Virus record (IMG/VR): IMGVR_UViG_3300007609_000040 | Span: 1 to 45,396 of that record | From: a virus | DNA: 45,396 nucleotides | Strand: one strand, 5' to 3' | Part shown: piece after piece, positions 1 to 45,396 of the stretch | How the letters are laid out: the number at the start of each line of letters is the position of its first letter | Position numbering within the stretch: the first letter of the stretch is position 1 | Position numbers and translations under genes: made by a program | The notes under the pieces: model-generated | Database searches by the model: none | Seen by the model: only the letters and a program-made list of their open reading frames with translations | What the model was told of the DNA's origin: nothing

Positions 1-239
1 CAACCGAGTATGACAATATTAATCCTACTCATTATAAAAACCTAAGCAAGCAGCCGTGGGAAATGATGATTGATGTTTGGGGTGCTGAAGCTTTTGTTAA
101 GTTTTGTGAGATGAATGCTTTTAAGTATCGTATGCGTATGGGTAGTAAGCCTGGTAATGATGTTAATCAGGAGTTGGATAAGGCAAGGTGGTATGAGGAT
201 AAAGCTAGGAGTATTAGAGAATCAGGTTTAATTAAATAG
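1..239 (+). CDS. DUF3310 protein, C-terminal part (gene split by window ends)
   Basis: The open frame runs from base 3 to the TAG at 237-239, with no start inside the window. The 78 residues contain the phage DUF3310 pattern: an INPTHYK motif, then PWEMMIDVWG, then KFCEMNAFKYRMR, then a DKARWY helix. DUF3310 is a small domain common in phage early regions; its biochemical role is not settled, although it is often annotated as a nucleotide kinase. Joined to the fragment at 45222-45396 across the window ends, with the last base g plus the first two bases ca making an Ala codon, it gives an uninterrupted 137-aa protein. In that protein the TPEEVLFAMQYATEYD linker precedes the domain, as is typical of the family. 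The following gene starts 9 bases after the stop. Confidence 0.85.
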   Translation, partial: TEYDNINPTHYKNLSKQPWEMMIDVWGAEAFVKFCEMNAFKYRMRMGSKPGNDVNQELDKARWYEDKARSIRESGLIK

Positions 240-247
240 TAATAGTT

Positions 248-718
248 ATGAGTAAAGTAAGTAAGACAGTTTCGAAAAGCAAGGAGATTGAAAGGTATAA
301 GTTGAAATTTATCATGCACCTAGATCAGGCCATGGCAAATTACGAAGGTTTTTACCGAGAGGATTTAGATGAGCAAGTAAATAAGCTTGATGAGATTAAG
401 GGATCGGATGGGTTTAAAAATCGCAAGGAGAAATCTGAAGCTTTTAAGTTTCAAAAGGATAAGGTTAAGGCCATGCGTAAATCGATTAAGAATTACAAAA
501 ACATTAATTACAAGTTGCTAGATATTGTTAATAGTAACATGGGTGAATCTTCAACTGATAGGTTGGAAGGTGTTGGTGAGGTGATTGATAATATTGTTAA
601 CGAATTGTTTGATAATGAAAAGAACCTTGATATGAGTATTTTGCTTACCGCTTATTTCCAGGGTGAGCTTAATGATGTATTAACTAAGATTAAAAAGATT
701 TTGAATGAGACAGAATAA
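248..718 (+). CDS. hypothetical lysine-rich helical protein
   Basis: A 156-residue protein I do not recognise. It is highly charged, with many Lys/Glu residues in the first 85 positions (for example EQVNKLDEIKGSD), suggesting an extended helical or coiled-coil structure. The C-terminal third is more hydrophobic (MSILLTAYFQGELNDVLTKI). No membrane segment, signal peptide or catalytic motif is visible. It starts 9 bases after the DUF3310 stop and its end overlaps the next reading frame by 14 bases, so it belongs to the early unit of small proteins upstream of the XRE regulator. A role in host takeover is possible from its position only. Confidence 0.7.
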   Translation: MSKVSKTVSKSKEIERYKLKFIMHLDQAMANYEGFYREDLDEQVNKLDEIKGSDGFKNRKEKSEAFKFQKDKVKAMRKSIKNYKNINYKLLDIVNSNMGESSTDRLEGVGEVIDNIVNELFDNEKNLDMSILLTAYFQGELNDVLTKIKKILNETE

Positions 719-917
719 AGGGGTAAACTCTAAGATAGAAAGAAGGGATGTTACGTATATTCCTCACTTAAATATTAACAGGATAAAAAGAGAGACATTA
801 AAGTTTAACCAGGGTAGTTTGTTTTTTAATAAGTTCTACTCTAGTGAAACTGGGCTTGTGAAAGTAATGTCATCTCATTTCTTTTATAACGAAAATGATC
901 TTTGTCATAAAGGATAA
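705..917 (+). CDS. hypothetical small basic protein
   Basis: A 70-residue open frame starting with ATG inside the last codons of the preceding gene (14-base overlap) and ending 15 bases before the XRE gene. It is rich in Lys, Arg and Asn (SKIERRDVTYIPHLNIN) and has no recognisable domain. The overlap with an upstream gene and the tight fit before the next one support it as a real, translationally coupled gene. The composition is less typical than that of its neighbours and I would not exclude a chance ORF. Confidence 0.5.
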   Translation: MRQNKGVNSKIERRDVTYIPHLNINRIKRETLKFNQGSLFFNKFYSSETGLVKVMSSHFFYNENDLCHKG

Positions 918-927
918 GCAAACTTAA

Positions 928-939
928 TTTCCATGGAAA
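928..939. promoter_or_regulatory. 12-bp perfect palindrome over the XRE start codon (operator candidate)
   Basis: TTTCCATGGAAA is a perfect palindrome that contains the ATG at 933-935 of the XRE-family gene. XRE repressors commonly bind short dyads near their own gene, so this is a candidate autoregulatory site. Palindromes of this length are expected several times by chance in 45 kb, so only the position makes it interesting. Confidence 0.25.
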
Positions 940-1364
940 AAGGTAAGATAGATAGTATTAAGGATTTCCGGAAGGAAAGAGGGATAAGCATGGAGAAGGT
1001 TTCTGATAGTATCGGTGTATCAAGACAAAAGTACAGTAGGTTTGAAAGGGGTGATGGGTTTTTAACCATTGAAGAGTTAGACAATCTATTGGAGTTACTT
1101 GACTTAGGGGTTTACGATGTTAAGCCCCAGGTTGAGGTTGTTAAGGTTGGAAATGAGCAGATTGAGATAAACGCTAAACAAAAGGCTGTTATTAAAAAAC
1201 AATCAAGAGTCATGGCAATACAATCTGATATTATTGTTAAATTAGTGGGAGATGTTGAAAGACTTAAAAAACTGATCGAACAAATAAACAAGGTTTCCAA
1301 TGAAGAGCAAACGGTTAAAAGAATACAAACTGATATTTCGAAAATCAAAAAAAGATTCTGTTGA
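933..1364 (+). CDS. XRE-family HTH transcriptional regulator with C-terminal coiled coil
   Basis: A 143-residue protein. Residues about 8-55 form a Cro/C1-type helix-turn-helix: FRKERGISMEKVSDSIGVS followed by RQKYSRFERGDGFLTIEELDNLLELL, with the usual Gln/Ser recognition-helix pattern and the E-R-G turn. After a short PQVEVVKVG linker, residues 70-140 are charged and heptad-like, suggesting a dimerising coiled coil. It probably regulates the phage early genes. No integrase or divergent repressor/cro pair is visible, so it need not mean lysogeny. Its 3' end overlaps the next frame by 65 bases. A perfect 12-bp palindrome covers its start codon. Confidence 0.85.
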   Translation: MEKGKIDSIKDFRKERGISMEKVSDSIGVSRQKYSRFERGDGFLTIEELDNLLELLDLGVYDVKPQVEVVKVGNEQIEINAKQKAVIKKQSRVMAIQSDIIVKLVGDVERLKKLIEQINKVSNEEQTVKRIQTDISKIKKRFC

Positions 1365-1488
1365 GTTCGATCAGATTAATAAAGCACTTGATTTTATTAG
1401 AGATGATGTCGGAAAAGGAGGTGAAGATCTTTATTTAGTTTTTCATAAATCAGGAAGATTAACTTTAAAGTATGACAATTTGAAATAA
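1300..1488 (+). CDS. hypothetical small protein overlapping the XRE gene
   Basis: A 62-residue frame beginning with ATG inside the XRE gene and extending 124 bases beyond it. The part after the overlap (SVEFDQINKALDFIRDD, then EDLYLVFHKSGRLTLKYDNL) looks like a compact alpha-beta domain, while the overlapping part is mainly Lys/Arg. Two readings are possible: a separate gene with a long overlap, or a C-terminal extension of the XRE protein reached by a +1 shift at the seven-A run at 1347-1353. No family recognised. It is the last gene before the terminator at 1564-1593. Confidence 0.5.
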   Translation: MKSKRLKEYKLIFRKSKKDSVEFDQINKALDFIRDDVGKGGEDLYLVFHKSGRLTLKYDNLK

Positions 1489-1563
1489 TTTTTATATATT
1501 CGTAATCGTATCTGATTTTTGTGCCAAGCTTTTGAAATTACTGTAAGCTTTTTCCAAATTAAG

Positions 1564-1593
1564 AAACCCACCAATACCCCGGTGGGTTTTTTT
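1564..1593 (+). terminator. rho-independent terminator of the early unit
   Basis: A perfect 9-bp stem, AAACCCACC (1564-1572) and GGTGGGTTT (1581-1589), with an 8-base loop and a run of seven T (1587-1593). It closes the early operon that ends with the XRE and 62-aa genes. The 75 bases before it (1489-1563) hold no gene; they contain AAGCTTTT twice, without an obvious function. Confidence 0.9.
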
Positions 1594-1610
1594 ATTGATT
1601 AATTTTTTTC

Positions 1611-1640
1611 TTTTATATAGAAAGATAATTCGTATATTTG
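1611..1640 (+). promoter_or_regulatory. Bacteroidota-type promoter of the replication unit
   Basis: TATATTTG at 1633-1640 matches the Bacteroidota -7 consensus TAnnTTTG. At the expected distance upstream (about 19 bases) lies a T-rich stretch, TTTT at 1611-1614, in place of the ideal TTTG at -33. Transcription would start near 1647 and run into the ATG at 1668. The same box occurs after the terminator at 41603-41634. Confidence 0.7.
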
Positions 1641-1667
1641 TAGAAAGTAACAATTAAATTAAAGTTT

Positions 1668-1976
1668 ATGAGTAAAGAATTAACAGCAGAGAATTTTAAA
1701 GAAATCAAGCTAGATGTAAAGCTAGTAAGAGGTGTAGGCGATTTAAGGAAAGCCTTGATTATGGAATTAGTTGATAACAAACTACCTGTTAACGAGGATG
1801 GTTTTGTTAGCTTCACTTACGATCAGTTAAGAGATATTACTGGTTTCTTTAAAACAAGTACAGTTTATAACGATACCTCTAGGTTGGTTATAGATGGTTT
1901 TTTGGAAAAGAAAGTTTATGGTAGAAGGTTTAACGGTTATAAACCAACACAGAAGTATCACACTTTAAAACATTAA
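1668..1976 (+). CDS. winged-helix DNA-binding protein
   Basis: A 102-residue protein with a clear winged-helix layout: helices at about 20-40 (GDLRKALIMELVDNK), a helix-turn-helix at about 52-80 (FTYDQLRDITGFFKTSTVYNDTSR), then LVIDGFLEKKVYGRRFNGYK as the wing. This resembles the DNA-binding part of phage replication or transcription regulators. It is the first gene after the promoter at 1633-1640 and is followed two bases later by another winged-helix gene, so the two are probably co-transcribed with the replication proteins. Function is inferred from fold and position only. Confidence 0.7.
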   Translation: MSKELTAENFKEIKLDVKLVRGVGDLRKALIMELVDNKLPVNEDGFVSFTYDQLRDITGFFKTSTVYNDTSRLVIDGFLEKKVYGRRFNGYKPTQKYHTLKH

Positions 1977-1978
1977 TT

Positions 1979-2356
1979 ATGGGGTATATTATGAATACAA
2001 GCTTCTCACCCGAGGTAGCTTATGAGCATGGTGTTAATGCAGCTGTCATACTTGGGGATATCGAGAAAAGGTTAGAGATGGGTGAGGTTAATCCGGATGC
2101 TTCTTTTGATGGTACCATGTGGTGTGACATGTCTGTTTATTACTTAGCTAACTGTTTCTACTTTATGACAGTTAAACAAACTGAGAGAGCTTTAAAAGAT
2201 CTTTTGGATAGCGGTATTGTTAAAGTTAGGGATCACAAGGAACCGGATTATAAATGGTATACTATCGATTGGAAACTGTATAAGAAAACGGTTGTCAAGG
2301 GCTTGCAAGCAAAGGAGGATATAATGGATTACAATAACGAATTTTACAGTAAATAA
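1979..2356 (+). CDS. phage replisome-organiser-like winged-helix protein
   Basis: A 125-residue protein. FSPEVAYEHGVNAAVILGDIE (residues about 8-28) followed by DGTMWCDMSVYYLANCFYF, then a TERALKDLLDSGIVKV helix and a YKWYTIDWK end, follow the standard N-terminal module of phage replisome organisers (hydrophobic helix, tryptophan strand, HTH, tryptophan strand). It lacks any C-terminal loader domain. It starts two bases after the previous stop and its last base is the first base of the next gene, which opens with the same nine bases, ATGGGGTAT. ATG at 1991 is an alternative start. It is probably a diverged duplicate of the next gene's N-terminal module and may modulate origin binding. Confidence 0.7.
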   Translation: MGYIMNTSFSPEVAYEHGVNAAVILGDIEKRLEMGEVNPDASFDGTMWCDMSVYYLANCFYFMTVKQTERALKDLLDSGIVKVRDHKEPDYKWYTIDWKLYKKTVVKGLQAKEDIMDYNNEFYSK

Positions 2357-3558
2357 TGGGGTATTTTTCAAACAATTTAGCTAATGCTGAAGGTATTGGT
2401 AAATCAGTGGTGCTTACTTGCGTTTACTTCTATTGCAATAAGAATAGAGAAAACAAAAGGAACCACAAGAAAGGTCACTATTGGACTTGGCTTACCGCTA
2501 GAAGTATAGCTGATAGCATAGGAGGTATTAATAAGACTTCAGCACACAGATACTTAGTTGAAGCAGAGAAAGACGGTTATATCGTATCAGATAGATTTAA
2601 TGTCAAGAGTTATGATAGGACAAAATGGTATCGTCCTACTAAGAAATTAGTTAAGATAATGCTGTCTGATTTTGATTATAATGAAGAGAAATTAATAGCT
2701 AAATCTGAACTTATAATCGACAACTATTTAGATGAGAAATTAGGTGAAATTCAGGAGCAAAAAGACCAGTTAGACTTTGAGAAAAAAGTGGTGAATGACC
2801 AAATTTCAGAAATACAGAAAAAGGGTGGGGTGTCCCGAATCGGGAAATCTCCAAAACCGTTGAGTCTAGGGCGTTTTACTAAGGTTAAAAACACTCAAGG
2901 GGGGGTGTCCCAAATCGGGACAACAATACCATATATATATAACTCTAATATATTTATTACTAATAGTCTTACTTATTTATGTTTATTATACAACACACAT
3001 GCGTGCGAGAAATCAACTAAAGAAGTAAGACAAAAAGAACAAGGAAATAGAGAAGAAAAAAATGGGATTTTTGATATCAATGGAAGGTTAAAGAAAATCG
3101 AATATTCTGAGAAGCTAACTAAGACTGAAAAAATCCAATATGTCAAAAGAAAAGAATCTAAGGAGTTTTTTGATAATTGCAGAAAGCTTTACCCAGGGAG
3201 AACAAAAGGATTGGAAATAGAGTTTAGTAATTTTTTGAAGAAGTATCACAAATCCGAATGGAGCACTTTTAACCCGATCACCGATTTGATTGAAATTAAG
3301 AAAGCTATCTTTTCGCAGATGAATGAACGGAAGCTTATCAAAAAGCATAGACCTGATTACTTCATACCACAATGGAAGCATTTCTCCACATGGGTTAATA
3401 ATCGTTGTTGGGAAGAATCACCTGATCCTATCATGGAAGAGATAATGGAAGAAGTGGAAGCTGACAACAAAAAGCAAGCAGAAAAGAAAAGATTGATTGA
3501 GGAAGAAGAGAAAAACATGGAATACGTCAGAACAGTTTTAGCAAACAAAAAACAGTAA
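2356..3558 (+). CDS. replication initiator / replisome organiser
   Basis: A 400-residue protein. Residues 1-100 form the replisome-organiser winged helix: a hydrophobic first helix (GKSVVLTCVYFYCNKN), GHYWTWLTARSIADSIGG, a recognition helix NKTSAHRYLVEAEKDGYIV, then YDRTKWYRP. Residues 120-155 are coiled coil. Residues 155-215 are unusually Gly/Ser-rich then hydrophobic, and their DNA holds two inverted repeats plus an AT-rich tract (2827-2992). Residues 260-360 form a helical domain with RPDYFIPQWKHFSTWVNNRCW, reminiscent of phage O/initiator C-termini; the end is an acidic/basic coil. It likely binds the origin and loads the downstream helicase. The location of candidate sites inside the gene parallels lambda O. 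Just upstream of the primase-helicase gene (7-base gap). Confidence 0.75.
   Translation: MGYFSNNLANAEGIGKSVVLTCVYFYCNKNRENKRNHKKGHYWTWLTARSIADSIGGINKTSAHRYLVEAEKDGYIVSDRFNVKSYDRTKWYRPTKKLVKIMLSDFDYNEEKLIAKSELIIDNYLDEKLGEIQEQKDQLDFEKKVVNDQISEIQKKGGVSRIGKSPKPLSLGRFTKVKNTQGGVSQIGTTIPYIYNSNIFITNSLTYLCLLYNTHACEKSTKEVRQKEQGNREEKNGIFDINGRLKKIEYSEKLTKTEKIQYVKRKESKEFFDNCRKLYPGRTKGLEIEFSNFLKKYHKSEWSTFNPITDLIEIKKAIFSQMNERKLIKKHRPDYFIPQWKHFSTWVNNRCWEESPDPIMEEIMEEVEADNKKQAEKKRLIEEEEKNMEYVRTVLANKKQ
2827..2920 (+). repeat. two 19-bp direct repeats, each containing an inverted repeat (iteron-like)
   Basis: ggggtgtcccgaatcggga at 2827-2845 and ggggtgtcccaaatcggga at 2902-2920 differ at one base and are 75 bases apart. 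Each contains a dyad (TCCCGA-A-TCGGGA in the first; GTCCC-AAATC-GGGAC at 2907-2921 in the second). They are GC-rich islands in AT-rich DNA. They could be binding sites for the initiator encoded by the same gene. Confidence 0.7.
2827..2992. other. candidate replication origin inside the initiator gene
   Basis: The two repeats described at 2827-2920 are followed directly by about 60 bases of nearly pure A+T (2929-2992, including a run of alternating AT), a typical unwinding element. The encoded peptide here (YIYNSNIFITNS and LTYLCLLYN) is out of character with the charged remainder of the protein, suggesting the DNA rather than the protein is under selection. Binding sites plus an AT-rich element within the initiator gene is the arrangement known for lambda O/ori. 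Inference, not proven. Confidence 0.5.
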
Positions 3559-3565
3559 TTACAAA

Positions 3566-5737
3566 ATGGAAAAGTTAGAAACAGTATCACGGTACATCAA
3601 ATCAGGTTTAAGTGTTATACCTTGCCTTGATGATAAGAGGCCAGCAATCAGATGGATTAGATACCAAGAAGAGATACCATCTTTCGAATTAATGAAAGAA
3701 ACTTACGCAAAGCATGATAACTTCGCTTTGATATGCGGAAAGGTTTCCGGAGGTATTGAAGTAATCGATGTTGATTGCAAGTATGACTTAACAGGTAAGC
3801 TAGCTTCAAAGCTTAGTAGCATGCTTAAAAAGCAGATAACAGACTTTACTGATAAAGTTGTAGTACAAGAAACAGTAAACAAAGGGTATCACTTGATATA
3901 CCGTTGTGATGAGATACAAGGGAATCAGAAGTTAGCATTCCGAAGTACTACCGAAGAAGAGTTAAAGGAGAACCCTAAAGAAAAAAGAAAAGTTTTAATT
4001 GAAACTAGAGGTGAGAAAGGCTATATCCTTATTCCGCCATCAAAAGGGTACACGGTTACTTCAGGAGACTTGCTTAATATCCAAAAAATAACACCATCGG
4101 AAAGACAAACGATTTTAAGAGCTTGTAAGAGCTTTTCTGAATACGACAAGACAGATGCACTGAATGAGTTAAGGAAAACCCATCAGATGTTAGAAAAAGG
4201 GGGTAATAAGCAATTTAACACCATCAAGTCACCACTAGATGACTACAATGAGAATGGTGATGTTGTTGGTTTACTTCGAAATAATGGCTGGACTGTAGTG
4301 TTTGAGACTAGCGATAAGGTTGCTTTGAAAAGGCCAGGGAACACTAAAGCTAAGCATTCGGCCTACTATGATAAAAACAAAAAGTGGTTTACTGTATTCT
4401 CTAGCTCAACCGAGTTCGAGACTGAGAAAGCCTACCTACCGTATGCGGTTTATGCTGTATTGGAATGTAATAATGATTACGCTGAAGCAGTTAGGAAATT
4501 ATCTGAAGATGGTTACGGTGAAAGCGAAATGATTGAGTCAAGCGATTCATACCAACACTCGCCATCTAAGGTTAAACAAAAACCAAAGTACAACAAATGG
4601 GAGGATATATCTTTCTTAGATGTTGATGAGAGTGATTTTGATCTTAGTGGTGAAGATTTACCTTTCTTATCAAAGGAAGGGGATGAGGATGAGTACTTTG
4701 ATATGATCGAGAATAACGGTTTAGAAATGGGGTTAACTACCGGAATCCCTAAGTTAGACAAGTACTTCAGACATAAGCAAGGTAATTTTGTTATAATCAA
4801 TGGCTTGGATAACGTGGGTAAAACATTCTCCATCAATTATCTTATGGCTTTATGCTCTCTTATCAATAAATGGAAGTTCTTAGCTTTTTGTGCTGAAAAT
4901 AAGGAAGGTCAAATTAGAAGAAACTTTATTCAGTTTGCATCAGGAAAACATTACAACGAGCTTACATCTGAGGGCAAAAAAAAGTGGAGAAAATGGTCTT
5001 ATGATCACTTGTATTTAATCAAGGTTGATGGGATATATAACTACAGAAACCTTTTGGTAATGGCTAAAGAGGTTTGTGATAGAAAACCTGTTAATGCTAT
5101 ATTCATTGATCCTTACAACTCACTTGATATAGACTTATCAAAGGAAGATTCTAGAATGACTGAGCATAACTACCACTACAAAGCTTACACTTACTTTAGA
5201 CAGTTCTGTAGACAGTTTAATGTTTCGATATACTTGAGTATGCACCCTTATACCGGAGCATCTAGAAATACCGACAAGGAAGGTTTTGTTAAACCACCAA
5301 CCAAAGCTGATACTGAAGGAGGTCAGAAAGCAGCTAACAGGGCTGACGATTTTGTAACAATGCACAGGTATGTTGATGATTCAGCTAGAAGAAAAGTGAG
5401 TCAATGGATTGTTAGAAAAATAAAAGATACTGAAACTGGTGGTAGGCCAACATCACCTGAAGAAATTGTCGAGTTAGAACTATATGCTGGATTATGGAGA
5501 TTTAGAGAAAAGGTTACAGGTAAAGATCCGGTTGTGGAATACCACAAAAAAGGATTCGTTCAAAAGGAAGTTGATTTCGATAAAGTTGAACAAGAACAGA
5601 AAAAAGTTATTGAGAAAAAAGAAGAAAGTAAATCGAATGATTTTTATAGTAACAAGACTTTAAAACAAGTAAGTAGGACTATTGATAAGGATTTAGATAT
5701 AAATACTTCTTTTGAAGAGGATGATGTACCTTTCTAA
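3566..5737 (+). CDS. primase-polymerase / DnaB-like helicase fusion
   Basis: A 723-residue protein with two enzyme modules. Residues 1-200 are an archaeo-eukaryotic primase (bifunctional primase/polymerase, N-terminal type): GLSVIPCLDDKRPAI, the metal-binding EVIDVD at 65-70, NKGYHLIYR, and IETRGEKGYILIPPS near 145-159. Residues 380-650 are a RecA-type helicase: TTGIPKLDKYF, Walker A GLDNVGKT at 413-420, Walker B AIFIDP near 511-516, then SMHPYT and the NRADDFVTMHR region. It should synthesise primers and unwind the fork. The last residues, EEDDVPF, resemble the tip of bacterial SSB and are nearly the same as the tail of the phage SSB-like protein at 44260. It follows the initiator gene by 7 bases. 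No phage DNA polymerase is seen nearby. Confidence 0.88.
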   Translation: MEKLETVSRYIKSGLSVIPCLDDKRPAIRWIRYQEEIPSFELMKETYAKHDNFALICGKVSGGIEVIDVDCKYDLTGKLASKLSSMLKKQITDFTDKVVVQETVNKGYHLIYRCDEIQGNQKLAFRSTTEEELKENPKEKRKVLIETRGEKGYILIPPSKGYTVTSGDLLNIQKITPSERQTILRACKSFSEYDKTDALNELRKTHQMLEKGGNKQFNTIKSPLDDYNENGDVVGLLRNNGWTVVFETSDKVALKRPGNTKAKHSAYYDKNKKWFTVFSSSTEFETEKAYLPYAVYAVLECNNDYAEAVRKLSEDGYGESEMIESSDSYQHSPSKVKQKPKYNKWEDISFLDVDESDFDLSGEDLPFLSKEGDEDEYFDMIENNGLEMGLTTGIPKLDKYFRHKQGNFVIINGLDNVGKTFSINYLMALCSLINKWKFLAFCAENKEGQIRRNFIQFASGKHYNELTSEGKKKWRKWSYDHLYLIKVDGIYNYRNLLVMAKEVCDRKPVNAIFIDPYNSLDIDLSKEDSRMTEHNYHYKAYTYFRQFCRQFNVSIYLSMHPYTGASRNTDKEGFVKPPTKADTEGGQKAANRADDFVTMHRYVDDSARRKVSQWIVRKIKDTETGGRPTSPEEIVELELYAGLWRFREKVTGKDPVVEYHKKGFVQKEVDFDKVEQEQKKVIEKKEESKSNDFYSNKTLKQVSRTIDKDLDINTSFEEDDVPF

Positions 5738-5776
5738 ATGTTGAGGATGCTATTATGTTAATACTTCAAAAAACAT

Positions 5777-5784
5777 TATATTAG
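5777..5784 (+). promoter_or_regulatory. weak -7-like box before the membrane protein gene
   Basis: TATATTAG differs from TAnnTTTG at one position and lies in the 66-base gap between the primase-helicase and the next gene (ATG 5804). No convincing -33 element is seen. It might serve the packaging/head genes. Confidence 0.25.
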
Positions 5785-5803
5785 CAAAACAGAGTAAAGA
5801 ATT

Positions 5804-6058
5804 ATGAAAGAGTTGTTTCAAGATCAGGGTTTAGCTATATTATTTTTCAACTCATCATTATTTCTTTTTGTCTTACTTATCAATACTTTTTTCAAAAAAA
5901 GGAATATTGAAAAAGTAAATGAAAAGATGATGCATGACAATAAGATAATGTTATCTGAACTCACTTTAGCTAATGATACTATTGAAGATCTTGAGTACAA
6001 TATCTTGGAGTTAAAATTAGATTATGAGGCTTACAAAAAAACAATGGGAAAGGTTTAG
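5804..6058 (+). CDS. small membrane protein with coiled coil
   Basis: An 84-residue protein. One membrane segment at residues 10-29 (LAILFFNSSLFLFVLLINTF) is followed by KKR and a heptad-rich tail (MLSELTLANDTIEDLEYNIL). The positive residues after the helix predict the coiled coil faces the cytoplasm, which argues against a spanin. Its 3' end overlaps the GroES-like gene by 35 bases. Function unknown; a membrane anchor for replication or head assembly is conceivable but only from position. Confidence 0.6.
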   Translation: MKELFQDQGLAILFFNSSLFLFVLLINTFFKKRNIEKVNEKMMHDNKIMLSELTLANDTIEDLEYNILELKLDYEAYKKTMGKV

Positions 6059-6851
6059 ACCTATAAACAATTGGGTTATCATAGAACCTAATAGAGGTGC
6101 TGATGAAGTTATAATCAACAAAGGAACTGATGAGGAACAGAAGTTTTATGTTGATTTTGCTTTCAACCCTAACAAGCATGTACCTGTAGTTGGTACAGCC
6201 GTAAAGGTTCCGGAAAGATTAAAATACTGTAACAACAAAAAGAAAGCAGGATTCTTTGACTCTCTACAGTGGAAAACAGAAATGGAGTTAAGAGAAGGTG
6301 ATACTGTTTTTTACAATTACTTAGCTGGTTCTACAGCGTTAGGTTTAGAGCAAAATAATTACGGTCAGAATTATACTGACAAGAGAGTAATAACAGTTGA
6401 GGGTGATGACAGTATTTACATCATGGTTAAGTATGACAGAATATACGTAGCTAAAAGAAATGATGATGTTATACCTTTGAACGGTTTTATGTTAATAGAA
6501 CCAATGGAAAAGAAGTACGTAGATACTTTTCTTCATATACCTGAAATGGTTAAGACTACAAATGCTAAAAGCTCTACGTACGGAATTGTTAGACATAAAG
6601 GATCTAGACTATCTGAGTATCACGACAGACCTATGTATAAAGACCCTTCCGATAGAGAGTTACAGGTGGGTGATTTAGTAGCCATGAATGATGTTAGTGA
6701 CATTCCTTTAGAGTGGGATTTGCATTCTGAGTTTGAAGGAAGCAAGACTTTTTACAGAGTTCAAGGAAAAGATATTTACGCTATCATTAAGGATTATGAA
6801 AATGTAAACGAAGAATACGTACCTTTGATGGCACCTGAGCAAGAAGATTAA
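6024..6851 (+). CDS. co-chaperonin GroES-like protein with two GroES domains
   Basis: A 275-residue protein made of two GroES-like beta-barrels. Domain 1, residues 11-144, begins FRPINNWVIIEP, has the VPVVGTAVKVPE strand, the REGDTVFYN turn and ends with IMVKYDRIYVAK. Domain 2, residues 148-257, repeats the plan with DVIPLNGFMLIEP, STYGIVRHKG, LQVGDLVAMND and GKDIYAIIKDYE. Cellular GroES has one such domain of about 95 residues, so this is a tandem fusion with insertions. Phage co-chaperonins such as T4 gp31 replace GroES so that the host GroEL can fold the capsid protein, and the position just before terminase, portal and capsid genes fits. It overlaps the previous gene by 35 bases. Confidence 0.8.
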   Translation: MRLTKKQWERFRPINNWVIIEPNRGADEVIINKGTDEEQKFYVDFAFNPNKHVPVVGTAVKVPERLKYCNNKKKAGFFDSLQWKTEMELREGDTVFYNYLAGSTALGLEQNNYGQNYTDKRVITVEGDDSIYIMVKYDRIYVAKRNDDVIPLNGFMLIEPMEKKYVDTFLHIPEMVKTTNAKSSTYGIVRHKGSRLSEYHDRPMYKDPSDRELQVGDLVAMNDVSDIPLEWDLHSEFEGSKTFYRVQGKDIYAIIKDYENVNEEYVPLMAPEQED

Positions 6852-6852
6852 T

Positions 6853-7530
6853 ATGGAGTTTGAATTTGAAGACAAGGAGTTTAAAAGCTTAATGTTTGAT
6901 GTATACAATCTACATCCTAAAGCATCTGTTTTAAATAAATTCCCTAAGCTTAGAGCTTTTCCTGAGTTTAGAAAGAAGATCAACAAACTTGATAACAACA
7001 AAATAATCAAATACATCATATTGATGTATGACGAAAACACACCCTTAAAGAAAGTTGAGGATGTAAATAAAAGAAAGTTGATAGCTGGTAAAATGGCGTT
7101 ATTCCCGGAAACAGATGAAGGTATGTTTACGGAACCTTACGTTTCAGCTATAGAGGGTAAGAACAATATTTTTAACTTAAAAATGATGAGATACTTGAGG
7201 TTCCATAAAAACCACAAGTATTCGTTTTTAGTAACGTTGGAAAATTCTTATTACAATAACCTCTCTCAAGCCATGGGAGGTAACAACAAAGCTTATGACG
7301 CAGCTAAGAAACAGAAAGACGATTTAAAGGAAGCTGTAGATGACCTGTTTAATAACGATGAGTCTGAAGACATAAGAAACACTTTGTACGATCATATTCA
7401 AATGGATGAACTTAATTTAAGTCCGGAAGAGGTATCTGATTATTTAGAGAAAAATAATAGAACTTATGACGAATTAGATCCGTACAAGATAAAAGGATGG
7501 AACTTTAAATTGACTTCTGAAATTGGATAA
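6853..7530 (+). CDS. hypothetical protein, candidate small terminase subunit
   Basis: A 225-residue protein starting one base after the GroES-like stop and overlapping the large terminase by 8 bases. It is mostly helical and charged, with a possible N-terminal helical region (KASVLNKFPKLRAFPEFRKK), a central KYSFLVTLENSYYNNLSQAM segment and an acidic C-terminal third. No family is recognisable. Its immediate coupling to TerL is the usual place for the DNA-recognition subunit TerS, but TerS proteins diverge too fast for this to be shown from sequence alone. Confidence 0.6.
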   Translation: MEFEFEDKEFKSLMFDVYNLHPKASVLNKFPKLRAFPEFRKKINKLDNNKIIKYIILMYDENTPLKKVEDVNKRKLIAGKMALFPETDEGMFTEPYVSAIEGKNNIFNLKMMRYLRFHKNHKYSFLVTLENSYYNNLSQAMGGNNKAYDAAKKQKDDLKEAVDDLFNNDESEDIRNTLYDHIQMDELNLSPEEVSDYLEKNNRTYDELDPYKIKGWNFKLTSEIG

Positions 7531-9913
7531 CCAAGAGTATCACATAGAGATATTAAAAAAGTATAAGGACTTACCAGCCTCTATTGCTAAGCAATACAAG
7601 AGAGCTGACAAGTTTATTACATACCATGAAGGAGACAGGGATTTAAAAACATTTCGGATAAATTTACCTGAATGTCCTGACTTGAGGTTAATAGAAGGCT
7701 ACGGTCTTCCAGCTAAAGATCAGAAATGGAAGCCACCAATTGTACCTAAGAAACTAAAAAACCTTCAAATAAAGATTGAAGAAAATAGAGTTAATTCGGG
7801 TATTAATTTAGATAAGAATCCAGTAACTCTTGAAGACCTATATAAGGAGCTAAAGGAAAACCCTAAGCATTATAAAAAAGAGATTGAGTTCATAAAGAAA
7901 CAATGGTACCATCGCATGAATGGTTATTGGTTTTTCAATAACGGAAAACCTACATACATAGATGGTTGGCATTATTTCTACATATCATATTGGAACCTAG
8001 ATATAGGTTTACCTGATTACAGATCTAGGGATAGAAAGTTTTTTGTTTTTGCAAAATACTGTTATACCACAACCGAGGCTTACTTCCCTATGAAGATAAG
8101 CTATTACGATGATAACGGGGACAGGAAGGTTAGGTATCTTCCGGAAACTAAAAAGAACCTAAAACTAGTAAGACAATTAATTGATAACAACGAAGGCAAG
8201 CTTGAGAAAGGTGACTTCATTGTTGATATGGGCTACAGAACTGTATACGGATTTAATTATCCCAAGCATAGACGGGAAGGAGCTTCATATAAAGCTGAAT
8301 GTATAAACTATTGTATAATATCATCTATGAACAAAGCTGTTGGTGGAGTTCAAGCTATGGATGATATAACCGCCAGTAAGGTTTTTTCCAAGCAGCTTAT
8401 AAAGCCATGGAGATCTTTAGTTTGGTTTTTCAAGACAGCTTACGAAGGGTCGGATAACCCTAAGTCAAAATTATCCATGGACTTTCCTTCTCAGAAAATC
8501 GGATCAAAAGGTGCTGGTGCTTCGGTGAAAAAAGGATTGCAGTCTTATATTGATTATGCTACTACAGCAAGTAGGGATTATTATGATGGTGAAAAACTAA
8601 TGTTTTACCATGATGATGAAACCGGGAAAACTACTAATGAAAATGTATACGAGAGACACCAAGTAGTTAAACAATGTTTGTCCCAAGGTAACGGTGCTAA
8701 AATACATGGGTTTACAATTAAAACTTCTACTGTAGGTGAAATGACTAGAAGAGGTGGTCAAAACTTCTTTCAGTTATGTATGGACTCAATGTATGACAAA
8801 AGGAATGAATCAGGCCAAACTAGAACAGGTTTACTAAACTTATTTGTTCCTGCATACGATGGACTTGAAGGTTTTGTTGATGAGTATGGTGACTCTATTA
8901 TAAACACACCTACTAAAGAACAGCAAGAATTTATTAAAAAAGATTACGGTGCTAAAGAATACCTTAGAAGGAATATATCCCAATACGAGGACGATGATAC
9001 ACCTGAATCAAGAGCTAAAGTATCTGAAGAAACTAGATTAAACCCAACTCAATTTAGAGATTGCTTCAGAAGAAGCTCATCTGATACAGGTTTCAATGTG
9101 CAAGTCTTAGAAGATAGGATTAATGAGCTTCAAATGGAAAGCACTTTAACACGTAATGGAAACTTTGTTAGAGACAAAGAAACCGGCAAAGTTTACTTCG
9201 AGTCAGACGAAGAAGGTAGGTTTACTGTTTCATATTTACTTCCTGAAAAAGAAACCAACTTAGTATCAAACGTTAATGGTGAGATAGCTCCATTAAGAAA
9301 AGATAAATTCGTAGCTTCAGCCGATCCTTTTAAATTTCAAAAAGTAGAAGGTAAAAGAATGTCTAACGGGGGTGGTGCTGTGTTTATGAAAAGAAACAGA
9401 ATATTAGACCCTGATGACAAACCTATAAAAAACTGGACTACACACAGATTTGTCTGTACCTACAATTATAGACCTGACAGAAAGGAAGATTATTTCGAAG
9501 ACATGCTTAACATGTGTTTGTATTATGGTTGTCCTATGTTTCCTGAAATTAACGTAACTGGTGTATGGGATTACTTCGAGGCAAACGGGTTTGGGGGTAT
9601 GCTTGAGTACGGATTAGATAAATATGGTAAAACTAGACAAACACCAGGATTCAACTCTAATGAAGGTACTAAGCAAGATATATTTAACTCGTGGAGAGAT
9701 TATATACAACAACACGGACATAGAGAAAAACATATCGAGCTATTACAAGAGTGTTCTGATATAGACGGTATTGAGGATATGACTAATTATGACCTTTTTA
9801 CAGCTGGTGGAGGTTGCTTAATTTCCTTAGAAAACAGCTATAATGAGAGGGTTGAAAAGTTCAATGATGACGATATTGATTTATCTGAAGCCTTCGAAGA
9901 GTATGTTTATTAG
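7523..9913 (+). CDS. terL: terminase large subunit
   Basis: A 796-residue packaging motor. The ATPase part has a deviant Walker A, HRREGASYK, near residues 249-257, Walker B LMFYHDDE near 358-367, and the coupling motif TSTVGEM after it. The RNase-H-like nuclease part has ASADPF near 600, MFPEIN near 672 and TNYDLFTAGG near the C-terminus, in the usual order D, E, D. It cuts concatemers and pumps DNA into proheads through the portal encoded next. The only start before residue about 130 in this frame after the stop at 7511 is TTG at 7523 (or CTG at 7517), so a TTG start coupled to the upstream gene is likely. The N-terminal extension of about 120 residues before YHRMNGYWFFNNG is longer than usual. 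Confidence 0.92.
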   Translation: MDNQEYHIEILKKYKDLPASIAKQYKRADKFITYHEGDRDLKTFRINLPECPDLRLIEGYGLPAKDQKWKPPIVPKKLKNLQIKIEENRVNSGINLDKNPVTLEDLYKELKENPKHYKKEIEFIKKQWYHRMNGYWFFNNGKPTYIDGWHYFYISYWNLDIGLPDYRSRDRKFFVFAKYCYTTTEAYFPMKISYYDDNGDRKVRYLPETKKNLKLVRQLIDNNEGKLEKGDFIVDMGYRTVYGFNYPKHRREGASYKAECINYCIISSMNKAVGGVQAMDDITASKVFSKQLIKPWRSLVWFFKTAYEGSDNPKSKLSMDFPSQKIGSKGAGASVKKGLQSYIDYATTASRDYYDGEKLMFYHDDETGKTTNENVYERHQVVKQCLSQGNGAKIHGFTIKTSTVGEMTRRGGQNFFQLCMDSMYDKRNESGQTRTGLLNLFVPAYDGLEGFVDEYGDSIINTPTKEQQEFIKKDYGAKEYLRRNISQYEDDDTPESRAKVSEETRLNPTQFRDCFRRSSSDTGFNVQVLEDRINELQMESTLTRNGNFVRDKETGKVYFESDEEGRFTVSYLLPEKETNLVSNVNGEIAPLRKDKFVASADPFKFQKVEGKRMSNGGGAVFMKRNRILDPDDKPIKNWTTHRFVCTYNYRPDRKEDYFEDMLNMCLYYGCPMFPEINVTGVWDYFEANGFGGMLEYGLDKYGKTRQTPGFNSNEGTKQDIFNSWRDYIQQHGHREKHIELLQECSDIDGIEDMTNYDLFTAGGGCLISLENSYNERVEKFNDDDIDLSEAFEEYVY

Positions 9914-9950
9914 TATTTTTTTTTGATATTTATAGAAAATTTATAAAGAG

Positions 9951-12302
9951 ATGCTTTCACTACCAAATTATAAGAACAACGTTTTAGGTTTTCCTGATGA
10001 CTTCCTTAATCCTTTAAAAAAAGGTGAGAACTGGTATTTAGATTACTGTAAAGCTATTTACAGTGAATACCTTAGAGATAACTCAGCACTAGAGTTTTCT
10101 CATCTAGAATTTATGGAGGAACTAAGAGCTTATGGTGATGGTAGGCAAGATCCGGATAAATACAAAAGACTTTTATCTAAAAAAAGCAGTAACTACGATG
10201 AAGACAGAAAAGGATTCATGAATGTTAGTTGGGATATTCTACCGGTAGCTGTTAAGTACAAACAAACCATATTAGGTATGTTTGATGATATTGAACATGA
10301 TATCATAGCTGATGCCATTGATATCAACTCAGGAGTCGAGAAAGAAGACAGGAAGTGGTTTACATGGGCCAGAACCAAGTTAGACAATTTTCTTAAATCT
10401 CTTGATGACAAAATGGGTGTGGATTCATCTGATAGTTCAGATTCATCTTTCAAACCAGCTACTCTTGATGAGTTAGAACTATACTCTTCAATGGGAGGTT
10501 TTAAATTAAAAGAAGAATCATCCATAGAGAAGATACTTAGATTTGTTTTCAAGGACTCTGATTGGGCTGAAATTAAAAGAAAAATCATTGAAGATTTTGT
10601 TGATTTAAACATGGCTGCAACTAAAGATTATGTTGAGCCTGATACTCAAAGAATAAAGACTAGATATGTAGACCCAACTAGACTAATAATGCAGTACTCT
10701 AAGCATTGGGATCATAAAGACTCTAAATACGCAGCGGAAGCCATACCTGTATCTATAGAGGATTTAAGAACTAAAGGAGGGTTTGAAGAAAAAGAATTGA
10801 AGAACATAGCTAGCTTTGTTTTCGAAAACAACCAAGGTCAATTAGGTTACGATCATCCTGATGGATTTGATTATTACAATCAAGGTGATATTCACTCAGG
10901 TTATAATTACGATTCTTTTAAAGTGCTTGTTTTAGATGCTGAATTTATTTCTTTCACTAGGAAGTACTCAACAACAAGGTTAAACAAGAGAGGTCAAAAG
11001 TATACCTACGAAAGTAAGTTTGGTAAGGTTTGGGATAAGGATAATCGTAAAACCAAGATAACAGACATAAAAACAGTGCACAAAGCTAAGTGGGTGATAG
11101 GCACTGATTACGTTTATGATTTCGGTTTACAGCACGATGTTCCTAGGCCTGATAATTCTGAAGCTAGATTGTCTTACCATCTGTATAAACTTAAAGGAAG
11201 ATCTATAACTGACCGTTGTAAAGCTAACTATGATAACATGCAGTTAGCGTGGCTTAAATTTCAGAATGCTTTAGCTATGTCTAAAAACCCAGGTTTAGCT
11301 GTAGAGTGGACGGCTTTACAAAACATGGGATTAAAGAACAAAAAGTTTTCACCATTCGATATTCTTCAAATTAGAAGAGACCAAGGTGACTTAGTTTACA
11401 AAGCAACAACCCAAAGAGGTGTTGTTAATTCACCAGCTTCAGCTAAACCCGTAACTGAATTAGAGGGTGGTATGGGAAAACAGCTTGATGAGTTCATTAA
11501 AATATTCGATATGAATAGAGGTATGATTCAAGAGTTGTCCGGAATAACAGCACCGGCAGCCGGTAGTGAACCTAAAGCTGAAATGGGGTTAGGTGTTCAA
11601 GAGTTAGCTATAACAGCCACTAACAACGCTTTAAAACCACTTTACAAAGGTTATGTATCGTTAAAACAATACACAGCCGAGAATGTATCGCTGAGAGCGC
11701 AATTAGTAATAAAATACAATGCTAAAGGTAGGGATGCTTATTATCCTATAATTGGAGCAGCTAGTACTAAATCTATTAAGATTAGCGCAGACCTATCCTT
11801 GAGACAGTATGGTATTATGCTTAGAATGAGGCCTACTGAGCAACAAAAGCAAATAATAAGACAAGCTTTGATAAAAGCCATGGAGCCAGGAAGAGACGGG
11901 ACACCAGGGTTAGACGCTGGGGATTATTTATTTGTTGAGATGCTTATAGATAAAGGTTTACTTAAAGAAGCTCAAGCCCAAATAAGCTTAAAGCTTAAAA
12001 AAGCTAAAGAGAGGTCTGAAGCCTTAAAACAGAAAAACATAATGCTTCAAGCTCAAGAGAATCAAAAGCTTGAAATGATTAAAGCTCAAGAAAAAACAAA
12101 AGCTAAGCAAGCTGAGATTCAAATGGAAATACAGCTTGAAAGAGAGAAGAGTAAGCTTAAAATTCAAGAGAAAGAAGCTGAGTTTAGATTCAAGACAGAA
12201 TTAGAGAACATGAACAATATAGCTAAAGAGGAATTAGCTAAAATAGAATCTCAAAACAAAATTGAAGAACAATCGTTATTAACAAGAAGAACAGAAGTTT
12301 AA
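9951..12302 (+). CDS. portal protein
   Basis: A 783-residue protein placed directly after TerL. The region RKGFMNVSWDILPVAVKYKQ followed by DIIADAIDI, the central MNRGMIQELSGI and the GLGVQELAITATNNALKPLY helix are typical of portals of large Bacteroidota podoviruses, including crAss-like phages. Residues about 671-783 form a long coiled coil rich in Lys, Glu and Gln, a C-terminal barrel or crown. A short low-complexity DSSDSSDSS stretch lies near residue 160. Twelve portal copies would form the DNA channel and contact the ring proteins encoded at 18343-20533. Confidence rests on order, size and these motifs, since portals conserve little sequence. Confidence 0.85.
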   Translation: MLSLPNYKNNVLGFPDDFLNPLKKGENWYLDYCKAIYSEYLRDNSALEFSHLEFMEELRAYGDGRQDPDKYKRLLSKKSSNYDEDRKGFMNVSWDILPVAVKYKQTILGMFDDIEHDIIADAIDINSGVEKEDRKWFTWARTKLDNFLKSLDDKMGVDSSDSSDSSFKPATLDELELYSSMGGFKLKEESSIEKILRFVFKDSDWAEIKRKIIEDFVDLNMAATKDYVEPDTQRIKTRYVDPTRLIMQYSKHWDHKDSKYAAEAIPVSIEDLRTKGGFEEKELKNIASFVFENNQGQLGYDHPDGFDYYNQGDIHSGYNYDSFKVLVLDAEFISFTRKYSTTRLNKRGQKYTYESKFGKVWDKDNRKTKITDIKTVHKAKWVIGTDYVYDFGLQHDVPRPDNSEARLSYHLYKLKGRSITDRCKANYDNMQLAWLKFQNALAMSKNPGLAVEWTALQNMGLKNKKFSPFDILQIRRDQGDLVYKATTQRGVVNSPASAKPVTELEGGMGKQLDEFIKIFDMNRGMIQELSGITAPAAGSEPKAEMGLGVQELAITATNNALKPLYKGYVSLKQYTAENVSLRAQLVIKYNAKGRDAYYPIIGAASTKSIKISADLSLRQYGIMLRMRPTEQQKQIIRQALIKAMEPGRDGTPGLDAGDYLFVEMLIDKGLLKEAQAQISLKLKKAKERSEALKQKNIMLQAQENQKLEMIKAQEKTKAKQAEIQMEIQLEREKSKLKIQEKEAEFRFKTELENMNNIAKEELAKIESQNKIEEQSLLTRRTEV

Positions 12303-12355
12303 TTTTAATATTAGAATAGTTTTTCATAAAATTGTAATATAAAGAGTAAAGATAT

Positions 12356-13534
12356 ATGTCAAAAGAAAAAATTAAAGACAAGAGTAGTGCTTTTGCTGGA
12401 CTAGAAGAACTAGCCGGTTTAAATGATGACAATGATTCTCAAGAGAATAATAACTCATCAGAAGAAGATAATAACGTATCATCAGATCAAAATGATAATG
12501 ATGGTATTAATAATAGCGAAACAACCCCGCCTGAAGGTGGGGAAGGTTCCACTAAAGAGCAAACACAAACTGAAATTAACGATGAAATTCGAAGCAAAGT
12601 TCTAAACGAGATGTTTGGAGACCGTTTTGAATCAATCGATAAATTCAAAGAGTCTGATGTAGTAGGACAACTAGAAGAACTTTCAAGCTTGAGAGAAGCT
12701 AAAGAGAAACTAGAAAGCCAATTAAATCAGAATTACAATCCTTTTGCTAACGAATCTGTTGCTAAATTCAATCACTTCGTTAAGGAAACAGGTATTGACA
12801 ACATGAATGTTTTTTCAAAAATCAGTTCTTTAGGTGATGATTCAGATCCTATTGATGTATTGGTTGCTAAAAAAATAGTTGACAATCCTAAACTTGTAGG
12901 AAGAGAGTCTGATTTGAAAGACTTGTTAATGAGCGAATACAAGATTGACCCTGACGAGTACGAAGAGGATGAGGTAAGAAGAAATAGATTGAAGCTTGAG
13001 TTAGATTCTGAAGAAGCCTTGAAGGGTATCGGAGAATTAAAAACCAAGTTAGACAATTTTGAGTTCGCTGACCCATCTAAAGTATCAGAAAAGAGAGCTG
13101 AAGAATTGAAAGAACAAAGGTCTAAAATGAAAGAACAATGGGGTACGCTAGTAGGTAAGATTTCCGAAAACATCCCTTCATTCAAAGTAGACCTAGGAGA
13201 AGACAAAGGTTCTTTTGAATTTTCTTACAACCAGGATCAAAGGAAATCTGTTGAGGATTCTGTTTTAAACTACTTAGTTGAAAACAACAAACCTTTTACT
13301 CAGGATTCCGTTAAAGAAGCTATTGCATTCGCTTCTAATTCTCTTTACGCTAAAAACATGAATGAGATATTCAGTTCGTTTAGAGAGAAAGTAGAGAGTG
13401 AGACAAGAGAGAGATTCGATAAGGAATATTCAAACCCATCTGCTCTAAATAATGGAAAGCAACAACAAGGAAGGAAGAGCGGTGACAAATCAGACGAGGA
13501 TAAAGCTTTTGACTTTGCCATTGGAAATTTATAA
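12356..13534 (+). CDS. head scaffolding protein
   Basis: A 392-residue, very acidic protein between portal and capsid genes. Residues 25-75 are low complexity (Asn, Asp, Glu, Ser); residues 80-250 are charged helices (LSSLREAKEKLESQL); the C-terminus is Lys/Gln-rich with RKSGDKSDEDKAFDFAIGNL. No protease triad is seen. Composition, position and absence of a fixed fold match internal scaffolds that guide capsid assembly and then leave. A 27-base gap separates it from the capsid gene. Confidence 0.7.
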   Translation: MSKEKIKDKSSAFAGLEELAGLNDDNDSQENNNSSEEDNNVSSDQNDNDGINNSETTPPEGGEGSTKEQTQTEINDEIRSKVLNEMFGDRFESIDKFKESDVVGQLEELSSLREAKEKLESQLNQNYNPFANESVAKFNHFVKETGIDNMNVFSKISSLGDDSDPIDVLVAKKIVDNPKLVGRESDLKDLLMSEYKIDPDEYEEDEVRRNRLKLELDSEEALKGIGELKTKLDNFEFADPSKVSEKRAEELKEQRSKMKEQWGTLVGKISENIPSFKVDLGEDKGSFEFSYNQDQRKSVEDSVLNYLVENNKPFTQDSVKEAIAFASNSLYAKNMNEIFSSFREKVESETRERFDKEYSNPSALNNGKQQQGRKSGDKSDEDKAFDFAIGNL

Positions 13535-13561
13535 ATTTAGAAAACAAAAAAAAATTAGACT

Positions 13562-14929
13562 ATGAGTCCTGAATCTATTTCATCTATCTTAGCTAGTGAC
13601 GTTGTTTCCGGTTTTGATGTTCACAAACCTGAAAGAATGAACGAGCTTTTCCGTAAATACGGAGATCAAGGAGCTTCAATGTTCTTGTTATTAAGATCAT
13701 TAGGTTTTGAAAAATCTGTTGCTCAGACTGAGTATTCTCACAATGAGGAAAACAGAATCCATGAAACTTTTAAGGTTAGAGCTAACGTTTCTGACCCTAC
13801 CGCTGGTGTTGCTGCTGCAATTACTTTGCATACAGATTCATTGGATGCTAATAACCGTTTCTACCCAAGACTGTGGGATCAGGTTATTTTCCCTAACGAG
13901 GTTGTTGGTATCATTACTGATATCGATGTAAGTACCCCTGCTGACCCTGTTGTTACTGTTACACCTAACGACTCTACCGATAACATTGGTGCGTTGACTG
14001 CTGGTGACGAATTAGTTATCTTCTCAGCTGCTTTCTCGGAAGGTTCAGGTCAACCTGAAGGTGCTGCTAAAGGTACTGAGTTGTATACTAACAACACTCA
14101 AATCATCAAGGAGACTATCGGTATGACCGGTACTGAGATGACAAACCAATCATGGTTGAGACTTAAAAACATGGAAGGTGCTCCGTGGTATTACGAGAAC
14201 CAATCTGATGTTGATTACCGTATGGCTTTGAAAATTGACGGTGCGTTGTTATTCAACAAGAAGACAACTAACTCAATTACTGATGCTGCTACAGGGAACC
14301 CTATCAGAACTACTGAAGGTTTAGTTCCTTACATGAGACGTAAAGCTCAACAACTTACTGTTGCTTCAGGTTCAGCTACTATTGCTAACTTTGATACAAT
14401 TGATAAGTTGATGGATAAAGAAGGTGCTGGTAAGTACACTTTATCTATGTTAGGTATCGATCGTCATCAAGAGTTTGAGAACTTATTGAAGGATTACTTC
14501 GATAACACTAACATCTCTTATGCTAAGCAAGCGATGAACAAAGATCTTTTCAAAGGTGATGAGTCTTTAGCTGCTTCAGTTAACTTCACTACTTTATTGA
14601 AGTCTGAAAGAGTTTACGCATTCAAGAGAATGGAAGTATTCAACAACCCTAAGCTTTACGGAGCAACTGGTTACAACATGTCTACTTACGGTATGTTCGT
14701 TCCATTGAACACTAAGCCTGACGCTAAAGATAGAAACAAGAAAGTTGAATCTATCGGATGTCGTTACAAAGGTCTAGGTCAATATGATCGTAGAATGGAA
14801 GTATGGCAAGTTGGTGGTGCTGGTGCTGGATTGAAAGTTACAGAGTTCGATAAGCGTGAAACGTTTATGAGAGCTGATGTAGGTGCTCACTTCAGAGGTG
14901 GAAACCAAATGGTATTAATGACACCATAA
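13562..14929 (+). CDS. major capsid protein (HK97 fold expected)
   Basis: A 455-residue protein in the usual place after portal and scaffold. The N-terminal region (MNELFRKYGDQGASMFLLLRSLG), a beta-rich inserted segment at about 85-170 (VVGIITDIDVSTPADPVVTV), the LRLKNMEGAPWYYENQSDVD helix and the ending AHFRGGNQMVLMTP fit the HK97-type major capsid of Bacteroidota podoviruses. Codon choice shifts noticeably: Asn mostly AAC, Phe often TTC, and repeated GGT/GCT, as expected of a very highly expressed gene. A strong terminator follows 17 bases after the stop. Substrate of the scaffold and probably of the GroEL/GroES-like system. Confidence 0.85.
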   Translation: MSPESISSILASDVVSGFDVHKPERMNELFRKYGDQGASMFLLLRSLGFEKSVAQTEYSHNEENRIHETFKVRANVSDPTAGVAAAITLHTDSLDANNRFYPRLWDQVIFPNEVVGIITDIDVSTPADPVVTVTPNDSTDNIGALTAGDELVIFSAAFSEGSGQPEGAAKGTELYTNNTQIIKETIGMTGTEMTNQSWLRLKNMEGAPWYYENQSDVDYRMALKIDGALLFNKKTTNSITDAATGNPIRTTEGLVPYMRRKAQQLTVASGSATIANFDTIDKLMDKEGAGKYTLSMLGIDRHQEFENLLKDYFDNTNISYAKQAMNKDLFKGDESLAASVNFTTLLKSERVYAFKRMEVFNNPKLYGATGYNMSTYGMFVPLNTKPDAKDRNKKVESIGCRYKGLGQYDRRMEVWQVGGAGAGLKVTEFDKRETFMRADVGAHFRGGNQMVLMTP

Positions 14930-14946
14930 TAAAGTCAATCAAACAG

Positions 14947-14972
14947 CCCCCTGGTTCGCTAGGGGGTTTTTT
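14947..14972 (+). terminator. rho-independent terminator after the capsid gene
   Basis: CCCCCT (14947-14952) pairs with AGGGGG (14961-14966) around an 8-base loop, followed by six T (14967-14972). It would set capsid mRNA apart from downstream tail genes, probably with partial read-through because no clear promoter follows. Confidence 0.9.
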
Positions 14973-14997
14973 AAATTAACCGTGTAAACAAAGTACA

Positions 14998-15894
14998 ATG
15001 ATCTATAAGAACGGAAAACAAGTAGATTTAGACCCTAATAAGAAAAAGGAATTGCTTGCAAAATTTGACTTTCCTGTGAGAGTTAAATATGTAAAGAATT
15101 TCATCAAGTATGACAGTGTGAATAAAAAGAATGTAATGCCTCCATCTATAGGTGTTCCATTTAATTCAACTGTTTATGTTGATGGAGATGTAGCGGAATA
15201 TCGTTACGCAAAATCAGTTACATTACGAGATAATCAGAACTACTATGTCCCTGATTCATTTATCGTACAAGAATTTGAAACAATCAATGAACAAGATATA
15301 GACAAGTTGTACTACCTTTATTTCTTCTGCCCTTACATGCATAATGGAGCTATAGCTGAAAAGGCTAGAAAGGAAGGTAAAAGACTTGACATTATGCCTA
15401 AGTTTATTTTTGAAGACTTGAAAGGCGAAGCTAAAGAGTTTGTAGAAAGAGAGAAAATGAAGGTAACTGTTGAAGCTCTTATTTCTAACCCTGATTTAGG
15501 TGTTGATGAAAGTGACCTTAGAAGAATCGCTAAAATCATGTTTATACCTAACGCTTCTACAGAGGATATAGATATCCTTAGAAAGGATCTTATCATGAAG
15601 ACTAAGACAGCTAAAGGTACTGAAGGTTACGAGGCTTTCTTAGAAGCTAAAAAGAATCTAGGTAACTCAACTGTTAAGCTTATTTTATCAGAAGCTATCG
15701 AGACTGGTTTAATCAAGTTTGATGGTAGGTCTTCAAAATGGTTCTTCATTGAAGAGGATGGAGAGAAAGGTGATGTTGTTACAATCGTACCAAAAGGAGC
15801 CGATAAAGATAGAGCGTTAGTTGACTTCCTGAAAGAAGAAACTGAATCTCTTGACGAAATTAGAGAGGCTGTAAAAGCTAGAAAAATGTTGTAA
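14998..15894 (+). CDS. hypothetical virion-region protein
   Basis: A 298-residue protein with no family I recognise. The first 90 residues are beta-rich (FPVRVKYVKNFIKY, NSTVYVDGDVAEYRYA) and end with NYYVPDSFIVQEFETI; the remainder is helical and charged (FIFEDLKGEAKEFVERE, TVKLILSEAIETGLIKF), with a short KWFFIEEDGEKGD hairpin near the end. It sits alone between two strong terminators (14947-14972 and 15922-15953), just after the capsid gene. That suggests it is expressed at its own level and may be a head decoration, completion or assembly protein. This is inference from place only. Confidence 0.65.
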   Translation: MIYKNGKQVDLDPNKKKELLAKFDFPVRVKYVKNFIKYDSVNKKNVMPPSIGVPFNSTVYVDGDVAEYRYAKSVTLRDNQNYYVPDSFIVQEFETINEQDIDKLYYLYFFCPYMHNGAIAEKARKEGKRLDIMPKFIFEDLKGEAKEFVEREKMKVTVEALISNPDLGVDESDLRRIAKIMFIPNASTEDIDILRKDLIMKTKTAKGTEGYEAFLEAKKNLGNSTVKLILSEAIETGLIKFDGRSSKWFFIEEDGEKGDVVTIVPKGADKDRALVDFLKEETESLDEIREAVKARKML

Positions 15895-15921
15895 TCCAAA
15901 AGATTATAATAATAAATTTAG

Positions 15922-15953
15922 AATCCACCTTTCATTGAAGGGTGGATTTTTTT
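15922..15953 (+). terminator. rho-independent terminator
   Basis: AATCCACC (15922-15929) pairs with GGTGGATT (15941-15948) around an 11-base loop, and the T tract continues to 15953. It separates the 298-aa gene from the tail genes. Confidence 0.88.
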
Positions 15954-15976
15954 ATTTTTAATGAAAAATATCAAAC

Positions 15977-18322
15977 ATGAACGATCAATTGTTAAATATC
16001 AAAACCTGTTTTAACCTAAGCAATTCGCCTAAAAGTATTGTTATTACGGATGAAACTGATTATGCTGGCCAATCAATAAACCTTGCAGATGTGAGAGGTG
16101 TTTTAACAATGAGAGACCCGGGTGGGAATATTTTCTACCAAAACACGGATTTCGGTACACCTGATGTTGATGCAGACGTTAGCTTGAGCACTTCTGAAAT
16201 ATCTTTACCATTAGATTCTGAAGGTGAAGTTAAAAGAGGTAGCTACACGGTTATTTATACAATTGACGTATCAGGTACAACTTACGTTAAAACATTCGAG
16301 TATGACTACTCGTTTGATTTACCTACACCTGTTTTAGACTTCACAGTTAATATTAATGCTGCGCAAGTAAAGAGTGTGGATAACACTAACTATGGTGATT
16401 TTCTAACAAGTTTGACAAGATTACAAACGGTTAAATACCCTCAATCTTTAGATCCTGTTATTGCAGACGAAACATCAAGCTTAAAGACTTTTGTAGTAGG
16501 ATCGCCTATATACACTAAGACATGGACTTCTATACTAGAATCTACAGTAGAATTTACTTTAGCTGATGGACTTTGTATTAAAGCTGTACTAAAGGCGGTA
16601 GAAGACCTTAATGTAACCAAGAGCTTATCTCTTTGTGAATCTGTTGATTGCTTAAAAGCACTAGCTGTTAAATATGAAGAAGCAAAGTGTAACAACCCTA
16701 GTTTAGCGAAATCTTTAGAGAAGAAAATAATATTAGCTTCTTACTATTACATGCTTGCTAAAGAGTATGAGTATTGTGGTGAAGAGGAAAAATCAATTGA
16801 ATACTGTGTTAAAATAAAAGATATCGCAGCATCAGAAGGTTGTGATTGCGGTTGTTCAGAAGATGACTTATTACCTGAGATTATTTACCCGTTATATTCA
16901 AATGCCGGCTCAGGAGGTAATATTGTTATTCAATCAGGTGGTGATGGTGTTGACGTTTCAGCTAACACAGTAGGAGGTGTAACAACGTATACACTAACCC
17001 TTAATGATGGTATTACTGAAGCTTTAGGTACAAATTGGCTTAACGGAAATGGTGCTCCTTCATCAAGCTTAGGTAATGTAGGTGATTTTTACATTGAAGA
17101 TGATAGTTCTTTAAAAAATTACTACAAAAAAACAGGGGAAACAACATGGACTCTACAAGGAACCTTAAAAGGTGCTGACGGTGCTGACGGTGCTTCAGTT
17201 ACTTCCGGTATAACTTACGATGGTGATAACCCTGTAGGATCAATAACATTTACCTCTACCGACCTTAACACTGTTATAGAAGAGTTAGCTGCTATAGTTG
17301 ACTCTAACTCAACAACTATAACCGCACACACTAGCCTTATATCCGACAATACAAACGCTATCAATCAAAACGCATCTGATATTTCGGATAACGGAGACAC
17401 TATAAATGCAACAGGCGAAAACCTATCTGACTTAGAAGATAGAACAGAAGAGGGTAACGCTACACTTACTAACGGAAATGGATTTGTAAGGGAAGATGCT
17501 TTTGATGTAGCTAACCAATCAGGATTAACCGCTGATTTAGAAAATACATCCGGAGGTACTTCATATGGTATTGATGGAGCGGGTAGAGCAATTAGACAAG
17601 CTTCAACTAACCTTACTTTTGTAGCATCAAGAGACAATTATGTTGACGTTGATGCTAATGGAGTTTATCAATCAGATGTTCCTTTAGGCGATCCTGAACC
17701 AGCTGTTTCTGCAAATAGAGTCAGAGTAGCAAAAGTATCTACAGATAAAGCATCAATAACAGCGATAGAGGATAAAAGAAGAACATCTTTTGTTACTGCT
17801 GAATCTATAGAGGATGCAACCATAACTGGTGCTAAACTTGAAGAGCTAACTACAGCAAAAACTCAAAACGAAGGAGTTTTAAACATAGAGTATGACACTA
17901 AGGGTAGGGTTTCTGATATAACTGAGAGAAGTCTAAGAGTGCATTTAACAACTAACCAATTAAGAGACTTACATAACACGCCTATAGTAGTAGCTACAGG
18001 TGTGTCTGGAAAATATATGGAGGTTATTTCAGCTAGCATATTCTACATAGATGGAGCTGTAAACTTCAACACAGGAGTTAAACTAGGAGTTAAGTGTCAA
18101 GGATCTTCGGTTAATCAATTTGAAACAACTTCTACTATTTTCGCTAATAACGCAAATACTTACGGTAAATTAACCCAAGTGGACGCAGCTGATGGTGATG
18201 CTCAGTTTATAGCTAGTGGCGATTTAATACTAGAGACTGATGGTGATTTAGGTTCTTCAGGAACTGGTGATGCTTATGTATGCATTACATACAAAATATT
18301 ACCTTCTATAGCTTTTGCTTAA
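15977..18322 (+). CDS. virion appendage / tail fibre-like protein
   Basis: A 781-residue protein. The N-terminal 120 residues form a beta-sandwich-like domain (GSYTVIYTIDVSGTTYVKTF). Residues about 190-300 are helical with many Cys and end in CDCGC. Around 340-420 comes a fibre-type segment with NWLNGNGAPSSSLGNVGDFY, a TWTLQG strand and a short collagen-like GADGADGAS. Residues 430-500 are a trimeric-coil type stretch (ITAHTSLISDNTNAINQNAS). The last 270 residues include ATITGAKLEELTTAKTQ and a beta-rich tip. This architecture is that of trimeric fibres. Its position between capsid and ring proteins makes either a head fibre or a tail appendage possible. Confidence 0.75.
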   Translation: MNDQLLNIKTCFNLSNSPKSIVITDETDYAGQSINLADVRGVLTMRDPGGNIFYQNTDFGTPDVDADVSLSTSEISLPLDSEGEVKRGSYTVIYTIDVSGTTYVKTFEYDYSFDLPTPVLDFTVNINAAQVKSVDNTNYGDFLTSLTRLQTVKYPQSLDPVIADETSSLKTFVVGSPIYTKTWTSILESTVEFTLADGLCIKAVLKAVEDLNVTKSLSLCESVDCLKALAVKYEEAKCNNPSLAKSLEKKIILASYYYMLAKEYEYCGEEEKSIEYCVKIKDIAASEGCDCGCSEDDLLPEIIYPLYSNAGSGGNIVIQSGGDGVDVSANTVGGVTTYTLTLNDGITEALGTNWLNGNGAPSSSLGNVGDFYIEDDSSLKNYYKKTGETTWTLQGTLKGADGADGASVTSGITYDGDNPVGSITFTSTDLNTVIEELAAIVDSNSTTITAHTSLISDNTNAINQNASDISDNGDTINATGENLSDLEDRTEEGNATLTNGNGFVREDAFDVANQSGLTADLENTSGGTSYGIDGAGRAIRQASTNLTFVASRDNYVDVDANGVYQSDVPLGDPEPAVSANRVRVAKVSTDKASITAIEDKRRTSFVTAESIEDATITGAKLEELTTAKTQNEGVLNIEYDTKGRVSDITERSLRVHLTTNQLRDLHNTPIVVATGVSGKYMEVISASIFYIDGAVNFNTGVKLGVKCQGSSVNQFETTSTIFANNANTYGKLTQVDAADGDAQFIASGDLILETDGDLGSSGTGDAYVCITYKILPSIAFA

Positions 18323-18342
18323 TAATTTAAAAACATAGGTAC

Positions 18343-19107
18343 ATGAACTTACAAGAGTTATTAGACTTCATAAACTTAAAGACAAATAAGAATCAGTCAG
18401 GGAATACTTTAACCCCTGACCGATTCAATACAGCTTTGAACGCTGTCAATATTGATTACTTTAAGTTGAAGTACGGTCTTCCTGAAGAATATATTCCTGG
18501 TAGGAGTTTACCTAGGCAATTTTGGGAGTCTACTACTAAGATTACTGATGACTTATCGGTTCACAAAGTTTTAATGGGTGGCTACCTTAGTCAACCTCTT
18601 CAGGTTGATAATTATGGTTATGCAGATAAACCTAGTGATTACGTTCATGTTTCCTCAATGGGTTATAAAAAATCAGTCAACAAAAACGGAGTAAACACAG
18701 AGGTTATAAAGCCGGTAGAGTTACTGACTGATGACCAATGGAACCCAAGATTGTCAAACAGTATATCTAAACCAACGCTTGATTATCCTGTAGCTAGAAT
18801 AGTGGGATCTAAAATTCAATTCGAACCTAAAGACATTAGGAATATCGAGTTTGCTTATTTAAGAATGCCTAGCACACCTTTTTATGATTACACCATTCAG
18901 AACGATAGTATAATCTACTTACCATCAGGTCAAAATCACGATGGTTCTGTTTTAGCTGATGGAACACCAAGTAGGACAACCGAATTAGATTGGCCACTTG
19001 ACAATCATACTGATATAGCTAATATGATTCTTAGTTACGTTTCAGTAAATTTAAGAGAAAACTTTTTATACAAAGATTCTCAAAACCGTAAAAACCAAGG
19101 TATATGA
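18343..19107 (+). CDS. tail connector / ring protein candidate
   Basis: A 254-residue protein, first of three tightly coupled genes of similar size. Helical N-terminus (NLQELLDFINLKTNKNQSG), beta-rich centre (NYGYADKPSDYVHVSSMGYK; RNIEFAYLRMPSTPFYDYTI), and a helical end (DIANMILSYVSVNLRENF). Such small mixed proteins in front of the large muzzle-like gene correspond to the ring or adaptor proteins that link portal and tail in crAss-like podoviruses. The ATGA overlap with the next gene implies translational coupling. The exact ring position cannot be assigned from sequence. Confidence 0.65.
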   Translation: MNLQELLDFINLKTNKNQSGNTLTPDRFNTALNAVNIDYFKLKYGLPEEYIPGRSLPRQFWESTTKITDDLSVHKVLMGGYLSQPLQVDNYGYADKPSDYVHVSSMGYKKSVNKNGVNTEVIKPVELLTDDQWNPRLSNSISKPTLDYPVARIVGSKIQFEPKDIRNIEFAYLRMPSTPFYDYTIQNDSIIYLPSGQNHDGSVLADGTPSRTTELDWPLDNHTDIANMILSYVSVNLRENFLYKDSQNRKNQGI

Positions 19108-19727
19108 CAAAAGCTCAATTAGTTGACTTATTCTTAGATAACCTTTCCGGAGGTGATGCGCCTGATGACGTTAGAGGTAAATACCATCCTTTAGTTATCG
19201 CTAAGTATATCGATGTTGCTTACGCTCAATTCTTATCTGAAACATTAAAGGTATCTCAAGCTAACCTTGATTTCCTTAACATGGATTACTTTAGAAAAAC
19301 CTTTACTGGTATAAGTATTCAAAAGGATTCAAATAGAAATGAGTATTATTCAGAGATACCGGTACCCATAGTTGAGCTACCTAACCAAGAATCCTTAGTG
19401 GTTCACCCTGACAATGATCCAGTTAGTCAATTTACACCACACGGATCAGGTGGGGCTGATGCTGTTTTTGGTGTATTAGAAGTTCATTACCACAACTCAT
19501 CTAACTCATATAGGCTAGAAAACAACAAGGTATACTACCCAGGGATGGGTGATGATTCATGCAAGGTAACAATGAGACTCATACCAATGTTTTCAGCTTT
19601 TGAAAATGAAGATGAAATATACTTACCAACCGGAGGTGAAGCTAGAATGTACGACTTAACTATTCAAACGATGTTGAGAAAAAGAGCTATACCTGAAGAT
19701 ATTAACAACAATAATACCGCTGAATAA
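19104..19727 (+). CDS. tail connector / ring protein candidate
   Basis: A 207-residue protein overlapping the previous gene by four bases (ATGA) and the next by one base (TAATG). N-terminal helices (YHPLVIAKYIDVAYAQFLSET) are followed by beta strands (VFGVLEVHYHNSSNSYRLEN; SCKVTMRLIPMFSAF) and a helical end (GEARMYDLTIQTMLRKR). The plan, helical ends with a beta core, is shared with the genes on each side, suggesting related adaptor roles. No family recognised. Confidence 0.65.
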   Translation: MTKAQLVDLFLDNLSGGDAPDDVRGKYHPLVIAKYIDVAYAQFLSETLKVSQANLDFLNMDYFRKTFTGISIQKDSNRNEYYSEIPVPIVELPNQESLVVHPDNDPVSQFTPHGSGGADAVFGVLEVHYHNSSNSYRLENNKVYYPGMGDDSCKVTMRLIPMFSAFENEDEIYLPTGGEARMYDLTIQTMLRKRAIPEDINNNNTAE

Positions 19728-20533
19728 TGTCTATAACAAACGAAGTAATTGAAAACTCATCCATAAATAAGACTCAAAACAATGCTAGCTTAAAAAGCAT
19801 TAGGTACGTTGTAATGAGTTATTTAAACCGTAAAGGACAATATACCTTATCTAACTACAAAAGGCTTGAGCAAATCGCTTTAGAGGGTTTAACCGAGCTT
19901 AATCTGTATGACTTAGAGACTGTAGAGGTTGCTTACCTCACAATGAACGAGATAGGTATAATCCCCTTCCCTTCAGACATGGTTGATTACACTAAGGTAG
20001 GAATACCTTCAGGAGGTAGGATATATACTCTTACTGTAAATGAAGATATAATTGAGCCAAGATACTCTAAGTGCGGTGATGAGATTTTTGACCCAAACCA
20101 CAATAAAGCAAACTTAGACACTACAGGAGGTTATTACTTTGCAGATCACTTTAGAGGTAACAGATATGTTGGAGGTCTTTACGGGGTTTCCGGAGGTTCT
20201 AACGTTGCTTACGTAAAAATAGATAGACAAAGAAGACAGTTCTTATTTGAGGGTAATGTACCTAGAAGTGAAATTATATTAGAATACATATCAACCGGAG
20301 TAAAACAAGACGGAAGCACAATGGTTCCAACCGAAGCTTTAGAACCATTGAGAAGATGGATTGATATGATTGTTACAGAAAACACACCTAGAGCATCTGA
20401 GTCCGCTATAGCTAGAACTACAAGGGCTTTTGAGGTTGCTTTAGAGAAGATGAGACATTTTATATCTCTACCTACAGCTGATGAGTACAGAGACAAATTT
20501 TACGAATCATTAACACAAGGTATAAAACGATAA
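19727..20533 (+). CDS. tail connector / ring protein candidate
   Basis: A 268-residue protein coupled to both neighbours (TAATG before, one-base gap after). Helical start (GQYTLSNYKRLEQIALEGLT), then NEIGIIPFPSDMVDYTKVGI, a Gly-rich loop, and VKIDRQRRQFLFEG with SEIILEYIS. The C-terminal part is helical (TEALEPLRRWIDMIV; ATTRAFEVALEKMRHFI-like helix). The combination, and its place immediately before the large GGINRD protein, are familiar from structural modules of crAss-like and related marine Bacteroidota phages, where this gene encodes a ring/stabilisation protein. Assignment is by similarity of plan and position. Confidence 0.68.
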   Translation: MSITNEVIENSSINKTQNNASLKSIRYVVMSYLNRKGQYTLSNYKRLEQIALEGLTELNLYDLETVEVAYLTMNEIGIIPFPSDMVDYTKVGIPSGGRIYTLTVNEDIIEPRYSKCGDEIFDPNHNKANLDTTGGYYFADHFRGNRYVGGLYGVSGGSNVAYVKIDRQRRQFLFEGNVPRSEIILEYISTGVKQDGSTMVPTEALEPLRRWIDMIVTENTPRASESAIARTTRAFEVALEKMRHFISLPTADEYRDKFYESLTQGIKR

Positions 20534-20534
20534 G

Positions 20535-23500
20535 ATGGGAGTTATAAAAGATATATTCAAGTATACCGGAGGTATTAATAGAGATGATGAAGATAGAATT
20601 GTGCCTAAAGGAGATGTTAGAAACGCTTTAAATGTTAGATCTTCAACAAGTGATACAGATAATTCAAATTCTGTTAACTTTGTTGTAAGTGATTTAGAAA
20701 TAAATTTAACATCTGTTTTACCTGGTAGCCCGGATTACACGCCCCTAGGTTATGCTGAAGATATAGAAAATAACAATGTTTTTGTTTTTTACCATTCGTA
20801 TGTCTTTATAGAGTTATTAGGTGAAACCGTTGAAATAGAAAAAGGAATTATCGTTAAACTAAACAAAAACACTAATAACTTATCAGTTGTATTAGATGTA
20901 AATAATAGTATTACAAATTTCAGTAAAGATCACTTGATAAACCACGCTAATGTTATTGGTGATTTTCTTTTATGGACTGATGGATATAATCCACCAAGGA
21001 AGATAAATCACGTTAAAGCTTTGAGGTTTACTGAATCAAACGGTACTGATCCGGAAGGTTATTCTGTTATTGATGACCAAGTGATATCCTCAGTAAAACT
21101 ACCACCGAATGAATCACCTCATGTTTTCCCTAAAAAGAAAATTATTTTTCAGGTAGCTTACACTTCTTTAAATGAAGCTTTTAGGCCTGATCCAGCTGGT
21201 GGTGTTATATCTTTAGGTATATTAGAAAGCAATCTTTCTTTACCTAGTGATTCGTTAAGTTTCTATTCAGATAACGATGAAAACAATATAAGTATAACGT
21301 TTCCTAAAACTGACACCGAATTTAACAGAGGTTACAACTTGTATGCTAAAAACCAAAATACTAATGAGTGGGTTTTGGTAAGGAAATACGAGAACCCTAA
21401 TGTAGTTTCAGGGACAGTAAACATAACTATTGGTTTTAATAACCTAGCATCATTATTTAACTCAAACCTTAATCAATCAGTATTTTTCGATGGAGACTTA
21501 TCATCAACATTAACTAAACCCACTTTTGAAGCTGACGTAACAGTTGATGAAGACTACGTATCAACAAACTTGTTAGATACCTTCAGGGAAAAACAGAAAT
21601 TTTATTTCGCTACATCTTATGTGTATACTGATTTTGAACCATCTACAGTTTCACCATATTCAACTACACCTTTTAGATTTCAAGACTTCTCAGATGTACT
21701 TAGTGTTAGATTTAGTACAGGTCACCCTAACGTAAGATCTATAATACTTTACTCTAAAAGAGGTGATGACGGTAATTGGTTTAGAGTAAAAAGGATAGAC
21801 AAGTATGATTCTGAAGGTAATGTATTAATAGAATCAGATAGCACTCACACTTATGACTTTAATGCTACAGAGTTATTTGAAGGAGTAGATCAAGCTGATT
21901 TCGCTAGACCGTTTGATTATGTTCCTTTGAAAGCTAAATGCCAGGAATTACTTAACACCGGAAACCTTGTTTATGCTAACTATTTAGAAGGTTACGATAG
22001 TGTTGATGTGGATATGAATATATCAGTGATACAAGATAACGGGTTACTACCTAACAAACCTTTTGTATCATACGATGTTGAAAAAATATCTAATAACAAC
22101 TTCTTCCTGTATAACTTCCAATTACAAGATTATGATGGGGGTGATATACCTATACTTTCTGTAATAAATTTTGTAGAAGGATTTGAGTATTTTTACCAAG
22201 GTATCAGTTTTGATATAATTGAAGACATGGCGAAGTTAAGTAATACTGAGGCTTATTCTTTAAATGGTAATGACGGTGTTCTAATAACCACAAAATATTC
22301 AAATAACACTTTAGATTGGATTAGTAAATACGAGGATTACCCAACTTTTAAATCAGGTGGAAAGTACAAAATAGGTGTAATGTATAGCGATGACGCTAAC
22401 CGGTCAACCGTTGTAAACATAGATAGACCTAACAATGATATTATCATACCTTTCTTTAACCATAACAATCCTTTCCCTAACGAAAGTGGTGTATACAAGA
22501 CGTGGTACAGAAATCTTCTTAAATGGGAGATAAAAAGCAAACCACCTGAATGGGCTACAAGATATCAAATAGTTTACACTGACTGCTTAAATGTAGCTGA
22601 GTCTTTCTATGTTTCAGCAACAGGTGAGACAACTAATTCTGAAGACGATGAAATATCTGACGTTAGCTTTGATTATTATTACGATCCTAACACAGAGGAA
22701 AGAATAGATGATTACACTTTTCAAGAGGGTGATAAAGTAAGGTTTATAGCTTACGCTGATGATAACTACTCATCATCTTCATTCGAATTATTTGATAACT
22801 ACATAGAGGTAGATTTACTAGGTTATGATACTTCATCAAAAGTATTTAATGTAAGAAAATCAGACTACCCTACAGGAACTGGCCAAACTAGATATAAGGT
22901 AGAAATATTTAGACCTATAAAAGAATCTCAAAACGTTATATACAGAGAGAGAGGTTTGGAATACGAGATTGGTAATCCTGGATCTGAATCTAGATACCAT
23001 AAAGGACATTTATCAAATCAAAGTCCTAGCAATCTAGAAACATCACCAGCAACAGGTATTATAATTAGAGGGGACTTCTTCAAGAGAAGGGTTAGAGTTA
23101 AAGAAGGAGGTGCTTTTGTTAGTTCTGTATTGGATGAATCAAAGAGTATTTCAACCAAGTATTACAATAACTTATCCAACAAAGGAAGGTTAAACATACA
23201 ATCTGATTCTTTACAACAAAAATGGTTTAAAGCCGGACTTAGACATGGAGGTAAATTTATTGAGAATACTCAAGTCAATAATTTATCTAGGTTTGATTTT
23301 AACGATAAGATTGAGTTATCTGAAAAGTACGGTTCCATAAGTAAGACGATCGAGGTTGGATTTACCTTGAAAGCTTTACAGCAATACAATGTATCATCCA
23401 TATACATAGGTAGAACACAAACCTTAGATTCAGAAGGTCAAACTAACTTAGCTTTGACTAATACTATTTTTGGTACAGTAAACCCTTCTACCGATAACTA

Positions 23501-24278
23501 TGGTTGTGAGCATCCTGAAAGTGTAAGGAAAGACCACAGGAACCTTTACTTTTTTGATGTTAACAACGGACTTGTTATACGTAACTCACCAAACGGAAGT
23601 GTACCTATATCTGATTACAAAATGGTTTCTTACTTTAGGAATAAAGCTAAAGAAACGTTATCTAATGAATCCATAAAGGTTATAGGTAATATCGATAAAG
23701 AATACAAGGAGTATGTATTATCATTCGTAGGATCATCTAACGATGAGACAATAGCTTTTCATGAAAGAGAGAATAGATGGAAGACCTTCTATAGTTATAC
23801 ACCTGAAGGAACAGCTAACATCGGAGATCAAGCGTATGTTTTAATTGGTGATAAAATATACAAGCTTAACGCAGGAGACACTTACGGTAACTTAACTGGT
23901 AATCAAAACGACATGGAGATTGAATTTATAATGAATGAATCACCTCAAAAAGTAAAAGTATTTGAAAGTGTAGCTGTAAATTCAAACTTACCATTTAGTC
24001 TTCCTGAAATAACGGTTCCGGCCAAGCAAAGTAATAACAACCAAGTAAGACAATCCAGGTTGATAGAATCTAAATTCGAAAGAAAAGAAGGTGTTTATTA
24101 TGCTGAGTTGCTTAAAGACTTAAATACACCTAACTTTAGTACTGAATTGTTAGCATTAATAAACGGAGACGAAATGAGAGGTCAATCCATAAAGTTCAAG
24201 CTTATTTATCAAGGTGAAGAAGCTTTTGTAATGGACTCATTTTTACTGCATGCAAACCCAAGTGAATTAAGTTTATAA
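20535..24278 (+). CDS. large tail hub / muzzle-like protein
   Basis: A 1247-residue beta-rich protein. Its start, DIFKYTGGINRDDEDRIVP followed by KGDVRNALNVRSSTSDT, matches the hallmark beginning of the big tail protein of crAss-like and related phages (TGG-N-D-D-R-P-G-A-N-V-R), called muzzle in the crAss001 structure. The body is long strands with repeated Tyr/Asp turns, as in a propeller, for example NIGDQAYVLIGDKIYKL. The last 120 residues (PFSLPEITVPAKQSNNNQ) return to helix and strand. It would form the distal tube controlling DNA release. It follows the ring genes by one base and is followed by small tail genes with one-base spacing. Family naming is from memory of the N-terminal motif. 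Confidence 0.75.
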   Translation: MGVIKDIFKYTGGINRDDEDRIVPKGDVRNALNVRSSTSDTDNSNSVNFVVSDLEINLTSVLPGSPDYTPLGYAEDIENNNVFVFYHSYVFIELLGETVEIEKGIIVKLNKNTNNLSVVLDVNNSITNFSKDHLINHANVIGDFLLWTDGYNPPRKINHVKALRFTESNGTDPEGYSVIDDQVISSVKLPPNESPHVFPKKKIIFQVAYTSLNEAFRPDPAGGVISLGILESNLSLPSDSLSFYSDNDENNISITFPKTDTEFNRGYNLYAKNQNTNEWVLVRKYENPNVVSGTVNITIGFNNLASLFNSNLNQSVFFDGDLSSTLTKPTFEADVTVDEDYVSTNLLDTFREKQKFYFATSYVYTDFEPSTVSPYSTTPFRFQDFSDVLSVRFSTGHPNVRSIILYSKRGDDGNWFRVKRIDKYDSEGNVLIESDSTHTYDFNATELFEGVDQADFARPFDYVPLKAKCQELLNTGNLVYANYLEGYDSVDVDMNISVIQDNGLLPNKPFVSYDVEKISNNNFFLYNFQLQDYDGGDIPILSVINFVEGFEYFYQGISFDIIEDMAKLSNTEAYSLNGNDGVLITTKYSNNTLDWISKYEDYPTFKSGGKYKIGVMYSDDANRSTVVNIDRPNNDIIIPFFNHNNPFPNESGVYKTWYRNLLKWEIKSKPPEWATRYQIVYTDCLNVAESFYVSATGETTNSEDDEISDVSFDYYYDPNTEERIDDYTFQEGDKVRFIAYADDNYSSSSFELFDNYIEVDLLGYDTSSKVFNVRKSDYPTGTGQTRYKVEIFRPIKESQNVIYRERGLEYEIGNPGSESRYHKGHLSNQSPSNLETSPATGIIIRGDFFKRRVRVKEGGAFVSSVLDESKSISTKYYNNLSNKGRLNIQSDSLQQKWFKAGLRHGGKFIENTQVNNLSRFDFNDKIELSEKYGSISKTIEVGFTLKALQQYNVSSIYIGRTQTLDSEGQTNLALTNTIFGTVNPSTDNYGCEHPESVRKDHRNLYFFDVNNGLVIRNSPNGSVPISDYKMVSYFRNKAKETLSNESIKVIGNIDKEYKEYVLSFVGSSNDETIAFHERENRWKTFYSYTPEGTANIGDQAYVLIGDKIYKLNAGDTYGNLTGNQNDMEIEFIMNESPQKVKVFESVAVNSNLPFSLPEITVPAKQSNNNQVRQSRLIESKFERKEGVYYAELLKDLNTPNFSTELLALINGDEMRGQSIKFKLIYQGEEAFVMDSFLLHANPSELSL

Positions 24279-24279
24279 T

Positions 24280-24606
24280 ATGGCTTTGAAAATACAATAC
24301 AGAAATAGACCTACTAACTCAAGGGAGTATAAGCTACAAAAAGGAGTAGACAGAATAGTACGTAATGATACTGATGGTTTGTTTTTTTACATAGTAACTT
24401 TCATAGGTAACTCTCTAGGTTTAAATAATTTCAATCTTGATGTATACCGAATAAAAGAAAAAAAGAGGGAATATATAACCACATTCCACTTAGGCGATGA
24501 AGGTAAACTTCCGATACTAATATCATCAGAAGTATCTTCGTTATCACTTCCCGATCCGGAAGAGGAATCACCTTACTCATATCATTATTCACAACATTAT
24601 TTATAA
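24280..24606 (+). CDS. small tail-region protein
   Basis: A 108-residue protein beginning one base after the muzzle-like gene. Mostly beta strands (DGLFFYIVTFIGNSLGLNNF, DVYRIKEKKREYITTFHLG), with a short acidic then Tyr/His-rich end (EEESPYSYHYSQHYL). No signal peptide, no known family. It is probably a small structural or assembly protein of the tail. Confidence 0.6.
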   Translation: MALKIQYRNRPTNSREYKLQKGVDRIVRNDTDGLFFYIVTFIGNSLGLNNFNLDVYRIKEKKREYITTFHLGDEGKLPILISSEVSSLSLPDPEEESPYSYHYSQHYL

Positions 24607-24612
24607 AACAAA

Positions 24613-25104
24613 ATGAATAAACTAACAGCTTTTTACGAAAAACTAGACAGCTTACTTGATGATGGTGTTGCTAAAAACTTCATCACACCAAGTAAACACA
24701 ATGATCTATTAAGGGATTTGATAGATGCGGTAAAAGATCAAACATCTACATGGGTTTCAAAAACCATATCCTATGAAGATATCCAAATAAATAGTACGAC
24801 AAATGAAGTTCAAGTACTAATAGGTGAGGATGGCTATGAGCAAAACGCATGCAGGATTGAAGTAACAACACCATTCGCAGGGTCAGGTATCTTATCATTA
24901 GATTTATCAGTAGGTGATTCAAGTGATAATGAAAAGTATGCTTATGATGTCGATTGCTTAGTATTAAGCGATGAAAGATACACGATACCATCAAAATCAG
25001 ATGGAGCTATCAAAGCTTATTTCACAGGGTCGGGTTCAGACTTAAACTCTTTGACTCAAGGAGAATTAACTGTATATTTGAGAAAAGAACCATATAAATT
25101 ATAA
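24613..25104 (+). CDS. tail-region beta-sandwich protein
   Basis: A 163-residue protein. Residues 1-45 are helical (LTAFYEKLDSLLDDGVAKNF, HNDLLRDLIDAVKDQ); residues 50-160 look like an eight-stranded sandwich (EVQVLIGEDGYEQNACRIEV; GILSLDLSVGDSSDN; GELTVYLRKEPYKL). A helical attachment plus beta domain is a common form for small fibre or baseplate subunits. It lies three bases before the fibre gene and may connect the fibre to the tail. Confidence 0.6.
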   Translation: MNKLTAFYEKLDSLLDDGVAKNFITPSKHNDLLRDLIDAVKDQTSTWVSKTISYEDIQINSTTNEVQVLIGEDGYEQNACRIEVTTPFAGSGILSLDLSVGDSSDNEKYAYDVDCLVLSDERYTIPSKSDGAIKAYFTGSGSDLNSLTQGELTVYLRKEPYKL

Positions 25105-25107
25105 AAA

Positions 25108-28050
25108 ATGAAAAATTTACTTCTACTACTATTTGTGAGTATTGGTTTCCTTAGCTTTTCACAACAAAGAATTAAAGCAAAGGATATTAGAGTAACCGAT
25201 GAGATTAGAATCGGTAAAGATGCTGGTAATAATTCAGCCGCATTAGAAGTTAAAGACACTCTAAGGGGTGTTTTACTATCAAGGTTAACTCAACCTCAAA
25301 TAACATCTATGCCCTCGTTAGACACCGGTCTTGTTATCTATAATAAAGACTCTTTGTATTTTCAGCAATACAATGGTGATAGTTGGGTTCCCATGGATAA
25401 GATTGATTCTTTAGGGATTACTAATTTTGGTTTTGTAGCTGGAAATCATACCGACTCTATGGATGTTGCTAGCTTTGGTTTTGTAGCCGGAAATCATACA
25501 TTATACGATTTACAAAAAGTTTATTCAAACGGAAACCTAATCCAAGTATCACACCCTGATAGTGCTTTTGTGTTAGAATCAGAAACAGTTAGTGATTACG
25601 ATTATTTATTTATAGGTAAAAGTAATAATAACGATTCCACAATACTTTTTAGACCTAGAGGTGACCTGGTATTAAACAGAGGATTAGCTATCGCAAAAGA
25701 TAGTATCACAAATCATTCTTTAATAGATTTAGGCTCAGTATCAGATACGATAACAGGTATAAGATTTCAACCGTTAAACCAAACTCAGATAGATGCTTTA
25801 ACTTTAACACCTTCTGACTCAGCATGGATGGTTTACAATCGTACTGATTCAGCCTTTCAGTATTATGATGGCGATACATGGGAGTCTTTCGGTGGTGGTG
25901 CTAATTTATACACTACTGACGGTACTTTATCAGGTGCAAGGACTGTTGATTTAGGCTCTAATGACTTGACTTTTAAAAGCAACACAGGGACTGAATTTAT
26001 TTTATACCGCTCCGCTTCGGGCAATGGTTTTGGTCTATCCACTTCTTATTATTTGGATAATGCATCTTCAAATAAAACATTATACAACAGAATTAGTTCT
26101 GTTATAACTGACAACACGGATAGTTCAGAAGAATCTGAGCTCACCCTAAGCTCTGCTAAAAATGGAACTTTAGGAGTTGGACTAAAAGTAAAAAAAGACG
26201 GGATTATAGGTGCTAACAACGCTGATTTAGATGTATATAGAGATTCTCAAGTTGGAGGGTGTAAAATAAATATAAAATTAAACAATAGTAATGGAAATGC
26301 TATTAATTATGGTCAGATAGGGGCAAATGTTTCGTCTAATTCACCAGGCAATGAATCGGGAGGGCTGTATTTCAACACAATAAATGGAGGTACTAGTTCT
26401 ATAGTAGCACAAATAAATAAAGACGGCAATTTTTCTATCGGCTCTTCGTATTCAGCTTCGGGTTATAGCCCTAGAGTTTATATAGTAGGTAGAGGGGCAA
26501 CAAGTGCCACTACTGCTTTAGAAATAGAGAATAGTAATGGTGATAACGCTTTAACAATAACAGACGACCTTACCTCAAAGTTTGGAGGGCAACTAGAACT
26601 TTCCTCAACCGATGCAGGTGCTTTACTAAACCGAGTTACAACCGCTCAAATGAACGCTATAAGCACACCTAAAGATAATGAGTTAGTGCTTAACACCGAT
26701 TTAGAAGGATTGTATAGATATGACGGTGCTAACTGGACGGCTTTATCGGCTGGTTATGGCGTGATAGGTGTTATAACTGATTCGGATAATGGTGTACCAA
26801 CTTTTTACGCTGATTTACAAAGTGCTGTTAATTCAACTTTTTCGGTAGGTCTAAAAAGCACAATTACTCTTTATTCCAATGTAGAAGTGACATCAGTTAT
26901 AACTCTATCCAACAACACTAATGATAGCGAGTCTTTAACTTTAAATTTAAATGGATTTGAAATTGTAAATAATCAAGCTGACGCGAGTGGATTGTTGGTT
27001 ATAGGTGGTAATTGCGCTAACCTTAATCTTAAAGTCATTAATGGCAAATTAACTAGGAATAACGCTACAGGTGGGTACGCTATAGATATAAATAGCAATA
27101 AAAAATCCGTTACATTTAGCAACATAATAGCTTACTCTGATTCAGATAGAACTCTTAATATTAGTAATTCAGGTTATATACTTGACTTAGGTTATTCTTT
27201 TTTTGAAAATTCTGGAGGTACATATACTATATTTAATACAGGTTCTACAGGAAGGATTAAAAACTTTATTGCTACTGGTGACGCTAATATTACCTACAGA
27301 CAAGATGCAGGTCTTTTAGCTGAAAATTTTATGTGTATTAATACAGGAAGTGGCACTTCTTTAGCAACAAGAAGTACCGACATTTTGCAGAATTTTTATG
27401 CGTATTCAGATTCAGGTACAAGTATTGATTTTATCGGCACTGTAAATTGTGTAAATTTTTATGGTTATTCTGAAAGTGGACGAGTTATTGATGGTACAAG
27501 TAGTTCTTACATTATTAAAGACTTTCACTTAGAAAATGGAAATTCAAGCACAGATTATGTATTATTCAGTAATGGCGGAGGTACAAGAGAACACATAGGC
27601 GGTTCAATCATTAACAATGGGACACAGCACGGTGTTTTTGCGAGTAGTGGGACTATAATGAAGTATGTTGATATAAAACAAAACAATTCTAACTATTGTA
27701 TAGTTACAAGAACTGGCACTCTTGATTATTACCTTTATTGCAACTTAGTTAATGATGGAGGTTCAGCACTAAATGATAATCAACAGTCATTTTCTAAGTG
27801 GAAATTTTGCAATTTCAAGTCGAACCTAGACACTACCTCTGGTCACGCTGTAGTTCTAACAAGTAGTTCATTTACTTTTGAACATTGCTCATTTGAAGTT
27901 GTAAACGCTGGGGCAAATTGCATTAGCGGTGGTGTTGGTGATACAACAACTGTTGTTAATTCAACATATTCAGGTGCAACAACTCCAATTAATGCTAATG
28001 TAATAATCAACTCTTCAACTGATGAGGGCAATGGAAACAGAAGCTATTAA
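25108..28050 (+). CDS. beta-helix tail fibre/adhesin with N-terminal signal peptide
   Basis: A 980-residue protein. It opens with a Sec-type signal peptide, MKNLLLLLFVSIGFLSFSQ, as in flavobacterial secreted proteins. Three copies of one module follow, near residues 45-96, 205-258 and 492-546. Each has a leader such as LLSRLTQPQITSM or LLNRVTTAQMNAI and an ending of the form YNGDSWVP, YDGDTWES or YDGANWTA. An exact nonapeptide FGFVAGNHT occurs near 106 and 122. From about residue 549 a repetitive Asn/Ser/Thr-rich region with short strands continues to the end, typical of a right-handed parallel beta-helix tailspike. It probably recognises the host surface. A signal peptide is unexpected for a cytoplasmically assembled tail part. 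Confidence 0.8.
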   Translation: MKNLLLLLFVSIGFLSFSQQRIKAKDIRVTDEIRIGKDAGNNSAALEVKDTLRGVLLSRLTQPQITSMPSLDTGLVIYNKDSLYFQQYNGDSWVPMDKIDSLGITNFGFVAGNHTDSMDVASFGFVAGNHTLYDLQKVYSNGNLIQVSHPDSAFVLESETVSDYDYLFIGKSNNNDSTILFRPRGDLVLNRGLAIAKDSITNHSLIDLGSVSDTITGIRFQPLNQTQIDALTLTPSDSAWMVYNRTDSAFQYYDGDTWESFGGGANLYTTDGTLSGARTVDLGSNDLTFKSNTGTEFILYRSASGNGFGLSTSYYLDNASSNKTLYNRISSVITDNTDSSEESELTLSSAKNGTLGVGLKVKKDGIIGANNADLDVYRDSQVGGCKINIKLNNSNGNAINYGQIGANVSSNSPGNESGGLYFNTINGGTSSIVAQINKDGNFSIGSSYSASGYSPRVYIVGRGATSATTALEIENSNGDNALTITDDLTSKFGGQLELSSTDAGALLNRVTTAQMNAISTPKDNELVLNTDLEGLYRYDGANWTALSAGYGVIGVITDSDNGVPTFYADLQSAVNSTFSVGLKSTITLYSNVEVTSVITLSNNTNDSESLTLNLNGFEIVNNQADASGLLVIGGNCANLNLKVINGKLTRNNATGGYAIDINSNKKSVTFSNIIAYSDSDRTLNISNSGYILDLGYSFFENSGGTYTIFNTGSTGRIKNFIATGDANITYRQDAGLLAENFMCINTGSGTSLATRSTDILQNFYAYSDSGTSIDFIGTVNCVNFYGYSESGRVIDGTSSSYIIKDFHLENGNSSTDYVLFSNGGGTREHIGGSIINNGTQHGVFASSGTIMKYVDIKQNNSNYCIVTRTGTLDYYLYCNLVNDGGSALNDNQQSFSKWKFCNFKSNLDTTSGHAVVLTSSSFTFEHCSFEVVNAGANCISGGVGDTTTVVNSTYSGATTPINANVIINSSTDEGNGNRSY

Positions 28051-28084
28051 TAACTTTTAATCTTAAACTTTTAAACTTTAAAAA

Positions 28085-28555
28085 ATGAAAAATCTATTTA
28101 TTTTAATTTTAATCACACTAGCCTTAACGGCAAAGGCTCAAGACATTTCAACCGATTGGACGATTGAAAACGGTGTTGATTCGGTTACAATGCTTAATAA
28201 GCGTTATGTAGTTGATGCTTACACGATTCAAGTATTAAGACCTAACAACCAACATCCAAAAATTACAGTACATTTGAGAGAGCAAATATACACGCCAAAT
28301 GGGGCTGTTGTTGAAGATGAAACGGCTGGTTATCAAGTTGTAAAGGGTAAGGCTAGAACACACTACGACGGAACCTTAATGCCTAAGTTAGATTCTCTAG
28401 GACAAGTTGTTTATACCACTGATTCACTAGGTAATCAGGTGCCAGTATTAGGACGCTATGACTCTTATGAACGTGTTATATACTCGCTTGAAAACGGCTT
28501 ATTCACAAAGCAAGTTGCGATACAAGGAATTAAGGAATACTACAAAATTGAGTAA
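28085..28555 (+). CDS. small secreted protein of the fibre locus
   Basis: A 156-residue protein with a second signal peptide, MKNLFILILITLALTAKA, and a likely cleavage before QD. It shares the first four residues with the fibre protein upstream. The mature part is beta-rich and polar (TITVHL-like strands, GTLMPKLDSLGQVVY, TTDSLGNQVPVLGRYDSYER), with no recognisable domain. It starts 35 bases after the fibre gene and overlaps the next gene by one base (TAATG). It could accompany the fibre, or act in the host envelope, for instance by blocking superinfection. Both are inference. Confidence 0.65.
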   Translation: MKNLFILILITLALTAKAQDISTDWTIENGVDSVTMLNKRYVVDAYTIQVLRPNNQHPKITVHLREQIYTPNGAVVEDETAGYQVVKGKARTHYDGTLMPKLDSLGQVVYTTDSLGNQVPVLGRYDSYERVIYSLENGLFTKQVAIQGIKEYYKIE

Positions 28556-29001
28556 TGAATAATTCAAGAGAAGAAATAATAAGAGTCATGGAGGCTTCAA
28601 TCGAAGCAAAATGTATAACAGAGGATATAGCTGTAGAAATAAGGGCAGCTCACTATGATCCTAACTTTGATATTATTCATGATTCTGATGGTTCTACTCA
28701 CAATAATTACGCATGGCCTAACGATAGGCACCCTGTATTAGTTTGGCACGATTGGAAAATGAGTCAACTAAAAAAAGAAGTAGGACAAAAACCTAAGTTC
28801 AAAAACTTAAAATCCTTTATCCCTGAAAGGATCAATTACCTAAGACGTAAGTTTGCTTTCGTTAGAGATACTAACCTTCAGTTAAAGAAGATGATGGAAG
28901 CTTACAAACCTATACCTGAGACATACGTTTCAGACCTTGAGAGACACTATTTATCAGTATTCTATAAGGCTACCATATCTAAGTTTCTTTTCGGTAGGTA
29001 G
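28555..29001 (+). CDS. hypothetical protein of the tail region
   Basis: A 148-residue protein with a helical N-terminus (REEIIRVMEASIEAKCITED), a polar middle with His, Asp and Trp (HDSDGSTHNNYAWPNDRHPV, then LVWHDWKMSQL), and a helical, positively charged C-terminus (RINYLRRKFAFVRDTNLQLK). No signal peptide or membrane segment. It is the last gene of the fibre cassette, before the hairpin at 29020-29043. No function recognised. Confidence 0.6.
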   Translation: MNNSREEIIRVMEASIEAKCITEDIAVEIRAAHYDPNFDIIHDSDGSTHNNYAWPNDRHPVLVWHDWKMSQLKKEVGQKPKFKNLKSFIPERINYLRRKFAFVRDTNLQLKKMMEAYKPIPETYVSDLERHYLSVFYKATISKFLFGR

Positions 29002-29019
29002 TAAAAAAATAAATAATAG

Positions 29020-29052
29020 GCCTTGCTTTTAACAAAGTAAGGCTTATATTTA
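29020..29052 (+). terminator. hairpin with weak T tract, probable terminator
   Basis: GCCTTGCTTT (29020-29029) pairs with AAAGTAAGGC (29034-29043), ten pairs including one G-U, around a 4-base loop, followed by TTATATTT. It separates the fibre cassette from the ejection-protein genes. The box TATATTTA at 29045-29052 could also act as a -7 element (one mismatch) for the next gene. Confidence 0.55.
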
Positions 29053-29070
29053 TCCCCATAAATAAAAACA

Positions 29071-29406
29071 ATGGGGTTTAATTGTACTGGTTGCGGAATT
29101 TGTTGTACTAAAGTAAAATCTTTACTAGACTCTATAGATACTGGTAGGCTAGATAAAGGAAGCAACATTGAAGCTAAAAAATTCCCTTACAAAGCAAAGA
29201 AAGACGGTTCGTGCGAAATGTTCGAAGACAATAAATGTAAAGTTTATCATAACCGTCCTAACATTTGTAACGTAGAAACCATGTATAAAAAATACCATAT
29301 CAATGAAATGAGTAAGGAAGAGTATTTTAAAAAATCAAATAAAAGCTGTAACTTTCTGATGAAGTTACACAACGTTCCTGAAAAATTTCACATAAAAGAC
29401 TTATAA
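29071..29406 (+). CDS. CxxCxxCC (YkgJ-type) metal-binding protein
   Basis: A 111-residue protein with the CxxCxxCC signature at residues 5-12 (CTGCGICC) and additional Cys at 48, 56, 66 and 93. CKVYHNRPNIC matches the family's C-x-VY-x-x-RP-x-x-C motif. YkgJ-like domains bind zinc or iron-sulphur and occur in FliB-type methylases and in many small proteins of unknown function. Here it stands alone, 70 bases after the fibre cassette and one base before an ejection-type protein. It is either a cargo gene or a modifier/assembly factor for virion proteins. The family call is firm; the role is not. Confidence 0.85.
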   Translation: MGFNCTGCGICCTKVKSLLDSIDTGRLDKGSNIEAKKFPYKAKKDGSCEMFEDNKCKVYHNRPNICNVETMYKKYHINEMSKEEYFKKSNKSCNFLMKLHNVPEKFHIKDL

Positions 29407-29407
29407 C

Positions 29408-30193
29408 ATGGCGATACCATCAGCTTTAATAGCAGCAATACCAGCAATAGCTCAAGGGGTTACAGGAGTTTACCAAACTGTAAAGGGAAACCAACTAGAG
29501 AAACAAGCGGGAGAAAGACCTGAATACGAGATACCCGAAGAAGTTTTACAAGCTTTAGAGGCTACTAGAACTAGAGCAAACCAAACAAGGTTACCAGGAC
29601 AGAGTGCTATCGAATCTCAAATAAAAGCATCCACAGCATCCACAGCTGGAAGGATGAGTGAAGCAGCTGGATCATCATCCGAACTATTAGGTGCTTTAGC
29701 TCAAGCCGGATTAGGCGAGCAACAAAACATGATGAACTTAGGGATTAAATCAGCACAGCTTCAAGACCAAAGACAAGCTGAACTTATTGACTTCCTTAAA
29801 AAAATGGGATCATATAGAGATAAGGAATTTCAAGCTAATGAAATGAATCCATGGCAAGAAGCTATGGCAGCTTCAAGTGCTATGAAAGGTTCGGGTATGC
29901 AAAACATATTTGCAGGAGTTAGTGATGTAGCTGGTATAGGTTTGAATCAAGTAACAAACGATCAAATTGAAAAGATATTAGGTTTGTTAGGTGGATCCAA
30001 TTCGCAAGCTAATACCGGTGGTGTTGACTTAGGTTCTGACTTAGGTGTTGAAAAAGACCCAAGTATGACAAACAACCCTTTTAACACAACTTTAAATTCG
30101 GGTAACGTTACAGATGTTGATGCTTTTAAAAATGAATTTACTCAATTAGAAAGGTTCTTAAATTTATCTTCTTTTAACCAAAACAACAAATAA
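29408..30193 (+). CDS. internal virion / ejection protein candidate
   Basis: A 261-residue protein. A hydrophobic, Ala-rich first helix (PSALIAAIPAIAQGVTGVYQ) is followed by long amphipathic Ala/Gln/Met-rich helices (SSSELLGALAQAGLGEQQNM; QLQDQRQAELIDFLKK) and a polar Asn/Gly-rich tail. This composition is that of small internal virion proteins such as T7 gp14 or P22 gp7, which form a channel across the host envelope during DNA entry. It is the first of three consecutive genes of increasing size (261, 473, 2656 residues), as in ejection operons. No catalytic motif. Confidence 0.65.
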   Translation: MAIPSALIAAIPAIAQGVTGVYQTVKGNQLEKQAGERPEYEIPEEVLQALEATRTRANQTRLPGQSAIESQIKASTASTAGRMSEAAGSSSELLGALAQAGLGEQQNMMNLGIKSAQLQDQRQAELIDFLKKMGSYRDKEFQANEMNPWQEAMAASSAMKGSGMQNIFAGVSDVAGIGLNQVTNDQIEKILGLLGGSNSQANTGGVDLGSDLGVEKDPSMTNNPFNTTLNSGNVTDVDAFKNEFTQLERFLNLSSFNQNNK

Positions 30194-30196
30194 TAA

Positions 30197-31618
30197 ATGA
30201 ATCCATTATCAGTATCATACAAAGGGACAGAGGGTAGCGGTGAAGCTCAGATGTTTGGTAAAAGTAGCTTTGATCCTGTTAAAGATTCAGGTAAAGCTTT
30301 AGATAAAGTTACCTCAGCTAAATTAAAACAACGAGAAAGACTAGAAACTAAATTCGGTGAACTAGCTGATATCAATTTAGAAGGTATTGACATTGATATC
30401 GAGAGAGAGTTTCAGAATGATAAGAAAATGCTTTTAAACAAAGTATCTTCACTTTACAAGGACGGTATAGACCCTTTTAATCCTATGAATGAGGACGCTT
30501 ACTTCGAAGTAAGGAATCTTAAAAGTGGGCTTGAGAAAAAAGTAAACATCTCAAAGAATCAAGAAAAGATTAATCAGTCTTTCTTAGAGGTTATGAGGTC
30601 TGATGACTTTACTAAAAAATACGATGCTGAACAAACCATAGATAACTACAAGAATTGGAGACAAGCAAGCGTGACAGAGAGAGCTAAAATGAATCCTAGT
30701 GATGTATTGGTTCAAACTCCGGAATCCTTTGATGTGAATACTTATATTAAAGACAACTTCAAGCTTCTTGAGGAATTAGAGTCTTCAGGAACCGTATCTG
30801 AAATTAACGATGAAGGTATAACAATCAAGAAATCATGGAACAGTAGAACACCGGATGCTTTGATTGCAGCTTCTAAATCCTTTATCGATGGTAGTGATAA
30901 GTTAAGAGATGCCGTTAAAGCTGATTTCGATAAATTAAGTGCTACAGAAAGAGGTAAGTATAACGGTTTATCTGATTACTTCTATCAAAACCACATGAAG
31001 CAATACGTTAAAAGTGATTTCAAGAATGAGCAATCTAAAAAAGGTGGTGGATCAGGTGGTTACGGTGGTTCTAAAATAACTGAGAACTTCTTAGACACTA
31101 GAGTTAAAAACATAACCTCTATTATTAAAGCTTTTGAAAACAATAGTAACGGATTTGGTAACCCTTCAAAAGAAGCTTTACAACTATTACCAGCTTTAAC
31201 AGAAGGTAATGATTCTATTGTTGATGCTAGTTACGATTACCTAACAGGAGACCACAGTAAACCTGTGTTAATCATTAAGAAGAGAGGTTCAAAAATGATT
31301 GAAGATGCTGAAGGTAATGAGTCTAGAGAGATAATGACTATTACGGTACCTTTATCAGACCCAGGAGCCTTCGTGCAGTTAAACGAATTGTTTAACGAGA
31401 ATAATGATGGTGTTAGCAATGTTGTACCTTTAGAGCTATTACAACAATACACGAAAGAAAAAGGTTATGAAACAGACTTCTCTAATCTTTATGATCCTGT
31501 GAACTCAATAAAAAGACTTTCAGATGGGATTAAAGAAACAACGAAGCAAACCGGAGAAAAAAAGAAAACAGATAACAAAGAAACAAACATTAAATTAACT
31601 GAAGGTAGTCCTTTATAA
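30197..31618 (+). CDS. internal virion / ejection protein candidate
   Basis: A 473-residue, largely helical charged protein between the 261-aa and 2656-aa genes, with three bases before it and ten after. N-terminal helices (ERLETKFGELADINLEGID), a middle with EYRDAVKADF-like helices, a flexible GGGSGGYGGS linker near residue 290, then a C-terminal mixed region (KPVLIIKKRGSKMIEDAEG) with a Lys-rich end. No family recognised. Gene order suggests an inner-core protein of the virion. Confidence 0.62.
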   Translation: MNPLSVSYKGTEGSGEAQMFGKSSFDPVKDSGKALDKVTSAKLKQRERLETKFGELADINLEGIDIDIEREFQNDKKMLLNKVSSLYKDGIDPFNPMNEDAYFEVRNLKSGLEKKVNISKNQEKINQSFLEVMRSDDFTKKYDAEQTIDNYKNWRQASVTERAKMNPSDVLVQTPESFDVNTYIKDNFKLLEELESSGTVSEINDEGITIKKSWNSRTPDALIAASKSFIDGSDKLRDAVKADFDKLSATERGKYNGLSDYFYQNHMKQYVKSDFKNEQSKKGGGSGGYGGSKITENFLDTRVKNITSIIKAFENNSNGFGNPSKEALQLLPALTEGNDSIVDASYDYLTGDHSKPVLIIKKRGSKMIEDAEGNESREIMTITVPLSDPGAFVQLNELFNENNDGVSNVVPLELLQQYTKEKGYETDFSNLYDPVNSIKRLSDGIKETTKQTGEKKKTDNKETNIKLTEGSPL

Positions 31619-31628
31619 AAAAAACAAT

Positions 31629-34600
31629 ATGCCAGGTACTAAAGATTTAATAAAAGATTTTTACGCAAAATACGACCCTGAAGCTTACTCAGAAGAAAAG
31701 GTAAAGCAAGTAGAAGATTTTTACAAAGGCGATACTGATAAGTTAATAAAAGACTTCTATGCAAAGTATGACCCTGAATCTTACTCAGAAGAAAAGGTGA
31801 GTAAAGTATCTGAATTTTATGGTTTAAAAAAAAAAGAAGTTTCAGATACAGAATTGGATCCGCAATCGAAAGAATCGGATCAGCAATCGAAAAAGCCGGA
31901 AGAAGAATCAAAGAGGTACACTGAGGACGGTAAGGAAATATTATCATCTTCTGACGACTTAACACCTGAACAGGTAGATGAACTATTTACTGAAAGAAAG
32001 GAAGGCGAAGAGTTGTCTTTCAAAATCGAAGGTAGTGAACCTCAAAAGGTTCAAATGGTTGATGAATACGGAAGATTTGTAGAACCATACAAGGAACCTG
32101 AAAAAGATAAAGGCTTAGAGGCTTATGCTAAAGCTAACGGTTTAGAAGAAAAGCTGCAAGCTAAACTATCTCAAGATAAGCTAAAGCAAGGTAACTACAA
32201 TGACGGTGATCTGTTTACTATAAAGAATCAACAGTATAAAGAGAATCTAGAGAAAAACAAACCTGAAATCAATCAACTTGATTTTGAAATCCAAGAGTTA
32301 GACAAACAGAAAGCTGAACTAGCTGCTGAATATGGTTCTTTAGATAAAGCTCCAAGTGAAGTTGTTGAAAGAATAAACAACAGCCAAGCCCAGTTAAAAC
32401 AAGACAAGGAATCTATAGCTGGTAAAGCACCATCTGAAGAGCTTGTTGAAAAAATAGTTGAAGTTGATTTATTTGAGACTCAATGGGATGAATGGAGTGA
32501 TTTATTTAGTGACCCATTAATGGTAGATAGTGATGCTGGTGAGAACGTTGAAAGGTCTTACTACATGAATCAGCAAAAAGAACTTCTTAAAAATTGGCTT
32601 GAAAGCAATCCTCAAGAAGCTAACAAGCTTATTCAGATGACTGAAAAGGGAATGACTCTAACCAGCAACCAACAGTATGACTTAGTTATGAAAGCTAATT
32701 CATCAATGATTGAAGACGCTAGCTCTAAAATGAAAGACATGGAGCCGGAAGTGGAGTCATACTTATCTGACGTAAAAAAACTAAAGGAAGAGTATCAGTT
32801 AGAGATGAATGGTTTGAAAAATAACCACCCTGAGATATACAAGCTTGTAAACCAACAGGAGCTTACTGAGCAAGATAGGTTAGCTTTACAGCAAAAGGGA
32901 GGCCGTGATTACGTAACCAAACATACAACCCCTTTAAAATCATCTATAGATAGATTAAAGAAAAAGCAAGAAGATCAAGAAGGTATTGAAGAATACCAAA
33001 AACTTGCTTTAAAAAGAAAGGAGTATGCTCAAAACCTTAATGTTTTAATAGGTGGTGATAAAGAGAAGTTAGACGATATGAAGTTAGCTTTTAAATCAAA
33101 GCTAGAAGCTATCGAAGAAGAAAAGGAGTTGAAAAAAGAACTCCAAGAATCACCTGTAAAACAAATGTTTGACGAAACAACTAAGGCAATATATAATTCT
33201 GCGGTTGATTTTTATGGTGGGTCAGTTGATTTAGGTTATATGCTTTATGATAAAGCAGCTAGAGCCACCTATAAAGATGATGATGAGTACACGTATGCTG
33301 ATAAGATGTTTTCCCAAATAAAAGATTATGAAGAAAACGTTATAAAGTTCAGGGAAGCTGAGATGGGTGCTTTAATTGAAGACGGTGAGCTTAACGAGTT
33401 AGCAGTACTACCTACTTTAGCTAGAACAATAACAGACATGATACTGTTAACAAAAGGAGGCAAAGCTGTAAGTGGAACCCCTGGTTTAACGTTAAAGAAC
33501 GCTGTTAAAAATTCTGAACTTATAACAAGATCAATGGTGGCTTCAGCTGATGATTATTACGAGGAAGCTTTAAGATCAGGTTTAGATCAGAGTGATGCTG
33601 TAAATCACGCATTAAGAGCATCTATAACCACAAGTATGCTTGAGTTAGTAAGCCCAGGAGAAACCTTGTTTAAGAAAGGATTGAGGGATGCTAGCTTGAT
33701 ATCTTTAGTTAAAAACTCTAGTAAGCAGGGTATAAGAAAAGAGTTTGCTAAAAACATGGGAAGGGAACTGTTACAGGAAAACCTTCAGGAAGCATTACAG
33801 TTAGGTGGTGATAAGCTTAACAACTTAATCACTAACTATATATCGGATCAAGGAGGTTTAGAGACAGCTGTATCATCAGACGAGATATTAGAAACAGTAT
33901 TACTTACATCTTTAACAGTTGGAGCCATAGGAGGGTTTAACAAGATGACAGGAGGTAATAAAACCCAGGTTGTAAACTCATCTATTTACGAACTAGCTAA
34001 AAACAAGGAGGGTGCTAACAGAGTGATCCAAGAGTTGTCCGACAATAAAACATTAACACCATCTCAAGCTGAATCTTTATTGAAGAACATCGATATAATG
34101 GAACAATCCATTAATGAGGTAGTTGAGAACACAGGAGAAGGCGTTTTAGTAGGTAAAGCTTCAATCCTTAATTATCAGATAAAAGAGCTTTTAGAGAAGC
34201 GGAAATCAATAAAATCTGAAGGGTTGCTTAAATCTAATGCTGAAAAAGTAAGAAACCTACAAACACAATTGGATGCTGTATTAAATTTAGATAAAGCAGT
34301 AAAGGATTCTCAAAAACAAAGTAAACCTGAGAAAACAGTAATACCTTCAGATTCCTTAAAGGAAACTCAAGAGTTTGCTAGAGATGAACAAGTAGATATA
34401 GTTTACAAGGATGCTAACCTTGTGCCTGAAAGATTAAGGGAGTTATCAAAGAATGAGACAACTAATGAAGACGGTGGTGTTACACTATCGTTTGATGGTG
34501 GTACTTTAATTGATAATAACTTAGGTAAAGAAAAGAAACAGGCACCTGAGAAAACTGAAGAAACCACACAGGAAGCTACTGAAGTAACAGAGAATGAAGT

Positions 34601-37600
34601 AACAGAAGAACAAACTCAACAAACTACTGAGCAAGCAACAGAAGAGGTTACAGAGGTAGAAGAGGCGAGTGAAACTTCTGATATACTTAATGCTGAAAAT
34701 TTAGAAACTGAAAAAGGTGTTGAACTAGTAAGTGTTGATAATGATAAAGTCACACTAAAGCTTGATGCTTTAGTTTCAATACCTGAAGATATTAAAGTAA
34801 CTAAATCAGAAGAGAGTCAAGGTTTATTCAAGAAAAGCAAAACATTTAATACTATCACAGTTAGTAAAAATGATGCTATAGAATTAGGTTACATAAAAAA
34901 CAAACCTGAAAATATAGATAAAGAACTTGAAGCTAAAGAACAAGTAGATAACCAAACCACTGAAGAAACCACAACCCCAAAAGAAGAAGTTTCCGATCAA
35001 ACTACAACGCAAGATAACATACCGGAACAGGTTACAGAATTAAAATCTGACGATCAAATCACTTATGATGAAGATGGTGAGAGTAATGCTTTCACGGTTA
35101 AAACATCTGACTTAAATGTAGATCCTGATAGACTACAATACAAAGTTGAAGGTATAGGTAAGGACGGAACTACTGACGCTTTAAAAACAACCAAGAAGTT
35201 TAACAAGGTTGCCGCAGGAATACTAACAGTATGGATAGACCCTAAAGACGGTAAGAAATATGTGGTTAATGGCCACCATAGATTTGGATTAGCTAAAAGA
35301 AACAATGTAGATAATTTATTAGTTAGATTCATTAAAGCTGATACAGCCGAACAAGCAAGATCATTAGGTGCTTTACAAAACATGATGGAAGGTAAAGGTA
35401 CTGAGATTGATGCAGCTAAGTTTATTAGAGATTCCGGAACCACAATAGATGAAATCGCTGAACAAGGTGTAACTTTATCTGATGCTAAAATAGACAAAGC
35501 AGTAAAACTATCTAACCTAACTAAAGAACTGTTTGACTTAGTTGTTAAAGGTAGTTTAAGCGTTAATAAAGCTGCCATGATAGGTGAGCTTGATCCTAAG
35601 ATTCAGGAGGACATTTACAGGACTGTAGGTAACTTCTCAGATAAAGTTGTTAGAGAAGTTGTCAATACAGCTAAGAAAGCTAAAGTAGAAACAACAACCC
35701 AGCAAGATTTATTCGGAACCACTGAAGAATCAAAGTCTAAAGCCATGGAGGTTTTTAAACTTAGATCTGATATTAAAACAAAAATCAGAGGTGATAAGAA
35801 AGCTTTAAGTAACGCTGTTAAGAATAAAGAAAGATTAGAGCAGGCCGGAAACAAGATTGATGTTGAGGGTAGTTTAGACATGAACAAGGATGCTAACATC
35901 CAGGATTCTCTATTTGATAAATTCTCAGACAGAAAAGAATTAACAGACATACTTAACGAGGGTGTTGAGAGATTAGAACAAGCAAAAAATAATAAAGAAA
36001 AATCAAAAATCAAGGAAGAGACTTATGAAAAATACAAGCAAGAACTCCAAAACCAAATCGACAACGCTTTACAAACGGGCAAAAAAGCTAGTGGAAAAGG
36101 AAAAAGCGTGGAAACAAAGTCAGAAGAAAAAAACAAAGTAAAACAATTCGTTAAAGATCAATCAGGGAAAACAATAACTGATGCTGAAGCTGAATACTTA
36201 GTAGAGGAAGGTTACACTAAAGACACCTATGAAGAGCAATTGTTTAAGGCTGGAAGAGAACTAAGACAATCACTAAGGTCTTCAATGAATAACATGTCAA
36301 TCAATCCGGTTAATCCTGAAGTATTATCTAAGCTTGCTAAATACATTAGAGCATGGAGCTTAAAGAATGGAGCCAACTTTAAAGCATTCTTAGCTGACAT
36401 GAAATACAATGCAGCACCATGGCTTAGAGCTTTATTTAAAAGAGCAGCTGTAGCACCAATTAACGGTATAAAGTATGTAGCAGCTAAAGCAAGAGGTAAG
36501 GAATACAAACCAATGTCTTTTGATTCATCTTTAGTTAAAGCTGGTATTAATAACTTCTCAGGTTCCGGTGCTCTAGATTACTATAAAGCCTATCTAAGTG
36601 AGATAAGTGGTTACAAAAACCATGAGGACTTGTTAGCTAGGATAAATAATACGCTTGCTTTAAACTTAGTAGCCCAACAAAGCACAGTAAACAAAAGTGA
36701 GATTGATTCTTTGATTGAAGCTAAGGAAAACTTATTGAACCTTAAAAAGGAAATCAATAAAGCTATCCAAAAGGAAAAGCAAATGGGGATTGGCCAGGAA
36801 TCTGATAAGCTTTTATTTGAAGAAGAATCAATCATTAAGAAACTGATCGAAGGTGAGATTACAGAAGTATCACAATTAGATAACTCGGTATGGAAGCTAC
36901 ATAATGAAACTTTAAGAGAGGTATTTATCAAAAAGATTGTTGATAGGAGAGATCCATTATCAAGAGTATTAAACACAATTGAGAAATGGCACGGTAAAAA
37001 ACTACCTTTCCATTCAAGAGTTGATGCTTTGTTTGATATTCAGGAAGGTAAAGTTGTAGCTAAAACCAATGAAGCTATGGAGTGGTTAGTTGGTAGAAGG
37101 ACGGGGTTACTAGGTAACAAAAGTATAACTAAGGAGTCATTCGCTTACAAATTGAAAAAGGATTTAGGAATGACCTTAGAGGACTTCTCTAAATGGATGC
37201 TTGTTAATCATGTACCTGAAAGGAATCAGCGTTTAGAAGCTTTAGCTGAAGAAAGATTTGCTCAAGAAATTGAAGAACTTGATGCTAAATTAAATTCAGG
37301 TGAGATTGATGCTTCAAACCATAGAGTTCAGTTAGATGACATGCAAAAAAGACATGACAGAGAAAGATTGATTACTAACACCGGTATGACTACTAGTGAT
37401 GCCGAGTTTGCTAAGAGAAAGATTGAAGAGAAGTACGATAGAGATAAACTTGTAGATTTCTACAAGGAATATAAAGAAAACATAATCGATAAACAGATTA
37501 ATGTTTTACGGGATGCTGGAATGCTAAGTAAAGAGCAAGCTGACAATCTTAAAAAAGGTAAAGGTAAAGGAGTTGACTTCCAGTTTTACGTACCAATGAA

Positions 37601-39599
37601 AGTGTTAGGTTCAGTAGTTCAGGATGCTGTTGATTTTAATGCTAAATACAGACCTAATAGAGTTCAAAGTAAATCATCTATAAAATCAATAAGTGTTGAT
37701 GCTAAATCAGGTAAGTTTTCTTTGGATGAAAGAAACAGCCCTATCGCTCAAGGTTTGTTTGACTTGGCTGAGGCTTATAAGTCAGCAGCAATCAATGAGA
37801 ACATTAAGCAGTTATCTAGTATAATCACTCAATTTCCTAACAAGGATGTTTGGTCTACAACGAACAGTCCGGAAATAGCGGATGCTTCAGGAGGAACCAA
37901 GATTCCATTTAAGTATATAGGTAAGGATGGTAATGTTGTCACTAAGTATGTGATGTTGAAAGATGAGAGGCTTGAGAAAGTTTTCATGATAAGTTCACCA
38001 CAAGATAAGCTTACCAAAGCCCTTAAAAACTTACTAGGTGCATTCAATAAGTTCAGTAGAGCTATGTATACTACATTGAATGTATCATTCGGTATTCCTA
38101 ACGCATTCAGAGATATTCAGGATGCCTTGTTTAACTTATCCGGATATGAAGACCCTAAGCTTAGAAGAAAGTTCATGAAAAACCTTGCTTCATCTTATAA
38201 GGGTGTTTTAATGGGGGAGAAAGGGTTTACTGATAAAGGTATGGCTAAACTATATCAAGAGATGATTGATAACGGTGGTACTGTATCATGGGCTGATTTA
38301 AGTGGTGATCCCGATCAAACAATAAAAGACATCAACAAATCTTTACAGTCAGTAAGATTTGATGGCACTATTAAAGGAGGTGCAAGATATGGTGCTGAAG
38401 CTTTAGTGGCTCCAATAGCATTGTTTAACAACGTGCTTGAGCAAGCTACTAGGTTAGCTGTATACAAAACAGCTTTAGACTCAGGTAAATCTAAGGATGA
38501 AGCTGCGCACATGTCTAAGAATACTACTATCAACTTTTCTAAAAAAGGTGAATGGGGATCACTAATCAATACAGTATGGTTATTCTCTAACGCTGGTATT
38601 CAAGGTTTAAATAGAGTTGTTGAAACGCTAAATTCTAAAAGAGGTAGAAAAGCTGCCGCAACATTAGTAGGGTTGGGATTCTCTTATTCAGCTCTTATCC
38701 ATTACTTATTGGATGATGATGAGGAAACAGAGAGATTACTAACCCAGTATGACTATAAGAATAATATAATCCTTCCTTTAGGTGAAGGTAGAGTGTTTAC
38801 TATTCCTAAATCATACTCAGGTTTCAAGCTGTTTTTCAATTTAGGTGAATCTATATTTAAGAATGGTCTTAAAAGTGATTTATCAGCTGTTCCTGGTGAT
38901 TTGTTAGGAGATCTTTACGATCAGATAAATATCATCGGTGGATCATCTGAAGCTACTACAGCTAAACTTATGCCTGAGATAGCTAAACCTTTAGTTGAAA
39001 TCATATCTGATGGTAATAACTACTTTGGTAAGAAGTTTATTCCTCAGTATATGGAAAAGGATAATGTACCTAATAAAGACAAGTATTATAAATCAACAGG
39101 TAATACATTCTTAGGTGAAAAATCTATTGAATTTACAGACATGATTTATGATATTACTGAAGGTGGTGTTGATATAGCTCCGGAAGAGATGTCTCACTTT
39201 ATTACTGGTTACATATACAAAGGTGCCTTAACTGATATAGGTAGGGTTAACGATGTAATAAAAAAGTTATCTAATGGTGAAACTGTTAAGGCTAAAGATG
39301 TACCTATAGCAAGAAGATTCTTTAAGGACTTATCTGAAGAAAAGCATTGGAGATCCTATAAGAAGTTTGACGAGATAGTTAAGGAAGGTATCAATGATGC
39401 TATGTCAGCTAGAGAGATAAAGATGCTTAATGATTTAAGGAAGGATGTTTTAAAGCTAAAATTAGAGTCTAACTACATTAAAACACTAGCTAAAAGAGGT
39501 TATAAAGATACCTACAAAAATCAGTTAAGAATATACACTGAATTTGAAGGTTGGACTAAAGAAGAGTTTAATAAATTTTGGCACGAATCGAAAAAATAA
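31629..39599 (+). CDS. giant internal polyvalent protein with ParB-like and LPD38-like regions
   Basis: A 2656-residue protein, over one sixth of the genome. Residues 7-64 hold two copies of a 32-residue unit (LIKDFYAKYDP, SEEKV). Residues 180-550 are coiled coil. Residues 600-780 are hydrophobic helices ending AIGGFNKM, a possible membrane-active part. Residues 960-1140 are an acidic Thr/Glu linker. Residues 1142-1320 carry a ParB-like domain with the VVNGHHRFGLAKR core near 1210-1224. From about 2142 comes the phage LPD38-type region: NVSFGIPNAFRDIQD, ATRLAVYKTALDSGKSKDEA, TTINFSKKGEW. Polyvalent proteins are delivered with phage or conjugative DNA. Placed after two ejection-type genes, it is probably an internal virion protein injected into the host to act on DNA or host proteins. 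Confidence 0.8.
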   Translation: MPGTKDLIKDFYAKYDPEAYSEEKVKQVEDFYKGDTDKLIKDFYAKYDPESYSEEKVSKVSEFYGLKKKEVSDTELDPQSKESDQQSKKPEEESKRYTEDGKEILSSSDDLTPEQVDELFTERKEGEELSFKIEGSEPQKVQMVDEYGRFVEPYKEPEKDKGLEAYAKANGLEEKLQAKLSQDKLKQGNYNDGDLFTIKNQQYKENLEKNKPEINQLDFEIQELDKQKAELAAEYGSLDKAPSEVVERINNSQAQLKQDKESIAGKAPSEELVEKIVEVDLFETQWDEWSDLFSDPLMVDSDAGENVERSYYMNQQKELLKNWLESNPQEANKLIQMTEKGMTLTSNQQYDLVMKANSSMIEDASSKMKDMEPEVESYLSDVKKLKEEYQLEMNGLKNNHPEIYKLVNQQELTEQDRLALQQKGGRDYVTKHTTPLKSSIDRLKKKQEDQEGIEEYQKLALKRKEYAQNLNVLIGGDKEKLDDMKLAFKSKLEAIEEEKELKKELQESPVKQMFDETTKAIYNSAVDFYGGSVDLGYMLYDKAARATYKDDDEYTYADKMFSQIKDYEENVIKFREAEMGALIEDGELNELAVLPTLARTITDMILLTKGGKAVSGTPGLTLKNAVKNSELITRSMVASADDYYEEALRSGLDQSDAVNHALRASITTSMLELVSPGETLFKKGLRDASLISLVKNSSKQGIRKEFAKNMGRELLQENLQEALQLGGDKLNNLITNYISDQGGLETAVSSDEILETVLLTSLTVGAIGGFNKMTGGNKTQVVNSSIYELAKNKEGANRVIQELSDNKTLTPSQAESLLKNIDIMEQSINEVVENTGEGVLVGKASILNYQIKELLEKRKSIKSEGLLKSNAEKVRNLQTQLDAVLNLDKAVKDSQKQSKPEKTVIPSDSLKETQEFARDEQVDIVYKDANLVPERLRELSKNETTNEDGGVTLSFDGGTLIDNNLGKEKKQAPEKTEETTQEATEVTENEVTEEQTQQTTEQATEEVTEVEEASETSDILNAENLETEKGVELVSVDNDKVTLKLDALVSIPEDIKVTKSEESQGLFKKSKTFNTITVSKNDAIELGYIKNKPENIDKELEAKEQVDNQTTEETTTPKEEVSDQTTTQDNIPEQVTELKSDDQITYDEDGESNAFTVKTSDLNVDPDRLQYKVEGIGKDGTTDALKTTKKFNKVAAGILTVWIDPKDGKKYVVNGHHRFGLAKRNNVDNLLVRFIKADTAEQARSLGALQNMMEGKGTEIDAAKFIRDSGTTIDEIAEQGVTLSDAKIDKAVKLSNLTKELFDLVVKGSLSVNKAAMIGELDPKIQEDIYRTVGNFSDKVVREVVNTAKKAKVETTTQQDLFGTTEESKSKAMEVFKLRSDIKTKIRGDKKALSNAVKNKERLEQAGNKIDVEGSLDMNKDANIQDSLFDKFSDRKELTDILNEGVERLEQAKNNKEKSKIKEETYEKYKQELQNQIDNALQTGKKASGKGKSVETKSEEKNKVKQFVKDQSGKTITDAEAEYLVEEGYTKDTYEEQLFKAGRELRQSLRSSMNNMSINPVNPEVLSKLAKYIRAWSLKNGANFKAFLADMKYNAAPWLRALFKRAAVAPINGIKYVAAKARGKEYKPMSFDSSLVKAGINNFSGSGALDYYKAYLSEISGYKNHEDLLARINNTLALNLVAQQSTVNKSEIDSLIEAKENLLNLKKEINKAIQKEKQMGIGQESDKLLFEEESIIKKLIEGEITEVSQLDNSVWKLHNETLREVFIKKIVDRRDPLSRVLNTIEKWHGKKLPFHSRVDALFDIQEGKVVAKTNEAMEWLVGRRTGLLGNKSITKESFAYKLKKDLGMTLEDFSKWMLVNHVPERNQRLEALAEERFAQEIEELDAKLNSGEIDASNHRVQLDDMQKRHDRERLITNTGMTTSDAEFAKRKIEEKYDRDKLVDFYKEYKENIIDKQINVLRDAGMLSKEQADNLKKGKGKGVDFQFYVPMKVLGSVVQDAVDFNAKYRPNRVQSKSSIKSISVDAKSGKFSLDERNSPIAQGLFDLAEAYKSAAINENIKQLSSIITQFPNKDVWSTTNSPEIADASGGTKIPFKYIGKDGNVVTKYVMLKDERLEKVFMISSPQDKLTKALKNLLGAFNKFSRAMYTTLNVSFGIPNAFRDIQDALFNLSGYEDPKLRRKFMKNLASSYKGVLMGEKGFTDKGMAKLYQEMIDNGGTVSWADLSGDPDQTIKDINKSLQSVRFDGTIKGGARYGAEALVAPIALFNNVLEQATRLAVYKTALDSGKSKDEAAHMSKNTTINFSKKGEWGSLINTVWLFSNAGIQGLNRVVETLNSKRGRKAAATLVGLGFSYSALIHYLLDDDEETERLLTQYDYKNNIILPLGEGRVFTIPKSYSGFKLFFNLGESIFKNGLKSDLSAVPGDLLGDLYDQINIIGGSSEATTAKLMPEIAKPLVEIISDGNNYFGKKFIPQYMEKDNVPNKDKYYKSTGNTFLGEKSIEFTDMIYDITEGGVDIAPEEMSHFITGYIYKGALTDIGRVNDVIKKLSNGETVKAKDVPIARRFFKDLSEEKHWRSYKKFDEIVKEGINDAMSAREIKMLNDLRKDVLKLKLESNYIKTLAKRGYKDTYKNQLRIYTEFEGWTKEEFNKFWHESKK
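31647..31820 (+). repeat. tandem 96-bp repeat at the start of the giant gene
   Basis: Two adjoining units start at 31647 and 31743. The encoded residues LIKDFYAKYDPE and YSEEKV are the same in both, while the third codon positions have drifted, showing an old duplication kept at the protein level. Confidence 0.75.
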
Positions 39600-39672
39600 A
39601 TTATAATTTAATCGATTTTTTAAGTAGCTTTATCGAATACACACGTTAAGCTCAACAAGAATACCGTAAATT

Positions 39673-40044
39673 ATGAAAGACGAGATTTTAAAATACATAT
39701 TCAGAGGAATTGAAATATTAGGGGGAATACTTTTATTAGTATTCTCCTTCTTAGGAAAAAACCTTTGGAGTGATTATAAAGATCTTAAAAAAGAAGTAGC
39801 TGATTTAAAACAAAAAGTTGATGATTTAGGTGATAATCAAGATAAGGCAGGAATCGTTATGACAGGTAGACATGAGCAACTTATAAACAGAATAAAGACT
39901 GTAGAGAACTACACTAAAAACAAGGTAGACAGAATTGAAGAACTTACTAATCTTAAATTCGAAGAGATACACAGGGATTTAGATTCGATAAAAGAAGGTC
40001 AAAAGGAAACAAATAGTTTACTAACTGAACTTTTAAAAAGATAG
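39673..40044 (+). CDS. membrane-anchored coiled-coil protein, lysis-region
   Basis: A 123-residue protein. One membrane segment at about residues 12-30 (IEILGGILLLVFSFLG) is followed by a long heptad-rich helix (LKKEVADLKQKVDDLGDNQD; DRIEELTNLKFEEIHRDLDS). Such single-pass proteins with a coil next to an endolysin can be holins of the XhlA kind, or inner-membrane spanin subunits; the positive charges on both sides do not decide topology. It starts 73 bases after the giant gene. That gap contains TAGCTTTA (39625-39632), a poor match to a -7 box. Confidence 0.65.
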   Translation: MKDEILKYIFRGIEILGGILLLVFSFLGKNLWSDYKDLKKEVADLKQKVDDLGDNQDKAGIVMTGRHEQLINRIKTVENYTKNKVDRIEELTNLKFEEIHRDLDSIKEGQKETNSLLTELLKR

Positions 40045-40049
40045 GTTTT

Positions 40050-40091
40050 ATTGATTTTTATTATATTGCAATTAAATATTTAAAAATCAAT
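40050..40091. repeat. 11-bp perfect inverted repeat before the endolysin gene
   Basis: ATTGATTTTTA (40050-40060) and TAAAAATCAAT (40081-40091) are exact complements separated by 20 bases, just upstream of the endolysin ATG at 40100. All-AT stems make a weak RNA hairpin, so a protein-binding dyad or simply an AT-rich leader are both possible. Confidence 0.45.
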
Positions 40092-40099
40092 TAACTGAA

Positions 40100-40600
40100 A
40101 TGAGCAAGCAGAAATATTTCTTTGGTACAAGAAGTAAAAGGGTTAAAGAAACCCTTCATGAAGATCTCCAATTAATACTTGATTTAACAATCAATAGAAC
40201 CTACACCGATGTAGGACTACACGAAGGAGCTAGAAGTATAGAAACCCAACGAAAATACTTTAAAGACGGTAAATCTAGGATCAACCCTGATATGTATGTT
40301 AGCAAACATGATTTATGTAAGCTAGCAAAACACATAGTTATACCAGGTGATACTTACTTTGGTAAATCAAGAGCTGTAGATTTGCACGTATCTGAAAGAC
40401 ATGGTGATACTAAGTTAACATGGGATAAAGCACACCTTTGTTATTTAGCTGGTGTTATCCAATCTTGTGCACAAGAGCTTTACGAAAAAGGATTAGTATC
40501 ACATCTAGTTAGATGGGGTGGTGATTGGAATATGAATGGAATTATCTCACTAGATCAATCACTTGATGATTTAGTACATTTTGAATTATACATACCTTAA
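40100..40600 (+). CDS. endolysin, M15-type L-alanyl-D-glutamate peptidase
   Basis: A 166-residue enzyme expected to cut the peptide stem of peptidoglycan at lysis. It shows the family plan: FGTRSKRVKETLHEDLQ at the start, the VGLHEGARSIETQRKYF segment, zinc ligands H70 (in VSKH), D94 (in SRAVDLH) and H160 (in VHFELY), with E162 next to the last ligand. In most relatives the first His and the Asp are only seven residues apart (SxHxxGxAxD); here they are 24 apart because of an insertion. There is no signal peptide, so release depends on a holin, candidates for which flank it. Start ATG at 40100. Confidence 0.85.
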   Translation: MSKQKYFFGTRSKRVKETLHEDLQLILDLTINRTYTDVGLHEGARSIETQRKYFKDGKSRINPDMYVSKHDLCKLAKHIVIPGDTYFGKSRAVDLHVSERHGDTKLTWDKAHLCYLAGVIQSCAQELYEKGLVSHLVRWGGDWNMNGIISLDQSLDDLVHFELYIP

Positions 40601-40610
40601 AAAAATTATC

Positions 40611-41024
40611 ATGGCAAAAAAGAAACAAGAAGAAGAAGTTAAAGGGGAAGAACCTCAAAAACAAGTTGAACAAGAAGCTAAAGTTGAAAAGAAAGTAGCT
40701 GAACTTACTTTTGAAGAAGTGTTACCTTTCTTAAAAGAAGGTAAGACAATAAGAAGAAAAGCTTGGGGATTAGCCTATAGGTTAAGACTACAAAAAAACT
40801 TTGGTATCAGAGCGTATAAAGCTGGTTATGGTATCGATCCTAAAACAGGTAAGAGAAGAACAATCGAAAGTGAGTTCACGGTACCTTACTGTGTAGCTAA
40901 AAGCTTTGATGCTGAAAACAGATTATCCTGGTCTCCATCACTAAAAGACATCCTTGCTGAAGATTGGCTTGTTGTACTTGAGGATGAGATAGCTAAAGAA
41001 GCTAAAGGAAAAACTAAGAAATAA
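40611..41024 (+). CDS. DUF2829 protein, Tad2-like anti-Thoeris candidate
   Basis: A 137-residue protein. I chose ATG 40611 (MAKKKQEEE) because the upstream alternative at 40581 overlaps the endolysin gene by 20 bases. Residues 1-31 are a Lys/Glu-rich extension. Residues 32-125 fit DUF2829: TFEEVLPFLKEGKTIRRKAW at the start, a long middle strand region, VPYCVAKSF, then LSWSPSLKDILAEDWLVVLE at the end. In the described members, Tad2 binds the signal molecule made by the Thoeris ThsB protein and so blocks that defence. The position in the late lysis cluster is common for this domain. The family call is good; anti-Thoeris activity is inferred, since many DUF2829 proteins are untested. Confidence 0.8.
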   Translation: MAKKKQEEEVKGEEPQKQVEQEAKVEKKVAELTFEEVLPFLKEGKTIRRKAWGLAYRLRLQKNFGIRAYKAGYGIDPKTGKRRTIESEFTVPYCVAKSFDAENRLSWSPSLKDILAEDWLVVLEDEIAKEAKGKTKK

Positions 41025-41030
41025 AACATT

Positions 41031-41549
41031 ATGTCGAAAGTAGATTTTAAAGATTCGAAATTCGGTAAATTCTTAGATAAAGCTAAAGACTTAGTTTCGG
41101 ATAAAGCTCCGGAACTAGGTAATGCTTTATTTCAAGTAGCTACCGGAAACCCAGCTCAAGGTATTCAAACAGCTATTGAAGCATTAAGAGGTTCTGAATC
41201 CGAGGATGCAGACAAGCTAGCCCTTAATTTAGAGCTTCAGAAGGAGGTTTTCCTAGCTGAGCTAAGAGATATACAAAACGCTAGAGAAATGCAAGTAGCA
41301 GCCTTAAATCAAGATGATAACTTCTCAAAGAGGTTTATATACATCTTTGCTATAGTTGTATTTGGATTCTCAGCACTTGTTGTCTTACTTTTGTTCTTCA
41401 TTAATATCCCTGATGATAATAAGCAAGTCATCAACATGACACTAGGTGTTATTGTTGGTACTGGTCTTGCTTCAATTATCAACTTCTTTTTTGGATCATC
41501 TCAAGGAAGCAAGGACAAGGAGAAGAAAATCACGAACCTAACTAAATAA
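41031..41549 (+). CDS. holin candidate with two membrane segments
   Basis: A 172-residue protein. The first 95 residues are amphipathic and charged (FLDKAKDLVSDKAPELGNAL; ADKLALNLELQKEVFLAELR, then DIQNAREMQ). Two membrane helices follow at about 103-124 (IYIFAIVVFGFSALVVLLLF) and 136-153 (MTLGVIVGTGLASIINFFF). The end, FFGSSQGSKDKEKK, is the ending common to a family of phage holins. It would form the lesion that frees the endolysin encoded two genes upstream. It is the last gene of the late unit, followed by a terminator. Confidence 0.78.
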   Translation: MSKVDFKDSKFGKFLDKAKDLVSDKAPELGNALFQVATGNPAQGIQTAIEALRGSESEDADKLALNLELQKEVFLAELRDIQNAREMQVAALNQDDNFSKRFIYIFAIVVFGFSALVVLLLFFINIPDDNKQVINMTLGVIVGTGLASIINFFFGSSQGSKDKEKKITNLTK

Positions 41550-41602
41550 GCAAAGCCGTTCTTTTCAATTTTCTCGTAATTAGGTTAGATTAATTAACGA
41601 TT

Positions 41603-41634
41603 AAACCACTACAATTTTACGTAGTGGTTTTTTT
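41603..41634 (+). terminator. rho-independent terminator of the late unit
   Basis: AAACCACTAC (41603-41612) pairs perfectly with GTAGTGGTTT (41621-41630) around an 8-base loop; seven T at 41628-41634. It closes the long unit that includes tail, ejection and lysis genes. Confidence 0.92.
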
Positions 41635-41658
41635 ATTTAAAATTTTTCTTTATATTTG
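41628..41658 (+). promoter_or_regulatory. Bacteroidota-type promoter of the early/recombination unit
   Basis: TATATTTG at 41651-41658 fits TAnnTTTG and is the same octamer as at 1633-1640. The -33 position (about 41628-41631) falls on the T run of the preceding terminator (TTTT in place of TTTG). The predicted transcript start near 41665 leaves only a very short leader before the ATG at 41670 or 41676. Confidence 0.72.
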
Positions 41659-41669
41659 AAAACAAGTTA

Positions 41670-42122
41670 ATGATTATGAGAATAACTGTTACGGTATGCC
41701 AAAACCTAAATAGGCTTAGGGATCATATTACTGAACCCCTAAAAGTGAAACTTAAAACTTGGAAAGCTAAAAATGTTGATCCGTATACCGGTAAACAATA
41801 TGAGCTATCTAAAAAGAATCTAGCGCAGTACAAACAGAATGTTAGTACGGTAAAAACTAAACAAGGTGATATTGAGTTTTTAGAAAGCTTATCTGATAAC
41901 GTACATAAACTTGTTGGTGATTACGAAAGAATCAATAACAGGTTAAATGATTATCAGGGAAACTACATTCATAAGAAGGTGGTTGAAGACTTCATTAATA
42001 TTTTAGATAAGTACAAGATAGTGGATCTTCAGATGAACATACCTGAAGATGGATTAAGACGTGCACAAAATAAGATACTATTGAAGGAGGTAAAAAAACT
42101 AGTATCACAATTGGAAAAATAA
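41670..42122 (+). CDS. hypothetical early protein
   Basis: A 150-residue protein, first gene after the 41651 promoter. Two ATGs two codons apart (41670, 41676) are possible starts. The protein is basic and helical, with a NVDPYTGKQYELSKKNLAQY segment near 35-55 and a later coiled-coil stretch (GDYERINNRLNDYQGNYIHK; LLKEVKKLVSQLEK). No domain recognised. First-gene position suggests early expression and a host takeover or regulatory role. The 103 bases after it (42123-42225) hold no convincing gene. Confidence 0.65.
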   Translation: MIMRITVTVCQNLNRLRDHITEPLKVKLKTWKAKNVDPYTGKQYELSKKNLAQYKQNVSTVKTKQGDIEFLESLSDNVHKLVGDYERINNRLNDYQGNYIHKKVVEDFINILDKYKIVDLQMNIPEDGLRRAQNKILLKEVKKLVSQLEK

Positions 42123-42225
42123 CACCGTAATAAGTTCCGTTTTAATGGAATCTTATGGAGTGTTGAAGAGTGTTGCGAAGCTAATTATTTAAGAAAAAAA
42201 GTAAACAAGTAAAATAAGAGTAAAT

Positions 42226-43368
42226 ATGTTTGACAATTGCGTAAGATTTGAAATACCAACCCACTCAAAGGATTGGTATAAATTCCGAACTATTGGTATC
42301 GAAGAATACCCTGGTGGAATCGGAGGTAGTGAAACTGGGAAGATACTAGGCTTAGACGAATACCGGCCTGTACTAGCTGAAGTGTTTCATCACAAAGTAG
42401 GTAGTGAACAGATAAACAAGTTTGACAACTTACCTATGTGTATGGGTAGGATATTAGAACCTACAGTAATGCACTTTTGGCAATGTTACAACGGTGATAA
42501 CGAAGAGATGATAGACACCTATGAACAATGGAAAAAAACAAAAGATGATAGCTTACTTGTAAGAAGAGCTAAGAACGTTGATTGTTATTTGGTTAACCCT
42601 AAGTTCCCTTGGTTATTTACATCGCTTGATTTCGCTATCGATAAAGGTCAGCCAAACTTAATTACAGGTGAGATACTAGAGGAAGAATGTCCTTTAGAGA
42701 TCAAAACCATATCACCAATGGCAGCGAAAAGATGGGATGATGGTATACCTCCAAAGTATGCGGTACAAGTAAACCAACAAATGATAGTTACGGAAACAAA
42801 CTATGCTGAGATTGCTGTACTTGTTGGTAGTAATGATTTCAAAGTATATAAATTCGAAAGAGACGAAGAGCTTTGTGAAAGAATCCTTCAGGAAACAAAA
42901 GACTTTTGGTTTGGTAAAGTATTACCAGGTAGGAAACATTTAAAGTATCGTGATGCAGCTTTATCTAAAAACAAGATGGATATCTATGAAAAGTTTGAAG
43001 GTAAGATACAGCATTTAGAACCGGAACCGGATACAACTAAAGCATGGCAAAATTACCTCAATGAAAAACACAAGGTTGAAAGAGAATTTGTGGAAGGATC
43101 TAAGTTTGATTTACGTAACGCTAAAAAATACAAATCAGTTGATAGTGTTATAAAAGCTTTGGAGAAAAGAAAACAGATGTATAAAAACTACCTTCTTGAT
43201 TCTATTGTAGAGAATAAAGTGGAAGAATTGGATTTATTAAAGCATGGTAAAGTAACATACACAGGTACTAAATCTAAAAGGTTAAATATTTCTATTAAAA
43301 AGCCGGATAAAAAACACGTAGAGGTTGAGGTTTCTAAAATAAAAGATTATCTTTATGATGAAGAGTAA
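42226..43368 (+). CDS. YqaJ-type (lambda exonuclease family) recombination nuclease
   Basis: A 380-residue PD-(D/E)XK exonuclease. The motifs appear in order: GGIGGSETGKILGLDEYRP at 30-48, MGRILEP with E78, SLDFAID with D135, PLEIKT with E158 and K160, and YAVQVNQQM at 179-186. These are the metal and lysine residues of YqaJ/lambda exonuclease, which resect double-stranded DNA ends 5' to 3' for single-strand annealing or end processing. The C-terminal 140 residues are a helical, Lys/Glu-rich extension (KYKSVDSVIKALEKRKQMYK). No annealing protein of the RecT/Beta type is evident beside it; the SSB-like protein at 44260 may be its partner. Overlaps the next gene by 14 bases. Confidence 0.88.
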   Translation: MFDNCVRFEIPTHSKDWYKFRTIGIEEYPGGIGGSETGKILGLDEYRPVLAEVFHHKVGSEQINKFDNLPMCMGRILEPTVMHFWQCYNGDNEEMIDTYEQWKKTKDDSLLVRRAKNVDCYLVNPKFPWLFTSLDFAIDKGQPNLITGEILEEECPLEIKTISPMAAKRWDDGIPPKYAVQVNQQMIVTETNYAEIAVLVGSNDFKVYKFERDEELCERILQETKDFWFGKVLPGRKHLKYRDAALSKNKMDIYEKFEGKIQHLEPEPDTTKAWQNYLNEKHKVEREFVEGSKFDLRNAKKYKSVDSVIKALEKRKQMYKNYLLDSIVENKVEELDLLKHGKVTYTGTKSKRLNISIKKPDKKHVEVEVSKIKDYLYDEE

Positions 43369-43606
43369 GTTAAAGGATCAGTTAATAGTTACCTTCGAGA
43401 AGTATGACAATGATGAAGAGAAGTCATACTTAGCTAAGGGTTTTATATTAACACACGGTACAAAAGTTGTTTTAACACCTGAAGGAAATCATATACCGGT
43501 AACAGTTATTTGGGTTTGTGATTTAGAGACTGGTGAGATTAACGCTTACTACCCTGAAGACTTAGTAATAGGGTTGAATGATAACGACTTGATGGATATA
43601 TTATGA
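43355..43606 (+). CDS. hypothetical small protein
   Basis: An 83-residue, beta-rich protein (DQLIVTFEKYDNDEEKSYLA; HGTKVVLTPEGNHIPVTVIW; GEINAYYPEDLVIGL) overlapping the exonuclease by 14 bases and the following nuclease gene by four bases (ATGA). ATG at 43358 is an alternative start. It could be a small SH3- or OB-like barrel, but I recognise no family. Translational coupling to both nucleases suggests a shared process. Confidence 0.65.
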   Translation: MMKSKLKDQLIVTFEKYDNDEEKSYLAKGFILTHGTKVVLTPEGNHIPVTVIWVCDLETGEINAYYPEDLVIGLNDNDLMDIL

Positions 43607-44250
43607 TTGATTTACCACCTGTAGAAGAAATAGTGAAATCAGAGATACCGGATGAGGTGTTTCCATCAAGTGAAGAAATGTATTTTTATTGGTGGGCTTA
43701 TGAGATGTATAAGCTTGGTTATATTAAGAAAATAGATTACCAACCAAAAGCTTATGATCTATCACCTAAAGTTGAGTATAAGACTTTAAAGAAGTTGAAA
43801 ACCAAAACAAAAGTAATAGATACTCACTTACTTCATGCACATATTTATACTCCTGATTTTAAGATAACATGGACTCTTAAAGGGTATAACAAGGTTTACT
43901 GTGTGTTAGGTAGAGAGAAAGCTAATAAGGACGCTTACTTTAAAGCTAACATAGGTAAGGATGGTGAGATATTCTCAGTTATTGAAGTTAAAGGTAGCTT
44001 TGATCAAAATAACATGACAAGGCTTGCTAGTATTAATATCAAATGGGTTTATCAAATGTATGGTGAATACGTGCAAATAGTTGTACCAGCACCATCAGTA
44101 AGTAAAAAAGGTAAAGTAAAACCAACAAGTGCTTTATTTTATCAAACGTTTGTCCCACTTAGGTATTATTACACAGATAAGAAAACAGGATTTAGAAAGA
44201 TAAGATTCACTAACAGAAAGTTAAACGAGTATTTACAATTAATTAATTAA
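43603..44250 (+). CDS. PD-(D/E)XK endonuclease (DUF1064-like)
   Basis: A 215-residue protein with the restriction-endonuclease-like core: E24/E25 in the first helix (SSEEMYFYWW), TPDF with D85, then VIEVKGSF with E128 and K130, followed by a helix (NMTRLASINIKWVYQMYG) and a VQIVVPA strand. Phage DUF1064 nucleases of this sort are thought to cut branched DNA or process packaging substrates. Here it lies between the exonuclease and the SSB-like protein, so replication or recombination intermediates are the likely target. ATG overlaps the previous stop (ATGA). Confidence 0.72.
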   Translation: MIDLPPVEEIVKSEIPDEVFPSSEEMYFYWWAYEMYKLGYIKKIDYQPKAYDLSPKVEYKTLKKLKTKTKVIDTHLLHAHIYTPDFKITWTLKGYNKVYCVLGREKANKDAYFKANIGKDGEIFSVIEVKGSFDQNNMTRLASINIKWVYQMYGEYVQIVVPAPSVSKKGKVKPTSALFYQTFVPLRYYYTDKKTGFRKIRFTNRKLNEYLQLIN

Positions 44251-44259
44251 ATTTTTATT

Positions 44260-45138
44260 ATGAGCTGGAAAGACAGACTACAAAATGCACAAGGCACAAA
44301 AGATGCTGCACCAAAGCTAGGTGTTATCATGCACCTAGAGATTAAGAAAAACGAAAACAGAGACAATGAACCTGGTTTCTCCTATTCTAAGAAGAATGAA
44401 TCCACAGGTGATTGGGAAACTAAGTTTATCCATAAACCTATCTCAGGGATCTATTTAGGTCACTCTATGAGGTTAACTATTTTTGATGATGACTTAGGTA
44501 AGAGTGGTGGAACCTACAAGTCAGACTACTATTGGGATAGTAAAAACGTTAAGCTTTTCAATCCTATATCACGTAAAGTTGAAGTAAGTGGTGATATGGA
44601 AGAGATTAATAAGTTTGCTGCGAAATGCACAGGGAATCCTTCTAAAAAGCAAGTAATATTTTTACTTACTAAGCAAGGTATTATTACTGTAACTACAAAC
44701 CTTTCAATTGCTATCGATCAGTTAGGTAACATCTCTAGAGATGATAAGGTTGGTAAATTATTAGTTTTATCACCTAGTATACTGAATGATGATTCAGCTG
44801 TATCGAATAAAGCAAAGGGTTACTTAGGTAAATTCATTAAGAAAAACCCACCTTTATTTGCTGATATTAAAACAGGTAGTGAGATTACTGATGAGGATGC
44901 AAACATATACCGTATTGAGCATTACATCGATGTATTTACTACATGGTTAGAATACAAGCAAGGTGTTAGAGAGACTCCTGGTGTTATCGATGGTGCAAAC
45001 CCTAGTTCTTACAATCCTCATGAAATAAATAGACTTGATGATGATACTGATGCTGATAACGGAGAGCCTTTCACAAGTAAGCAAGCTCCGGCAGATGTGC
45101 CATCACCTGAAGAGGAAGAAGATGATTTACCATTCTAG
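44260..45138 (+). CDS. single-stranded DNA-binding-like protein with SSB-type acidic tail
   Basis: A 292-residue protein. Residues 10-200 are beta-rich with aromatic strands (KLGVIMHLEIKKNENRDNEP; DWETKFIHKPISGIYLGHSM; QVIFLLTKQGIITVTTNL), in keeping with an OB-like core. After residue 235 the chain becomes disordered and acidic and ends PSPEEEEDDLPF. The last residues match the protein-recruiting tip of bacterial SSB (DDxPF). It probably coats single-stranded DNA and recruits helicase, nucleases and host factors. It is the last gene before the structured RNA at 45149-45202. The core family was not recognised; the call rests on tail, size and neighbours. Confidence 0.7.
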   Translation: MSWKDRLQNAQGTKDAAPKLGVIMHLEIKKNENRDNEPGFSYSKKNESTGDWETKFIHKPISGIYLGHSMRLTIFDDDLGKSGGTYKSDYYWDSKNVKLFNPISRKVEVSGDMEEINKFAAKCTGNPSKKQVIFLLTKQGIITVTTNLSIAIDQLGNISRDDKVGKLLVLSPSILNDDSAVSNKAKGYLGKFIKKNPPLFADIKTGSEITDEDANIYRIEHYIDVFTTWLEYKQGVRETPGVIDGANPSSYNPHEINRLDDDTDADNGEPFTSKQAPADVPSPEEEEDDLPF

Positions 45139-45148
45139 AAATTAAAAC

Positions 45149-45202
45149 AACCACCACAGGTATTTGTCTTACTTGCTTGTGGTGGTTAATAAAAAGTAAG
45201 AC
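45149..45202 (+). promoter_or_regulatory. two interleaved stems, pseudoknot or switch, upstream of the DUF3310 gene
   Basis: Stem 1: AACCACCACA (45149-45158) and TGTGGTGGTT (45178-45187), ten perfect pairs. Stem 2: GTCTTACTT (45166-45174), inside the loop of stem 1, and AAGTAAGAC (45194-45202), nine perfect pairs. The order is that of an H-type pseudoknot with connecting segments of 7, 3 and 6 bases. Stem 1 has no T tract after it, so it is not an ordinary terminator. It lies in an 83-base gap, 19 bases before the next ATG. It could control the downstream gene or work at the DNA level. Confidence 0.7.
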
Positions 45203-45221
45203 GATTACAAATTATTTAAGT

Positions 45222-45396
45222 ATGATTGAAAATCAAATGAATGTGAATACGGTTAGTAATTTCACTCCGTTTTGGGAAAAGAGTATTGCTAATTTAGATT
45301 CAGCTAAGAAGTATGCTGAGTTAGTTTTAAAATCAAAATCAGTATCACCTACTTATTACGATACTCCGGAAGAGGTTTTATTTGCTATGCAATACG
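45222..45396 (+). CDS. DUF3310 protein, N-terminal part (gene split by window ends)
   Basis: An open frame from ATG 45222 to the window end, 58 codons plus one base. It begins MIENQMNVNTVSNFTPFWEK and ends TPEEVLFAMQY. Continued from base 1 of the window it stays open and becomes the DUF3310 domain described at 1-239, total 137 residues. The N-terminal part (PTYYDTPEEVLFAMQ) is the helical lead found before DUF3310 in other phages. It follows the interleaved stems at 45149-45202. Confidence 0.85.
   Translation, partial: MIENQMNVNTVSNFTPFWEKSIANLDSAKKYAELVLKSKSVSPTYYDTPEEVLFAMQY

Follow-up and report, generated by a model that had tools for sequence, protein, structure and literature searches.

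The 83-nt gap at 45139-45221 on the plus strand of this phage (positions are those of the window, the whole stretch of 45,396 nucleotides that was analysed) contains two perfect interleaved stems, and this raises the question of whether they form a genuine RNA structure and what such a structure would do to the message around it. The gap separates a gene for a 292-aa protein upstream (44260-45138) from a DUF3310 gene downstream, whose ATG is at 45222. In the first stem, S1, the 5' arm AACCACCACA (45149-45158) forms 10 Watson-Crick pairs with the 3' arm TGTGGTGGTT (45178-45187) around a 19-nt loop (45159-45177), and in the second, S2, GTCTTACTT (45166-45174), which lies within that loop, forms 9 Watson-Crick pairs with AAGTAAGAC (45194-45202). 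The element begins 10 nt past the stop codon of the 292-aa gene and its last base is at -20 relative to the DUF3310 ATG. Loop 1 (45159-45165) reads GGTATTT, the first four bases of which allow S1 to be extended by G-U, G-C, U-G and A-U pairs, while loop 3 (45188-45193) is the A-rich AATAAA, which is without a T-tract and would cross the shallow groove of S1. By complementarity only, these are the two interleaved helices of an H-type pseudoknot, and the stem lengths, coordinates and H-type layout given in the initial annotation, together with its 83-base gap between an SSB-like gene and a DUF3310 gene, are all borne out.

Of 800 dinucleotide-shuffled whole genomes, none contained a perfect stem of at least 9 bp interleaved with one of at least 10 bp inside 60 nt (a stem sum of at least 18 was reached in 4 of the 800), and only one other interleaved pair at 8/8 or better occurs in the real window (8/8 at 39225-39308). 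The initial annotation had called the arrangement hard to explain by chance, and this stands for the two stems combined but is weaker for S2 once S1 is given. The probability of S2 given S1 was about 0.01 when the loop and downstream sequence were shuffled and a 9-base loop complement was sought within the next 35 nt, 0.006 against real genome 35-mers holding a 9-base complement, and 0.005 when real genome windows were scored for a duplex energy at least as good. S2 is only such a 0.5-1% event given S1 because the S1 loop is 68% pyrimidine and the plus (coding) strand is 57% purine, and for that reason it may be incidental. With S1 strong and S2 at this level, a structured RNA in the gap is well supported, and closure of S2 on S1 into a pseudoknot is suggestive, not secure, as judged from base complementarity. 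The S2 3' arm AAGTAAGAC is present in 9 copies genome-wide compared to 0.67 expected from a second-order Markov model, in mixed frames, but it was rejected as a repeat element as other 9-mers are equally frequent and its sites have no common context. The 9-mer AAGTATGAC, with 10 copies, is like it more than 10-fold above the second-order Markov expectation genome-wide.

Computed folding agrees that the gap is structured, with a z of -4.29 for the gap against dinucleotide shuffles and of -3.65 for a 101-nt stretch, and the plus strand folds better (-22.9 kcal/mol) than the minus strand (-16.2 kcal/mol). The minimum-energy fold lacks S2 and consists of S1 with its wobble extension (14 pairs, -21.5 kcal/mol). 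S1 and S2, at 10 and 9 bp, have no nucleotide in common and S2 competes only with the 14th pair of the wobble-extended S1, so the proposal that the two hairpins exclude each other is unnecessary; in order of transcription, S1 is finished before the S2 3' arm emerges. In an ideal A-form model the 7 nt of loop 1 cross the deep groove of S2 easily, and the 6 nt of loop 3 need to span some 37-40 Å across the shallow groove of a 10-bp S1, where 6 nt can reach about 42-49 Å, making this loop nearly taut but possible at 10 bp and uncomfortable at 14 bp. Pairing and modelled geometry would hence make an H-type pseudoknot with both stems possible. The S2 stacking energy is -14.1 kcal/mol and the summed stacks are -34.5 for the pseudoknot before any loop penalty, compared to -21.5 for the extended hairpin. 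Since S2 stacking roughly offsets the usual pseudoknot penalty plus the loss of the four upper S1 pairs, and since loop 3 is uncomfortably short once S1 has 14 pairs, the two forms are predicted to be close in energy, and the choice between them may hinge on Mg2+ or a protein. A strong AT-rich hairpin without a T-tract also lies at 40045-40099 (z -4.15), just upstream of the gene at 40100-40600, and is the strongest non-terminator-like gap hairpin besides the element.

The phage is poorly known, with Bacteroidota-type signals, genes on the plus strand and gene leaders without Shine-Dalgarno sequences. The DUF3310 gene runs from 45222 to 45396 on the plus strand and its frame continues into bases 1-239 of the window (position 45396 and bases 1-2 make up a split GCA codon, after which the frame is open to 239). 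As the ends join in frame through this gene, the 45,396-base record is, on the sequence as assembled, complete and circular or circularly permuted, though each end cuts the DUF3310 gene. The joined protein of 137 aa matches PF11753 (E 3.6e-8; the match on 21-197 alone scores 35 bits), so the guess that the downstream gene encodes DUF3310 was right. An intrinsic terminator hairpin with a T-tract (41603-41630) followed by the promoter motif TATATTTG (41651-41658) forms a cassette at 41603-41658 on the plus strand, and a second at 1564-1640 comprises a terminator (1564-1588) with its T-tract and a promoter motif (1633-1640), the hairpin and motif being 20 nt apart in the first and 44 nt apart in the second. 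The motif is of the TAnnTTTG, Bacteroidota type, its only copies in gaps are those at 41651 and 1633, and it is absent from the element's own gap (45139-45221). Because these terminator and TATATTTG pairs bracket a run of plus-strand genes, we infer that 41670 to 1488 across the join is a single operon, starting after the first cassette and ending at the second, with the element internal to it. The two cassettes thus appear to bound a recombination operon, in the order small gene, RecE-like exonuclease (phrog_434, YqaJ), two genes, SSB-like gene, element, DUF3310 and four small genes, which include an HTH regulator. The element was also considered as an origin of replication and rejected, as each 2-kb window has a positive GC skew, without a turning point there.

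The 292-aa protein upstream had been called SSB-like; family, PDB and structure tests left an SSB identity unconfirmed, the DDLPF tail being its sole basis. It gave no match in Pfam, PHROGs, NCBIfam or the PDB and no homologue in viral contigs, phages, genome contigs or 35 + 15 terminase- and capsid-relative records, and its AlphaFold2 model, predicted without homologues, has a mean pLDDT of 36, too poor for a structure search. Its acidic C-terminus, EEEEDDLPF, makes it SSB-like by tail alone. SSBs typically have such a DDLPF tail, but judged from the protein ends in this phage and its relatives it is not diagnostic of one, because the phage's own primase ends DDVPF, and the last residues of a large ORF in one relative and of a partial ORF in another (L047 and L051) are DDDLPF. 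That primase, encoded at 3566-5737, is a Prim-Pol-type primase/helicase with the C-terminus FEEDDVPF, an SSB-like tip, and DDxPF ends may be a docking tip common to replication proteins.

Among the relatives that could be found, the best share 47% identity in terminase and 61% in capsid, and none of the 43 loci in a capsid alignment scan was closer than 61%. Both the SSB-like gene and DUF3310 are absent from the searched terminase- and capsid-relative records, including 15 whole records from the capsid scan, and single-sequence scans of viral contigs with the RecE-like protein, primase and capsid gave no match. RecE-like homologues in three relatives have different genes downstream, and in Tenacibaculum phage Larrie a DUF3310 gene is present next to an unrelated upstream gene, which reads as an exonuclease, with a gap of 1 nt. 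DNA patterns of the element, exact and gapped, had no match in viral contigs, nor did gapped patterns in genome contigs, and in 1.2 Mb of relatives no comparable interleaved stems were found at the homologous place, the few interleaved pairs there being scattered and partly copies of a single locus. Elsewhere in the phage, a single gene downstream of the structural genes (31629-39599) encodes 2,656 aa, with a relative of 27% identity in L064 (G014), and its product is possibly a virion-carried multi-domain protein.

All arms of S1 and S2 lie upstream of -19 relative to the DUF3310 start. They are followed by a 19-nt leader, GATTACAAATTATTTAAGT, and an ordinary ATG preceded by A at -3, and in the computed ensemble the last 8 bases through the ATG are mostly unpaired (at least 0.88). 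The translational switch that the initial annotation had suggested is therefore unsupported and unlikely in a form that hides the start, because S1 and S2 are not bound to be alternatives and the DUF3310 start lies outside both. Starts in Flavobacterium johnsoniae have a low-structure zone from -20 to +20 (PMC6847099). The element may stop where such a zone begins for DUF3310, at -20, though coincidence is possible.

It is possible, if rather unlikely, that the S1 hairpin alone is functional, as a stabiliser or the relic of a terminator, and that S2 arose by chance from a loop rich in pyrimidines within a message rich in purines. The 0.5-1% probability of S2 given S1 and the base bias behind it would allow this, with many hairpins per genome in which an S2-like complement could be noticed, and extended S1 by itself is the minimum-energy fold. 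The loop also pairs equally well or better with unrelated sites at 28741, 241, 19411 and 26461. One complementary stretch lies at the start of the gene at 248-718 (255-269, AGTAAGTAAGACA; about 13-14 pairs, -18.2 kcal/mol), and although this is the best of 39 starts, a long-range pairing with it was rejected as other genome windows do equally well or better. Against a chance S2 are the absence of the combined stems from all 800 shuffled genomes and the fact that S2 is perfect, nearby and starts after a 6-nt A-rich loop; the second stem of many real H-type pseudoknots begins after a short A-rich loop. A role in transcription, with S1 as a terminator-type hairpin minus its T-tract or as a factor-dependent pause or termination site lowering DUF3310 transcription, is unlikely. 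The S1 core is of the CCACC/GGTGG type with A and T at its base, like the terminators at 1564, 15922 and 41603, and the phage's five terminators (1564, 14945, 15922, 29018 and 41603) as a group resemble the element in stem core and in A/T at the stem base. The element differs from them in its 19-nt loop, its second, interleaved stem and its missing T-tract, the AATAAAAAGT after its stem holding 2 T in 10 compared to 5-9 T per 10 bases after the stems of the five, and a terminator scan called it on neither strand. The initial suggestion of an attenuator is thus ruled out for one of the intrinsic kind. On the minus strand the 10-bp stem is followed by GTTTTAATTT, but a terminator in that direction was rejected too as no minus-strand gene is evident.

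The initial annotation had also compared the locus to the autoregulation of T4 gp32, an analogy that is weak. In T4, gene 32 itself is preceded by a pseudoknot of about 28 nt and then by a leader longer than 40 nt that carries UUAAA/UAAA repeats (PMC535899), and this pseudoknot has been reviewed as possibly the sole viral pseudoknot in translational autoregulation (PMC3014915). By analogy, the SSB-like or another protein could nucleate on the pseudoknot, spread over the A/U-rich leader and repress DUF3310, which we regard as quite unlikely. Like the gene 32 operators of T4, T2 and RB69, the element would place an H-type pseudoknot ahead of an A/U-rich leader without structure and a start codon (PMC535899, PMC3014915), in a phage replication/recombination region, and the gene adjoining it is SSB-like, its product having an SSB-type acidic tail. 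Unlike them, it sits behind the SSB-like gene and in front of another one, DUF3310; its stems are longer (10 and 9 bp, in a 54-nt pseudoknot), its leader is 19 nt and it has a single UUUAA and no UUAAA repeats. There is no sequence relation, and the adjoining protein, whose SSB identity no search supported, shares its DDxPF tail with the primase and the relatives' ORFs. The element may work like the gene 32 operator but is not a member of that family. That an intercistronic pseudoknot is read by the phage's recombination or SSB-like protein and controls genes downstream of that protein's own is improbable. Recoding, in which the pseudoknot would stimulate -1 frameshifting or stop readthrough and fuse the SSB-like protein to DUF3310, is very improbable: DUF3310 is in the -1 frame with respect to the 292-aa gene, that frame meets no stop across the gap as far back as 45126, and the 10 nt from stop codon to stem would suit it, but on direct reading the overlap GAT TTA CCA TTC TAG (GATGATTTACCATTCTAG) has no X_XXY_YYZ slippery heptamer, readthrough of the TAG runs onto an in-frame TAA just where S1 ends, and DUF3310 has its own ordinary start. 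The H-type layout and A-rich loop 3 would also fit a known riboswitch-like pseudoknot such as preQ1 or SAM-II, the remotest of these explanations, as no Rfam family reached its gathering score in the window and matches in 45080-45300 were at chance level (E 1.8 or worse).

The gap probably contains a genuine RNA structure, an unusually strong hairpin with a plausible H-type closure, that affects how the surrounding message is used, and we tentatively favour an operon-internal mRNA structure acting after transcription, as a decay barrier or insulator. This is preferred because the stems are real and rare, the gap folds well and better on the plus than on the minus strand, it is internal to a bracketed operon without a TAnnTTTG of its own, the element fits between the ribosome positions and the geometry permits both stems. 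Just past the SSB-like gene's stop codon a stable S1 hairpin of up to 14 pairs would arise, whose loop would go on to form S2 with the following 9 bases and so lock a compact H-type pseudoknot. The most likely job of the element would be to part the message into halves, stopping 3'-to-5' decay of the recombination segment from the RecE-like exonuclease to the SSB-like gene or, alternatively, serving as a processing point. The genes upstream and downstream would be left at unequal expression levels, with the DUF3310 start open. REP-like and intercistronic stabilising or processing hairpins are similar in that they, too, place a strong stem closely behind a stop codon in a polycistronic message, without a T-tract. 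The element differs from them in that a complement to 9 bases of its loop lies immediately downstream and could close a pseudoknot, and from REP-like hairpins in that its S1 stem sequence is single-copy in the genome and belongs to no repeat family.

Were the element read by the neighbouring protein, the gene 32 principle would gain a second and unrelated example, acting on the next gene and not on the protein's own, and in a non-Shine-Dalgarno (Bacteroidota-type) translation setting. A second case of a pseudoknot in translational autoregulation would be useful, though at present this one is a single sequence without comparative support. The ribosomes of this group ignore Shine-Dalgarno sequences and so mRNA structure near starts carries more control. 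Should the pseudoknot form and have a role, it would be a structured control element internal to an operon, in a phage whose early genes are without close relatives.
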